From contig JAEOTP010000069.1 of the NCBI GenBank assembly GCA_016839765.1, positions 50,629 to 114,628 on the forward strand: a DNA stretch of 64,000 bases, given 5' to 3'. How positions within the stretch are numbered: the first letter of the stretch is position 1; every line of letters starts with the position of its first letter. The translations under genes and the position numbers were made by a program. The notes under the pieces were generated by a model. It was given only the letters and a program-made list of their open reading frames with translations. It was not told where the DNA came from and did no database searches. The DNA comes from Promethearchaeota archaeon (GTDB lineage Archaea > Asgardarchaeota > Lokiarchaeia > Sigyniarchaeales > SOKP01). Of the stretch, positions 1 through 64,000 are shown piece after piece.

Positions 1-1197
1 GCTGTAGAAGATAGTCAAATAAAATTTCTTGAAGAGGAACGGAAACGGGGAATAGAAGATGGTATTCCGGGACTGGAGCTAATATTAGATAAAGAAAGAA
101 TTAAATACATGGAACCAAATCTTACAGATGATGTTATCGGCGTGCTTCATGCACCCACAGCAGGCATTGTTAGTCCTTATGAAATGACTTTTGCTCTTGC
201 TGAAAATGCTGCGACTAATGGAGTTAAATTCTTTCTAAATGCAAAAGTTAAAAAAATCACACATCAAGATTATCTTTTTAAATTAAAAACTAAGGCCGGT
301 GAATTTCAAGGACGAAATGTAATAAATGCGGCAGGGCTTTACGCTGCCAAAATCTCAAAAATGGTTGGTTTAGATTATTTTGAATTAATGCCAAGGAAAG
401 GGGAATATATTTTATTTGATAGAAATGCCATGCATCTAAATAAAGTTCTATTTCCTATTCCTACTAAGGTATCCAAGGGGATCCTAGTATGCCCTACTAT
501 CCATGGCAATACATTTGTAGGACCTAATGCTCAAAATATCACAGATAAGAAAGATATTTCAACCACCGAAGCAGGATTAAAAGAAATTATTGAGGGGGGT
601 AGAGGATTAGTACCTAATTTACCATTACGAGCTTCAATAAAAAATTTTGCCGGACTGAGAGCTGTACCTGATACGTATGACTTTATTATTGATAATACAG
701 ATGTTTATGGATTTATCAATGTAGCTGGTATATTATCACCTGGGTTAACTTCATGTTATGCAATAGTTGAGAGAGTAGAAGAATATCTTGAATTACTAGG
801 AGTAGAATTAAAAACTAAAGATGATTATAATCCTATACGACCAAAACCAGAAAGATTTAAAGATTTTTCTAAAGAGCAATTAGATGGGAAAATTAAAGAA
901 GATCCCGCATGGGCTAGAATAATTTGCCGATGTGAAATGATTCCAGAAAAGGAAATTGTCGATGCAATTCATAATCCTGTGGGAGCTAAAACTGTTGATG
1001 GAATAAAATTCCGTTGTAGACCAGGCATGGGGCGCTGTGGAGGAGGCTTTTGCCGCCCACGAGTCATAGAAATATTATCTCGCGAATTGGGCATAACCTA
1101 TCAAGAAGTAACAAAACGAGGCGAAGACACTTATTTTTTAATCGGTAAAACTAAAGATATTCAGTTGAGAAATATTGAAGAGGGGGTTAAAGAATGA
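1..1197 (+). CDS. FAD-dependent glycerol-3-phosphate dehydrogenase GlpA-like with C-terminal BFD-type [2Fe-2S] domain (5' truncated by window edge)
   Basis: Reading frame is open from base 1 into the ORF listed at 109; DAO-type FAD oxidoreductase sequence; C-terminal CRCE...RCRPGMGRCGGGFC cysteine domain. Confidence 0.8.
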   Translation, partial: AVEDSQIKFLEEERKRGIEDGIPGLELILDKERIKYMEPNLTDDVIGVLHAPTAGIVSPYEMTFALAENAATNGVKFFLNAKVKKITHQDYLFKLKTKAGEFQGRNVINAAGLYAAKISKMVGLDYFELMPRKGEYILFDRNAMHLNKVLFPIPTKVSKGILVCPTIHGNTFVGPNAQNITDKKDISTTEAGLKEIIEGGRGLVPNLPLRASIKNFAGLRAVPDTYDFIIDNTDVYGFINVAGILSPGLTSCYAIVERVEEYLELLGVELKTKDDYNPIRPKPERFKDFSKEQLDGKIKEDPAWARIICRCEMIPEKEIVDAIHNPVGAKTVDGIKFRCRPGMGRCGGGFCRPRVIEILSRELGITYQEVTKRGEDTYFLIGKTKDIQLRNIEEGVKE

Positions 1198-2492
1198 ATA
1201 AATACAAAGTCGATGTGGCTGTGATTGGTTCGGGAGCAGCGGGTTTAGCTTCTGCAATTGAAGTTAAAAAGGCAGAATTAAGTGTTTTAATAATAGAAAG
1301 AGATCACGAGTTAGGTGGAATTACCCTACAATGCATTCATAATGGATTTGGATTAAAAGAATTTGAAGAAGAATTAACTGGTCCGGAATATATTCAGAGA
1401 TTTATTAATGAAGTTAAAGAATTACAAATCCCTTATCTTTTAGATACAATGGTATTTGAAATCAATAAGGATAAACTTGTTTATGCCGTTAATAAGCAAG
1501 AAGGTCTTATTGAAGTTGAAGCAAAAGCAATTATTTTAGCGATGGGTTGTAGAGAAAGAACAAGAGGAGCTATTAATATTCCTGGTTTCAGGCCTTCTGG
1601 AATATATACTGCCGGCCAAGCCCAAAGATTTGTAAATATTGAAGGTTACTTACCAGGAAATACCTTTGTTATCTTAGGAAGTGGAGATATCGGAATGATA
1701 ATGGCACGTAGATTAACATGGGAAGGATGCAAAGTAAAAGCTGTTGTAGAGATTTTACCCTACGTAAGTGGCTTATTGAGAAATCAAGTACAGTGTCTAG
1801 AGGATTATGAAATACCTCTTATTACAAACTATACCGTTACCAAAATTCATGGTAAAGATAGAATTAAAGGGGTTACAATATCAAAAGTTGATAGAAATTT
1901 TGATCGTATTGTTGGTTCAGAAAAATTTATTGAATGCGACACGTTACTTTTGTCAGTTGGTTTAATACCGGAAAATGAATTAACATTACAAGCAGGAGCC
2001 GAACTTTCTAAAAATGGTGGTCCAATAGTTGATAATAATTTAGAAACTACTATTAAAGGCATTTTTGCTTGTGGTAATGTATTACAAGTCCATGATTTAG
2101 TTGATTTGGTTACAGCAGAAGCTAAACGCGCAGGAAAAATAGCTTCTGAATATGTTAAAAGTAGAAGTGATAAGGAAATTAAAGCCCGTGAAACGATTAA
2201 ATTAGTCTCTGGAGATAATGTTAATTATGTTAAACCTGATTTAATTAATAAGAATGATCTATCAAATGATATAATCTTCACTTTTAGGGTAAGTTATCCA
2301 GATAGAAGGGTTCTAATACAATTTAAAGATGAAGAAAATAGCATCATCTATAAAAGAAAGAAAATCTATGTTATACCAAGTGAGATGGTCGAATTGAGTA
2401 TAAATTTGGAAAAACAAGGTATAAACCCTGAATGTAAAACAATAACAGTTGAAGTAATTCCTCGTCCAGAGGTATTAATAGAGGAGGATTAA
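1194..2492 (+). CDS. NAD(P)/FAD-dependent oxidoreductase (GlpA-associated pyridine nucleotide-disulfide type)
   Basis: N-terminal VAVIGSGAAGLASAIE dinucleotide fold, internal GSGDIGMIMARR; overlaps the upstream gene by 4 nt. Confidence 0.85.
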   Translation: MNKYKVDVAVIGSGAAGLASAIEVKKAELSVLIIERDHELGGITLQCIHNGFGLKEFEEELTGPEYIQRFINEVKELQIPYLLDTMVFEINKDKLVYAVNKQEGLIEVEAKAIILAMGCRERTRGAINIPGFRPSGIYTAGQAQRFVNIEGYLPGNTFVILGSGDIGMIMARRLTWEGCKVKAVVEILPYVSGLLRNQVQCLEDYEIPLITNYTVTKIHGKDRIKGVTISKVDRNFDRIVGSEKFIECDTLLLSVGLIPENELTLQAGAELSKNGGPIVDNNLETTIKGIFACGNVLQVHDLVDLVTAEAKRAGKIASEYVKSRSDKEIKARETIKLVSGDNVNYVKPDLINKNDLSNDIIFTFRVSYPDRRVLIQFKDEENSIIYKRKKIYVIPSEMVELSINLEKQGINPECKTITVEVIPRPEVLIEED

Positions 2493-2508
2493 TAAAAGGT
2501 GATAAACT

Positions 2509-2889
2509 ATGTCAGAACTTAGTACAATAAAAATAATTCGTTGCATTGTATGTCCAACAGGCTGTGAGATAAAAGTTAAAAAAGGGGGTGTTGAAAAAGT
2601 TACATTTGATGGTTATACTTGCGAGCGGGGACTTGAATATGCTCAGCAAGAGTATTATGAACCAAAAAGAATTCTTACTACAACTATGAGAATCGAAAAG
2701 GGGTTATTACCTTTAATTCCCGTAAGAACGGATAAAGCTATCCTTAAAGAAAAATTAAAAGATGTCTTAGAAGAAATTGCGGAAATGAAATTAAAAGCCC
2801 CAATTAAAATGGGAGATATCTTAATTGAAAACGTCCTTGGATTAGGAGCTAATATTATAGCAAGTCGGAATTTAAACAAAATAGATTAA
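2509..2889 (+). CDS. DUF1667-type cysteine protein, third gene of the glycerol-3-phosphate dehydrogenase-like operon
   Basis: CIVCPTGCEI...GYTCERGLEYA; immediately downstream of the two oxidoreductases. Confidence 0.75.
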   Translation: MSELSTIKIIRCIVCPTGCEIKVKKGGVEKVTFDGYTCERGLEYAQQEYYEPKRILTTTMRIEKGLLPLIPVRTDKAILKEKLKDVLEEIAEMKLKAPIKMGDILIENVLGLGANIIASRNLNKID

Positions 2890-2992
2890 TTATTTATTTT
2901 GTTTCTATAACTGTAGTTTCGTCTGAATAAAAATTTATAAACTATATGCAATAAAATTAAATTAAAAATCTTTTAAAAGAAATTATATCAAA

Positions 2993-3643
2993 TTGGATAT
3001 ACCAAAATTCTCAATGTTAGATTCTTTAATTATCAAAATATTACTTATTATTAGTTTCTTCTTTTTTGGGTATAATCTTACATATATCATTCTTTTCAAA
3101 AGAAGGCATAAGAACAACCAAAGTAATAATCAGATTAATAATAAACTAAAGGAAACAAGATTATTTGCAAGACTGGGCATTCATATTATCAATATTTTCA
3201 TATTTTTATGTTGTTTAAATATTTTTATATATAATTATTGGATAATAATATTTCCAAGAATTAACTTATTTTTTAGTAATATAGTACAAATCATTGGTTT
3301 TACTTTTATTATAGGGGGTAATATCACCTTATTATTAGCCTATAGGAAATTAGGAATTTATTGGGATTACCCCATTGACGGTTTGAAAAAAAAGAAAAAA
3401 TTAGTAAAATCAGGTATTTATGCTAAAATTAGACATCCAATTTACCTTTCATTTAACATTTTGTGTATTGGTTTTAATATGATTTTATTAGACTGGTTTT
3501 TATTAATTCTATATATAATTGGAGCAATTGGACTGTATTTTCAGGCAATTGATGAAGAAACGATTCTATTAGAATTTTTTGGACAAGAATATGATACTTA
3601 TATGAAAAGTACTGGTAGATTTTTTCCTAAATTCAAAAAATAA
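2993..3643 (+). CDS. Isoprenylcysteine carboxyl methyltransferase (ICMT)/phospholipid methyltransferase-like membrane protein
   Basis: Multi-TM; KSGIYAKIRHPIYLS and DEETILLEFFGQEYDTYMKSTGRFFP, typical of the ICMT/PEMT fold; TTG start. Confidence 0.75.
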   Translation: MDIPKFSMLDSLIIKILLIISFFFFGYNLTYIILFKRRHKNNQSNNQINNKLKETRLFARLGIHIINIFIFLCCLNIFIYNYWIIIFPRINLFFSNIVQIIGFTFIIGGNITLLLAYRKLGIYWDYPIDGLKKKKKLVKSGIYAKIRHPIYLSFNILCIGFNMILLDWFLLILYIIGAIGLYFQAIDEETILLEFFGQEYDTYMKSTGRFFPKFKK

Positions 3644-3756
3644 TTATATAAATTAAGAAAAAAACCAAATATTTATATTAACTAATTAAAAATATTCGTT
3701 ATAGAGATGTAGAAAATTTAATTAATTAAATATAATGCTTTAATATTAATGAACCA

Positions 3757-5073
3757 ATGCCTAATAGTAAAATTCTCCTTATTAATCCTCCCACTCCCCA
3801 ATATAATATGAAACTATTCCCACCACTAAATTTAATTACTATTGCAAGCCATATTCCAGAAAATTATGAAGTAAAACTAATTGATAACAATTTTGAGAAG
3901 TTAGAGTATGATGCTGATCTTGTTTGTATAAGTGCTAATACATATTCTATTCGGCGAGCTTATAACATTTCTAATAAATATAGAAAAAAGGGGATTCCTG
4001 TAATAATAGGTGGCAACCATCCTACCATTTTACCGGAGGAGGCAAAATCCTTTTCTGATTCTGTTGTAATTGGAGATGGAGAGCCTATTTGGAATGAATT
4101 ATTAAAAGACTACCACAACGGTAACTTAAAAAAATATTATAAATCAAGATTTTTTAATTTTGAAGAGGCAAAAATACCACGTAGAGATTTATTAAGAAGA
4201 TCATATTCATTTGATTCTTTAGAAACTGTTAGAGGTTGTCCTTTTGATTGTGATTTTTGCTCAGTAACAAGATTTCATGGAAGAACTTATCGCTTTAAAC
4301 CATTGAAGAATATTGAAAAAGAGGTAGAATCATTACAAAAAAATCGCATTTTTATTGTTGATGATAATATTATCGGTTATGGTGGAAAGGCTGAAGAAAG
4401 AACTATTGATTTGTTTAAGTTATTAATTGAATATGATTTAAAATGGATGGGACAAGCTTCGATTAATCTTGCAGATAATGAAAAAATTCTTTCTCTAGCA
4501 AGCAAAAGTGGTTGCATCTTTTTATTTATTGGATTTGAATCTATCCAAAGAGAAGCCTTGAGATATTTCAATAAAAAATTGAATTTAAAGAGAGGAATAA
4601 CGTCTTATAGAGATATAATTCAATGTTTACATGATTATGGTATTGGGATTATGGGATCGTTTATTATTGGAACAGATTTCGATACAAAAGAAAGTTTATC
4701 TCAATTAAAGACTTATATTAAGGAATTGGAAGTTGATATACCAAATTTTACTCATTTAACTCCGTATCCAGGAACAAAAGTCTATGAAAAGCTTTTAAAT
4801 GAGCAGAGGCTTATTAATGAAAAATTTTGGTTAAAAGATCCATTTCCAGTGTTTACATTTAAACCCAAAAATCTCACTTTGGAAGAACTATATGAACATA
4901 GTATGGATCTTATAAAAAGTTTTAATAAGATTATACCTGCTTCTTTTCGGTCCTTTAAATCCTTGATAAAAAGGAAATCGATGAGAAAATCAATCTATAT
5001 TTTAGCTGAAAGTCTAAATATTGGTAAAGTTTTAAATAAAGAATTAAACAATTATCAAAAATTCTATTTTTAA
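3757..5073 (+). CDS. B12-binding domain radical SAM protein
   Basis: N-terminal B12-binding-like segment, then RGCPFDCDFCSV CxxxCxxC motif. Confidence 0.85.
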   Translation: MPNSKILLINPPTPQYNMKLFPPLNLITIASHIPENYEVKLIDNNFEKLEYDADLVCISANTYSIRRAYNISNKYRKKGIPVIIGGNHPTILPEEAKSFSDSVVIGDGEPIWNELLKDYHNGNLKKYYKSRFFNFEEAKIPRRDLLRRSYSFDSLETVRGCPFDCDFCSVTRFHGRTYRFKPLKNIEKEVESLQKNRIFIVDDNIIGYGGKAEERTIDLFKLLIEYDLKWMGQASINLADNEKILSLASKSGCIFLFIGFESIQREALRYFNKKLNLKRGITSYRDIIQCLHDYGIGIMGSFIIGTDFDTKESLSQLKTYIKELEVDIPNFTHLTPYPGTKVYEKLLNEQRLINEKFWLKDPFPVFTFKPKNLTLEELYEHSMDLIKSFNKIIPASFRSFKSLIKRKSMRKSIYILAESLNIGKVLNKELNNYQKFYF

Positions 5074-5104
5074 AAATTCCAAATCCATTTAAGTTTAAGT
5101 CGGA

Positions 5105-5671
5105 TTGTTGTTAATTCGATTAAATTTTTCTAATAGTTATTATAAAAAATTTTTTGAAACTGTCTACATTTTCTTTTTTGAATTAATAAAGAATGTTTCA
5201 AAGGTATTCCAGAAAATGACAGAAATGGACCAAATTTACAGGGTTCATAAAAATTTATATATTGGCGCATATTGGCCACGTTTAAATTTCAAGAAATTTA
5301 AGGTAATTGGAATCACAGCTATAGTTAATTTGATGGAAGAAAATCTCTATGATCCCACCTCTCAAGGATTTGCTTATTTACATAAAGGATTTCCTGATGA
5401 TTGGTATCCACCTCATACATATCTCAAAGAAATAATTGCATTCATAGATAAGCATATAAAAAATGGAAAAGTTTTAGTCCATTGCGCAATGGGAGTTTCA
5501 AGAAGCGGTGGAATAATTGTGGCATGGCTTTTAAAAAAAAATCCCAATTGGAATTGGACTGATGCGATAAATTATGTTTGGCAATCAAGATTGATTTACC
5601 CTGCTATTGAGATTAAAGAATCTATCTTGGATTATTTTGAATCAATAGAAGGGCGAAGGAGAGACATTTAA
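5105..5671 (+). CDS. Dual-specificity protein phosphatase (DUSP-like)
   Basis: VLVHCAMGVSRSGGIIVAWLL matches HCxxGxSRS; the first ~37 aa may be over-extended (ATG at 5216). Confidence 0.85.
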   Translation: MLLIRLNFSNSYYKKFFETVYIFFFELIKNVSKVFQKMTEMDQIYRVHKNLYIGAYWPRLNFKKFKVIGITAIVNLMEENLYDPTSQGFAYLHKGFPDDWYPPHTYLKEIIAFIDKHIKNGKVLVHCAMGVSRSGGIIVAWLLKKNPNWNWTDAINYVWQSRLIYPAIEIKESILDYFESIEGRRRDI

Positions 5672-5818
5672 ATGTCAAAATTTACTTTTTTTTTTGAAAT
5701 CGAGAAAGAGAGATTTTAGCTTTTAACTTTAACTTTTTTTTTTACAAAGATTTTTAAAATGAATCTTAGATCTTTTATTAAATTACATTTTGATTAGATT
5801 TTAAAAAAAGGAGAAAAT

Positions 5819-6145
5819 ATGTCTGAATTTGAAGAAAAGGTGTTATCCTTACTCGAAAAAATCAATGATAAATTGGATAAACTTCTTAAATCAAAACCAA
5901 CTTCAACCATAGAAGTAAAAGCAGCAGGGACGGGTACAGTTAAGCCGTCTGCTATCGTTGAAAAACAAGAGGAAGAAGAAAAAGCAATAGAAAAACCCCC
6001 TGTAGAAGGAAGAAGGATATGTCCTGATTGTGGAGGAACTGACTTTAGGACTGAAGAAGATCGCTCTCAAGTATTGCATCAGATGGGAGGGATAAAAATC
6101 TACGCGAAACAATATATATGTAAGAAATGTGGAAAAGTTGTTTAA
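5819..6145 (+). CDS. Small coiled-coil plus zinc-ribbon protein
   Basis: N-terminal heptad-like region; C-terminal CPDCGGTDF...CKKCGK. Confidence 0.7.
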   Translation: MSEFEEKVLSLLEKINDKLDKLLKSKPTSTIEVKAAGTGTVKPSAIVEKQEEEEKAIEKPPVEGRRICPDCGGTDFRTEEDRSQVLHQMGGIKIYAKQYICKKCGKVV

Positions 6146-6277
6146 TTTTTTTCTTTTATTTTAAATTTTTTTAATAATCAAGCAACTCTAAATCGATTTC
6201 TTTTAAAAAAACCTTGAAAATCTGTCTCTATCATCCAATAAAGGCATCTTTTTTATCTGATGATATACAATTTTCTG

Positions 6278-8113
6278 TTATTTCTGCTTTTTCTTTTTGA
6301 ATGGATCTTTAAATTGCATTTTATATAAATGATTATAAAGACCATTTAATTCAACTAATTCTTGATGTGACCCCTCTTCAACTATTTTCCCCTTATCTAA
6401 AACAATAATACGGTCTGAATTTATTATTGTAGATAATCTATGTGCTATAGAGATGCTTGTACGCCCTTTTAATAAAGTTTCTAGGGCTTGTTGTATTAGA
6501 AGTTCACTGTATGGGTCGATAGATGAGGTTGCTTCATCTAGGATTAGAATAGGTGGATCACCTATTAATGCTCTTGCAAATGCAATCAATTGTCTTTGAC
6601 CTTCAGATAATTTACTACCCCTTTCTCCTACGATTGTATCATAGCCTCTCTCAAGATTTACTATAAATTCATGAGCATTTACCTTTTTAGCTGTTTCTAC
6701 AATTTGATCTTCAGTGGCGTTTAAATTTCCGTATCTTATGTTTTCCATAATAGTACCAGAAAATAGAAAATTCTCTTGGAGGACAATTCCCATCTTATTT
6801 CTTAGACTTTTAAGATTTATATCCTTTAAATTAATAGTATCAACATCTATCCCTCCTTTTGTCGGATCATAAAATCGAGACAGTAATTTAACGAATGTAC
6901 TCTTCCCTGCACCTGTATAACCAACTAGTGCTAATCTTTCTTTTGCTTTTACTTTTAAATTGATACTTTCTAATACTGGAACATTTTCTTCATACGAAAA
7001 ATCCACATTTTTGTATTCAATTATTCCTTTTACATTTTTTAAAACGAGAGCATCTTGTATTTCTTTTATTGATGGTTCTTCATCTAATAAACCAATAATT
7101 CTAGCTCCAGCTGCAATTGAATTTTGTAAAAGTGTTAAAAAACTAATTAATGATAATAAAGGCTCAAAGAACATAAAAATATAAAAAATAAACGCTAATA
7201 AAGTGCCTTGTGAGAGTGACCCTTCTCGAATTAAAAAGCCTGCAGTAAAAAATACAACACTAATTCCTAAAGTTATGACTAATAGACTAATTCCGGGTAT
7301 AAATGCGAGCAACTTTGCGGCTTTCATGGTCGTTTGTTTTTCTAGCTCTGTGGTGTTTTTAAATTCGTTATAATTTTCCTCCTCGACAGCAAAGGATTGA
7401 ATCGTTCGCATTCCCATAATAGACTCATCCAAATTGCTGGTTACGTCAGCAACTCTTTCTCTTAAATCCTTGAAGTATTTTCTAGCTTTTTTTAAAAGAA
7501 TAATTCCTAATCCGAAAACTATAGGTACAATCAAGAATATTACTAGTGTTAAACCAGGACTTAATATAATCATAAAAAGTAAAGCTCCAAGCACTAAAAA
7601 GATATTACTCAGAGAAATTAATAATCCTGATTGTATTAATTGTTGGATAGTATTTACATCACCAGTGAGATAATTGATCTTTTTTCCTGTTGTACGGTTG
7701 GGAGTTTCGTGATAATCTAAGCCTAATTTTTGAAATTTAATAAAAAGTTCTGCTCTTAAATTGAACATTGTAATTGTTGCTAATTTTTGTATAATATAAT
7801 TTTGGGCTATCCTTATAAGAACTCCAGAAATTGTCAAAACAAAAAAAATAATCCCAAGAATAATAACTACATCAATATTACCTTCAGTTGCACCTATTCC
7901 ACCACCCAAACCATCATCCACCAATGATTTAAATACTAAGGGAGTAAACCAATTAAACGCTATATTTAAAATGATAAATATGGTAAGAGGGAAGAACAGC
8001 TTTCTATTTTTTTTTCCAATATACCGAATGAATCTCCCTAATATTTTTAAAGTCCCTTTAATATCTCTCTTTTCCTTATGTTCTTCATTTACTTCTTTTT
8101 TTTCTCTCGACAC
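6278..8113 (-). CDS. ABC transporter, fused permease/ATPase (type IV exporter half)
   Basis: Walker A GYTGAGKST, LSEGQRQ signature, ILDEATSSID Walker B; 5 to 6 TM N-terminus. Confidence 0.93.
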   Translation of the reverse strand: MSREKKEVNEEHKEKRDIKGTLKILGRFIRYIGKKNRKLFFPLTIFIILNIAFNWFTPLVFKSLVDDGLGGGIGATEGNIDVVIILGIIFFVLTISGVLIRIAQNYIIQKLATITMFNLRAELFIKFQKLGLDYHETPNRTTGKKINYLTGDVNTIQQLIQSGLLISLSNIFLVLGALLFMIILSPGLTLVIFLIVPIVFGLGIILLKKARKYFKDLRERVADVTSNLDESIMGMRTIQSFAVEEENYNEFKNTTELEKQTTMKAAKLLAFIPGISLLVITLGISVVFFTAGFLIREGSLSQGTLLAFIFYIFMFFEPLLSLISFLTLLQNSIAAGARIIGLLDEEPSIKEIQDALVLKNVKGIIEYKNVDFSYEENVPVLESINLKVKAKERLALVGYTGAGKSTFVKLLSRFYDPTKGGIDVDTINLKDINLKSLRNKMGIVLQENFLFSGTIMENIRYGNLNATEDQIVETAKKVNAHEFIVNLERGYDTIVGERGSKLSEGQRQLIAFARALIGDPPILILDEATSSIDPYSELLIQQALETLLKGRTSISIAHRLSTIINSDRIIVLDKGKIVEEGSHQELVELNGLYNHLYKMQFKDPFKKKKQK

Positions 8114-9939
8114 TATGCTCGTTCCTCGACTTTTAGTGTTAAATATAAATTTCTATAAATCCCTTCTTGACTCATTAATTCTTCATGGGTGCCTAATTGG
8201 GCAATTTCTCCGTTATTTAAGATTAATATTCTATCAGCATTTCTCACACTTGATAATCTTTGAGTAATAAGAAAGGTGGTAGAATCTTTGAAAACTTCTT
8301 TGAAATTCTTTTGGATTCTATATTCAGTATCAACATCGACACTACTAGTAGCGTCATCTAGAATCAAGATTTTGGGTTTAATAGCTAAAGCTCTAGCAAT
8401 TGAAATTCTTTGCTTTTGACCCCCTGATAGAGTTGTACCTCTTTCACTTACCTTAGTTTCATACTTTTCGGGTAAATCTTCTTCAATAAATTGGTAAATG
8501 TTAGCAAATTTTGCTGCATTTTTTATGTCTTCATTCTTTATAGACTTATTACCAAACGCAATATTTTCCTTAATTGAGCAGGAAAATAAAAATCTTTCTT
8601 GTGAGACAAAACCGATTTGTTTTCTCAGAGATTTGAAGCTAACATCCTTTATGTTAATACCATCTATAAGAACTTCTCCCCTAGATACATCATAAAACCT
8701 AGGAATTAATTTAACCAATGCTGATTTTCCAGAGCCGGTTGCTCCTAATATTGCAATATTTTCACCCGGCTTAATTTTCAAATTTATATTTTTTAATACA
8801 AAATTTTTCTTAATTTCATTAAAATTAAAAAATACATTTCTAAATTCAACTTCTCCCTTAATGGTGGGCATTTCAAGAGCATCTTCTTTTTCTTTGACGA
8901 TAATCTTTGAATTCAAAATATGAACCACTCTATCAGACGTTTCTGATATTTGGGGCATATTTCCAAAAAATCTTGAGATAAAGTACAAAGGTTCTATTGA
9001 AAAATTCAAAACCATTACAAATGCGAACAAATCTCCAAAAGTGATATCATTATTGAGGACAAATAATCCTCCAAGAAGTAATACAATAAGAAAAGCAATA
9101 TTATCAATTAAACGAATTATTGGATCAAAGCTTGATTGTAGTTTTATAATGTCCATTGAATCTTTATAGTATTTCTCATTATATTGTGAAAATTTATTAA
9201 TTTCATAAGATTCTCTTCCAAAAGATTTCACAACAGTAATTCCTTGAACATTCTCTTGAATGTTGTTGGTCAAATCTGCATAAGTTTCCCTTGATTTTTT
9301 AAAGACGGGCCTAAATTTCTTTCTGAAAATAAGTAATACATAAAATAACGCAGGTGACACAATTATAACAAAGAAAGCTAATTCAATATCGATTATAAAA
9401 AGAATTGCAAAGCTAAATGAAAAAGTAAAGAGTTGTCGTATAAAAAGTTGAAGATTATTTCCCAAAAATTCCTTAAGTAAATTTACATCACTTGTTGTTC
9501 GAGACAGAAGTTCTCCGGTCTTGTGTTCATCTAACCATCCCCAAGACATCTGCTGTATTGTAGAAAAAAGGTCGTTTCTTAAATTATAAATTACACTTGC
9601 TCCCATCCATCTATTAATATAAATTCTTATTCCATTAATGATGCCAACAAGAGATTGAATAATTACTATGGTAAAAAATATAGGAAAAACATTTTCAATA
9701 AGAATACTCGGATTTACTAAGATATCCATTGCTGGTCCTAGAAATAAAGGAAATGTGAGGTATAAGATAGATTGAACTACTCCTAAAATAGCTATAAAGA
9801 TGAAGAGCTTTTTAAATTCCCAAAGATAGGATAGAATTTGCTTTACTGATGATTTATATCTATGAGTGAGAAATCTGTTTCTACGTTCTAAGAATTCAAT
9901 TTTTTTTCGCATATTGAATAATTTGAAAGTTTTAATCAC
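8113..9939 (-). CDS. ABC transporter, fused permease/ATPase (partner half of heterodimer)
   Basis: Walker A GATGSGKSA, LSGGQKQR, ILDDATSSVD; shares one base with the next ABC gene. Confidence 0.93.
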   Translation of the reverse strand: MIKTFKLFNMRKKIEFLERRNRFLTHRYKSSVKQILSYLWEFKKLFIFIAILGVVQSILYLTFPLFLGPAMDILVNPSILIENVFPIFFTIVIIQSLVGIINGIRIYINRWMGASVIYNLRNDLFSTIQQMSWGWLDEHKTGELLSRTTSDVNLLKEFLGNNLQLFIRQLFTFSFSFAILFIIDIELAFFVIIVSPALFYVLLIFRKKFRPVFKKSRETYADLTNNIQENVQGITVVKSFGRESYEINKFSQYNEKYYKDSMDIIKLQSSFDPIIRLIDNIAFLIVLLLGGLFVLNNDITFGDLFAFVMVLNFSIEPLYFISRFFGNMPQISETSDRVVHILNSKIIVKEKEDALEMPTIKGEVEFRNVFFNFNEIKKNFVLKNINLKIKPGENIAILGATGSGKSALVKLIPRFYDVSRGEVLIDGINIKDVSFKSLRKQIGFVSQERFLFSCSIKENIAFGNKSIKNEDIKNAAKFANIYQFIEEDLPEKYETKVSERGTTLSGGQKQRISIARALAIKPKILILDDATSSVDVDTEYRIQKNFKEVFKDSTTFLITQRLSSVRNADRILILNNGEIAQLGTHEELMSQEGIYRNLYLTLKVEERA

Positions 9940-10021
9940 AAATTAATAATTGGTTATATTTTTAATTCCATTAAAATTAAATCCTATAAATATTCGAAGA
10001 AATTAGTTTCCTCACCAAATT

Positions 10022-11128
10022 TTGTTTTTAAAGGTGAAATCTATTCCAACGATACGAATGAAAAAATGGCTCAAATCTCTAAAAACTTTCAGTTTAAATA
10101 AATTCACCAATAGAAAAATACCATATTCCGCACAAATCGAGGTTACTCTAAGATGTAATGCGAGTTGTCCTTTTTGCTCAATTCCAGCTTTACCTAAGTC
10201 AGTAATCATTAATGAAATGAATACTAATCAAATAAAATTAATAATTGATCAAATTGCAGAGTTGGGAGTTAATATCATATCTTTTACTGGAGGAGAACCA
10301 ACTTTGAGAAAAGATTTGCCCGAACTCATCAGCTATACAGGAATCACGCATGATTCTATTGTTGGTGTTGCCACAAATGGATATTTAATGCCGAAGTTAT
10401 TCAAACAAAACGGAGGATTAGAAGGATTGGATTACCTCTTGATCTCAATCGATTATCCACAAGCAAAATTACATGATAAAAAAAGAGGAATTAAAGTATT
10501 TGATAAAGCTATTGAAACAATAAACATTGCAAACAAAAGAGACATAAAAGTCATAATAAATACTGTTGTAATGAATGATAATATCCATTTACTTGAAAAA
10601 ATATGTCAATTAGCAGAAACATATGATGTGTCTATAGAGTTATATCCTTGCGAGTATATTGTTCGAGAATTTCATAATAAAAAATATTTCATAGAAAATA
10701 TTGAAGAGATGCTCCCAAATATCTCATTATGGGCTAATTTAATTCGCTCCTTGAGAGAAAGATATAAAAACATATTAACCGACCCATTTAGTATTACTGT
10801 TATAGAAAAAGGAGGTTTTGGTGGATATCCAGACTATAATCAACGATTCTTACGTTGCCATGTTTCAGAAGCCTACCTGTTTGTTAGATGGGATGGTTTC
10901 ATTGATTACCCATGTAAAATTCACCCCTTAATAAGTTTTAATGCATTAAAGTATCCCATATCACTAATTTATAATTTAAAAGAAGTAAGAGACATTATGC
11001 AATGCCGGGATGACTTTAAATTCTGTAATGGATGTTATTTTGGCTGTGCTATTGTAGCTAGCTTGCCAGCTAAGTGGAAGGCTCTCTATTCTAAATATGT
11101 TCAAGGTTATTTAAATGGAAATTTATAA
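10022..11128 (+). CDS. Radical SAM protein with C-terminal cysteine motif
   Basis: RCNASCPFCSI (CxxxCxxC), FTGGEPTLR; C-terminal C..CNGCYFGC. Confidence 0.88.
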   Translation: MFLKVKSIPTIRMKKWLKSLKTFSLNKFTNRKIPYSAQIEVTLRCNASCPFCSIPALPKSVIINEMNTNQIKLIIDQIAELGVNIISFTGGEPTLRKDLPELISYTGITHDSIVGVATNGYLMPKLFKQNGGLEGLDYLLISIDYPQAKLHDKKRGIKVFDKAIETINIANKRDIKVIINTVVMNDNIHLLEKICQLAETYDVSIELYPCEYIVREFHNKKYFIENIEEMLPNISLWANLIRSLRERYKNILTDPFSITVIEKGGFGGYPDYNQRFLRCHVSEAYLFVRWDGFIDYPCKIHPLISFNALKYPISLIYNLKEVRDIMQCRDDFKFCNGCYFGCAIVASLPAKWKALYSKYVQGYLNGNL

Positions 11129-11236
11129 TGATATAATCATTTTCTAAATGAATTTTAAATTAGAAAAATTCCTACAGATTAAAAGAAAATTTGAGAAAAT
11201 TTTAAAGTAAAAGAAGATTTTAAAGTAAAAGAACAT

Positions 11237-11857
11237 TTGAGTGATGGAAATTTGACTAATGTAGACATAATACTTCAAATAATGTTTATTTCTATAGGAA
11301 TGGTAGCTTTAGGATTAATTTTAAACAAATTTTTAGGAATTAATCTTCAGTCTGCCAGAGAATTAAGAGATAAAGCACAAAACATTCAAGAGCGTATGCG
11401 AACAGCCCAAGCTACAGGAAATGCTCAGGAAATGTTTGCGCTGCAGCGAGACTCCACTGCTTTAATGAAACAGATGATGAAAAAACAACTTATCCCATCA
11501 TGTATTAGATGTGTTGTATTTCTTGGAATTTTTGCTTTAATAGGAGTTTTTTATATGAATTATGCTTCAGGACTTTTACCCTTTGTGATTCCACTTCTTG
11601 GAGATGGTTGGGTTGCTGTTTATTTTTTGTTTTCTATTGGGTTTTCTCTCCTTTTATGGGGAGTAAAGAAATTATATAGAAAGTTAACGGGTAAAGTTGA
11701 TGCAAGGAGTAAGATTTCAAAGGAAATTTTAGAAGTATTATCACCTACATCTCAAGGAACAGCAAGTGGTTTTCAAATACCTGCCCCAGCACCATCAGGA
11801 AGTGAGGAAACTGAAAAACTTGATTCTTGGAAAGATCGCATTAAAAATAACTCATAA
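11237..11857 (+). CDS. DUF106/EMC3-TMCO1 family membrane protein (Oxa1 superfamily)
   Basis: TM1, charged coiled coil with MF-QR.ST-LMKQMMKKQLIPS, then two further TMs. Confidence 0.8.
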   Translation: MSDGNLTNVDIILQIMFISIGMVALGLILNKFLGINLQSARELRDKAQNIQERMRTAQATGNAQEMFALQRDSTALMKQMMKKQLIPSCIRCVVFLGIFALIGVFYMNYASGLLPFVIPLLGDGWVAVYFLFSIGFSLLLWGVKKLYRKLTGKVDARSKISKEILEVLSPTSQGTASGFQIPAPAPSGSEETEKLDSWKDRIKNNS

Positions 11858-11892
11858 TTGCGAATCATTAAATAAACTTGAATAATTAGGTT

Positions 11893-12234
11893 ATGAAATT
11901 TTATACTCTACTATTTATTGGTATCATAATAGTATCGATAATTTTACTTATCCTAAGTTTATTTTTTGGGGTTTTTTTCCCAATTTTTCCATTTTTTATC
12001 ATTTTACCTCTTTCTTGTGGGTTAAAAAGGAGATCTGAAGAAAATTCTGATGAAGTATCACAACCTTATGAAAATCCAAGTACTGTTGATATTAAATTAA
12101 GTGATGAGATAAATCAAAAAGTATCAACAAAGTGTCCAATGTGTAACAACAAAATTTCTGAAGAAAATTTAAGATTCTGTCCCTATTGTGGTTCAAAAAT
12201 ACAAATTCAAAAGGGTTATAAAGGTGGAAAGTAA
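11893..12234 (+). CDS. Membrane-anchored zinc-ribbon protein
   Basis: N-terminal hydrophobic segments; C-terminal KCPMCNNKI...FCPYCGSKI. Confidence 0.7.
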   Translation: MKFYTLLFIGIIIVSIILLILSLFFGVFFPIFPFFIILPLSCGLKRRSEENSDEVSQPYENPSTVDIKLSDEINQKVSTKCPMCNNKISEENLRFCPYCGSKIQIQKGYKGGK

Positions 12235-12253
12235 AAATAATTTAAGAAGACAA

Positions 12254-12709
12254 ATGATTTTATATTTTCTTTTTGCTGCGTGTATGATCATTCTAAATTA
12301 TCTTATACAGAAAACTAATCAACAATTGTTTGTGCCATTAATATGCGGAAATTTTGGATTTAATGAATTTATTCATGCTGTTTATTGCTCAACCAACCCT
12401 TATAATATGCCTGAATTAATCGGTTCAATTCTTGCTGTAGGAATAACCTATCTTATTAAATTCTTTTTAGATAAATATATCGTTTTTAAAAGAAGTGGTA
12501 GTAAGCTGAGGGAGACTTCAAAGGAATTTATGAAATATTTTTTCTTCGCAATATTAACTACTATTGAAAATATTGGAATACAATTCCTTCTTACGAATTT
12601 TTTAAACACTCCATTAGAAGTAAGTTTCATTATAGCTCTTGCTATTGGTTACTTTACTAAATTTTTCTTAGATAGGAAATATGTTTTTACACATGATTAT
12701 TCATCTTAA
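12254..12709 (+). CDS. GtrA-like membrane protein
   Basis: Four TMs; repeated YLIKFFLDKYIVFK and YFTKFFLDRKYVFT. The ORF track starts at 12188, but an ATG at 12254 avoids overlap with the upstream zinc ribbon. Confidence 0.65.
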   Translation: MILYFLFAACMIILNYLIQKTNQQLFVPLICGNFGFNEFIHAVYCSTNPYNMPELIGSILAVGITYLIKFFLDKYIVFKRSGSKLRETSKEFMKYFFFAILTTIENIGIQFLLTNFLNTPLEVSFIIALAIGYFTKFFLDRKYVFTHDYSS

Positions 12710-12888
12710 TACATGTTCTAACCACTTCTTATTCTGTGTAAATTTTAGAAAAGTTGTAACTCAAAAGCTATGCTCTTTAAAAGATAATAGAATTAGCTTT
12801 AATCTACTCTATGAATTTCATAAGTAGTATTATTAAATATTTATAATGAGTAGAAAAATTTAATAGCCTAAATATTGTTTTTTATATT

Positions 12889-14163
12889 ATGTCAGATGAA
12901 CGTGAACCTCAAAAAGATGAAGATGAATCAATCACAGAGGCTCTTTCAAGTTTAGGGTGGGTTGAAGAACGGGAAGAAGGCGAAAAACCCGTTTCAGAGG
13001 AAGAAAATCTCAAGGAACAGTTAGATGAATTTATTGAACAAAATAGAAAACTTAATGATCAACTAATAAAGTTATCAGAAGAATTGGATAATAGTAAGAA
13101 GGATTATGAATTCTTATTTCAAGAAAAAGAAAAATTTCAGCAAATGGCTGAGCAAAATAATAATACTATTGAAAATCTACTTCAAACTATTGTAAAAAAG
13201 GATGACAATATCAAAGAATTAGAAACAAAAACAGAAGCACTGTCCCAATCGTCTAAAAGCGATCTAGAAATGAGTCAGATTATAGAAGATAAAGATAAAG
13301 CGACTTTAGAGCTACAAAAGCAGTCTGAAACCCAGAAACAACAAATTGAAGAATTAGAGTTTTCAAATAATGAAAAAATCCAAATTGTACAAAACCAAAA
13401 GGATGAAATAGACAAATTAAATAATATCCTCCAAGATCAAACTCAAAAAATTAAATCCTTAACAAATGAAATGGATCAACTAAGGTCTGAACTAACCGCA
13501 AACCAAGGATTAGTTGAGAGATTAAACGAAAAAGATAGTAAAATCAAAGAATTAATGGAACAAATTCAATATTTGGAGAAAGATACTATTCAAAAATCTA
13601 AATTTGAAAAAATTCAATTACTAGTCGAAAAAAAGGATGAAATTATAACCGAAAAAGAAAAAGCTATCTTTGAAATGCAAAATTCACAAGAAACCAATAA
13701 TAAAAAAATAAAGGAGTTACAGCAACAGGTAGAAACCTTTAGTTTAATGAAAAAAGATCTAGAGAAAAAAGAAGAAAGAATAAAAGAATTAGTATTAGAG
13801 ATTGAAATGTTATCTCAGAAAAATAAAACAAATGAAGAATTTATGAATCGAATTGAAAAACAGTTAGAAGAATCCCAAGAAAAATCTGGCAATATTACAG
13901 GAAAATTCGAATTGGAAATGGCTAATTTACGTAATATTATCGACGATCAAAATAATGAAATCAAAGAATTAAAGAAACAAGAAAAAAATGTTAAAAATAA
14001 ACTCTATGAAACTGAACAAATTGAGGATAGGATTTTAGGAGAAGTGCAAAAAGTAAAGGATTCAAAATTAAAGTTAGAATCCGAAATAGAGAAGAAAGAT
14101 AATGAGATAGTTGACTTAAAGAAAAAAATAAAATTAATGCGTAGAGATCTCAAAAAACCTTAA
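12889..14163 (+). CDS. Long coiled-coil protein (SMC/myosin-tail-like composition)
   Basis: Near-continuous E/K/Q/L heptads across ~400 aa; no enzymatic motif. Confidence 0.75.
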   Translation: MSDEREPQKDEDESITEALSSLGWVEEREEGEKPVSEEENLKEQLDEFIEQNRKLNDQLIKLSEELDNSKKDYEFLFQEKEKFQQMAEQNNNTIENLLQTIVKKDDNIKELETKTEALSQSSKSDLEMSQIIEDKDKATLELQKQSETQKQQIEELEFSNNEKIQIVQNQKDEIDKLNNILQDQTQKIKSLTNEMDQLRSELTANQGLVERLNEKDSKIKELMEQIQYLEKDTIQKSKFEKIQLLVEKKDEIITEKEKAIFEMQNSQETNNKKIKELQQQVETFSLMKKDLEKKEERIKELVLEIEMLSQKNKTNEEFMNRIEKQLEESQEKSGNITGKFELEMANLRNIIDDQNNEIKELKKQEKNVKNKLYETEQIEDRILGEVQKVKDSKLKLESEIEKKDNEIVDLKKKIKLMRRDLKKP

Positions 14164-14260
14164 GGTTTCTGATTTTAAAGAAATATTGTAAATATCTAAT
14201 TAATAAATTGAGATTTGTTAAAAATAAAAAAAGATTAAAATAAAATTTAATTTTATAAAC

Positions 14261-15274
14261 CTATTTCTCGCGCCACTCTATTCCACATTGCCCACATCGG
14301 TATTTTTTACCATACATGCGTGGATAATCCAGAATTATATTTCCTTTATCGATACTCTCGTGAATCAACATCTTGTCTTCATTACCACATTTAGGACACT
14401 TTCGACGTCCTTCTGTTTTCTCAATTGTTAATAAATCATCTGCAGAACCTGGGATCCCTGGTGCAGCACCAGAAGGACTTGATGCCTTTAATTCGGCGAT
14501 ATCTGCTTTTATTTCTTCGGGAGTAACCTCTTTTACTACTGATTTTAGCTCTGGCATTATTGTTGCAGCTTCCTTATCAGCTTTGGTTTCTGGCTCTAAT
14601 TCAGATTCAGCCCTTAATTGTACCGCATCAGATTCTTTATAATTTTCCCCTCGTTCTAATGCTGCATGGAATTCTGCATCATCACCTTCCTCAAAAATAG
14701 TCTCATTTTGGAGTCCTGAGCGTTCAGCATCAATCTGTCTTGCCCATTGACCTGACTTTACTTTTTCCTTAACGTTGCATTGAGCACCCTGCCAGATATA
14801 TACTTTATTTCCCAAATCAGCTAGAAAACAATCTTCTGTATCTAATGAATCATTTTTAAATGGTACTTGGACCATTTTCATAGCATTGATCCCTTCAAAT
14901 TCTTCTGAGGATACTCGATATAAGACATTAATATGTTCAGAAAATCCTGCCCAATCACCAGTTACTACATCTTTTAAGAGAGTTTTAGCTACATTTTTTG
15001 CTACAACTTTCATTGCTCCCAGCATATTAACTGTTTTAAAGAAATCTCCGGATTCCATTCCTTCGTCAACAGTAATAATTTTAGCAGCACCTCCTCTCAT
15101 TTGGTCGAGTTTTCGTGCTTGAGCTGCGCCAGCAGTCTTTTCATCAACAGAACATTTGCTCCCTATCCAAACATAAATCGTTTTTTCATCATCTAGAAGA
15201 TAGACATCTCCAGTAGAAAAAACAGGATTATTGATTTCGACAAGTTCTCCTTTATTTATTAAATAAAGTTTCAT
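14261..15274 (-). CDS. Two-domain gelsolin-like protein fused to C-terminal zinc ribbon
   Basis: Two gelsolin-type repeats (DVYLLDDEKTIYVWIGSKCSVDEK..AA..A..LD and DCFLADLGNKVYIWQGAQCNVKEK..SGQWARQID) and terminal CPKCGNED...RCGQCGIEW. Confidence 0.85.
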   Translation of the reverse strand: MKLYLINKGELVEINNPVFSTGDVYLLDDEKTIYVWIGSKCSVDEKTAGAAQARKLDQMRGGAAKIITVDEGMESGDFFKTVNMLGAMKVVAKNVAKTLLKDVVTGDWAGFSEHINVLYRVSSEEFEGINAMKMVQVPFKNDSLDTEDCFLADLGNKVYIWQGAQCNVKEKVKSGQWARQIDAERSGLQNETIFEEGDDAEFHAALERGENYKESDAVQLRAESELEPETKADKEAATIMPELKSVVKEVTPEEIKADIAELKASSPSGAAPGIPGSADDLLTIEKTEGRRKCPKCGNEDKMLIHESIDKGNIILDYPRMYGKKYRCGQCGIEWREK

Positions 15275-15397
15275 TTTGATTTTTCACTTTATTTTTTTCT
15301 AAAATAATTTATATATCTTATAAAAGAAAGACTATATAAAATCACGCATTTAATCCATTTGATATAAATAGAAGTAAGATGGAAACGATATTGAGAA

Positions 15398-16783
15398 TTA
15401 GTTAAAATCGTTTAATGCGAGATTTATCCGATTTATTATTTCTGGAATTTGATTAATGTCAATTGAACAATAAGCAATCCTAATACCATTTATATTTTCA
15501 TTTAAGTTTTCAATAGGAATTACTCCTACTTTATATTTCCTTAGCAGGTGATCGGCAAATGTTCTAGCTTTAATTTTGCTAGGATTTAGATTTAAAAATA
15601 CAAAAAAGCCTCCACCATTTGGGTCAACAGAAATATTTGGATTCTTAATTTTCTTAAGCTCTGAATTAATCTTTTCAAACCTTAGTTTGAGCATATCTTG
15701 TATTATACTTCTAGTTTTAATTATGTTATCCATACCTTTTTCCTTAAAAATTTTGGTTGTAACTGCTTGGTAAAAGTGATTGCAATTTGAAATTGAACTT
15801 CTATTAAAACCTGATAGTTTATTATCAATTTCGCTCTTTAATATCTCCAGCTCCTTATCATTATTTACCCATTTTGGTTTTAAACCAATTGTAACAAACC
15901 CTATACGCCCTCCATACAATAAAAGTTCCTTTGTAATACCATCTAATTTAATAGGTATAATATTTTCATCAAGTTGCTGAACGTCGTAAAATAATGAGCG
16001 ATTTACTACATTCTTACTGAAAATGTAGGGTTCATATGCATCATCTATAAGGATCACCAAGGGTCGACTGATTTCTTTTTGAGTTTCTTTTAAAATTTCA
16101 ATTAATTGTGCATTTTCTTCCCATGAAGGGATAAAACCTGTTGGATTATTTGGAAATCCTAAAATTAATATGATTTTATTTTGAGTTTCTACTACTTTGT
16201 AAATTGCTTCTTTTAATCCTTCTAAGTTTAATTTATTATCAACAAAAAATTCAAAGGATTGTATATTTACTCCTAAAAATTTCGTAAAAATATTATCGTA
16301 ATTTCCCCATCTTTTATTTGGACAAATTATACTCTCTGAAGGGTTTAATAACATCGCAGAGCTCATAAAAATTGCATTTGTTACACCCGCGGTAATTATT
16401 GGCAGAGAAGTATATTTTTCAAGCTTTAATAATTTCTCTTCTTCTGTATTTATTTTAAACAAAGATTTTTTTATAATCCACTCTTTCCAAATTGTACGTA
16501 ATTCCTCTAATCCTGAAACTGAAGCATAAGGTACTAGATCATTTATATCAAGATTATTAAAATAGTCATTTATATACTCTAAATAACAAGGAACCCAGTT
16601 GACAGAATTTCCGCTCAAAAAATCTTTTTCATAAGCATACGCCGCTCCTATAGTTCCAATATACTCTGCTTCCTTCTTAGCTCTCCCTGTCCAGTAAAAA
16701 ATACCCTCAGGTAAATATATTCGCTTTCCGCGTTCCGATAAAGCCTCATATAAAGGCGTATTTTTCAAGATATCAAATTTCAT
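15398..16783 (-). CDS. PLP-dependent aminotransferase class I/II
   Basis: Fold-type I sequence: ILGFPNNPTGFIPS, ILIDDAYEPYIF, GRIGF. Confidence 0.75.
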   Translation of the reverse strand: MKFDILKNTPLYEALSERGKRIYLPEGIFYWTGRAKKEAEYIGTIGAAYAYEKDFLSGNSVNWVPCYLEYINDYFNNLDINDLVPYASVSGLEELRTIWKEWIIKKSLFKINTEEEKLLKLEKYTSLPIITAGVTNAIFMSSAMLLNPSESIICPNKRWGNYDNIFTKFLGVNIQSFEFFVDNKLNLEGLKEAIYKVVETQNKIILILGFPNNPTGFIPSWEENAQLIEILKETQKEISRPLVILIDDAYEPYIFSKNVVNRSLFYDVQQLDENIIPIKLDGITKELLLYGGRIGFVTIGLKPKWVNNDKELEILKSEIDNKLSGFNRSSISNCNHFYQAVTTKIFKEKGMDNIIKTRSIIQDMLKLRFEKINSELKKIKNPNISVDPNGGGFFVFLNLNPSKIKARTFADHLLRKYKVGVIPIENLNENINGIRIAYCSIDINQIPEIINRINLALNDFN

Positions 16784-16865
16784 GTTGATTTCACTCTTTT
16801 TATTATTTTTAATTAAAATCGTAGATAAAATAAATATTTAAGTATCGGTAGCTTATTTAAAATCT

Positions 16866-17489
16866 ATGAGCAATCATAACAATTCTGAAGAGTTATCTAA
16901 AAGCAACAATAAATTTGATATTATAGAGAGTCCCAAAAAAAATGAAAGTATCCTCCTTAAAGGATGGAATAACTTCGTTAACGGTATAAAAGATGGATTT
17001 AATAAATTTCAAAAATCAATAGAAGAGCAATCAAAAAAGAATGTAGAGTTATGGAATGAGAATAAAGAGAAAATTAATAAATTCTTTCAACAAACTAAAG
17101 AAAATCTAGACAATACAATCAAAGATTGGACCTCGGAAATCGAAAAAATGCGAACTAAAAACAAGGAAGTATGGGATAAAAATAAAGAACAGATAGATAC
17201 ATTCTTGACTAATACCGCTCAAGAATGGGACTCTAAATTTCAAATTTGGGTAGAGGACTTAAAAATAAAACAAATCGAGACGAAACAGCAGTGGGAAGCA
17301 CGGACACAAAAGATCAGAGAAGATATAAAAAATTGGCAAGAAGAAACACGTAATAAGTGGGAAGAAGGGGTTAAAGCTTGGCGAAAAGAGTTAATAAAAG
17401 GATCTTATTTGTTTTTAGTGTTTATGATTCCAATACTGATTGTAGTTTTTGTAATCGTAGCACTAATCAACTGGGCAATTCCTGATTAA
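16866..17489 (+). CDS. Coiled-coil amphipathic protein with a C-terminal TM (tail-anchor topology)
   Basis: Repeated ~22-aa W/N/K/E-rich units (NKEVWDKNKEQID, WENK...) followed by one hydrophobic segment YLFLVFMIPILIVVFVIVALINWAI at the extreme C-terminus. Confidence 0.7.
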   Translation: MSNHNNSEELSKSNNKFDIIESPKKNESILLKGWNNFVNGIKDGFNKFQKSIEEQSKKNVELWNENKEKINKFFQQTKENLDNTIKDWTSEIEKMRTKNKEVWDKNKEQIDTFLTNTAQEWDSKFQIWVEDLKIKQIETKQQWEARTQKIREDIKNWQEETRNKWEEGVKAWRKELIKGSYLFLVFMIPILIVVFVIVALINWAIPD

Positions 17490-17589
17490 ATTAGCAAAAG
17501 GAAATGTTCTTTTTATGATTTAGATAACATACTAAAAAAGGATAAATTATAATCTAACTTTATAAAATTAATACATCTTCTTATTATTT

Positions 17590-18243
17590 ATGTGGGATAT
17601 TTTAATATTTTCTTTTATAGTTGCATTAACAGGTGCTTTATCACCGGGACCCCTATTGACCTTTACTATATATAAATCATTGAATCAAAAAAGGGGATAT
17701 CTCGCGGGAGTATACATTGTATTGGGGCATGCTACAATTGAATTTGCATTGGTAATAGCACTCCTTGCTGGAGCGTCGCTCTTTTTTCAAAATGTTGTTT
17801 TTCTAATGATTGTGGGTATAATCGGTGGAATTTTTTTGGTAATTTTTGGAATATTAGTAATACAAGATGTTTTAAAGACAAATTTTGATGCAAATTTAGA
17901 TGTCGGTGAAGAACAAATCAAAGGTTTTAAAGGAAATAGTTTCTTAGGAGGTATAGTCGTTTCACTTTCAAATCCCTACTGGACGTTTTGGTGGGCGGTC
18001 ATTGGAATTGGATTCATGATTAACTTTAACATTTCATTTGCAAATCCTATAGGCATTCTGCTTTTTTTTATTGGTCATGAATTAGGTGATATAGTTTGGT
18101 ATTTACCCATTTCAGCTTTTGTATATTTTGGAGGTAAAGCTCTGAATTACAAAATTTATAAATATATTTTAATCTTATGTGGCGGGTTTATGATTGTTTT
18201 TGGTATCTACTTAATGGTTAATGTTATTATCTCCCCGCCATGA
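17590..18243 (+). CDS. LysE-family translocator
   Basis: GALSPGPLLTFTIYKSLNQKRGYLAGVYIVLGHATIE and multi-TM pattern. Confidence 0.85.
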   Translation: MWDILIFSFIVALTGALSPGPLLTFTIYKSLNQKRGYLAGVYIVLGHATIEFALVIALLAGASLFFQNVVFLMIVGIIGGIFLVIFGILVIQDVLKTNFDANLDVGEEQIKGFKGNSFLGGIVVSLSNPYWTFWWAVIGIGFMINFNISFANPIGILLFFIGHELGDIVWYLPISAFVYFGGKALNYKIYKYILILCGGFMIVFGIYLMVNVIISPP

Positions 18244-18481
18244 TTTCACAGTAATTTCGAAAATTAAATTCATGCTTTAATAAAGATATGAAATATCCTA
18301 GTATCACATAAGTATAATAACTTCATGGAAATTCATTTTAAGTAGTAGTAGTATAAATTTCGAAATTTATAGTGATGGAATAGAAGTTTCTAGCTTCACT
18401 TTATTGTAAATATATTGAAAGTTAATGAATTCGTTATTATAAGAAAAGTGAAATATGAGAATATATTGTTGAGGTAGAACA

Positions 18482-19354
18482 ATGACCGTAAGTGAAAAAC
18501 AAATGGTAAAGTGTCCTGTTTGTGAAAATAAATTTATTCCAAGGACATTTTATCCTGAAGATGCGATTTTTTCTACTCCTGACGGAAAAAAACTTTCAGG
18601 TTTTAATGGATATATTAATAATGGAGTAAAACCGCCCGAAGCAATCATTAGTGCCTGGAAGACATATTGCCCAAATTGTAATTATGTTTTGAGTTTTGTT
18701 AAAGAAATAGTAAGAAAGGAAAAAATACAAGATAATTTAGTTTCATCAAAAGATATCCAAAATAAATATAATAGCTATTACTTTGGCTTCCCATTTGGGG
18801 ATTATACTCATTATTTAAAAAAGATTTCAAGGAAAGTAGAAGATGAAATAGAATCCACTATGAAAGAGCTAAATATGGAAGTTTGGGAGAATTTATATAA
18901 CATAAATGATAACTTTAAGTTTCTTGTTCGATTTTTTGCCAATTTAGAGAATTATTGTGATTCAACCCTTGACACAAAAAACATAAAAAATCTACCTACT
19001 AAAATTAAGAAATTAAAGATATCAAAAGAAGTGGAAGAGGATTTACTGCAATTGAACAATATTAAAGATGCAATTGTACACGGAGATTATGAATTAACTT
19101 CAGAGGAAGAGGAACAAATAAGTACTATTTTAGTTAGATTTATTCTCTACTTGATAAATAAACATATTAAACCTTTAGTCAATAACGATAAATTAGAAAA
19201 TGGGTATGAATTTATTGATTTGAAAGATGTAAAAGCTGAGATTAAAAGTTTTCTTAGTAGTTATCTTTATACTAAATTTAATAACGAACCAAAAGCAAGA
19301 GGCCAAATTCGGAACTTTTTAGAAGAAATCTTTGATAAAAGCAAGTTTAATTAA
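18482..19354 (+). CDS. Zinc-finger-containing hypothetical protein
   Basis: CPVCENKF and CPNCNYVL in N-terminal domain; long helical C-terminus. Confidence 0.5.
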   Translation: MTVSEKQMVKCPVCENKFIPRTFYPEDAIFSTPDGKKLSGFNGYINNGVKPPEAIISAWKTYCPNCNYVLSFVKEIVRKEKIQDNLVSSKDIQNKYNSYYFGFPFGDYTHYLKKISRKVEDEIESTMKELNMEVWENLYNINDNFKFLVRFFANLENYCDSTLDTKNIKNLPTKIKKLKISKEVEEDLLQLNNIKDAIVHGDYELTSEEEEQISTILVRFILYLINKHIKPLVNNDKLENGYEFIDLKDVKAEIKSFLSSYLYTKFNNEPKARGQIRNFLEEIFDKSKFN

Positions 19355-19487
19355 ATGCTGATTGTTTTTGTTTAGAAATATAGTAATTTCTTTCGAATAT
19401 TATATAAATAATATTCTTCAATTTTAGTGGTCTTTAATTATAAATCTTTAAAACTTAATTGTGAATAAAAATATTAACTGATTTTTT

Positions 19488-19754
19488 ATGAAAACTACTA
19501 TTATTAATTATGAAAATCGTTCCTTTTTAATGAAAAAACTTTTAACTATTTGTCCTGTATGTAAAAAACCTATATACGGGAGAGATATTGATATATTATC
19601 TTTAATTAGCTCTAAAATTGACCATTGGCCAATTAACTATGTATATTGTCATACTTATGATAATTATCCGCTTCATTCTTTAACAATTTATCTTGATTCG
19701 AACTTCTCTGTGAGAGGTTATGAAATATCTGATTTTATTGTAGTTGAAAAATAA
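19488..19754 (+). CDS. Small hypothetical protein
   Basis: 88-aa ORF with CPVCKKPI; no family recognised. Confidence 0.35.
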   Translation: MKTTIINYENRSFLMKKLLTICPVCKKPIYGRDIDILSLISSKIDHWPINYVYCHTYDNYPLHSLTIYLDSNFSVRGYEISDFIVVEK

Positions 19755-19772
19755 TTTTAAACGAAAAGAGAT

Positions 19773-21818
19773 TTAAATTTCTTTTTCATCTGTTTCAAAT
19801 AAACCAGAATATGGTTCAAGAAAATGATTCATACACATAGGACAGGTGTTTTGTTTTGTAAGCCAGTCAGCTACGCATAAATAATGATATGTGCTTCCAC
19901 AGAAAGGACATGTTATCAATTTATCTTTGGCAAAATTTATATTTTTATGGCAAACAGTACACTGTACTTTAGAGACCGCAACTCCTTGCCGAATTTTAAC
20001 CTTCTTTGATACAATTTCTTCTAATTTGGCAACTTCTAACTGATATAAACCCAAACTTGCAGTTAATTGATTAATTTTCGCGTTGATCTCTAAAACTCGC
20101 TCTTTTAATTCATCCTCCGATAATCGTTCAGCCAAGAATGCGGATAATGCAAAATTTAATGGAAGCCCCTCAAAATTTTCTGTTTGTTTTGTTATTTCTG
20201 TTATTTCAGCAAATAAAATGGATTCCTCATCAATTAAGTCCTTAAAACTTTTAAAAATTTTATTAATGAGTAGAGTTAAAAGAAAAGTTAATTGCTGCTT
20301 TTTCCGGTTAAAATTTGTTTCCCAATGTTTAATGACATTGTACATATCAAAATTATTTTCTTTATATGTATTTAGTTTTATATATACTTCCTCTTTAATT
20401 TCATCGATTTTAGTTTTATAATTACTTAAAAGCTCTCGTATTTGTCTTAATTGTGGTAATTCTTCTTTAATTACTTTAGAAGTTTCATCTTCATAAGAAC
20501 TGATTAACTTATTAACCTCAGCGATCTTTCCATCAACGTAAGCTCTAATATCGACTCTTAATCCTTCATCTTTAATACTGTTCAAATAGATCTTATACTC
20601 ATCTTTTCGACGATAAATTTCTGAAATTAAATTTGCAAGTGTCTTTTTTAATGAGTTAGTAATACTTTCATAGGGTTTTAAAAACTGGTCAAAATTTAAA
20701 AGCCAGGTGTCGATCCCATCAATTTTAGATGAGAGATTATCAATTTTTTCATAGTAAGAATTTACAATCTTAACAAATTCATCAATATTTCGCTCATCTA
20801 CCTCATTAATGATAGATTGGAATGTTTTATCTAATCCTAAAAAATAGTATTCAACAATTTTAGGTAGAAATTCTTTGAATTTTTCTTTCATTAGTACATT
20901 TACATCTGATTTTCCTTTCGGTCCTTCTAAATCGTATTTTTTATCAAGTTCGATAATTTCATTAAAAATCCCTTTCAATTTATCTTCAATTATAGAAAGG
21001 ATAAAGGGACGCATTTTAGCTTTTAAATTATGAACAATATCTTTTCTTTCAACAATATTAATAAATTCTTCTCCTGCAAATTCCTCAAAGATATTATTTT
21101 TCTTTAACAAGAATATAAGATCCTCGTAAAAAGTTAATTTTTTGTCTTGTTTACTTAAAAAATATTGATAAAGCTCATCAAAGTGGAAAGTTATAACAAC
21201 CTCTTTACGAGATCTAATTCTTATCTTGGTTTTTGCTTCTACTAAACTAGTTAGGAATATAAACAATTCCTGAATTTCTTTCCAATAATTTAGAGATTCT
21301 GGTATATCATTTAGTTTAAAGTTTAAATTTTTAATTTTATTTGCTTCTATCCATAAATATATATCATTATCATAATCTTTTTCAATCTCTTTAGTATGTC
21401 TTCTTAATATTGAAATAAGTGTATCTGTTTCATTAATTAGATTGTTTGTATGAACCATAAAGTCATTAATATGTTTATGATCTTTTAAAAACCGCTTAAT
21501 ATTTCTCCCGTTTGCACTTAAATTAGATAAATTACTGGATAATAATCTTAACTCCTCCTGGATCTCATTTTTCAAATTTAAATAAAAACTTTTTTCCGAT
21601 TCTGAAACCAAATACAGTTCAATAAATTGCTTAATATTTTCAATATAATCGGTATATAAATCAAGAATTTCAGTATTAAATTGTGACTTTATAAATTTGT
21701 CTAGCTCAAGATTATCTGATTTTAATTTTAAAATTTGAGTTTTAATTTGCAGAATTTCATCCTGTTTAAAACCCTTAATTTCTCTAGCATTATTGAAAGT
21801 GTTATTAAATATATACAT
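19773..21818 (-). CDS. Coiled-coil protein with C-terminal RING/PHD-like zinc-binding domain
   Basis: ~600 aa helical region, then CTVCHKNINFAKDKLITCPFCGSTYHYLCVADWLTKQNTCPMC. Confidence 0.75.
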   Translation of the reverse strand: MYIFNNTFNNAREIKGFKQDEILQIKTQILKLKSDNLELDKFIKSQFNTEILDLYTDYIENIKQFIELYLVSESEKSFYLNLKNEIQEELRLLSSNLSNLSANGRNIKRFLKDHKHINDFMVHTNNLINETDTLISILRRHTKEIEKDYDNDIYLWIEANKIKNLNFKLNDIPESLNYWKEIQELFIFLTSLVEAKTKIRIRSRKEVVITFHFDELYQYFLSKQDKKLTFYEDLIFLLKKNNIFEEFAGEEFINIVERKDIVHNLKAKMRPFILSIIEDKLKGIFNEIIELDKKYDLEGPKGKSDVNVLMKEKFKEFLPKIVEYYFLGLDKTFQSIINEVDERNIDEFVKIVNSYYEKIDNLSSKIDGIDTWLLNFDQFLKPYESITNSLKKTLANLISEIYRRKDEYKIYLNSIKDEGLRVDIRAYVDGKIAEVNKLISSYEDETSKVIKEELPQLRQIRELLSNYKTKIDEIKEEVYIKLNTYKENNFDMYNVIKHWETNFNRKKQQLTFLLTLLINKIFKSFKDLIDEESILFAEITEITKQTENFEGLPLNFALSAFLAERLSEDELKERVLEINAKINQLTASLGLYQLEVAKLEEIVSKKVKIRQGVAVSKVQCTVCHKNINFAKDKLITCPFCGSTYHYLCVADWLTKQNTCPMCMNHFLEPYSGLFETDEKEI

Positions 21819-21976
21819 TGAAATACACCAAATTTATTGAGTTTGAATCACAAATTAAAAAATTTAACATTTAATAAAATTTTTAGCAATAAATAAGAAT
21901 AAGATTTGAAATATTCAAACTGATAGGTTATAATAATATTATTACAATTAAAAATTTAAAAAAGAGATTTAGAAAG

Positions 21977-22597
21977 TTATTCTCCAAGTTCTTTAATTTC
22001 AATAAATTTCTCTTCTGCTCCTTCTTTTGAAATAATCAGTAAATCAATCCCATTTCCAGACATAGCATCTCTCTTAATAGCATTTCTTATAGCTTTTTCA
22101 ACAAGTTTCTCGCCTTCAGCAATCGTCATACCTAGTTTATATTCTGCTTCCAAAATCCCATAAGACAAGAGCATTCCTGTTCCAGCCGCCCCATAATCAT
22201 CTGGCATTAAAGATCCAATAGCATCAAGCGTATACAATTTTGGACCATCTTTATCTAATCCTGCTACAATTAAATTAGTCAATAATGGCATCATCTTACG
22301 CGAGTATAAAAAATTCGAAACTAATTTAGCTAAACTCTGCGTACTTATTCGCTCACCAGCATCTAATTCGTATAAATTAGCTTGAGCTCTTAATATTTTT
22401 ACTAGAATTTGAAAATCTCCTATCAGTCCATATGCAGCCAAACCAATATGATCTATAATCTTAAAGACTTTCTGGGTGGACTTATTGACTACTGTATATC
22501 CCCACGTCGCTCTTCTGTCGCTACCAAGAATAACACCATCCTTACATTTGATAGCTATACTTGCTGCCCCGGGGATCATAATTTCCTGTTGACTCAA
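21977..22597 (-). CDS. psmB: 20S proteasome beta-type subunit, predicted non-catalytic
   Basis: CKDGVILGSDRRATWG, GLIGDFQ, YELDAGERIS, AAGTGMLLSYGILE, RDAMSGNGIDLLIIS; Thr1 position reads PGAAS instead of GTTT. Confidence 0.9.
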   Translation of the reverse strand: MSQQEIMIPGAASIAIKCKDGVILGSDRRATWGYTVVNKSTQKVFKIIDHIGLAAYGLIGDFQILVKILRAQANLYELDAGERISTQSLAKLVSNFLYSRKMMPLLTNLIVAGLDKDGPKLYTLDAIGSLMPDDYGAAGTGMLLSYGILEAEYKLGMTIAEGEKLVEKAIRNAIKRDAMSGNGIDLLIISKEGAEEKFIEIKELGE

Positions 22598-22720
22598 AAA
22601 TAATAAACCTCAAAAAATAATAATTTCAATCTTGAATTAGTTATTATTTATAAATAATAAAGAATTAATTAAAATTTTTGTTTTAAAATATAAAATTCCT
22701 CGAATAAAGGGAAATAACAC

Positions 22721-23461
22721 TTATTTTTTTCTCATTATAAAGAAAGTATATCCATAATATTCTGAATAATTCCTAAACATTTTAATTTCTACACTAAATA
22801 ACTTAAGCAATTCAAGTGTCTCATTATCATGTTGGTATTTTTTGTGTAATTTATTAATGTTTTTCTCTACGGGAATATAATAATTATCCCACCAGCTAGA
22901 TTCGGGAATGTTAAAGTGGGATATCAAATTTAGTCCTTTAGAATTTATTGTTGTTTTATTTTCTTTTACACTTTTCATCACTGGATATTCGCTCATCAAG
23001 TAATCATATATTTCTTTCGGAGCGTTTTCCTTAAACCAACATAGCTCTGAAATCACGAGATATCCTTTTTCTTTAAGAAAAAACGGCCAATCTTCAAGTG
23101 CTTTTTCAAATCCGTAGATATACGCTGCTCCTTCTGACCAAATAATATCAAAACGATTAACCTCAAATTTCATATCAAGCATAGATTGATTTATTGTAGT
23201 TATTCTGTGAGAAAAATTCAAATTCTTAACTCTTTTATCTAGCTCATCGAGATAAGGCTGATGGTTATCTAATGCTATTATTCTTCCATTTGTTAACCTG
23301 GCTAGTTCTAATGTTTGCATACCATTACCACATCCCACATCCAAAATGCAAGGCTCTGAAGGTAATTCCATTAGATAAGAAAATGCATTTTTTGTAGATT
23401 CATTATCACCAGGTCCTTGTCTTGGCAAATCTGCATTAAATACTTCGTATATGATATCCAA
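22721..23461 (-). CDS. Class I SAM-dependent methyltransferase
   Basis: ILDVGCGNGMQTLELAR, RFDIIWSEGAAYI. Confidence 0.85.
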   Translation of the reverse strand: MDIIYEVFNADLPRQGPGDNESTKNAFSYLMELPSEPCILDVGCGNGMQTLELARLTNGRIIALDNHQPYLDELDKRVKNLNFSHRITTINQSMLDMKFEVNRFDIIWSEGAAYIYGFEKALEDWPFFLKEKGYLVISELCWFKENAPKEIYDYLMSEYPVMKSVKENKTTINSKGLNLISHFNIPESSWWDNYYIPVEKNINKLHKKYQHDNETLELLKLFSVEIKMFRNYSEYYGYTFFIMRKK

Positions 23462-23528
23462 ATTCTTACACTTTTTTATATTTTAGTACATTTAATCAAT
23501 ATAATAACATAAATTGTTTACTAAAGGT

Positions 23529-24191
23529 CTATTTGATAACTTTATAGCTTATTTCTTTGCCATTTTTATCATAACATCTCACATTTTTTATCCCATAAGG
23601 GAATCCTATGATAAAGTGACAAAAGAATCCTTTAAAGATGCCCCTTAAATCTTGTAAGGAAGGATGAGGATTTCCAGAAGGATGTGAATGAACACTTGCT
23701 TGATAATAACGATCTAATGGAAGTCTAGATGAAGTAAAAATCCCTGATATTTTTGAGGTAAGGGTACCTGGAGGTAAAATAAACTCATTAAAAATTTCTT
23801 TTTCCATTTTTAAGATTCCTAAGATTTCTCTAGGATGATGTTCACGACATAATGTTATAATTCCTTCTAATAGCTCAGCTTTTATCAAAATTGTATTAGA
23901 TTCTAAATTCTCAATAAAGGTTATGATTTCATTGATAATTTCTATAATTGGTTTAGGATTTTTTGATTTCCACGTGTTTAAGGAATAAATAAGACGATCA
24001 AGTTTTTTATATATATCCCCATTCTGATTAATTAATTTTACTTTAGGTTTTTTTGGAAAATTTCTATAATCAATTTCTAAAATAGTTCCCTTTTTTAATT
24101 GAATTGAGATATGTGAGATTAATTTGTTATAAATTTCAGCATTAGGAAAATGCTTTATGATGTTTTGATATTGATCTTCTATGCTATCCAT
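23529..24191 (-). CDS. JAB/MPN (JAMM) metalloprotease-domain protein
   Basis: HPREILGIL...ASVHSHPSGNPHPSLQDL matches E...HxHPx7SxxD. Confidence 0.85.
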   Translation of the reverse strand: MDSIEDQYQNIIKHFPNAEIYNKLISHISIQLKKGTILEIDYRNFPKKPKVKLINQNGDIYKKLDRLIYSLNTWKSKNPKPIIEIINEIITFIENLESNTILIKAELLEGIITLCREHHPREILGILKMEKEIFNEFILPPGTLTSKISGIFTSSRLPLDRYYQASVHSHPSGNPHPSLQDLRGIFKGFFCHFIIGFPYGIKNVRCYDKNGKEISYKVIK

Positions 24192-25094
24192 TATTAGGAG
24201 TAAAAAAGGTTAGACACCAAAAGAATTTTCTGTTTTATAATATTCTTCTTAATAATTTTATTTTCAAATTTTAAACTTAAAAAAAAAGGAGTTGTGGAAC
24301 CACACAATACCATTGACTTTTATCTTTGGCAATTTTAATCAACCTCCGAGTGTTTGTACATCTTAATTATAAAAACACAATTATGATTTATAAATAAAAT
24401 TGCGTAAAAATAAAATATTTTTATCCTTAATATATCATTATTGTTGTTCCGACTACAATGAGGTAAATGATTTCGAAACTCAAATTAATGTTACTTTCTT
24501 AACTCAATCATGACATAATAATTATGATCAAATATTTGGTGATATAACATTAAATGAGGATACAATTTTTTAATTCAAAATTTCTTTAATCTCCATTCTA
24601 TCATATAAAATTCAATATCTACCAAGAATTTTTCAATATGCATAATTGAATAATTTTGAGTCTAATAAATTCAATTCATCTTTTTTCAATGGTAAATAAT
24701 ATTATGATCTGATGGATCACCATGTGATACTTATCATGGATAATTTTTTTTGATTATATATTTTTTAATTCCCTATTGAATCATATTGAAATCAAAGTAA
24801 AAGACCCTACATTCTGTATTAATATTTGAATAATGGTGATACTAACAAAATTAATTCATTTTTGATGTGTGATCAGTTTCTAATATATCACAGATGGTGA
24901 CCGTTTATTCAAAACATTAATTTTTTGTCGTGATTTTTTATGCATTTATTTTCCCACCTTCTTCACACTACTACGTAACATTTAAATAACTCTTCCGATA
25001 TATTATTATCTAAGATACTCTAAAAATAACTTCAAAAAAAATTAAAAATTAAAAAGATAAAAAAATTTACACAAAAAAGTGGAGGAATGAAATT

Positions 25095-25313
25095 ATGGCA
25101 AAAAAGAAACATTCATTCGCGTGGAGCCCCATCAGAAGATTAATGAAGCAGCAAGGCGCTAGCATTGTCGCTCGAAATGCAGTTGATTTATTAATTGATC
25201 ACCTTGAAAAGACAGCAAGTGGTCTTACTGAACAAGCAAGAGCCTTTACAATGCATGCGAACCGTAAAAAGATAACCAAGAACGATTTACTCTTGTCGAT
25301 TAAATACAAATAA
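25095..25313 (+). CDS. Archaeal histone
   Basis: 72 aa; SPIRRLMKQQGASIVARNAVDLLIDHLEKTA...AFTMHANRKKITKNDLLLSIKY, a histone fold with short basic N-terminal extension; good RBS ggaggaatg. Confidence 0.9.
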   Translation: MAKKKHSFAWSPIRRLMKQQGASIVARNAVDLLIDHLEKTASGLTEQARAFTMHANRKKITKNDLLLSIKYK

Positions 25314-25493
25314 ATAACTTTTGGATAAGTTGGGCTTCAAAAGGATAAAATTTTCATTTTTTTTTCTTTTTTTTACTATTTGTTATTTCTATATTTTTTA
25401 ATAATTCAAACAAGAGTTCAATAATTATTGGACTAAATATCTTTTAAGTAAATCCTTAGCTTTTTGATAATTAGTTTTATTTGAGTATTAAAA

Positions 25494-25847
25494 ATGATAG
25501 ATTTACAAATTAAAAAACCTATCCATTTTATCGAATTAAATGGTAATCCTCATAGAGATGGAAATGTAGCTACTTTAATGAATTGGGTTTTAAAGGGGTG
25601 TAAAGAAGCTGGAGCAAAGGTGGAATTGATTAATTTAATAGATCACCATATTCAATATTGTGAGCCGTTTCATACCTGTATTCGTTCAAGTGATTGTTCT
25701 ATCAATGATGGCATGATCAAATGCGTACTAAATTAATCAATTGCCGTGGAATTGTAGTAGGCTCTCCTGAATAAACTGGCGGGCCTACTACTCAACTCAA
25801 AGCCCATCTTGATCAAGAAAGAGGATGGTTAAAAATAAAAAATAAAT
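25494..25847 (+). pseudogene. Decayed NADPH-dependent FMN reductase/flavodoxin-fold gene
   Basis: 80-aa N-terminal ORF (FIELNGNPHRDGNVATLMNWVLKGCKEAGAKVELI) breaks at 25736; after a frame shift the family block GIVVGSPE*TGGPTTQLKAHLDQERGWLK follows with an in-frame TAA, then truncates. Confidence 0.75.
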
Positions 25848-25866
25848 AGAAAGTAAAAATTTTAAT

Positions 25867-26784
25867 TCAATACCAGTCTATATAACGGCTAGCCATTGGA
25901 TTCTTATCCATACATTGAACTCCGAATTGACAAAACTCACACCCTACAGGAAAATTATGTGCTTTATATTTCCAATTAATGCGGCGACTATACGATTTAA
26001 GAATAGATCTAAGGCGTGGTACCATTTCTCTTGCAACTTTTACACGATATCTGTTACATTTTGTTTTATCATAACCTTTCTCTGTAATCGCATTAGCAGG
26101 ACATTTTTTTATACAATCTCTACAAGTTCCTTTTGCAAAATATAAACAATTTGCATATGGTTCATCACTTTTTCTTGGAGTCACTGTTAGCGGTGCATTT
26201 GTAATCACCGAAGCTAATCGAATATTGCAACCTGCTTCGGTAATAAGCCCTTCATGTAAACCAAAAGTTCCTAATCCTGCAGCAAAGGCAACATGGTTTT
26301 CGGACCATGTGGAATAAAAATCTTTTTTTGCAACTAATGTATAGGCATCGCTAAGTTTTCCAGAAATAGCAGTAAACCCCTTATTTTGAAAGAAGTCAAT
26401 TGTTTGGCTCATTATATAATTCCTAAAATCCTTAGCAAAATTTCTGGCTACAGAATAAATTTCAGCAGGTAAAATCATTTTTGGTAATGTAATCGGGGTA
26501 TTACTTTCCTTTCGAATATTATCAGTAAACGGAAATATTATAGATACTGTATGTAGATCAGACGCTGGTACTTGTCCTTGACCGCTCGCCATCCATATTT
26601 CCAAGGGTGTAAGATGTTCTGGCCCTACAGTCTCTTTAAATTTTTGAAAAATAGGATCGCTCCCTTGAGCAATACCGATTAATGGATGAGAGAAAATTTT
26701 ACCTCCTCCGTAATTCTCTGGGAGACGATTAAGATTACTATTTTCAAATTTTCCCTTTAAAAATTCTAATAAATTTTCGTTCAA
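25867..26784 (-). CDS. 4Fe-4S dicluster protein, epoxyqueuosine reductase (QueG)-like
   Basis: CRDCIKKCPANAI...CNRYR...CEFCQFGVQC arrangement. Confidence 0.7.
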   Translation of the reverse strand: MNENLLEFLKGKFENSNLNRLPENYGGGKIFSHPLIGIAQGSDPIFQKFKETVGPEHLTPLEIWMASGQGQVPASDLHTVSIIFPFTDNIRKESNTPITLPKMILPAEIYSVARNFAKDFRNYIMSQTIDFFQNKGFTAISGKLSDAYTLVAKKDFYSTWSENHVAFAAGLGTFGLHEGLITEAGCNIRLASVITNAPLTVTPRKSDEPYANCLYFAKGTCRDCIKKCPANAITEKGYDKTKCNRYRVKVAREMVPRLRSILKSYSRRINWKYKAHNFPVGCEFCQFGVQCMDKNPMASRYIDWY

Positions 26785-26967
26785 AATTAATCAAAAAATA
26801 TAAATTATATTGTTTTATAAAATATTGTCAAATTTTTATTTATTTTTTACTCAATTACTAAAAAAACTTTATTAGTAAATCTTAAATATACAAAAATGTA
26901 TATAAAACATCATATCTTAATTAATTATCACCTAAATTTACAAAATATAAATAATTGAGGTGGAAAA

Positions 26968-27261
26968 ATGGCTCTATTTATAATTCTTGGTAGGTATACC
27001 CAAGAGGGGATCAAAAACATTAAGGAGTCTCCGCAGCGACTTGAGGCCGCGAAAAAAGTAGCAGAATCAGTTGGGGGATCAATTAAAGAATTTTATTATA
27101 CATTGGGGCGTTATGATTTTATTGCAATAACTGAGGCCCCCAATTATGATGCAGTGCTGAAGGCTCTTATGACTATAGGTAGTACAGGTGCGATAAGAAC
27201 AGAAACATTACAGGCAATCCCATTCGAAAAAGCAATAGATATCATCAAGGATTTGCCATAA
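26968..27261 (+). CDS. GYD domain protein
   Basis: 97 aa; LGRYTQEGIKNIKESPQRLEAAKKVAESVGGSIKEFYYTLGRYDFIAITEAPN. Confidence 0.85.
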   Translation: MALFIILGRYTQEGIKNIKESPQRLEAAKKVAESVGGSIKEFYYTLGRYDFIAITEAPNYDAVLKALMTIGSTGAIRTETLQAIPFEKAIDIIKDLP

Positions 27262-27399
27262 AGTTTCTTCATCATATTTTTAAATTTCCTTTTTTTTATT
27301 CTTCATTTCAATTTCACATAATTAAAATTTAAGTCTGTTTATCTTTCGCAAATCCTATAATCGAAACAAAGTTAATCAAAAACAATCTCATTAATTATA

Positions 27400-27837
27400 T
27401 TAGTATGAGTAAAATATTTCTCCATCTTTGAATTGAGATCTAATTTCGTTATTACTGACTAACACTTGTAATAAATCTTCTATAATGTTTTCATTGATTT
27501 CAATTAGATTTTCCTCATAGATTCTATTCAATAAAGCGTTAAGAGTAAAGGCTTTCCCTTTATTATTCTTTAAGAAATTAATAATGTCATCTATAACTTC
27601 AGTTTCAGTCTTTTTTTCTTTAATTGTATAAGTATTTGATGTTTTTTCTTGAAGACGATCTACTATCCGGATTATTATCCCTATTATAAATATTATGCAG
27701 CCAATTACTAGCATTACAGCTATAAGGGTTCTGAATAATGCCCTCAAAAAAGGAACAGGTACATACAGTCCATAATAAAAGCCAAAAATAGTGATTGCTG
27801 GTAATATAATAGCCGCTCCTATTATTATCAATATCAA
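27400..27837 (-). CDS. Two-TM protein with C-terminal helical/winged-helix-like domain
   Basis: N-terminal two hydrophobic stretches, soluble C-terminus; no family recognised. Confidence 0.5.
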   Translation of the reverse strand: MILIIIGAAIILPAITIFGFYYGLYVPVPFLRALFRTLIAVMLVIGCIIFIIGIIIRIVDRLQEKTSNTYTIKEKKTETEVIDDIINFLKNNKGKAFTLNALLNRIYEENLIEINENIIEDLLQVLVSNNEIRSQFKDGEIFYSY

Positions 27838-28039
27838 TCCTATCTTATCTAACTGCCTTATTTTAATTACACCTCTTAAAAACTTTTAATTCTTTAATTG
27901 GATTCTTATGGGGTTATAAGAAAATCATCCTATAAAAATTAATACTTTGATAATTGGATTTTAAAAGATATAAATTAAAAATTATAATAACCCAAATATA
28001 TTTTTAAATTCCTTCCTTACAAATATTGTATCTTCATAA

Positions 28040-28705
28040 GTGATAAGATGGTTTAAAATGGCTGATAAAGTTAATGATGAGGTTAAAGTAAATGGTAAAG
28101 TTAAGGAAATTCTTTTTCGAGCTATGGAAATAATGATGAAAAATCTCAAAGATAATATGAACCATTTAAGTAAACCTAAATATTTTGCGCACACTCAAAA
28201 ATTTATAAATTTGGTTTATGATGGTCTTGTAAATAAACGAAAATTTTTCTTACTAGCTTCTGGGAGGAGCGCATTCATACTTCAATGCTTTGCTACGCGA
28301 CTTGTCCATTTAGGTGCTAATATCTATATAGTAACCAATTTAGCTTCAATACCTGCGCTTACAAGTAAAGATATATTGATAATTTTATCAGGATCAGGAA
28401 CAACGGAGATTGTTGTTTCTCTATTGAAGAATTATGTTAATAATGTAAAGCCTTATGGAATCGTGTCAATCACCTCACACCCAGAATCAATAGTAGGGAG
28501 AATCTCAGAGATTACAATTAAATTAAAGGGAAGAACGAAAAGAGATAAGGTTGATCGCCATGATGATACAGCTCTTCTTACTCCAGAAGGCACAAATTTC
28601 GAGATTGCAGCATTTGTATATCTTGATTCTATTATAGCAGAGTTAGCGATAAAGATGGGTAAAGCCAATGAAGATCTACTTAAAAAACATTCAGAAACTA
28701 TTTAG
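28040..28705 (+). CDS. SIS-domain sugar isomerase (6-phospho-3-hexuloisomerase-like)
   Basis: FLLASGRSAFILQCFATRLVHLGANIYIV...LIILSGSGTTEIVVSLLKN. Confidence 0.8.
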   Translation: MIRWFKMADKVNDEVKVNGKVKEILFRAMEIMMKNLKDNMNHLSKPKYFAHTQKFINLVYDGLVNKRKFFLLASGRSAFILQCFATRLVHLGANIYIVTNLASIPALTSKDILIILSGSGTTEIVVSLLKNYVNNVKPYGIVSITSHPESIVGRISEITIKLKGRTKRDKVDRHDDTALLTPEGTNFEIAAFVYLDSIIAELAIKMGKANEDLLKKHSETI

Positions 28706-28876
28706 CACCTCTTGTTTTCATTTTAAGATTAGCTTTTTTCTTCGTAATTGTAGACCTAATTAATTTGATAGGGTAAAAATTATTTAGTGAGGTAACAATA
28801 TTTAATTTGCGCTGATTTATAGTGTTTTTATGAGATTTAATTTCGATGACTAAAAATCTCCAAATCAGCGCACATT

Positions 28877-29770
28877 TTATAAAAATAATGCGCCAATTGC
28901 GCCACAGAATTCAGAGTTGTTTAAGAATATTGCTTTTTTCTTATGAACTTTAGAAATTAATGATAAAATTTTCCTTACTATTCTATTTTCTTTTAAAAAT
29001 CCTCCGCAAAAAATAATATTCATAAAATCATTATTATCAGCCATTAAATTTGCCAGAGTTCCTATATTTTCTCCAACCATGCAGATTATTGAATTTAGAA
29101 GATCTTCCTTTTTCAAATTATTCAGATTAAAATTTAGATCAATTTTTCCTAATGATGCTGCTGTAAATTCCCTAAATAGTAAATCAATTCTTTGATCTTC
29201 GGGAGGATAAATATCACTAACTTTTAAATCAACATTATAGCGGTTTCCTTTCTTAGCCATTTCAATCGCTTGTTGATAATCTTCTATATTAAATAATAAT
29301 TTACTCAAACCCATAAAAAATCCACCTCCTAAAGCGGTTCCGCCTATATGTGAAAACTCTTCTTTTTTTGAAACCATTGAAGTGCCAGTGCCAATCATCA
29401 CGATTAGGGAATGAGGTAAAGGTTGGTTTTTATTAAATTGAAATAAAAATCCTACACCCTTTACATTTGCTTCAAATTCATCAATCAATTCGCAATGATA
29501 TTCTTCCTCATATTTTTTAAAAATATTATAAGCTTTTCCACCAGTTAATTTAACTTGGTTAAAACCAGACTTATTAAATTCAAAAAACTCAGAAATTTTG
29601 TTAAAACTTTGTTTTGTTGGAAAGATTGATAAAATCATATTACCTCCATCAATATATGCAATCTTTGTAAGACTTTGGCCTATATCAATTCCAACTTTTT
29701 TAGATAATAATTTTTCTTCAAAGGAAGATACCTGAATTTTAGCAGTATTTTGTTTAAAAATAATAAACAC
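28877..29770 (-). CDS. Type II (eukaryote-like/fumble) pantothenate kinase
   Basis: KVGIDIGQSLTKIAYIDGG, MIGTGTSMV...IGGTALGGGFFMGLSKLL, GENIGTLANLMA, FCGGFLKEN. Confidence 0.8.
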   Translation of the reverse strand: MFIIFKQNTAKIQVSSFEEKLLSKKVGIDIGQSLTKIAYIDGGNMILSIFPTKQSFNKISEFFEFNKSGFNQVKLTGGKAYNIFKKYEEEYHCELIDEFEANVKGVGFLFQFNKNQPLPHSLIVMIGTGTSMVSKKEEFSHIGGTALGGGFFMGLSKLLFNIEDYQQAIEMAKKGNRYNVDLKVSDIYPPEDQRIDLLFREFTAASLGKIDLNFNLNNLKKEDLLNSIICMVGENIGTLANLMADNNDFMNIIFCGGFLKENRIVRKILSLISKVHKKKAIFLNNSEFCGAIGALFL

Positions 29771-29853
29771 CCGAAGGGAATTTAATAAAAGTTTATTTAA
29801 TTATGTAATTTTAACAATTTATTGTATTAATGAATTATCCATAGAACTTTACA

Positions 29854-31269
29854 ATGAATAATAATTCATCAATAGCAGAAGCTACGCAAGTTGCACTAAT
29901 AAAAAGTACTACTTCCAAAGACGCAGTTTTAGAGGGAATTTCAAAATTAGGCGGGATTTCAAAATTTGTCAAAGAAGGAGATCTTGTTTTTATAAAAATT
30001 AATTTAAGAAACCCAGGTGGTTTTCCTACCAACACAAACTTTGATGTTATCAGTTCAGTAATTTCCTTATGTACAGATGCTGGAGCTAAGGAAATATATG
30101 TCGGTAGTTTTCCAGACCAACATGTTAAAATTAAAGCTTTAGCTGATGCTTTAGATCTTCAGACACTTTTTAAGAAGTGTAGAGCTAAATTATTACTATT
30201 AGATGATGAAGCGAAATATTCCCAAGAGATAATAAATCTGAATAATAAAGAGTTTAAAGTACCATCAGCAATTTTAAGATGTGACAAAATAATCTCAATC
30301 AACCAGGTAAATGTAGATCCAGTATTCGCATGTACCTTAAACTTACTTAATTCGTATTCAATTGTTTCGAACGAAGCTCAACAAATTAAAAAAGATCTAA
30401 GAGTGGGAAGAGATTATCTGCATCTTGATCAATATAAAAAGGATTTAATCTCGAATATTTTAGCTGTTTTTATGATAAAGAAACCAGATTTGGTAATAAA
30501 TGATTTATTCTATGTTTTAGAAGGAGCGGGACCCTTCAATTATAAAGATTCAAATTTAAAAAAGACCAGCTTTATGGTAATTGGTAATGATGCTGTTGCA
30601 GTTGATTCCATTACTTTAAGGTTATTAAATATTGATATTAGTAAACAAGATCTATTAATGGAAGCTCGTGATAAAAAAATAGGTATTGTAGATCTTTCCG
30701 AAATTAAATTAATTGGGGAAGATATAGACAAAAATAAATTGGATATAAAATTCTGCGCATCTAAATTGGAAGATGTGACAGTTAAGAATACTGACATAAA
30801 AAAAGGGAGATTATGTTCCGGATGCTTTAACCAGGCATATCATCTACTTAATCTTATGAAATCGAAAATGACTAAAGATTTAAAATACATAGAGAGGCAA
30901 TCATTATTAATTGGGGAAAAACCCCACGAACCAGAATTTTTAGAAAATATTTTAATTTTTGGAGATTGTGCTATAAATAGTACGAAAGATCGTACTTTCA
31001 GGAAAATAGTTATAGAAAAAGGTAAAAATCTAATTGAGAAGGCTAAAAATAAAATCAAAAAGGAAAAGAAAAAGAAATCTAAGAGTAAGACTAAAATTAT
31101 ATCGAATAAACAAATATTAGAATTACCTGGTTGCCCTCCTGATATCTTGAAATGCGTTTCTTCAATAATTAAATATTACGGAAAGGATGAAGTTCCAGGT
31201 TTGAATTTATATTATAATTTAATAAGTACATATGTAGATTTTAAGAAAATCGAGGCTAAGAAGAAGTAG
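29854..31269 (+). CDS. DUF362-type protein
   Basis: VALIKSTTSKDAVLEGI...FIKINLRNPGGFPTNTNFDVISSVISLCTDAGAKEIYVGSFP; CSGCFNQAYHLL. Confidence 0.75.
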   Translation: MNNNSSIAEATQVALIKSTTSKDAVLEGISKLGGISKFVKEGDLVFIKINLRNPGGFPTNTNFDVISSVISLCTDAGAKEIYVGSFPDQHVKIKALADALDLQTLFKKCRAKLLLLDDEAKYSQEIINLNNKEFKVPSAILRCDKIISINQVNVDPVFACTLNLLNSYSIVSNEAQQIKKDLRVGRDYLHLDQYKKDLISNILAVFMIKKPDLVINDLFYVLEGAGPFNYKDSNLKKTSFMVIGNDAVAVDSITLRLLNIDISKQDLLMEARDKKIGIVDLSEIKLIGEDIDKNKLDIKFCASKLEDVTVKNTDIKKGRLCSGCFNQAYHLLNLMKSKMTKDLKYIERQSLLIGEKPHEPEFLENILIFGDCAINSTKDRTFRKIVIEKGKNLIEKAKNKIKKEKKKKSKSKTKIISNKQILELPGCPPDILKCVSSIIKYYGKDEVPGLNLYYNLISTYVDFKKIEAKKK

Positions 31270-31284
31270 GAGAAAAAAGCATAA

Positions 31285-32829
31285 ATGTTCGATAATAACT
31301 TTAAAAGTAATTGGAAGAAAATATTGAATTATAATAATAAAATAAATTTAGTAGAGAGCCCAGAAGAAATAAGAGAACAAGTAAGGATTCCATTAACACC
31401 TATACATATTGAAGGATATTTACTATATTACCTATTTGAACTGCTTTATCCTAAATTCGTAAATGATCAGCAAAATATTTTAGATATAATCCTTTCGGAT
31501 TATGACATTGAAAATAAAGTGCTAGGAATATATTTATATAAGACAAAAAAAGCAGGAATCCATGAATCTATCGAGGAATTACCGAAGGATTTAGTGATAA
31601 TAAAAGAAAAAGACATTACAGATATGAATCAATTATTTAATATGGTTCAATCTCATATCAGTGATAAGAAAAGTGTAAAAATTTCCTCTATTCGAATATT
31701 TACGAGACGAGGGATAGATTTAATTAATACATATTGTGATAACCTAGAAAAATATTCAATATATGAATTTCTATATCGTTTTCTAGATTTAATTCAGAAA
31801 TTAATTAACGAAAATCTGATTTATTTATTCCCTGAACCTAATGTCTATAGATTTTTAAAAGATTTTTTCAAAATTTTAAATAACTTAAAGTTATCGAAAT
31901 TATTTAGAATCATTGAAAGCTTTATTTCAAGCTTTGCCACAGTTTTAGTTTTTTACTCAAGAAAGTTAAATATTATTACTGAAATAAATAAAAGAGATTC
32001 AAAACTCAATGAATCCAAAATTTCTATTAATTTAAGAACAACTAAAGACTTAGATTTAGAAGTAAAGCAATATCTATCAAATAATTCGTTATTATTAGTC
32101 CAAAAAAAACTTAATTCTGAAAGTGTTGTGAATTTAAGTCAAGATCATTTAATTTCATTCTTTTTAGATTTATTCGATTTAGAAATTCCAATAAAAAAAG
32201 AAAATTTCAAATTAATACTTCAAAAATTTATTTATGGGATAAGATCCTTTGAAATTCATTGGAATCTTTTACCACGTCCAAGAATATATAATACCTTAAT
32301 ACGGTTTTTAGTGCGGTTGTTAGGAATAAATATTAATTTTAAAAAGCTTTCTCATTGGGCAATTCCAGATATGTTTTTTAGCTTAATAGATACATATTTT
32401 GGATTAAATTCAAATATTCTACTTATCATAGTGAATAAAAATAGAATTTTCACTAAAACATCTCTATTATTAGAAATTGAGAATAGTTCCTTGATAAAAA
32501 TTATCCCAATTGATAATCCAGAGATAATTGTAAAGAAAAAAGTTGATTCACTTGATTCAATTAGAAATTCTTTTTTAGAAAAATTTGGAATTAATCCAAT
32601 TATAGTTAAAGTAGATAAAAACCTTATCCAAATGATAATATCTGTCTTAATCTTCAAGATTTATAAACTTAAACCACTTTCTCTTCTAAAAGTCCTTAAA
32701 ATGATTAAAAAAGAAGAATACTTTCAAATCCATCCGATATTACCTCCTTATCAATTAATCAGGAAAATGGGAACTATATCACTTTTAAAACTTTGTTTAT
32801 CAATACTCATCGATAAACATGAATTTTGA
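31285..32829 (+). CDS. Hypothetical protein, probably cotranscribed with the DUF362 gene
   Basis: 514-aa ORF 15 nt downstream; no family recognised. Confidence 0.6.
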   Translation: MFDNNFKSNWKKILNYNNKINLVESPEEIREQVRIPLTPIHIEGYLLYYLFELLYPKFVNDQQNILDIILSDYDIENKVLGIYLYKTKKAGIHESIEELPKDLVIIKEKDITDMNQLFNMVQSHISDKKSVKISSIRIFTRRGIDLINTYCDNLEKYSIYEFLYRFLDLIQKLINENLIYLFPEPNVYRFLKDFFKILNNLKLSKLFRIIESFISSFATVLVFYSRKLNIITEINKRDSKLNESKISINLRTTKDLDLEVKQYLSNNSLLLVQKKLNSESVVNLSQDHLISFFLDLFDLEIPIKKENFKLILQKFIYGIRSFEIHWNLLPRPRIYNTLIRFLVRLLGININFKKLSHWAIPDMFFSLIDTYFGLNSNILLIIVNKNRIFTKTSLLLEIENSSLIKIIPIDNPEIIVKKKVDSLDSIRNSFLEKFGINPIIVKVDKNLIQMIISVLIFKIYKLKPLSLLKVLKMIKKEEYFQIHPILPPYQLIRKMGTISLLKLCLSILIDKHEF

Positions 32830-32850
32830 AATATAGATTTAAAGATTAGA

Positions 32851-33951
32851 TTATTCTAAATAACCTTTTACTTTTAATAATTCAGCATTTAATATTGCTC
32901 CACCAGCAGCTCCCCGTATTGTATTATGACTTAACCCTATAAACTTAAAATGAAATACATTATCTTCTCTCAATCTTCCAATAGTTACAGCCATCCCTTT
33001 ATCATTCTCTCTATCTTTTTTTGGTTGAGGTCTATTACTATTTTCTAAATAAATTATTGGCTGTTTAGGTGCAAAAGGTAATTCTAACTCTTGGGGAAGT
33101 GATTTAAATTCTGTCCAAATTCTTATAATATCTTCCTGGGAAGGAATTTTATTTTTAAACTGAATACTCACGCATGCAGTATGACCATCACTCACGGGAA
33201 CTCTCGTACAGGTAGCACTAATTTGGATTGATTCATCATTTAATATTCCATTTTTACCTAAAGTTCCCATTATTTTTGCAGGTTCTTTCTCAGATTTTTC
33301 TTCCTCTCCATTAATGAATGGTATGATATTATCTACCACATCTAGAGAGGCAACTCCTGGATATCCTGCTCCGGAAACTGCTTGAAGCGTGGTAACTATT
33401 AATTTATCAACTTTATACCCAGATTGTTCTAATGCGTAAATTGGGGTCACATAGCTTTGAATTGAACAATTTGGTTTTACTACAACAAAACCATTAGAAA
33501 ATCCTCGATTAGTTTGCTGTATAGGAATAACTTTTACATGTTCATGATTTACTTCAGGTATTATCATTGGAACATCTAAAGTCCATCTATTAGCAGAACT
33601 ATTACTTACAATTGGAAGTCCTTCTTTAGCATACTTAAATTCAATCTCACGTGTATCTTCTTTTTTGGGTAGATCCATTGCAGAAAACATAAAACTAATT
33701 TCTGAATCAATATTATTGAAATCTTGTACGTCTCTTACTATTAAATCTTTCAAATTATTAGGAATTTCCATAGGCATCTGCCATTTATGGTTTGTCGCTT
33801 GCTCATACGTTTTTCCAGCAGATCTTGGTGATGCAGCAACATCTGCTACTTCAAACCAAGGATGATTCTCTAATAATCTAATATAATTTTGCCCTACCAT
33901 CCCAGTAGCTCCCAATATTCCAACTTTTAATTTTCCCAAGAGTTTTATCAC
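32851..33951 (-). CDS. asd: Aspartate-semialdehyde dehydrogenase
   Basis: LKVGILGATGMVGQNYIRLLENHPWFEV, VVKPNCSIQSYVTPIYAL catalytic Cys, TTLQAVSGAGYPGV. Confidence 0.95.
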   Translation of the reverse strand: MIKLLGKLKVGILGATGMVGQNYIRLLENHPWFEVADVAASPRSAGKTYEQATNHKWQMPMEIPNNLKDLIVRDVQDFNNIDSEISFMFSAMDLPKKEDTREIEFKYAKEGLPIVSNSSANRWTLDVPMIIPEVNHEHVKVIPIQQTNRGFSNGFVVVKPNCSIQSYVTPIYALEQSGYKVDKLIVTTLQAVSGAGYPGVASLDVVDNIIPFINGEEEKSEKEPAKIMGTLGKNGILNDESIQISATCTRVPVSDGHTACVSIQFKNKIPSQEDIIRIWTEFKSLPQELELPFAPKQPIIYLENSNRPQPKKDRENDKGMAVTIGRLREDNVFHFKFIGLSHNTIRGAAGGAILNAELLKVKGYLE

Positions 33952-34069
33952 TCCATCTGTTATTTTTAATTTAAAATTTAAAATGAGTGTACATTGAATA
34001 ATTTTATTAAAATATTAAGTGTTAGATTTATTATAGACATTACATAAAAAACTAATTTTTGTGAGATAA

Positions 34070-35449
34070 ATGCAGAACATCAATGATGATTTATTAAAGC
34101 AAGCAGAAGAATTAGAAAAACAATCTAAAAATGAAATTAAAAATAAGAATTTAAATGCTGCAATTTCGTTATTATTGAATGCTAAAGATATTTATGCGCG
34201 ATTGGGTCTTACAGGTCAAGTTGGAATATTACTCAAGGAAATAGTTAGATTGAAAAATCTTGAAAAAGAAGAACCAAAACCATTTTCTTTAAAAAAGGAA
34301 GAAATAAAACCAATTTTTCTAAAAAAGGAAGAAATGAAATCAATATCTCCAACTATAAATATAAGTCCTCCTATCGATACAAAAATTAAAATGGAAATTA
34401 ATGGTAAAGATGTTTTAGAGTCAAAAGGAAATCAGTTATTAGAAGAGGCGAGGTATTTAGCTTTAAATAACGAATTAAGTGAATCAATTAAAATATATAA
34501 TGAAGCTTATGATATATTTAAAAAAATAAATCATACTTATGAATGTAAACAAATTTTATGGCAAATTAATGAAATTAAAGAATATCAAAAATGGGGAAAA
34601 TCTCGTAAGTCTAAAGGTATCCAAGTTCCAGTGAAAGATATTATATCATTGGCAGCAGCTGAAAAAAGGAGATTATGGATTCAAGAGCAATTACAAGAAG
34701 GTAACCGAGCAAGATCAGTCCAAATCGATGAAAGTAAAACAAAAACCAAGCAAAAGAAATCATATAAAATATTTGAACAACGATCTAAAAAAGAAAAATT
34801 AGATGAGGAGAAAAGAAAAGCTGAATTAAAATTACTGCAAGAACGACAAGAGCAAAGAAAACAAATAATGGGAGAACGTGAAGAGAAAATAATAAAATTA
34901 CGTGAACAAAAACAAACAGAGGAAACATTGCAGAAAATTGCTGAAGAATTTTTAGATAAAGCAACTAAATCTGTCCAGAAAAGAGAATATGATGAAGCTA
35001 AATTGAATTATGAAAAAGCAATAGAAATCTTTACGGGATTAGGCTGGAGCAGTCAGGTAAAAGTATTGAGGCAAGAATTATGGAATGTAGATCGCTATAA
35101 AAAAGAGTATGAAAAGAAACTTGAATTTAATCTATCAGTAAGACAGAGAAGTGAAGAAGAATTTCAGAAGAGAGTTAAAACCATGAAGAGTGATTATATA
35201 AAGTATCAAGAAAGAGTTCTAGAACAAATGAGCGATTTCCCTCCCGAAGTAAAGGCTAAATTAGAAAAAGCTCAATTAATAAAGGAAAAAGCAGATAAAG
35301 AAGAAAGTCTAAATAAACTAGGAAGAGTCTTAGAGCGGTATAAATATATCTTAAAGTTATATTTATCAATCCCAAAAGAAACAGTTGACTTAACAGACGA
35401 GGTTTCTAATATTAAACAAAAAATCTCACAATTAGAGAATAATATATAA
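34070..35449 (+). CDS. Protein with three TPR/MIT-like helical repeats and charged coiled coil
   Basis: Repeats such as LLKQAEELEKQSKNEIKNKNLNAAISLLLNAKDIYARLGLTGQVGILLKEI and FLDKATKSVQKREYDEAKLNYEKAIEIFTGLGWSSQVKVLRQEL. Confidence 0.65.
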   Translation: MQNINDDLLKQAEELEKQSKNEIKNKNLNAAISLLLNAKDIYARLGLTGQVGILLKEIVRLKNLEKEEPKPFSLKKEEIKPIFLKKEEMKSISPTINISPPIDTKIKMEINGKDVLESKGNQLLEEARYLALNNELSESIKIYNEAYDIFKKINHTYECKQILWQINEIKEYQKWGKSRKSKGIQVPVKDIISLAAAEKRRLWIQEQLQEGNRARSVQIDESKTKTKQKKSYKIFEQRSKKEKLDEEKRKAELKLLQERQEQRKQIMGEREEKIIKLREQKQTEETLQKIAEEFLDKATKSVQKREYDEAKLNYEKAIEIFTGLGWSSQVKVLRQELWNVDRYKKEYEKKLEFNLSVRQRSEEEFQKRVKTMKSDYIKYQERVLEQMSDFPPEVKAKLEKAQLIKEKADKEESLNKLGRVLERYKYILKLYLSIPKETVDLTDEVSNIKQKISQLENNI

Positions 35450-35497
35450 TTTAAAATATTTAAGTTATCTAGTTAATTACTTATTCCTTGATATTTA

Positions 35498-36544
35498 ATG
35501 AAAAATCCCTTCTCAGAATTTTATCACGTTCCCAACTCGAAAGAGCTTCTAGATATTGCTTTTAGAAGAGCTATGAAAAGTTCTACTCAAGTATCTAAAA
35601 ATGCGCCCATTTTAATAAAGGCTAAAAAAAAGGAATCTAAACGTATCAAGGTAGCAATCGAAGAGTTAATTGAAAGAATTCTCAAAATCATAAAAAGTGT
35701 TCCAATAATAGATGAATTACCGGATTTTTATAAAGAATTAGCCTCATTATTAGTAGATATTGATAAATTAAAACTAACTCTTGGCAAAATAAATGGAATT
35801 TTACCAATATTAAGCCAAATTGAAAGAGATCATTCAAAACAATTAAACCGGATTGAAAACCCTAAAGAGGGAGATAAAATAAGAAGAGCTGCATTTGGTA
35901 GAATTTCTTCAATTTTGAGGAAACAAAATAAAAACCTTGAGTATTTAAACAATATACGGGGAAAATTGAGAGAAATTCCATCAATTGATTACTCATTACC
36001 ATGTATAGTCGTTGCAGGTTATCCAAATGTTGGAAAGAGTAGTTTAGTAAAAAATATTTCAACCAATAAAAAAATAGAAGTTCAGGAGTATCCATTTACT
36101 ACTAAACAAATAATAATGGGTCATATTGAAATAGATCGAAAATTTGATAAAATTAAAATACAATGTTTGGATACTCCTGGTATTTTAGATCGACCTATGT
36201 CAAAGAGAAACAATATTGAGCTTCAAGCAATATTAGCATTACGTTTAATTTCAGACTTGATTATTTTCATTTTTGATCCTACTCCCGCATGCGGTTATTC
36301 AATTGATTCTCAAATAGAATTGTTTTATGAGATAAAAAATAGTTTTAGTAGAGATGGTAAGATTAAAATTTTTGTTGTATTGAATAAAATGGATTTAACA
36401 AGCCAATCAGAAATATCTTATCTAAAAGAAAGACTAGACTTAAATGATAATGATTATATCATGACCAATGCCCTGACGGGTGAAAATCTTGACATTTTAA
36501 GTTCACTTATAAAAAGTAAATATGGTAAGGAGGAATTATTTTAA
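35498..36544 (+). CDS. NOG1/OBG-type GTPase
   Basis: VAGYPNVGKSSLVKNIS, YPFTTKQIIMGHI, DTPGILDRP, NKMD. Confidence 0.9.
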   Translation: MKNPFSEFYHVPNSKELLDIAFRRAMKSSTQVSKNAPILIKAKKKESKRIKVAIEELIERILKIIKSVPIIDELPDFYKELASLLVDIDKLKLTLGKINGILPILSQIERDHSKQLNRIENPKEGDKIRRAAFGRISSILRKQNKNLEYLNNIRGKLREIPSIDYSLPCIVVAGYPNVGKSSLVKNISTNKKIEVQEYPFTTKQIIMGHIEIDRKFDKIKIQCLDTPGILDRPMSKRNNIELQAILALRLISDLIIFIFDPTPACGYSIDSQIELFYEIKNSFSRDGKIKIFVVLNKMDLTSQSEISYLKERLDLNDNDYIMTNALTGENLDILSSLIKSKYGKEELF

Positions 36545-36577
36545 TTAAATAATGCTTATTGTTAATAAGATTTCCAT

Positions 36578-37681
36578 ATGGTTAATTTAAATATTTTAGG
36601 TTTAGATATTGGAGGAGCAAATACTAAAGCTGCCTTGATCCAATGTAATATATTAAAAATTCAGAAAACCTACTCTTACATTGAATATTTTCCATTTTGG
36701 CAACAAAATTTAGACCAAATTCCTAATTTATTTAAACGAATTATTGAAAAATTACTAAATAAAAATCAGATAAAACAAAAAGATCTCGATTATATTTCTA
36801 TTACAATTACAGCAGAGCTTTCTGATGCTTTCCAAACAAAAAGAGAAGGTATAGAAATAATTGTAAATTATTTGAACAAGGTGTTTAATAAAGATAAAAT
36901 GTTTTTTATTAATACGAACTGTGAATTTGTCAAATTTGAAAAAGTAAAAAATGATTATTTGTCTATTGCTGCCGCAAATTGGGTTTCAACCTCCCTATTC
37001 TTAGGAAAATTCATACCAAAATGCATTTTAATTGATGCGGGTTCTACTACTGTAGATATTATTCCAATTTTAGGTTCAAGGCCTAATACCATTGGTAAGA
37101 CAGATATAGAACGCCTAATCAATCATGAACTAATTTATACTGGAGGTTTAAGGGCAACAATACCCTCAATTACTCATTTCGTTCCATACAAGGGTGAAAA
37201 AGTAAGGATTTCTTTTGAAAAATTTGCTTTAATTTCAGATATTCATAGAATTCTAAATAATGTCTCAGAAAAAGATTATATCAATGATACTGCTGATAAT
37301 AGAGGAAAATCAATTGATTATTGCTATGCGCGGTTAGCCCGTATAATATGTATGGATATTGAGACAATAACTAAGGATGATTTATATAAAATTGCCAATT
37401 ATGTATATGAAAAGCAATTGGAAATTATACAATTAGAAATTTCTCAATTTATGGCATCTCTTTATTCTAGATTACCAGAATTTCAGAATGATTTAATATT
37501 TATAATAACTGGTTTAGCAGCAGATTTTTTGATTAAAAAAGTATTAACAAGATTAGGTTTCAATAATATTAAATATTTTGAAAGAGTAACTAATATTCCT
37601 GATAAAATAAATTCCTCTGCTTTAGCAGTAGCAGGAGCTTTATACTATAAATTACAAAATGGCATAGAAAATGGCAACTAA
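36578..37681 (+). CDS. mfnF: MfnF-like methanofuran biosynthesis protein (ASKHA fold)
   Basis: LGLDIGGANTKAA, LIDAGSTTVDIIPI, YTGGLRATIPSI, CYARLARIICMD; followed directly by MfnE-like kinase. Confidence 0.75.
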   Translation: MVNLNILGLDIGGANTKAALIQCNILKIQKTYSYIEYFPFWQQNLDQIPNLFKRIIEKLLNKNQIKQKDLDYISITITAELSDAFQTKREGIEIIVNYLNKVFNKDKMFFINTNCEFVKFEKVKNDYLSIAAANWVSTSLFLGKFIPKCILIDAGSTTVDIIPILGSRPNTIGKTDIERLINHELIYTGGLRATIPSITHFVPYKGEKVRISFEKFALISDIHRILNNVSEKDYINDTADNRGKSIDYCYARLARIICMDIETITKDDLYKIANYVYEKQLEIIQLEISQFMASLYSRLPEFQNDLIFIITGLAADFLIKKVLTRLGFNNIKYFERVTNIPDKINSSALAVAGALYYKLQNGIENGN

Positions 37682-38399
37682 AGTAGCTATCTTTAAAATT
37701 GGCGGTAAAATTTTAGACAATAGTAAACATTTGATTAATACTATGGCTCAACTAACTCAACTATATGAAGACAATAATATTCAAAAAATAATACTAATTC
37801 CTGGTGGAGGGGCCTTAGCCAATTTTGTTAGAAATATGCATTTAGAATTTAAAATAAATGATGAACTGGCCCATTGGATTGCGATTTATTCTATGAACTT
37901 TAATGGGTTAGAGTTAAGACGAAAATTCCCTCATCTAGGAATCGTTGAAGATTTTGAACATCTTAAGAATGAAAAGCGAATATTTTCAATATTTTTACCA
38001 TATAAGTATCTCAGACTCATTGATCCTTTACCTCATAGTTGGGACGTGACTTCAGATTCAATTGCATTATATTGTGCTTATTGCCTTGGACTAAATGACT
38101 GTTTTTTAATTAAAGATATAGATGGAGTTTTAGATAAAAATAGTAGTGTTATAAAGGAGTTAACTACAAAAAAATTTATAAAATTAAAGAAAGAAGACGA
38201 TTTAGCCAAAACTAATGCAAATTCATCAGATATTAAAGAGCAATCTAAACCCATTGATGCATACTTAACTAAACTCATTGATTTACATAAGGTAAATTTA
38301 ATAATTCTCAATGGAGTTAGCCCTAATTTAAGAATTGTAAAATATTTTTCCAATACTAACCAAAGAAATAAAATTTATACTAAAATTAATTTTGAGTAA
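37671..38399 (+). CDS. mfnE: MfnE-like amino acid kinase-fold protein
   Basis: VAIFKIGGKILDN, LIPGGGALANFVR, SWDVTSDSIALYCA, DCFLIKDIDGVLDKN; overlaps the previous gene. Confidence 0.75.
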   Translation: MATKVAIFKIGGKILDNSKHLINTMAQLTQLYEDNNIQKIILIPGGGALANFVRNMHLEFKINDELAHWIAIYSMNFNGLELRRKFPHLGIVEDFEHLKNEKRIFSIFLPYKYLRLIDPLPHSWDVTSDSIALYCAYCLGLNDCFLIKDIDGVLDKNSSVIKELTTKKFIKLKKEDDLAKTNANSSDIKEQSKPIDAYLTKLIDLHKVNLIILNGVSPNLRIVKYFSNTNQRNKIYTKINFE

Positions 38400-38522
38400 A
38401 AGGCTCTAGCCTTAAATTTAATGTGAATAAAATTGTATAAATGTAATTAAAGTTTTAATTAGAACATTGCTAAATATTCTATATAGATAATTTCAAAATA
38501 AAATATTTAAAGTGCGATTAAT

Positions 38523-39023
38523 ATGGATGATGAACAAATAAAAAAAAGTGCTGAATTTTTGATAGCCAATCTTGCTGGTAAAGAAGTACCTGGTAGAGTA
38601 AAATTTAATGTGAGATATAAAACTCTAGTTGATTTTGCTAAGATTTATGGGATAACTGATTCTAAATATGTTGGTTCAGAAGAGGAAGGAATTATTGCGT
38701 GCCATGCATTTGCTAATAACTTTACTATAAAAGCTCTTTATAAACTGCTACTAGGTATAAAATTGGTACAAAATGGTGAAGAACGTCCTTTTGTAACAAA
38801 TCCTGGGAAATTATTGCATATGGGTCAAAAATATAATTGGGATGGTTGTGTAGAACTTAAACAAGGAGATAAACTCAATATCACTGCCAAATGGGGAAAA
38901 GTGTGGCTAATTGAAAAGAATATGATGCTTTTGGCTGAAGTTCATGTAGAAGTAAAAAACCAAGATGGTGAAATGGTCGTACGGCCTGTAGTAACCGCGG
39001 GTGTTAGGCCAGGGGGTTATTAA
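38523..39023 (+). CDS. MaoC-like/FAS1-type dehydratase, hotdog fold (subunit 1)
   Basis: Hotdog N-terminal dehydratase-like sequence; PFVTNPGKLLHMGQKYNWDGCVELKQGDKL; paired with a MaoC gene. Confidence 0.75.
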   Translation: MDDEQIKKSAEFLIANLAGKEVPGRVKFNVRYKTLVDFAKIYGITDSKYVGSEEEGIIACHAFANNFTIKALYKLLLGIKLVQNGEERPFVTNPGKLLHMGQKYNWDGCVELKQGDKLNITAKWGKVWLIEKNMMLLAEVHVEVKNQDGEMVVRPVVTAGVRPGGY

Positions 39024-39046
39024 TATAATAAATGGAGGTAAAAAAG

Positions 39047-39595
39047 ATGGTTAAAATATCTGATATCAAAGTTGGAGATGTTATTAAGAATGAATTTGAT
39101 GGAATTACACGAGAATTATTAAGAGCCTATGCTAAAGCCTCAGGAGACACTAATCCAATTCATACCAATGATGAGATAGCGATTAGGGCTGGGTTAAAAG
39201 GAATTATAGCGCATGGACTTTTTAGTTTTGGTTTTATTACCAAATTATTTGAAGATTTTCTTGAACACGGTAAGCATGGAAAACTAATAGAAACTGATGT
39301 AGAAATGAGAGGCATGGTACGGTGTGGGGATCTACTTGTTACAGAAGCAGAGGTTACTAAAGTTGAAGGAAAACGAGTTTATTTGGATATAACTCAAACA
39401 ACCTTTACTAATATTGACATTAAAGATAAGAATGGAAATATTATGAAGCAATTTGAAGCAGGTGAAAGAGGATATATTTCAGATAAAGATAGAGAACAAG
39501 GGTTAGTTAAAACAAAAGAAATTTCAGAAGGTGTCCTTTCGTACAGAGAGCGTGTCGCAACACCAGGTTCTGCCATCATAGAATTATATGAGTAA
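39047..39595 (+). CDS. MaoC-family (R)-specific hydratase (subunit 2)
   Basis: YAKASGDTNPIHTNDEIAIRAGLKGIIAHGLFSFGF signature; ATG at 39047 follows ggaggt. Confidence 0.85.
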   Translation: MVKISDIKVGDVIKNEFDGITRELLRAYAKASGDTNPIHTNDEIAIRAGLKGIIAHGLFSFGFITKLFEDFLEHGKHGKLIETDVEMRGMVRCGDLLVTEAEVTKVEGKRVYLDITQTTFTNIDIKDKNGNIMKQFEAGERGYISDKDREQGLVKTKEISEGVLSYRERVATPGSAIIELYE

Positions 39596-39769
39596 ATTCA
39601 TTTCATTTATTTTAAATTTTATATTTTATTTTCTTTTTGTTTTTTATACTCATTAACTTTAAAATATCAAATTGCTATGTTATTTTTGAAATAACATTTT
39701 TATAGTTTTACGACAAAAGAGTTTATTGCAAGTATTCAAATTAAAACATAATAAAGTCGAATAATTCTA

Positions 39770-49665: not shown

Positions 49666-50328
49666 TTAATTTTTTAAAATCGTACCACAATGAGGGCATA
49701 TTTTAGTCCCAGCTTTTACTCTTTCCCCACAGGCAAAACATTTACTTGAAATTGAATCTTTGGGCTTATTTCCTTCTCTTCGATGTTTGGAAACGCTTTT
49801 ATCTGTTTTATCTTCAGAAAGAATTCTTTTAACATAATCTCCATTATGAGGAGTTATTATTTCAAAATCTTCTGAAGGTTTAATTTCTTTAAATCCTTTT
49901 GGTAGGTTTTTGAATTTACTATCTTCAATCATATTAGGTTCTTTCTTAGGGAAATCAGATTCTTCCTCCCCCTCCTCTTCATTTGGGCTTACAATCCCAA
50001 ATTCAGGTGAATCGATTCCATTTTCAACACTATAATCTGAAGCTTCGCCTTCTTCTTGGAGATCAGTAAATTCTTCTAAAATTTCCATTTTTCTCTCTTT
50101 AGCTAATTTTAATTTTAAGCTTTTAATATGTTCAATAATTTGTTTTGTCTTTTCAATTAACATAGTCCTATATGAAAACTCTAAATTAGGTGTCTTTGAA
50201 GCTTTGATTACAATTTCTGAAATTTCAACCCACTCATCAATTGCTTCGTTAATCTTATTATTATTTTCAAATCCAGTTGCTTTCGCAACTCTATAACCAA
50301 GTTCTTTATTAAATTTACCGATATCCAT
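49666..50328 (-). CDS. Helical acidic protein with C-terminal zinc ribbon
   Basis: C-terminal KCFACGERVKAGTKICPHCGTILKN. Confidence 0.65.
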   Translation of the reverse strand: MDIGKFNKELGYRVAKATGFENNNKINEAIDEWVEISEIVIKASKTPNLEFSYRTMLIEKTKQIIEHIKSLKLKLAKERKMEILEEFTDLQEEGEASDYSVENGIDSPEFGIVSPNEEEGEEESDFPKKEPNMIEDSKFKNLPKGFKEIKPSEDFEIITPHNGDYVKRILSEDKTDKSVSKHRREGNKPKDSISSKCFACGERVKAGTKICPHCGTILKN

Positions 50329-50475
50329 GATAAAATCATATTAACTTTTTATAAATATTCAAATTTAACAAGTAAATCCAAGTATTTATAATTGTTAATA
50401 TTTAAAGTAAAGATTAAAATTATAGATTTTTATTAGTTTATTAAGAAAATCATTATGATTATTTTTATCTAGATA

Positions 50476-52368
50476 ATGTCGATACATCCCCTTTCTGAGA
50501 ATGAACTCGAAAACTTAAGAAAAGCCATAGAAGAAAATGGTTGGCAGATTCACGGATATATCCAGAATTATTTTAGATATAGTATCACAAAGGAAAAACT
50601 ATTAGTATTTACAATAAAATTTCCGGTCACTTTACCTGTAAGGATTAATATTCCATTTGAGGTAGTTAGTTTTCGAGTTTCTATAGCTTTTAAATTTTGG
50701 AATATAAATCAAAATATTAACAAGGCAATTTTTTATTTTATGAAAACTCTAAGAGATTTAGCCTTAAGAGTCTCAATAGAACATAATTTTCAAATTAAAG
50801 GAAAGGAAAATGATTTACTTGAGATGTTAAATCTTCTCATGCCGGAAATAATAAAAGATGAGAATGAGAAAACTTGGATAAACCGAATTCGAATTTCTTT
50901 AGCAAACAAAAGGGAAAAATTTAAAGAATTTGATTCTACTCGTCTTACAAACATAGTTAATAGAATAAAAAACATAGGATTAAATCCTACCTTCAATTTA
51001 CCCTGGGAATTAAGTAATGGGGTACCAAAACTTAGAGCTTCTGAAACTTTGTTTTTTTCAAATGATGAAAAATTTGATGAATTTTTTATTCTAGAGAAAG
51101 GTTTTTTTACATATTTTAAAGATTTGGAATATAATAAGTTTTATATTCGATCTTCTTTTGATTGCTACACCCCATATATTTTGAGTAATATTTTTGATGA
51201 CACAGGTTTTAAATTAGAGGAAATTATAGAAAATTGGATTAAATTTTCTAGAATGATTTTAAATTCCGTATTAAAGTTAATCTCCTCAGGAAATTTTCTT
51301 CAAAATGACTATATAAATTTTAAACCAGTAAGGGAATTAGATTCTAGGGGTTATGAATTAGATCAAAATAATTTTCCATTTTCTCCCCTTCATTATGAGA
51401 GCTCTATTTCAAAGGGAGAATTATATCCAATTCATAACGATCTTCTTAATTCTCCGCCTATAAATTTTGAAGTTATTGAATCTCTAAATACATATACAGA
51501 AGCAGAAGAATTAATAAAAAATTATCGATTTAATGAAGCAGCAGAATTATTAAACAATTCTTTAAAGATTTTTAATAAAAATCGGCAAAGGAAAATTATT
51601 GTTTCAATTCTACTTAAACTGGGAAAAATTGCTTCACTTTTAAATCAAAGTGATATTGCGCTCAACTATTTACAAAATGCTCTCGGTGTAGCTAAATCAG
51701 GAGAAGTACCTATAGAATATATTATTAAGATACATTATAAATTAGGGAAATCGTATTATAACAAACAAGATTTTGTTAATGCCATGAAACATTTCAATAT
51801 TATTATTAGTTTCTTAAAAAAAGAGGAACAACACTCAATAAATACAGATGATTTTTTGGGCATGGCTTTTCTTTATATAGGATTAATTAATCTAGAACAA
51901 AACCAACTAGCTCAGTCAAAAAATAATTTCAAACAAGCTTTTCAATTAGGTAATAGTTCTATCAAAGTTAAGCTGAATTATCATTTACTCCGAGCAAAAC
52001 AATATAAAACTACTGGTAAAGTATCTCAAGCGCAAAAATTATTAAGATCTGGGATAGAAGCTGTAGGACTAGATTTTAAAGATGAGAAATATGAATATTT
52101 ATTTTTTGATCTAGTTTTAGAATTAGCAGAATTTTATGTTCATCATCGTGTTGATTCACGAAAAGCACTGTTTTTATTAAAAAAAATTGAAAGTCGCCTA
52201 GCTCTCAACGTCAAAGAAATACCTGGAATTAAAAGAGCTATAAGATGGAATTTGTTAATGTGCGATTTTTATGACATTCTAGCCAGAGATAGTAATAACT
52301 CCACTCATTATTATAAACAAAGTCAGATTTTAATTAATCAACTTAGGAAAATTGGGGTACTAGATTAA
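50476..52368 (+). CDS. TPR-repeat protein
   Basis: C-terminal TPR-like units (YIIKIHYKLGKSYYNKQDFVNAMKHFN..., FLGMAFLYIGLINLEQNQLAQSKNNFKQAF). Confidence 0.65.
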   Translation: MSIHPLSENELENLRKAIEENGWQIHGYIQNYFRYSITKEKLLVFTIKFPVTLPVRINIPFEVVSFRVSIAFKFWNINQNINKAIFYFMKTLRDLALRVSIEHNFQIKGKENDLLEMLNLLMPEIIKDENEKTWINRIRISLANKREKFKEFDSTRLTNIVNRIKNIGLNPTFNLPWELSNGVPKLRASETLFFSNDEKFDEFFILEKGFFTYFKDLEYNKFYIRSSFDCYTPYILSNIFDDTGFKLEEIIENWIKFSRMILNSVLKLISSGNFLQNDYINFKPVRELDSRGYELDQNNFPFSPLHYESSISKGELYPIHNDLLNSPPINFEVIESLNTYTEAEELIKNYRFNEAAELLNNSLKIFNKNRQRKIIVSILLKLGKIASLLNQSDIALNYLQNALGVAKSGEVPIEYIIKIHYKLGKSYYNKQDFVNAMKHFNIIISFLKKEEQHSINTDDFLGMAFLYIGLINLEQNQLAQSKNNFKQAFQLGNSSIKVKLNYHLLRAKQYKTTGKVSQAQKLLRSGIEAVGLDFKDEKYEYLFFDLVLELAEFYVHHRVDSRKALFLLKKIESRLALNVKEIPGIKRAIRWNLLMCDFYDILARDSNNSTHYYKQSQILINQLRKIGVLD

Positions 52369-52382
52369 AATAATAAAAAAAG

Positions 52383-52589
52383 TTATTTGCGTGAAAAGGC
52401 AGCACGCTTAGCGCCAAGTGAATCAGTTTGACCACCATATTTACCCTCTTCAACCCTTTTGGCATATAAATTTCTGAAGCGGATTCTTGGAGGTTTTTTC
52501 TTTTTGGCATTAACTCCTGTCCGGTCTATTTTGGGAGTTTGTTGCTTTACTTTTCCAGCTTTTGTCAATGATCCGTGCGAACCAGGCAT
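52383..52589 (-). CDS. Ribosomal protein S30e
   Basis: [21 protein letters not shown]...[17 protein letters not shown]; basic 68-aa protein matching S30e. Confidence 0.9.
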
Positions 52590-52780
52590 ATTACATCAAC
52601 TCTATATTACAGTTATACAAATTTATTTATAGTATTAAAAAATAATCCAAACTCTTAAATTTTGTTATTATTCTAAATTAAAATCAATATAAAAATTGGA
52701 CTCCAATTTTTTTATAGTGTTTTAATTCAATCTTTTAAATATCAGTGAAATATTTAATTTATTATATTATATGAGTTAAA

Positions 52781-52951
52781 ATGACCGAAAAAGCACCTAA
52801 TAATACAAACTCTAAATCTAAAGATTTTATTGATCAAAAAATTCAGTATGGAGAATCACAAATTAGTTGTTTTGCTTGCGGGGAAAAAATTAAAGAGGGG
52901 ACTAAAATATGCCCTTATTGCAACACAAAACAAGAATCAATAACTTCTTAA
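52781..52951 (+). CDS. 56-aa zinc-ribbon microprotein (below the ORF track cutoff)
   Basis: MTEKAPNNTNSKSKDFIDQKIQYGESQISCFACGEKIKEGTKICPYCNTKQESITS. Confidence 0.65.
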   Translation: MTEKAPNNTNSKSKDFIDQKIQYGESQISCFACGEKIKEGTKICPYCNTKQESITS

Positions 52952-53010
52952 TAGAAATGTTTTTTGGTAATCAAAACACTAAAAATCTATATTAATAATT
53001 TTTCCTTAAA

Positions 53011-53517
53011 ATGATTGAGATGAGTTACAGAAATTATAGTCGAAAAACAATTTCAATAATCTGTATTTTTATTTTTGCAATTATCGTAGCCATTTTTATA
53101 ATTGGAATCAATTTTTTTGATATCAGTCTAATTTTAACAACTACAATTCCTTTAATTATAATTTCAATAATTGTAATAATCGTCATTCGTTTTTCATGGG
53201 AATCCCAGAAATATTGTCCTCGATGCAATATACCAATTAGCGTTTATTCAGAATATTGCAGAAATTGTGGATTAAAGCTTATTATTATGTGCCCAGATTG
53301 TAATAAATACCTTCGAATCGGAACAAGCTTATGTGATAATTGTGGTCATAAGTTTGAATTTTTTGACGAGGTTAAAGAAAAACCTGAGTTTGAAATAGTA
53401 CAAAAAGGTTCCCCCGCACCTGAGCAGGCAAATTTCTGCCCCACTTGTGGTAGTAATCTAAAGAACACTGAAAACCTTAGATTCTGTGAATATTGCGGTT
53501 CAAGATTGAAAAAGTAA
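53011..53517 (+). CDS. Two-TM protein with multiple zinc ribbons
   Basis: Two hydrophobic segments, then YCPRCNIPI..YCRNCGLKL, CPDCNKYL..CDNCGHKF, FCPTCGSNL..FCEYCGSRL. Confidence 0.75.
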   Translation: MIEMSYRNYSRKTISIICIFIFAIIVAIFIIGINFFDISLILTTTIPLIIISIIVIIVIRFSWESQKYCPRCNIPISVYSEYCRNCGLKLIIMCPDCNKYLRIGTSLCDNCGHKFEFFDEVKEKPEFEIVQKGSPAPEQANFCPTCGSNLKNTENLRFCEYCGSRLKK

Positions 53518-53719
53518 GAAATCCGTTTTAAAATAGACAAAAAAAAGTAGTATGCTCAATTCTATTGAAATTAATACAATTATACTTATCATAGTAATAC
53601 AATTGCACCGATTCTTTGTACAAAATAGTTAAGAATTGAATAACCTCAAATTATATCATTAATTACGAAAAATATAAATTTAGTAATTCATCTAAATTAT
53701 ATATTTACACCCTCTTTAA

Positions 53720-53847
53720 GGGGACTTGGCGTAGCCCGGTAGCGCGACAGGCTCCAGATCCCGTTAGCAAAGCGCGCAGAAACCTGTAGATCGGGGGTTC
53801 AATAAGATGTTTGGATTCCAAATACGTTGAAAATCCCTCAGTCCCCA
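53720..53847 (+). tRNA. tRNA-Trp(CCA) with two introns
   Basis: Acceptor GGGGACT/AGTCCCC (53720-53726/53840-53846), D-arm GCGT/GCGC, anticodon stem ACAGG/CCTGT with CTCCAG loop (CCA at 53754-53756), intron about 53758-53781; T-stem GGGGG/CCCTC with T-loop TTCAA|AT split by intron about 53803-53832; oligo-T follows. Confidence 0.88.
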
Positions 53848-54000
53848 CTTTTTTTTACCCAAAAACCTCGAGGTGGAGTATTGATATTATGTCTATTAAA
53901 CCACTTAACAGTCTACTTGCTCATAAATTTATTACAATTATTCGGATCAAAATATTTGAAATTTTATTAGATAAAGAAGATTAGATTATTTTGATTTCAA

Positions 54001-54750
54001 ATGGTAAATATGCAACATGAACTATTACGAGAAGATTTAGATTTAGAGGAAGCTGAGGATCTACAAACAAAATACTATTCTATAATACAAAAACAAGAAA
54101 ATGCCCCATATAAATATCCCTCATTGAAAACTTTAAAAAGGGTTGTAGGTGTGGACATATCTTATTATGAATGGAAAGGTGAAGAGTTTGGTGTATCCTG
54201 TGCTGCTCTATGGGACATCTTCAACGAAAAGTTGGAATATTGTACACTTGTAAAGGATAAAATCAAATTTCCGTATCATGCGGGCTTTTTAGGGTTTAGA
54301 GAATGCAATTTACTTGCTCAAGCTATTAAAAAACTTCCAAAAAATTACGATCTTATTATGTGTGATGGCCATGGAATAATCCATCCAAGAAGATTTGGCG
54401 AAGCAGTTCAATTAGGATTTGCTCTGGATACACCCACAATTGGTATAGCGAAAAAATCGTATATAGGGTATTGCGAATGGAGCTTATTAAAAAGGAAGAG
54501 GGGAGATAAAAAACCTGTCTTAGCTTATGAGCCAAATCTAAGAAAAAAATCTAAACAAGAAATGTTAGGCTATGCTATATGTTTAAATGATAATATGAAA
54601 CCAGTCTTCATAAGTGTGGGATACAGAACTACATTAGATTTAGCAATAAAAATTGCATTAAAAACGACATTAAAGCATAGACAACCTGAACCACTTTATT
54701 TGGCTGATCATCTGTCAAAAGAAAAAGTAAAAGAAATTCTTTCTTCTTAA
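54001..54750 (+). CDS. nfi: Endonuclease V
   Basis: VVGVDISYYE, FPYHAGFLGFREC, DLIMCDGHGIIHPRRFGEAVQLGFALDTPTIGIAKK, SVGYRTTLDLAI. Confidence 0.92.
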   Translation: MVNMQHELLREDLDLEEAEDLQTKYYSIIQKQENAPYKYPSLKTLKRVVGVDISYYEWKGEEFGVSCAALWDIFNEKLEYCTLVKDKIKFPYHAGFLGFRECNLLAQAIKKLPKNYDLIMCDGHGIIHPRRFGEAVQLGFALDTPTIGIAKKSYIGYCEWSLLKRKRGDKKPVLAYEPNLRKKSKQEMLGYAICLNDNMKPVFISVGYRTTLDLAIKIALKTTLKHRQPEPLYLADHLSKEKVKEILSS

Positions 54751-54855
54751 TATATTACGCAGATTCATATCTATGAATTATAATTTTTCGTGAAAGGCTT
54801 GTTTCACGAAATTCTGTTATTAAGCTTTAATTGAAAATAATCAAAGACGATAATT

Positions 54856-56142
54856 TTACATATTATCTGGTTTAAATTCTAGAAGTGAAGATCCACAATA
54901 CATACAGTAATTATTCTTGATATCGTTTTCATTATGACAATATGGGCATATTAAGTATCCGTGTTTCGGTTTAGCACGAATCTCTGGCTTTTTAGGTTCT
55001 TTAAATTTATGGGGTTCATATTTTCTATTTCTACTTAAGATTACATATAAAATTAATAAAACTCCAAGAAATATTGATAAAGCTCCAACAGCAACACTTA
55101 TTATGATAATAAAACTATTATCAGGCGGTATATATGGTGGGGGTGCATTAATTGAAAAGTATTGAATTTCTGATGCATATATTGTTCCAAGTGAATCATT
55201 TCCAAACACTTGAATATTGTGAACACCATTTGTCGGTAAAGGAAGTGTAGTATTCCCCACTATCGTCTTAGTGGTTAATCCATCTAAGGAATACCCCATC
55301 CAATCTAATGGCGTTCTGTTTACAAAACTCAGCAATAAACCTTCATTGAGATTATCTCCAATATTATAATTAGGATCCCATGAATAACCTACTGCATCTA
55401 TATAGTTGAATACGTTATCAGACCACGTTCTCATATCAAATTTAGTAATTGAAGTTGTGGTTGTACTTCTAAATCCATACCCACTTCCACCATCTACGCT
55501 ATTTTCATCGATCCAAAGATGCCAATCATCAGCACAGTCGAATTGTATCCTCACGTGATACCATGTGTATCCATTATACGACCCTACTGTTGTTGGAGCA
55601 GCTCCATTATAAACAACAAGGTTGCCATCTTCCCAATAAATAACAATTGTATCTTGGGGATTTTGGTCATGTATTTGAATCATTAAATAATCTCCTGAAT
55701 TATGTGGATAGTCTAAATAAATATAACACTCAATTATTCCGGTAGTTTGACTTGAAAATGTGTTAGATACTATTGTAGCTCCTCCACCTCCTCCTGCGTC
55801 TTTTAATTCAACTACCTTGTTATGCCCATCCATTTCTTCAACTACCTGGACAAATCCGGTGTAAGACGTAAAGAAAGACCACTCCTCTGGTATAATCCAA
55901 ATTTCATCATTTTCAAATCCGTAAGTAGCAGGATAATATCCGCTCATTGGCTCTGTATATGTTTTACTTTCTGGAGTAATAATTGAAATTTCATTATCAC
56001 TTGTTTGAAATGAATTATCTCCTTTACAATTAAGTTCAAAATTCTTGTTGAAACTGATGTTATTATTAATAAAACTACAACTAAAGGTAAAAACTACAAC
56101 AAGAAAGAATATAATAATTATAATATTCTTTTTTCCATTCAT
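54856..56142 (-). CDS. Secreted/surface LamG-like domain protein with C-terminal TM and zinc-ribbon tail
   Basis: N-terminal signal-like segment; lectin/glucanase-like module; FIIIISVAVGALSIFLGVLLILYVIL TM; ICPYCHNENDIKNNYCMYCGSSL. Confidence 0.75.
   Translation of the reverse strand: MNGKKNIIIIIFFLVVVFTFSCSFINNNISFNKNFELNCKGDNSFQTSDNEISIITPESKTYTEPMSGYYPATYGFENDEIWIIPEEWSFFTSYTGFVQVVEEMDGHNKVVELKDAGGGGGATIVSNTFSSQTTGIIECYIYLDYPHNSGDYLMIQIHDQNPQDTIVIYWEDGNLVVYNGAAPTTVGSYNGYTWYHVRIQFDCADDWHLWIDENSVDGGSGYGFRSTTTTSITKFDMRTWSDNVFNYIDAVGYSWDPNYNIGDNLNEGLLLSFVNRTPLDWMGYSLDGLTTKTIVGNTTLPLPTNGVHNIQVFGNDSLGTIYASEIQYFSINAPPPYIPPDNSFIIIISVAVGALSIFLGVLLILYVILSRNRKYEPHKFKEPKKPEIRAKPKHGYLICPYCHNENDIKNNYCMYCGSSLLEFKPDNM
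55171..55980. repeat. Segmental repeat copy A (LamG-like module)
   Basis: Near-identical DNA blocks shared with 59724-60532, e.g. ggatcccatgaataacctactgcatctatatagttgaatacgttatcagacca. Confidence 0.85.
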
Positions 56143-56258
56143 GTTATTTATGGTTTTGAATTTCTGTTTTGAACGATTGTCTTAATATAAAATGAATAGG
56201 TAAATATATAAAGATTTTTCTAAGAATGTGAATTATTCAAAATATAAAAGAAAAAAAA

Positions 56259-57227
56259 TTATGTTGTAGGTTGAGCCCTTGTTATTATTTGAAGTGTTAA
56301 AAATGTTAATACTTCATTAAAATTTGACCTATTTATTTTGGGCATTTTGAAATAATGGGCTCCAATTGATTCTGCTAAAGATTGTCCTTCTTTCCATGAT
56401 ACTAATTTTGATTCTCCTGTTTCAATTAGAATTCTTGGCATCTCAACGGTAATTTTTGACTTTTTCTTTAGTTTGAATTTTAAGTCTGTTGCTCCCTTCA
56501 ATTCAGAAAAATATAATTTAATCTTTTCAAAAGACGCTGGATTATTATTATCATATGCAAATATTGCCCCACAACTACCTTTATAATAATTAGGCCTGAT
56601 AGACCTAAACTTAATATCACCTGACATATTCCACAAGTGTAATTTGACTAAAGTATTTTCCAAGACATTTCTTTCTGTCAATAAAAATTCAACTCCAATA
56701 GTTTGAGGCGTATATAGTTGGGTTTTAAAAAGTGGTGTAATTAATTCGTTTTTAAAAGGCACATCGAAACCTAGTAATATTATTTTGAGGGTAAAATCGA
56801 ATTTAACTCCCCACTCTTCAAAATAGGTTAAAAATCTTTTATATCTCTGAATTTTTTTACGTAATTCATACAATTGACTTCTCGCTGTGCTTGAGAGTTT
56901 TAATCCTGTAGCCCGGCGAATAACAGCTTCAGCTTGTCCTTGGCTGATGGTTTTATCAAATCTTAGATATAAATCATAAGCAATTTTTGAGATAACCCAA
57001 TCTAAATTGAATTTATTTAATAGATGTTGAATGCCTTTCCTTAAATTTTTATTTATGTTAGGGAATTCATTTTCATTAATGGAAATATTACTATATATAT
57101 CGATCTTACCTTCTCTAAATAAATCTTCTATTGTGTAATTAATTTTTGAAAGAAAGTTCTCCAAATTTTCTAATTGAGACTCGTTTAATTGATCATTTTT
57201 ATTTTTACCAACTTGAGTCATTTTCAA
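56259..57227 (-). CDS. Rab-like pseudo-GTPase with helical N-terminal extension
   Basis: FTLKIILLGFDVPFKNEL (degenerate P-loop), TIGVEF, LHLWNMSGDIKFRSIRPNYYKGSCGAIFAYDNNNPASFEKI, EGQSLAESIGAHYFKM; aligned by eye to Rab G1-G5. Confidence 0.75.
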   Translation of the reverse strand: MKMTQVGKNKNDQLNESQLENLENFLSKINYTIEDLFREGKIDIYSNISINENEFPNINKNLRKGIQHLLNKFNLDWVISKIAYDLYLRFDKTISQGQAEAVIRRATGLKLSSTARSQLYELRKKIQRYKRFLTYFEEWGVKFDFTLKIILLGFDVPFKNELITPLFKTQLYTPQTIGVEFLLTERNVLENTLVKLHLWNMSGDIKFRSIRPNYYKGSCGAIFAYDNNNPASFEKIKLYFSELKGATDLKFKLKKKSKITVEMPRILIETGESKLVSWKEGQSLAESIGAHYFKMPKINRSNFNEVLTFLTLQIITRAQPTT

Positions 57228-57399
57228 TCACTTAAGATTATTTTATATATTTTTTGTCCACATTATTTTTATATGTCCAATTAAGATTACTATGTCCATG
57301 ATAAAGATGGACATTTTCCTATTTAAATCTTTGTCAAAAAATTTAAAAAATTATAAATTTAAAGAAAAAAAAATTTGATTTTTGAATTAGAATATAATA

Positions 57400-57858
57400 T
57401 TATTTTAAGAGGAATTGAATCTTAGTTTGTAGTTTATTCGGTGGAGTTTTATCTGGGTCATTTAAATAGAATTCATAGGCAATTCCAGAGGGTTTGTACC
57501 CATTATCGTCAACCCATTTAGTAAGTGTGTTATAAGCTGGTTCTATTTCGTTATAAGGACCTGTATGGATACAACTAGCATATTTTCCAGCTGGAATCTC
57601 CCTTGGTTTAATATCACCCTTTTCAGGAAGTTTGGTAGCAACTGGAAATCCAATTTCTACCTCTAAATTCTGCATATCCATATTAAAATAGGCAGTATAA
57701 GGAGCTCCAACTGGATTTTCTCCTAATTCTCCCATATACTGCATAATTCTCATATATGCTTCTCCCAATGCTTGGGGTAAACTTTGAGCTGAAGCTATTT
57801 TACGGATAGATAAAGCATGCTGGACTTTTTTCTCTTCTACTTCACAATTATGCGACAT
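57400..57858 (-). CDS. GyrI-like/AraC effector-binding domain protein
   Basis: AGKYASCIHTGPYNEIEPAYNTLTKWVDDNGYKPSGIAYEFYLNDP. Confidence 0.85.
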   Translation of the reverse strand: MSHNCEVEEKKVQHALSIRKIASAQSLPQALGEAYMRIMQYMGELGENPVGAPYTAYFNMDMQNLEVEIGFPVATKLPEKGDIKPREIPAGKYASCIHTGPYNEIEPAYNTLTKWVDDNGYKPSGIAYEFYLNDPDKTPPNKLQTKIQFLLK

Positions 57859-57995
57859 AAAAATTTCGGCCTAAGTTTTTTCTTTAAAATATATATTAGT
57901 TGCTTCAGTTGGTTATTGAAGCTATAATTTTTTAATATAATTTCCAATTATAATTATAATACAGAATAAAATTAGTAATTTGATAATTAAATAAA

Positions 57996-60900
57996 TTATT
58001 CTTCTCTAGGTTTAAAATCTGCAAGTGAAGCTCCACAATATATACAGTAATTATCCTTGATATGGGTTTCACTATGGCAATATGGGCACTTTCTATACAT
58101 ATCTTTTACTTCAACAGGAGCTTTTAGCTTTTTAGGCTTTGGGGGTCGAGCATTCCTCTTTCTAACTAAAGTTATGATTAAAAAAAGTGCTCCTACTGCA
58201 ATAAATACGCCAATGGCAACACTGATGATGATAATGAGAGTATTATCAGGTGGAATATACGGTGGAGTACTTTTTTGAACAATTACATCCTCGTAATCCA
58301 TGTTTCCTGCTTTATCTCTCACGTAAAATCTAATTGTGATGGCCCCATCTGGCGCAGCATTCCATGCGGTTGAATCTATATACCCGGTGTACTGTGAAAT
58401 ATCATAATTGGTTAAACCACCATCGAGGGTATACCACATAGCATCGATATTAAGCTCATCAACAGAAATATTAAAACTTGGAGGTATAATTGTAAATTGA
58501 GCACCAAATGAAGGAGTATTAATAGTAATGACTGGATCAGTAATATCTTTGTTGATATTAATCTCAGCATAATTAAAACCTCCAAACGTATCATTTACAT
58601 AGAACCGAATTGTAATTGGCCCCTCACCTTGGCCATCCCATTCGGTCTGATTTATGGTCCCCGATGATCCTATGAAAGTAATATTCGTCCCGCCACCATC
58701 TAATGTATACCATGTAGTAATTTGATAGAAAGCTGTTATCGAAATACTAAAAGTTGGCGCAATATTACTGTAAAATTCATTATTTGAAGGTGTTATAATG
58801 TTAATGGATGGTGGGGGAACATTAATTGAAAAAAATCGAACTTCTGATTCATATATAGTTCCTAAAGAATCATTTCCGAACACCTGAATAGAATGAGAGC
58901 CATCACCCAAGAATGGAATTGTTAAATCTCCCAGTATCGTCTTATTGGTTAATCTATCTAAAGAATATCCCATCCAATCAAGTGTAGTTCTATTCATAAA
59001 ACTAAGTAACAATCCTTCAATAGAGTTATCTCTAATATTATAGTTTGGGTCCCACGAAAATCCAATAGCATCTATATAAAACAAACCTGTAGTTCCCCAA
59101 GCGGATCGAATTTCAAGACGATCTGCATCTAATGCATCAGTATGCGTGTAAGAATAATCATCTGCTTCTAAAATTCCATTAATATACACGTCCACAGTCT
59201 TCGTGGTTCCATTCCAACTAATACTGATGTGATACCACTGATCATCATAAAATGTTGGTCCAAAAGTCTGCCAACCACCTGGAGCACTATTGATATTAAA
59301 CCTGTTGTTATTATATTGGCTAACGTATGAATCGATGCCTAATACTGTTATGTATCTTGTTAAGCTAGTGTCGAGTAGTGAAATCCAAATTGGACAATTC
59401 CCGCTCTCTTTATATACCCATAACTCAATTATTCCGGAATTATGGTCGTCACTAAATAATTGATAAATTCCTGGATCATCGCCAGTGGAACCTGCGTTAT
59501 CGTTAACTTCTAACACTTTCTTATGACCGGCTTTCTCAGAAATTACTCTAACAGTACCAATACCAGGATCCCATCTTAACCACCCATTTGGCTCAACTCC
59601 ATTAATGTCATTCTCAAACCCATAAGTCGCAGGATAATAACCACTCATTGGTTCTGTGTATGTTTTATTTTCTGGAGTAATAATACTAATCATAGGGAGA
59701 TCAAGAGTAAAATGCCTTAGATTCGATGCATACATTGTTCCAAGTGAGTCATTTCCAAACACTTGAATATTGTGAGATCCATTTGCTGGTAAAGGAAGAG
59801 TAATATTTCCCAATATTGTCTTATTGGTTAGCCCATTTAAAGAATATCCTATCCAATCTAACCTCGGATAGTTATCAAAACTAAGCAATAAACCTTGATC
59901 GAGATTAGTTCCAATATTATAATTAGGATCCCATGAATAACCTACTGCATCTATATAGTTGAATACGTTATCAGACCATGTTCTCATATCAAATTTAGTA
60001 ATTGATGTTGTGGTTGCGCTTCTAAATCCGTACCCACTTCCACCATCTACGCTATTGTCATCAATCCAAAGATGCCAATCATCAGCACAATCGAATTGTA
60101 CCCTCACGTGATACCACGTATATGCATTATACGACCCTACTATTGTTGGAGTAGTTCCATCATAAACAATAAGATTACCATCTTCCCAATAAATAACAAT
60201 CGTGTCTTGTGGGTTTTGGTCATGTATTTGAATCATTAAATAATCTCCTGAATTATGTGGATAGTCTAAATAAATATAGCACTCGATTGTTCCAGTAGTT
60301 TGACTCGAAAATGTGTTAGATACTATTGTAGCCCCTCCACCTCCTCCTGCGTCTTTTAATCCAACTACCTTGTTATGTCCATCCATTTCCTCAACCACTT
60401 GAGCAAATCCGGTGTAAGACGTAAAGAAAGACCACTCCTCAGGTATAACACCATTTTCATCGTTTTCAAATCCGTAAGTAGCAGGATAATACCCACTCAT
60501 CGGTTCTGTATATATTTTATTTTCTGGAGTAAGGATTTCAATATAATTAGTAATATTAATCGTAAAGTATCTTAGATTCGATGCATACATTGTTCCAAGT
60601 GAATTATTTCCAAACACTTGAATATTGTGAGCTCCATTTGCAGGTAAAGGAAGTGTAGTATTCCCCGATATTGTCTTATTGGCTAGTCCATCTAAAGAAT
60701 ATCCCTTCCAATCTAACGTAGTGCTGTTATCAAAACTAAGCATTAATCCTTCTTGCATATTATCTCCGAGATTATAATTAGGATCCCAAGACACTCCTAC
60801 CGCATCTACCCAGATATTAGTGTTTAATACATCATTATACATAGTAATATATAAGCGATTCACAGTAGTTCCTGTTGCATGATTCGTAGCGCCAATTACG

Positions 60901-64000: not shown

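Follow-up and report, generated by a model that had tools for sequence, protein, structure and literature searches.

The window, a stretch of 64,000 nucleotides from a genome assigned to Promethearchaeota archaeon, contains a gene for a proteasome beta subunit without the catalytic Thr1, termed T1-less here. The features of this locus are listed in Table 1. The protein matched the Pfam family PF00227 with 179.8 bits (cut-off 22.4), its residues 10 to 189 covering profile positions 4 to 189 of 189, and this score is far beyond chance. It scored 220 bits with the beta model TIGR03634, as compared with 94 bits with the alpha model TIGR03633, so that an alpha subunit, the objection foreseen in the initial annotation, is ruled out. 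The score is below the equivalog cut-off of TIGR03634 (224 bits), as are those of the two active betas that the genome also encodes (217.7 and 170.9 bits).

Table 1. Coordinates of the T1-less beta gene, its key codons, and neighboring genes in the window
Feature	Position	Strand	Basis
T1-less (non-catalytic) psmB-like gene, 206 aa, TTG start	21977..22597	-	Pfam and alignment to orthologs
Codon GCA, Ala11 (position 1; Thr1 nucleophile in active betas)	22565..22567	-	Alignment
Asp27, corresponding to Asp17 of the catalytic frame, kept	22517..22519	-	Alignment numbering
Lys43, corresponding to Lys33 of the catalytic frame, kept	22469..22471	-	Alignment numbering
GAGG, possible ribosome-binding site, 10 nt 5' of the TTG start	22608..22611	-	Inference from sequence
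Helical protein of 681 aa, RING-type zinc finger at its C terminus, collinear downstream of the beta gene	19773..21818	-	zf-RING_2, 31.1 bits (cut-off 27.3)
Methyltransferase gene	22721..23461	-	
Prok-JAB (JAMM) gene	23529..24191	-	
Histone-fold gene	25095..25313	+	

Catalytic residues, gene start, and gene neighborhood

The open reading frame translation and the alignment reproduced exactly the SDRRAT and QKVF blocks reported initially, as well as PGAASIA in the place of GTTTVG. In Thermoplasma acidophilum numbering, positions 1, 17, 33, 47, 129, 166, and 169 are occupied by Ala, Asp, Lys, Gly, Thr, Asp, and Ser, respectively. Among the residues by which family T1 is recognized, Asp/Glu17, Lys33, Gly47, and Asp166 are thus present, and Ala stands where Thr1 should follow Gly. 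A structure model had also been proposed as a check; the AlphaFold model (pLDDT 81, with low confidence for residues 1 to 9, which precede position 1) has the fold of a beta subunit and matched beta subunits at TM scores of 0.8 to 0.9, including the Saci0613/Saci0662 core (PDB 6z46). Among the matches listed, identity was 41 to 44% to 6z46 and 34 to 39% to active archaeal betas. The same core was the best sequence match among solved structures (171 bits).

A frameshift, a misassembly, and a hidden upstream Thr were each considered and ruled out. A stop codon interrupts the frame a few codons 5' of the TTG, and no TTT motif was found in either of the other two frames read at the gene start. A sequencing error is unlikely because the sibling genome (L008), whose T1-less beta is 97% identical, has the same N-terminal residues. 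In relatives, an ATG is aligned with this TTG, and most of their proteins begin with M-S/A-Q-Q-I-M-V-P-G-A (e.g., MSQQIMVPGA).

The RING gene was located 3' of the T1-less beta gene and on the same strand in nearly all of 42 named Lokiarchaeaceae loci, and the pairing was found in further genomes in which the identity of the RING protein fell to approximately 33%. Its zinc ligands were invariant in 21 aligned sequences, and conservation was much higher in the C-terminal than in the N-terminal part; a structure search against the PDB gave no match at E <= 0.001. The RING gene does not adjoin the T1-less beta in the Prometheoarchaeum, Harpocratesius, CR_4, and Sigynarchaeum loci. It is plausible that the RING protein is tied functionally to ubiquitin-proteasome degradation.

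The Prok-JAB and methyltransferase genes lie 5' of the beta gene on the same strand. They occupy this position in the window species and in its sibling (L061), the nearest named record (97% identical at the T1-less beta), and are missing there from all other Lokiarchaeaceae loci; the pair therefore resembles an insertion. The histone-fold gene, located on the opposite strand some 2.5 kb upstream of the beta gene, is highly conserved in most relatives and remains near the T1-less beta in many Lokiarchaeaceae loci.

The genome surveyed (3.32 Mb, 96% complete) contained six places that match PF00227, namely, two alphas (L001 and L004), an alpha fragment (L006), two betas (L003 and L005), and the window gene. 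The second psmB gene with GTTT that the initial annotation proposed to search for was found: the two paralogs bear Thr1 in the contexts GTTTVG (contig C93, L003) and STTTVG (contig C67, L005), and they are accompanied by the two alphas. Since the genome encodes normal cutting betas, the T1-less subunit is an addition to them. Two PAN-type ATPases above the curated cut-off and three E2-like proteins were also detected. The alpha fragment (L006:1429-1743, + strand; a 104-aa open reading frame) corresponds to the C-terminal part of an alpha gene, lies 3' of the intact alpha2, and is apparently the remnant of a tandem duplication. A second Prok-JAB (JAMM) gene (L005:947-1456, + strand) is convergent with the active STTTVG beta, a possible link between the proteasome and a deubiquitinase.

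Distribution and ancestry of T1-less betas

Orthologs were present in most relatives and, as judged by profile search, across the Asgard phylum. We inventoried 31 Asgard genomes, representing 26 families, and 23 of them contained a T1-less beta. An intact Thr1-bearing beta accompanied it in 22 of these, and the remaining genome (G048) had a partial beta of the active type. In each of the eight genomes without a T1-less beta, the only beta had Thr1, and most of these genomes encoded just one alpha with the beta adjoining it; the label "Heimdall-type" for such single-beta families is suggested by the beta tree (UFB 98). The initial annotation had assigned a hetero-beta core to "this Asgard": the set of genes is indeed present here, but it is not peculiar to this archaeon, as most of the phylum and also Sulfolobus have it. 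A few Lokiarchaeaceae genomes gave no T1-less match, which is probably, albeit not certainly, due to their incompleteness. Two genomes of the window's class, G151 (L138 and L162) and G156 (L142 and L163), harbor an extra alpha-beta pair, the beta of which groups with the single-beta (Heimdall-type) lineages. This suggests the transfer of a second complete proteasome.

Position 1 was Ala in 96 of 98 distinct orthologs and Ser in the other two, with no Thr among them; a partly overlapping set of 23 contained 20 Ala, 2 Gly, and 1 Ser. Ala1 was better conserved than positions 2 and 3. The two orthologs with Ser, L013 and L018, are closely related Lokiarchaeal proteins that read PG-SCGVA. Asp17 and Lys33 were kept almost throughout, the latter in 27 of 29 T1-less sequences. 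The reading frame was intact in nearly all of approximately 100 distinct orthologs, 43 columns were invariant across 19 divergent orthologs, and dN/dS was 0.15 with respect to the nearest sibling and between 0.03 and 0.26 for close pairs. The gene is under purifying selection.

With positions 1 to 3 removed from the alignment, all T1-less Asgard betas and Saci0662 formed one clade (UFB 100), and the loss of Thr1 itself was therefore unable to drive the grouping. The 29-member clade was recovered exactly (UFB 84) from an alignment of 138 columns that had been stripped of residues up to 35 and of the loops around 47, 129, and 166 to 169. The TACK archaea, including the Crenarchaeota, were represented in the tree by Saci0662 alone; with this sampling, Saci0662 shared ancestry with the T1-less betas to the exclusion of the Thr1-bearing ones. 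The active Asgard betas comprised a B5-type clade (UFB 100) and B3-type lineages. Leave-family-out hidden Markov models separated active from inactive subunits with 0 errors in 77. In the trees, the T1-less clade predates the split of the Asgard families. The recovery of the clade and the HMM classification indicate that the loss of Thr1 is old and probably occurred as a single event in this lineage.

Proposed role in the 20S core

The closest functional precedent is that of Sulfolobus acidocaldarius. Saci0662 together with alpha yielded an inactive particle of 28 subunits, the catalytic beta Saci0909 alone failed to hold alpha, and co-expression of alpha, Saci0662, and Saci0909 gave an active particle in which Saci0909 was the minority; its authors termed Saci0662 seemingly catalytically inert and structural (PMC4569737). 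Because the window gene is orthologous to Saci0662, for which a mixed ring has been reconstituted (PMC4569737), we attribute a structural role to it, in agreement with the hetero-beta core with structural subunits that had been put forward initially. We are confident that its product is a beta subunit of the 20S core with a structural and non-catalytic role, most likely part of a mixed ring with the Thr1-bearing paralogs. The protein folds as an ordinary beta subunit. It would occupy positions in both inner heptameric rings beside its two Thr1-bearing paralogs and contact the alpha ring, and its incorporation would leave each barrel with fewer cutting sites. By analogy, the Lokiarchaeal subunit may co-assemble as Saci0662 does; our search of the literature found no experiment on any Asgard proteasome. 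There is no obvious reason why a purely structural subunit should retain Asp17 and Lys33, and this counts against such a role; most inactive eukaryotic betas likewise keep Lys33. A purely regulatory role, the alternative given in the initial annotation, is conceivable as well.

Four other readings were weighed. The T1-less beta could form an alpha7-beta7-beta7-alpha7 particle on its own, which would have no cutting sites and, as a holding or regulatory chamber, would compete for PAN or substrates. A stable 28-mer made exclusively with T1-less betas has a precedent in the Saci0613/Saci0662 particle (PDB 6z46; PMC4569737), but the active Sulfolobus beta held alpha only when the inert beta was present, and co-expression of all three brought it into one complex with them (PMC4569737). 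The retention of T1-less subunits is also tied to the presence of active ones, which mixing explains better, and we regard a separate particle as unlikely.

We give even less credence to a subunit that is still catalytic, with another N-terminal residue, or Ser1 in some orthologs, serving as the nucleophile after processing. Ser1 can act in mutated proteasomes, and Ser occupies position 1 in L013, L018, and one divergent homolog (L180). The window protein, however, has Ala1, Ala2, and Ser3, and positions 2 and 3 vary freely among orthologs, whereas Ala1 is nearly invariant; no conserved propeptide is present, and the Saci0662 particles were inactive (PMC4569737). The initial annotation had reckoned with another Thr, Ser, or Cys exposed as residue 1, and no conserved candidate for it was found.

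It is similarly improbable that the Lokiarchaeaceae subunit acts outside the core together with its RING-protein neighbor. Across the family the two genes have stayed together, also in genomes with a strongly diverged RING protein, but this adjacency may reflect co-regulation only. Moreover, other families possess the T1-less subunit without a RING neighbor (L102 to L112), and the pair is therefore unnecessary for the general role of the subunit. Finally, the loss of the nucleophile alone would permit decay, and some genomes have no match, but intact frames, a dN/dS far below 1, and the invariant columns in a clade older than the Asgard family split make a pseudogene in the process of being lost the most improbable reading of all.

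The structural reading in a mixed ring lends itself to experiment, since the cultured strain MK-D1 shares this set of subunits (L106; L189 to L191), and their composition and activity are therefore directly measurable. A near-invariant Ala1 combined with retained Asp17 and Lys33 constitutes a natural test of the non-catalytic roles of the catalytic frame.

Relation to eukaryotic and other known proteasomes

The eukaryotic proteasome has seven different beta subunits, three of which cut, and how these seven types arose is still to be explained in accounts of the origin of eukaryotes. We analyzed human beta1 to beta7, with sequences checked against PDB chains. In a joint tree, beta3, beta4, beta6, and beta7 fell inside the T1-less clade (UFB 99), and beta1, beta2, and beta5 were found among the active subunits. 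Placing each human subunit singly with FastTree put all seven on the expected side when 189 columns were used, with beta3, beta4, beta6, and beta7 joining the T1-less betas; with 138 columns, beta3, beta4, and beta6 stayed there, beta7 left, and beta2 was ambiguous. The sign of the HMM score difference agreed with expectation for all seven, and the differences toward the T1-less model were +19.8 bits for beta3, +16.9 for beta7, +9.9 for beta6, and +0.3 for beta4, the last being a tie. An AU test did not reject the monophyly of all human betas (p = 0.26). Taken together, these comparisons are suggestive of an ancestry that human beta3, beta4, and beta6, and less firmly beta7, share with the T1-less clade, with the strongest signal for beta3.

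A possible scenario, which we put forward tentatively and to which we give somewhat less than even credence, is that the T1-less betas have a single origin, older than the Asgard/TACK split, with Ala kept fixed at position 1, and that the non-catalytic betas of eukaryotes, most clearly beta3 and beta6, descend from them. The Thr1-bearing lineage would have given rise to beta1, beta2, and beta5, and the T1-less subunit would have been lost from Asgard lineages of the Heimdallarchaeum type, in which one alpha accompanies one beta. Because only one beta, an active one, is present in the lineage to which G083 belongs, eukaryotes could have inherited the T1-less subunit only if it was present in a related, unsampled lineage or was lost later. 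If this scenario is true, eukaryotes did not invent the division into cutting and non-cutting betas. A T1-less subunit that is ancient, spread Asgard-wide, and shared with Sulfolobus offers a plausible intermediate, namely, a mixed ring with two or three types of beta.

Non-catalytic archaeal betas are already known from Sulfolobus, and the Lokiarchaeal case was anticipated: a MEROPS article of 2017 noted that Asgard archaea have more proteasome subunits and, in the part of it considered here, depicted hetero-beta complexes with inactive betas for Lokiarchaea as a speculation (PMC5753285). The complex drawn there resembles the window gene in its inactive betas, and that part of the article deals with neither their family nor their distribution or ancestry (PMC5753285). 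No study of the ancestry of Asgard T1-less betas was found in the open-access literature searched. Our survey adds that T1-less betas are an old group, present nearly throughout the Asgard archaea, in which Ala1 is almost fixed, and that an active beta, or in one genome part of such a beta, accompanies them wherever they were found. The grouping of human beta3, beta4, and beta6 (beta7 less firmly) with the T1-less clade and the RING pairing in Lokiarchaeaceae also appear to be new.

The active archaeal PsmB proteins (T. acidophilum, A. fulgidus, M. jannaschii, and L003 and L005 of the same genome) share with the window protein the fold, an acidic residue at 17, Lys33, Gly47, Asp166, and Ser169, but have Thr1 and Ser129 in the place of its Ala and Thr, and propeptide cleavage is not expected in the window protein. 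Saci0662 (PDB 6z46) belongs to the same clade, is the closest solved sequence, and, as in the window genome, occurs alongside an active beta. Its mature start reads xTAIG (residue 1 being outside the alignment) and that of the window protein AASIA, as compared with TTTVG in active subunits. The two systems differ in that Saci0662 assembly has been reconstituted whereas the Asgard subunit is known here from its sequence, and in that the window genome has two active beta paralogs and S. acidocaldarius one. Like the archaeal T1-less betas, the eukaryotic beta3, beta4, beta6, and beta7 have no active Thr1 and mostly keep Lys33, but they are highly diverged.

Follow-up and report, generated by a model that had tools for sequence, protein, structure and literature searches.

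A Rab-like pseudo-GTPase of Lokiarchaeota downstream of a conserved operator array: a putative autoregulatory DNA-binding repressor

The window analyzed in our study, a stretch of 64,000 nucleotides, stems from a genome of the Lokiarchaeota in which about 70 matches to the Ras family were counted. On its minus strand it contains an intact open reading frame at 56259-57227. The first ATG is located at 57221 and opens a protein of 320 amino acids (coding part 56262-57221 of the window, minus strand); the listed TTG start would add two residues. The following features were assigned to the locus:

56259..57221, minus strand: gene of the pseudo-GTPase and putative regulator, 320 aa from the ATG at 57221, with an alternative TTG at 57227
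56274..56795, minus strand: Ras/Rab-like pseudo-G domain with a complete beta-alpha Ras fold (residues 143-316; pLDDT mostly 75-95; Foldseek)
56616..56633, minus strand: switch II equivalent WNMSGD with an eroded G3; W197 is retained from the aromatic triad of Rabs
56748..56771, minus strand: P-loop equivalent GFDVPFKN without G1; the family has the consensus GLxxEQSxxL here
56808..57005, minus strand: conserved helical module of ~65 aa, putative DNA-binding domain (residues 73-138: LDWVISKI..KTISQGQAEAVIRR..LSSTARSQLYELRKKIQRYKRFLTYFEEW)
56850..56942, minus strand: helix-turn-helix-like pair (residues 94-124; helices 94-105 and 111-138 in the AlphaFold model; residue 111 covaries with the operator)
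57255..57313, minus strand: operator array of four half-matching TGGAC/GTCCA sites at a centre-to-centre distance of 19 bp (57308-57313, 57293-57298, 57274-57279, 57255-57260)
57320..57327, minus strand: TATA box TTTAAATA; 15 bp separate its start from the first operator site centre

The protein begins with ~140-142 residues predicted to be helical, which are followed by a complete Ras/Rab-like fold. In Pfam, the Ras family was matched by residues 143-316 (E=4e-15, 56 bits, cut-off 21.6), and phmmer against the PDB detected Rab11 and Rab1 homologs at E~1e-14. An AlphaFold model built on 21 family sequences (mean pLDDT 80, pTM 0.55) showed an all-helical N-terminus and then the full Ras fold of six strands and five helices. 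Among the Foldseek matches listed for this model Rabs were on top, with Rab1b (4hlq) at E=1.3e-11 and a TM of 0.77 by target length. The first-pass annotation had proposed a Rab-like protein preceded by a helical extension of about 145 residues. Both the descent and the fold are supported by Pfam, phmmer, AlphaFold and Foldseek alike, the core segments it quoted are present in the protein, and the extension amounts to about 142 residues.

The same annotation had read GFDVPFKN at G1 and NMSGD at G3 and had seen no G4 or G5 motif. All of this was borne out, and the loss is common to the whole family. In an alignment of 19 family members with 37 canonical Ras-like domains from the genome of the window, G15, GK[ST], G4 N/K/D and SA[KL] were each found in 0/19 members, so that the idea of orthologs retaining GKS/T fails, whereas the first P-loop glycine was kept in 19/19. 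DxxG survives in a few members, and the window protein, in which neither G4 NKxD nor G5 SAK was found, has NMSG. Of the hallmarks of an active Ras/Rab GTPase it thus possesses the Ras fold and lacks G1 GxxxxGK[ST], G3 DxxG, G4 [NT]KxD and G5 SA[KL]. As the entire family shows this loss, it goes far beyond chance. The Rab-type aromatics persist (F in 17/19 and W in 18/19 members), and the position of Y212, the tyrosine of the triad, holds an aromatic residue in nearly every member of the alignment inspected by eye. Retention of switch II varies across the family; the ortholog G017 still carries WDVAGQERF, which points to a stepwise erosion of the motifs.

Orthologs were identified in 21 other Asgard genomes of Lokiarchaeota, Helarchaeota and Hodarchaeota. 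Full-length or nearly full-length relatives occur in 20 other Lokiarchaeota/Helarchaeota genomes, to which a profile added the Hodarchaeota genome; the related-locus search starting from the single protein had given no match before a profile was used. The orthologs form one clade (support 100/100) that is separate from all other Ras-like proteins of the genome and has no clear sister in the tree. In five close pairs dN/dS of the G domain was 0.10-0.29 with upper 95% bounds of 0.25-0.56, all below 0.6. Hence, the G domain is under purifying selection. Local decay was rejected because the motifs are lost family-wide and dN/dS is low, in line with the earlier statement, derived from the intact reading frame, that the gene is not simply decaying. 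Paralogs sharing the N-terminal extension had been suggested as a further check; a search with an N-terminal profile revealed none in the own genome and one copy per genome. In the open-licence papers searched we found no description of the family.

Residues 73-138 are the most conserved part of the protein. K90, I92, S93, G95, Q96, L109, R114, Q116, L117, R121, K123 and F134 are invariant in this module, and its best-conserved residues are polar or basic and lie on one helix. The helix-turn-helix-like arrangement rests on the AlphaFold model. The module matched nothing in Pfam, NCBIfam or the PDB sequences, including no HTH or other DNA-binding family. Profile searches located it in 29 of the 228 genomes of the phylum, two of the 29 being weak, and in several architectures, also without a G domain. 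In G053 and G060 (L018, L019) one polypeptide comprises CDC48_N and CDC48_2, the module, the pseudo-GTPase and, fused in frame, a canonical Ras GTPase, while G055 has the same GTPase fusion without CDC48_N. In G168 the module stands between CDC48_N and a zinc-ribbon-like end, and a Ras GTPase gene adjoins. In G166, which belongs to another Asgard family, the module makes up nearly all of a ~107-aa protein. G167 (L116) has two module genes in tandem, of which one or both carry a zinc-ribbon-like segment; no operator was detected there. Every CDC48_N match in the own genome lies in an open frame as long as that of an AAA-ATPase. The earlier interpretation was right as to descent, motif loss and selection; it had missed that the N-terminal half is a distinct module with an operator array.

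An array of TGGACGTCCA sites with a strict 19-bp period is located upstream of nearly every family gene and holds across the Lokiarchaeota, Helarchaeota and Hodarchaeota orthologs. A conserved palindromic operator is thus present at the own promoter. In the array of the window gene, TGGACA is repeated directly at sites 2-4, and the 19-bp phase is maintained. Three-site scores at period 19, best per promoter, were 17-25 of 30 for the non-fused Lokiarchaeota/Helarchaeota orthologs and exceeded 200 shuffles of each promoter, weakly so for G022/G015 (17 vs 16). In G060 and G055 the array precedes the GTPase-fusion operon, and in the Hodarchaeota gene it is found farther upstream. Ahead of its TATA box, this Hodarchaeota promoter (L085:20-75) carries additional TGGAC/GTCCA sites. 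Among the 18 promoters measured, most have 15 bp between the TATA start and the first site centre; the remaining ones had 16, 17 or no matched TATA, and G009 has a variant site.

The combination TATA-15-GTCCA was found at 17 distinct loci in the 550 kb scanned, 16 of which lie directly upstream of a module gene or operon. The 17th, in G053, abuts an assembly gap. This array (L236:4995-5070; C1:917430) lies beside a DNA methyltransferase-like gene and the gap, which hides the gene it drives; the gene of the fused pseudo-GTPase is 1.86 Mb distant. In the own genome there is a single triple array, and two full sites with at most one mismatch were present in five genomes only of the 83 searched, all of them carrying the family. 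Strict 19-bp patterns gave no further targets in the own genome. Additional TGGAC-N14-TGGAC pairs, considered as secondary targets there, were dismissed, being near the estimated chance rate.

On the sequence evidence, the operator follows the module and not the G domain, because the stand-alone module gene of G166 and the module locus of G168 carry comparable sites as well. In G166, TATA-15-GTCCA-N9-TGGAC is positioned just before the start codon. At its GTPase operon, G168 has GTTTAC-N7-GTAAAC units in the 19-bp layout of the TGGAC arrays; two are perfect and two others have GTGGAC as one half, compared with 0.24 in shuffles. For the module proteins of G167 and G172 an operator array was absent or undetected. 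Moreover, every ortholog with TGGAC half-sites has S or T at residue 111, which opens the second helix of the helix-turn-helix-like pair, whereas G009 (TGGGCGCCCA) has N and G007 (TTGACGTCAA) has A at this position. In the whole protein this is the sole column that separates G009 and G007 in this way; within residues 108-124 such a column exists for 3 of 190 pairs, the other two of which are sister pairs. This covariation with the half-site, seen in two variants only, is suggestive of residue 111 as a putative DNA contact.

As first proposed, the protein might be a nucleotide-independent scaffold. In this case it would bridge partners as a scaffold or adaptor in the lokiarchaeal small-GTPase network, with the helical part as a protein-interaction module and another regulator on the operator. 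The loss of all G motifs with retention of the fold and the aromatic triad, the purifying selection, the fusion to a canonical GTPase and the joining of the module to CDC48_N domains are all in agreement with a scaffold. However, operator and TATA spacing follow the module across genera, architectures and a stand-alone module protein, its top-conserved residues are polar or basic on one helix, and one residue of this helix covaries with the operator. We therefore consider a pure scaffold unlikely. Since the module tracks a conserved operator array, the data point to a DNA-binding regulator with an appended sensing or docking domain; judged from sequence, the scaffold reading is incomplete and a DNA-binding autoregulator is the stronger one. 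Against the autoregulator speak the missing match of the module to any DNA-binding family, the reliance of the HTH-like arrangement on a model, the weak array in G022/G015, the array absent or undetected in G167 and G172, the G053 array apart from its gene, the small number of two operator variants behind the covariation and the lack of further own-genome targets with the strict 19-bp patterns; a co-inherited separate regulator could bind the array instead.

Alternatively, the 5' repeats could act as RNA, with leader GTCCA/TGGAC hairpins bound by the protein in a translational autoregulation. In archaea transcription usually starts ~25 bp downstream of the TATA, which should place most of the array in the transcript, and many arrays can pair as GTCCAT-N7-ATGGAC. 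Nevertheless, with 15 bp between it and the TATA start, the first site is placed ahead of a typical start site, and sites 2-4 of the window gene, as direct repeats, cannot pair with each other although they stay in phase. It is the spacing that is conserved and not the pairing, which makes an RNA mechanism improbable. Similarly improbable is a weak switch, a pseudoGTPase of class ii/iii, in which the G domain binds GTP or another nucleotide non-canonically: switch II is partly kept in some members such as G017, and Rnd and RGK are degenerate GTPases that still bind nucleotide (PMC5593906), but P-loop GK[ST], G4 and G5 are lost in every member, which removes the phosphate and base contacts.

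Taken as a whole, the protein is probably an autoregulatory DNA-binding repressor with a pseudo-GTPase domain for partner sensing or docking. The ~65-aa module would bind the tandem palindromes 19 bp apart, which would overlap the start site of the own promoter so that the own gene is repressed. The Ras/Rab-like domain, presumably devoid of normal nucleotide binding, would serve as a docking or sensor domain of fixed conformation that has kept the Rab-type aromatic surface (F179, W197, Y212). It may couple repression to a partner, most likely a canonical Ras-like GTPase of the clade that one lokiarchaeal genus co-transcribes and fuses with it.

For this partner, a GTPase of the fused and co-transcribed clade is probably the best candidate. 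In the tree, the GTPases at the C-terminus of the G053, G055 and G060 fusions fall together with the GTPases C10:7195/7778/3225 of the own genome. In G060 and G055 the same-strand gene ahead of the fusion gene, itself situated behind the array, encodes another GTPase of this clade. The clade is present in 24/24 genus members; co-distribution was thus discarded as partner evidence, being uninformative when every genome of the genus has the clade. A model of the fused protein (pLDDT 77, pTM 0.49) was too weak to judge a G-G interface. The conserved neighbour clusters #1 and #5 were rejected as partners because they are syntenic but not co-directional; cluster #5 is longin-like by eye and matched no Pfam family.

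Autoregulated one-component HTH repressors are known in archaea and bacteria. They share with the system proposed here a palindromic tandem operator over their own promoter, a helix pair that resembles an HTH in our AlphaFold model, and a separate sensor domain, putative in our protein. In contrast to them, our module matches no known HTH family and the sensor would be a Ras-like pseudo-GTPase. p190RhoGAP pG1/pG2, CENP-M and the fungal dynein LIC are class i pseudoGTPases (PMC5593906) and, like our protein, show a Ras-like fold with all G motifs degraded within a larger conserved protein; however, they are eukaryotic and have neither a DNA-binding module nor an operator. Asgard and archaeal Rab-like GTPases, described as nucleotide-binding (PMC4915359, PMC10933270), have the same fold and Rab-like switch and aromatic residues and occur in the same genomes, but they keep GK[ST], NKxD and SAK, whereas our family is a separate clade. 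A small GTPase system is also tied to a DNA-binding protein in the MglA Group 3 neighbourhood with its receiver and winged HTH (PMC4316618); unlike here, these are separate proteins, the MglA is of the bacterial type and the regulator has no pseudo-GTPase domain.

Asgard genomes encode dozens of Ras-like GTPases each. The family would give one of these GTPases a concrete, testable output, namely a promoter whose operator is defined, together with a regulator carrying a dead Ras sensor, and binding can be tested directly with the operator sequence, the covarying residue and the fused partner. If true, it would place a Ras-type signal directly onto DNA in archaeal relatives of eukaryotes. The family also documents the recruitment, in these archaea, of pseudo-GTPases, which have mostly been studied in eukaryotes. 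Module, TGGACGTCCA/19-bp operator code and a pseudo-GTPase reading the state of a canonical small GTPase may even, as a tentative suggestion, constitute an undescribed class of Asgard transcription regulators.

Besides, other Ras-like domains without GK[ST] are encoded in the own genome (C60:20204-20695, C39:477-890, C65:3009-3416). One, in a membrane-anchored protein of 319 aa, is sister to the canonical C67:141327, and two that are nearly identical to each other have Cys-rich tails; such domains seem to be common there, as pseudo-GTPases. The neighbouring genes at 54856-56142 and 57996-61580 on the minus strand encode predicted surface proteins with related repeats (YTEPMSGYYPATYGFEND), both with a membrane helix followed by C-terminal zinc-ribbon-like motifs.
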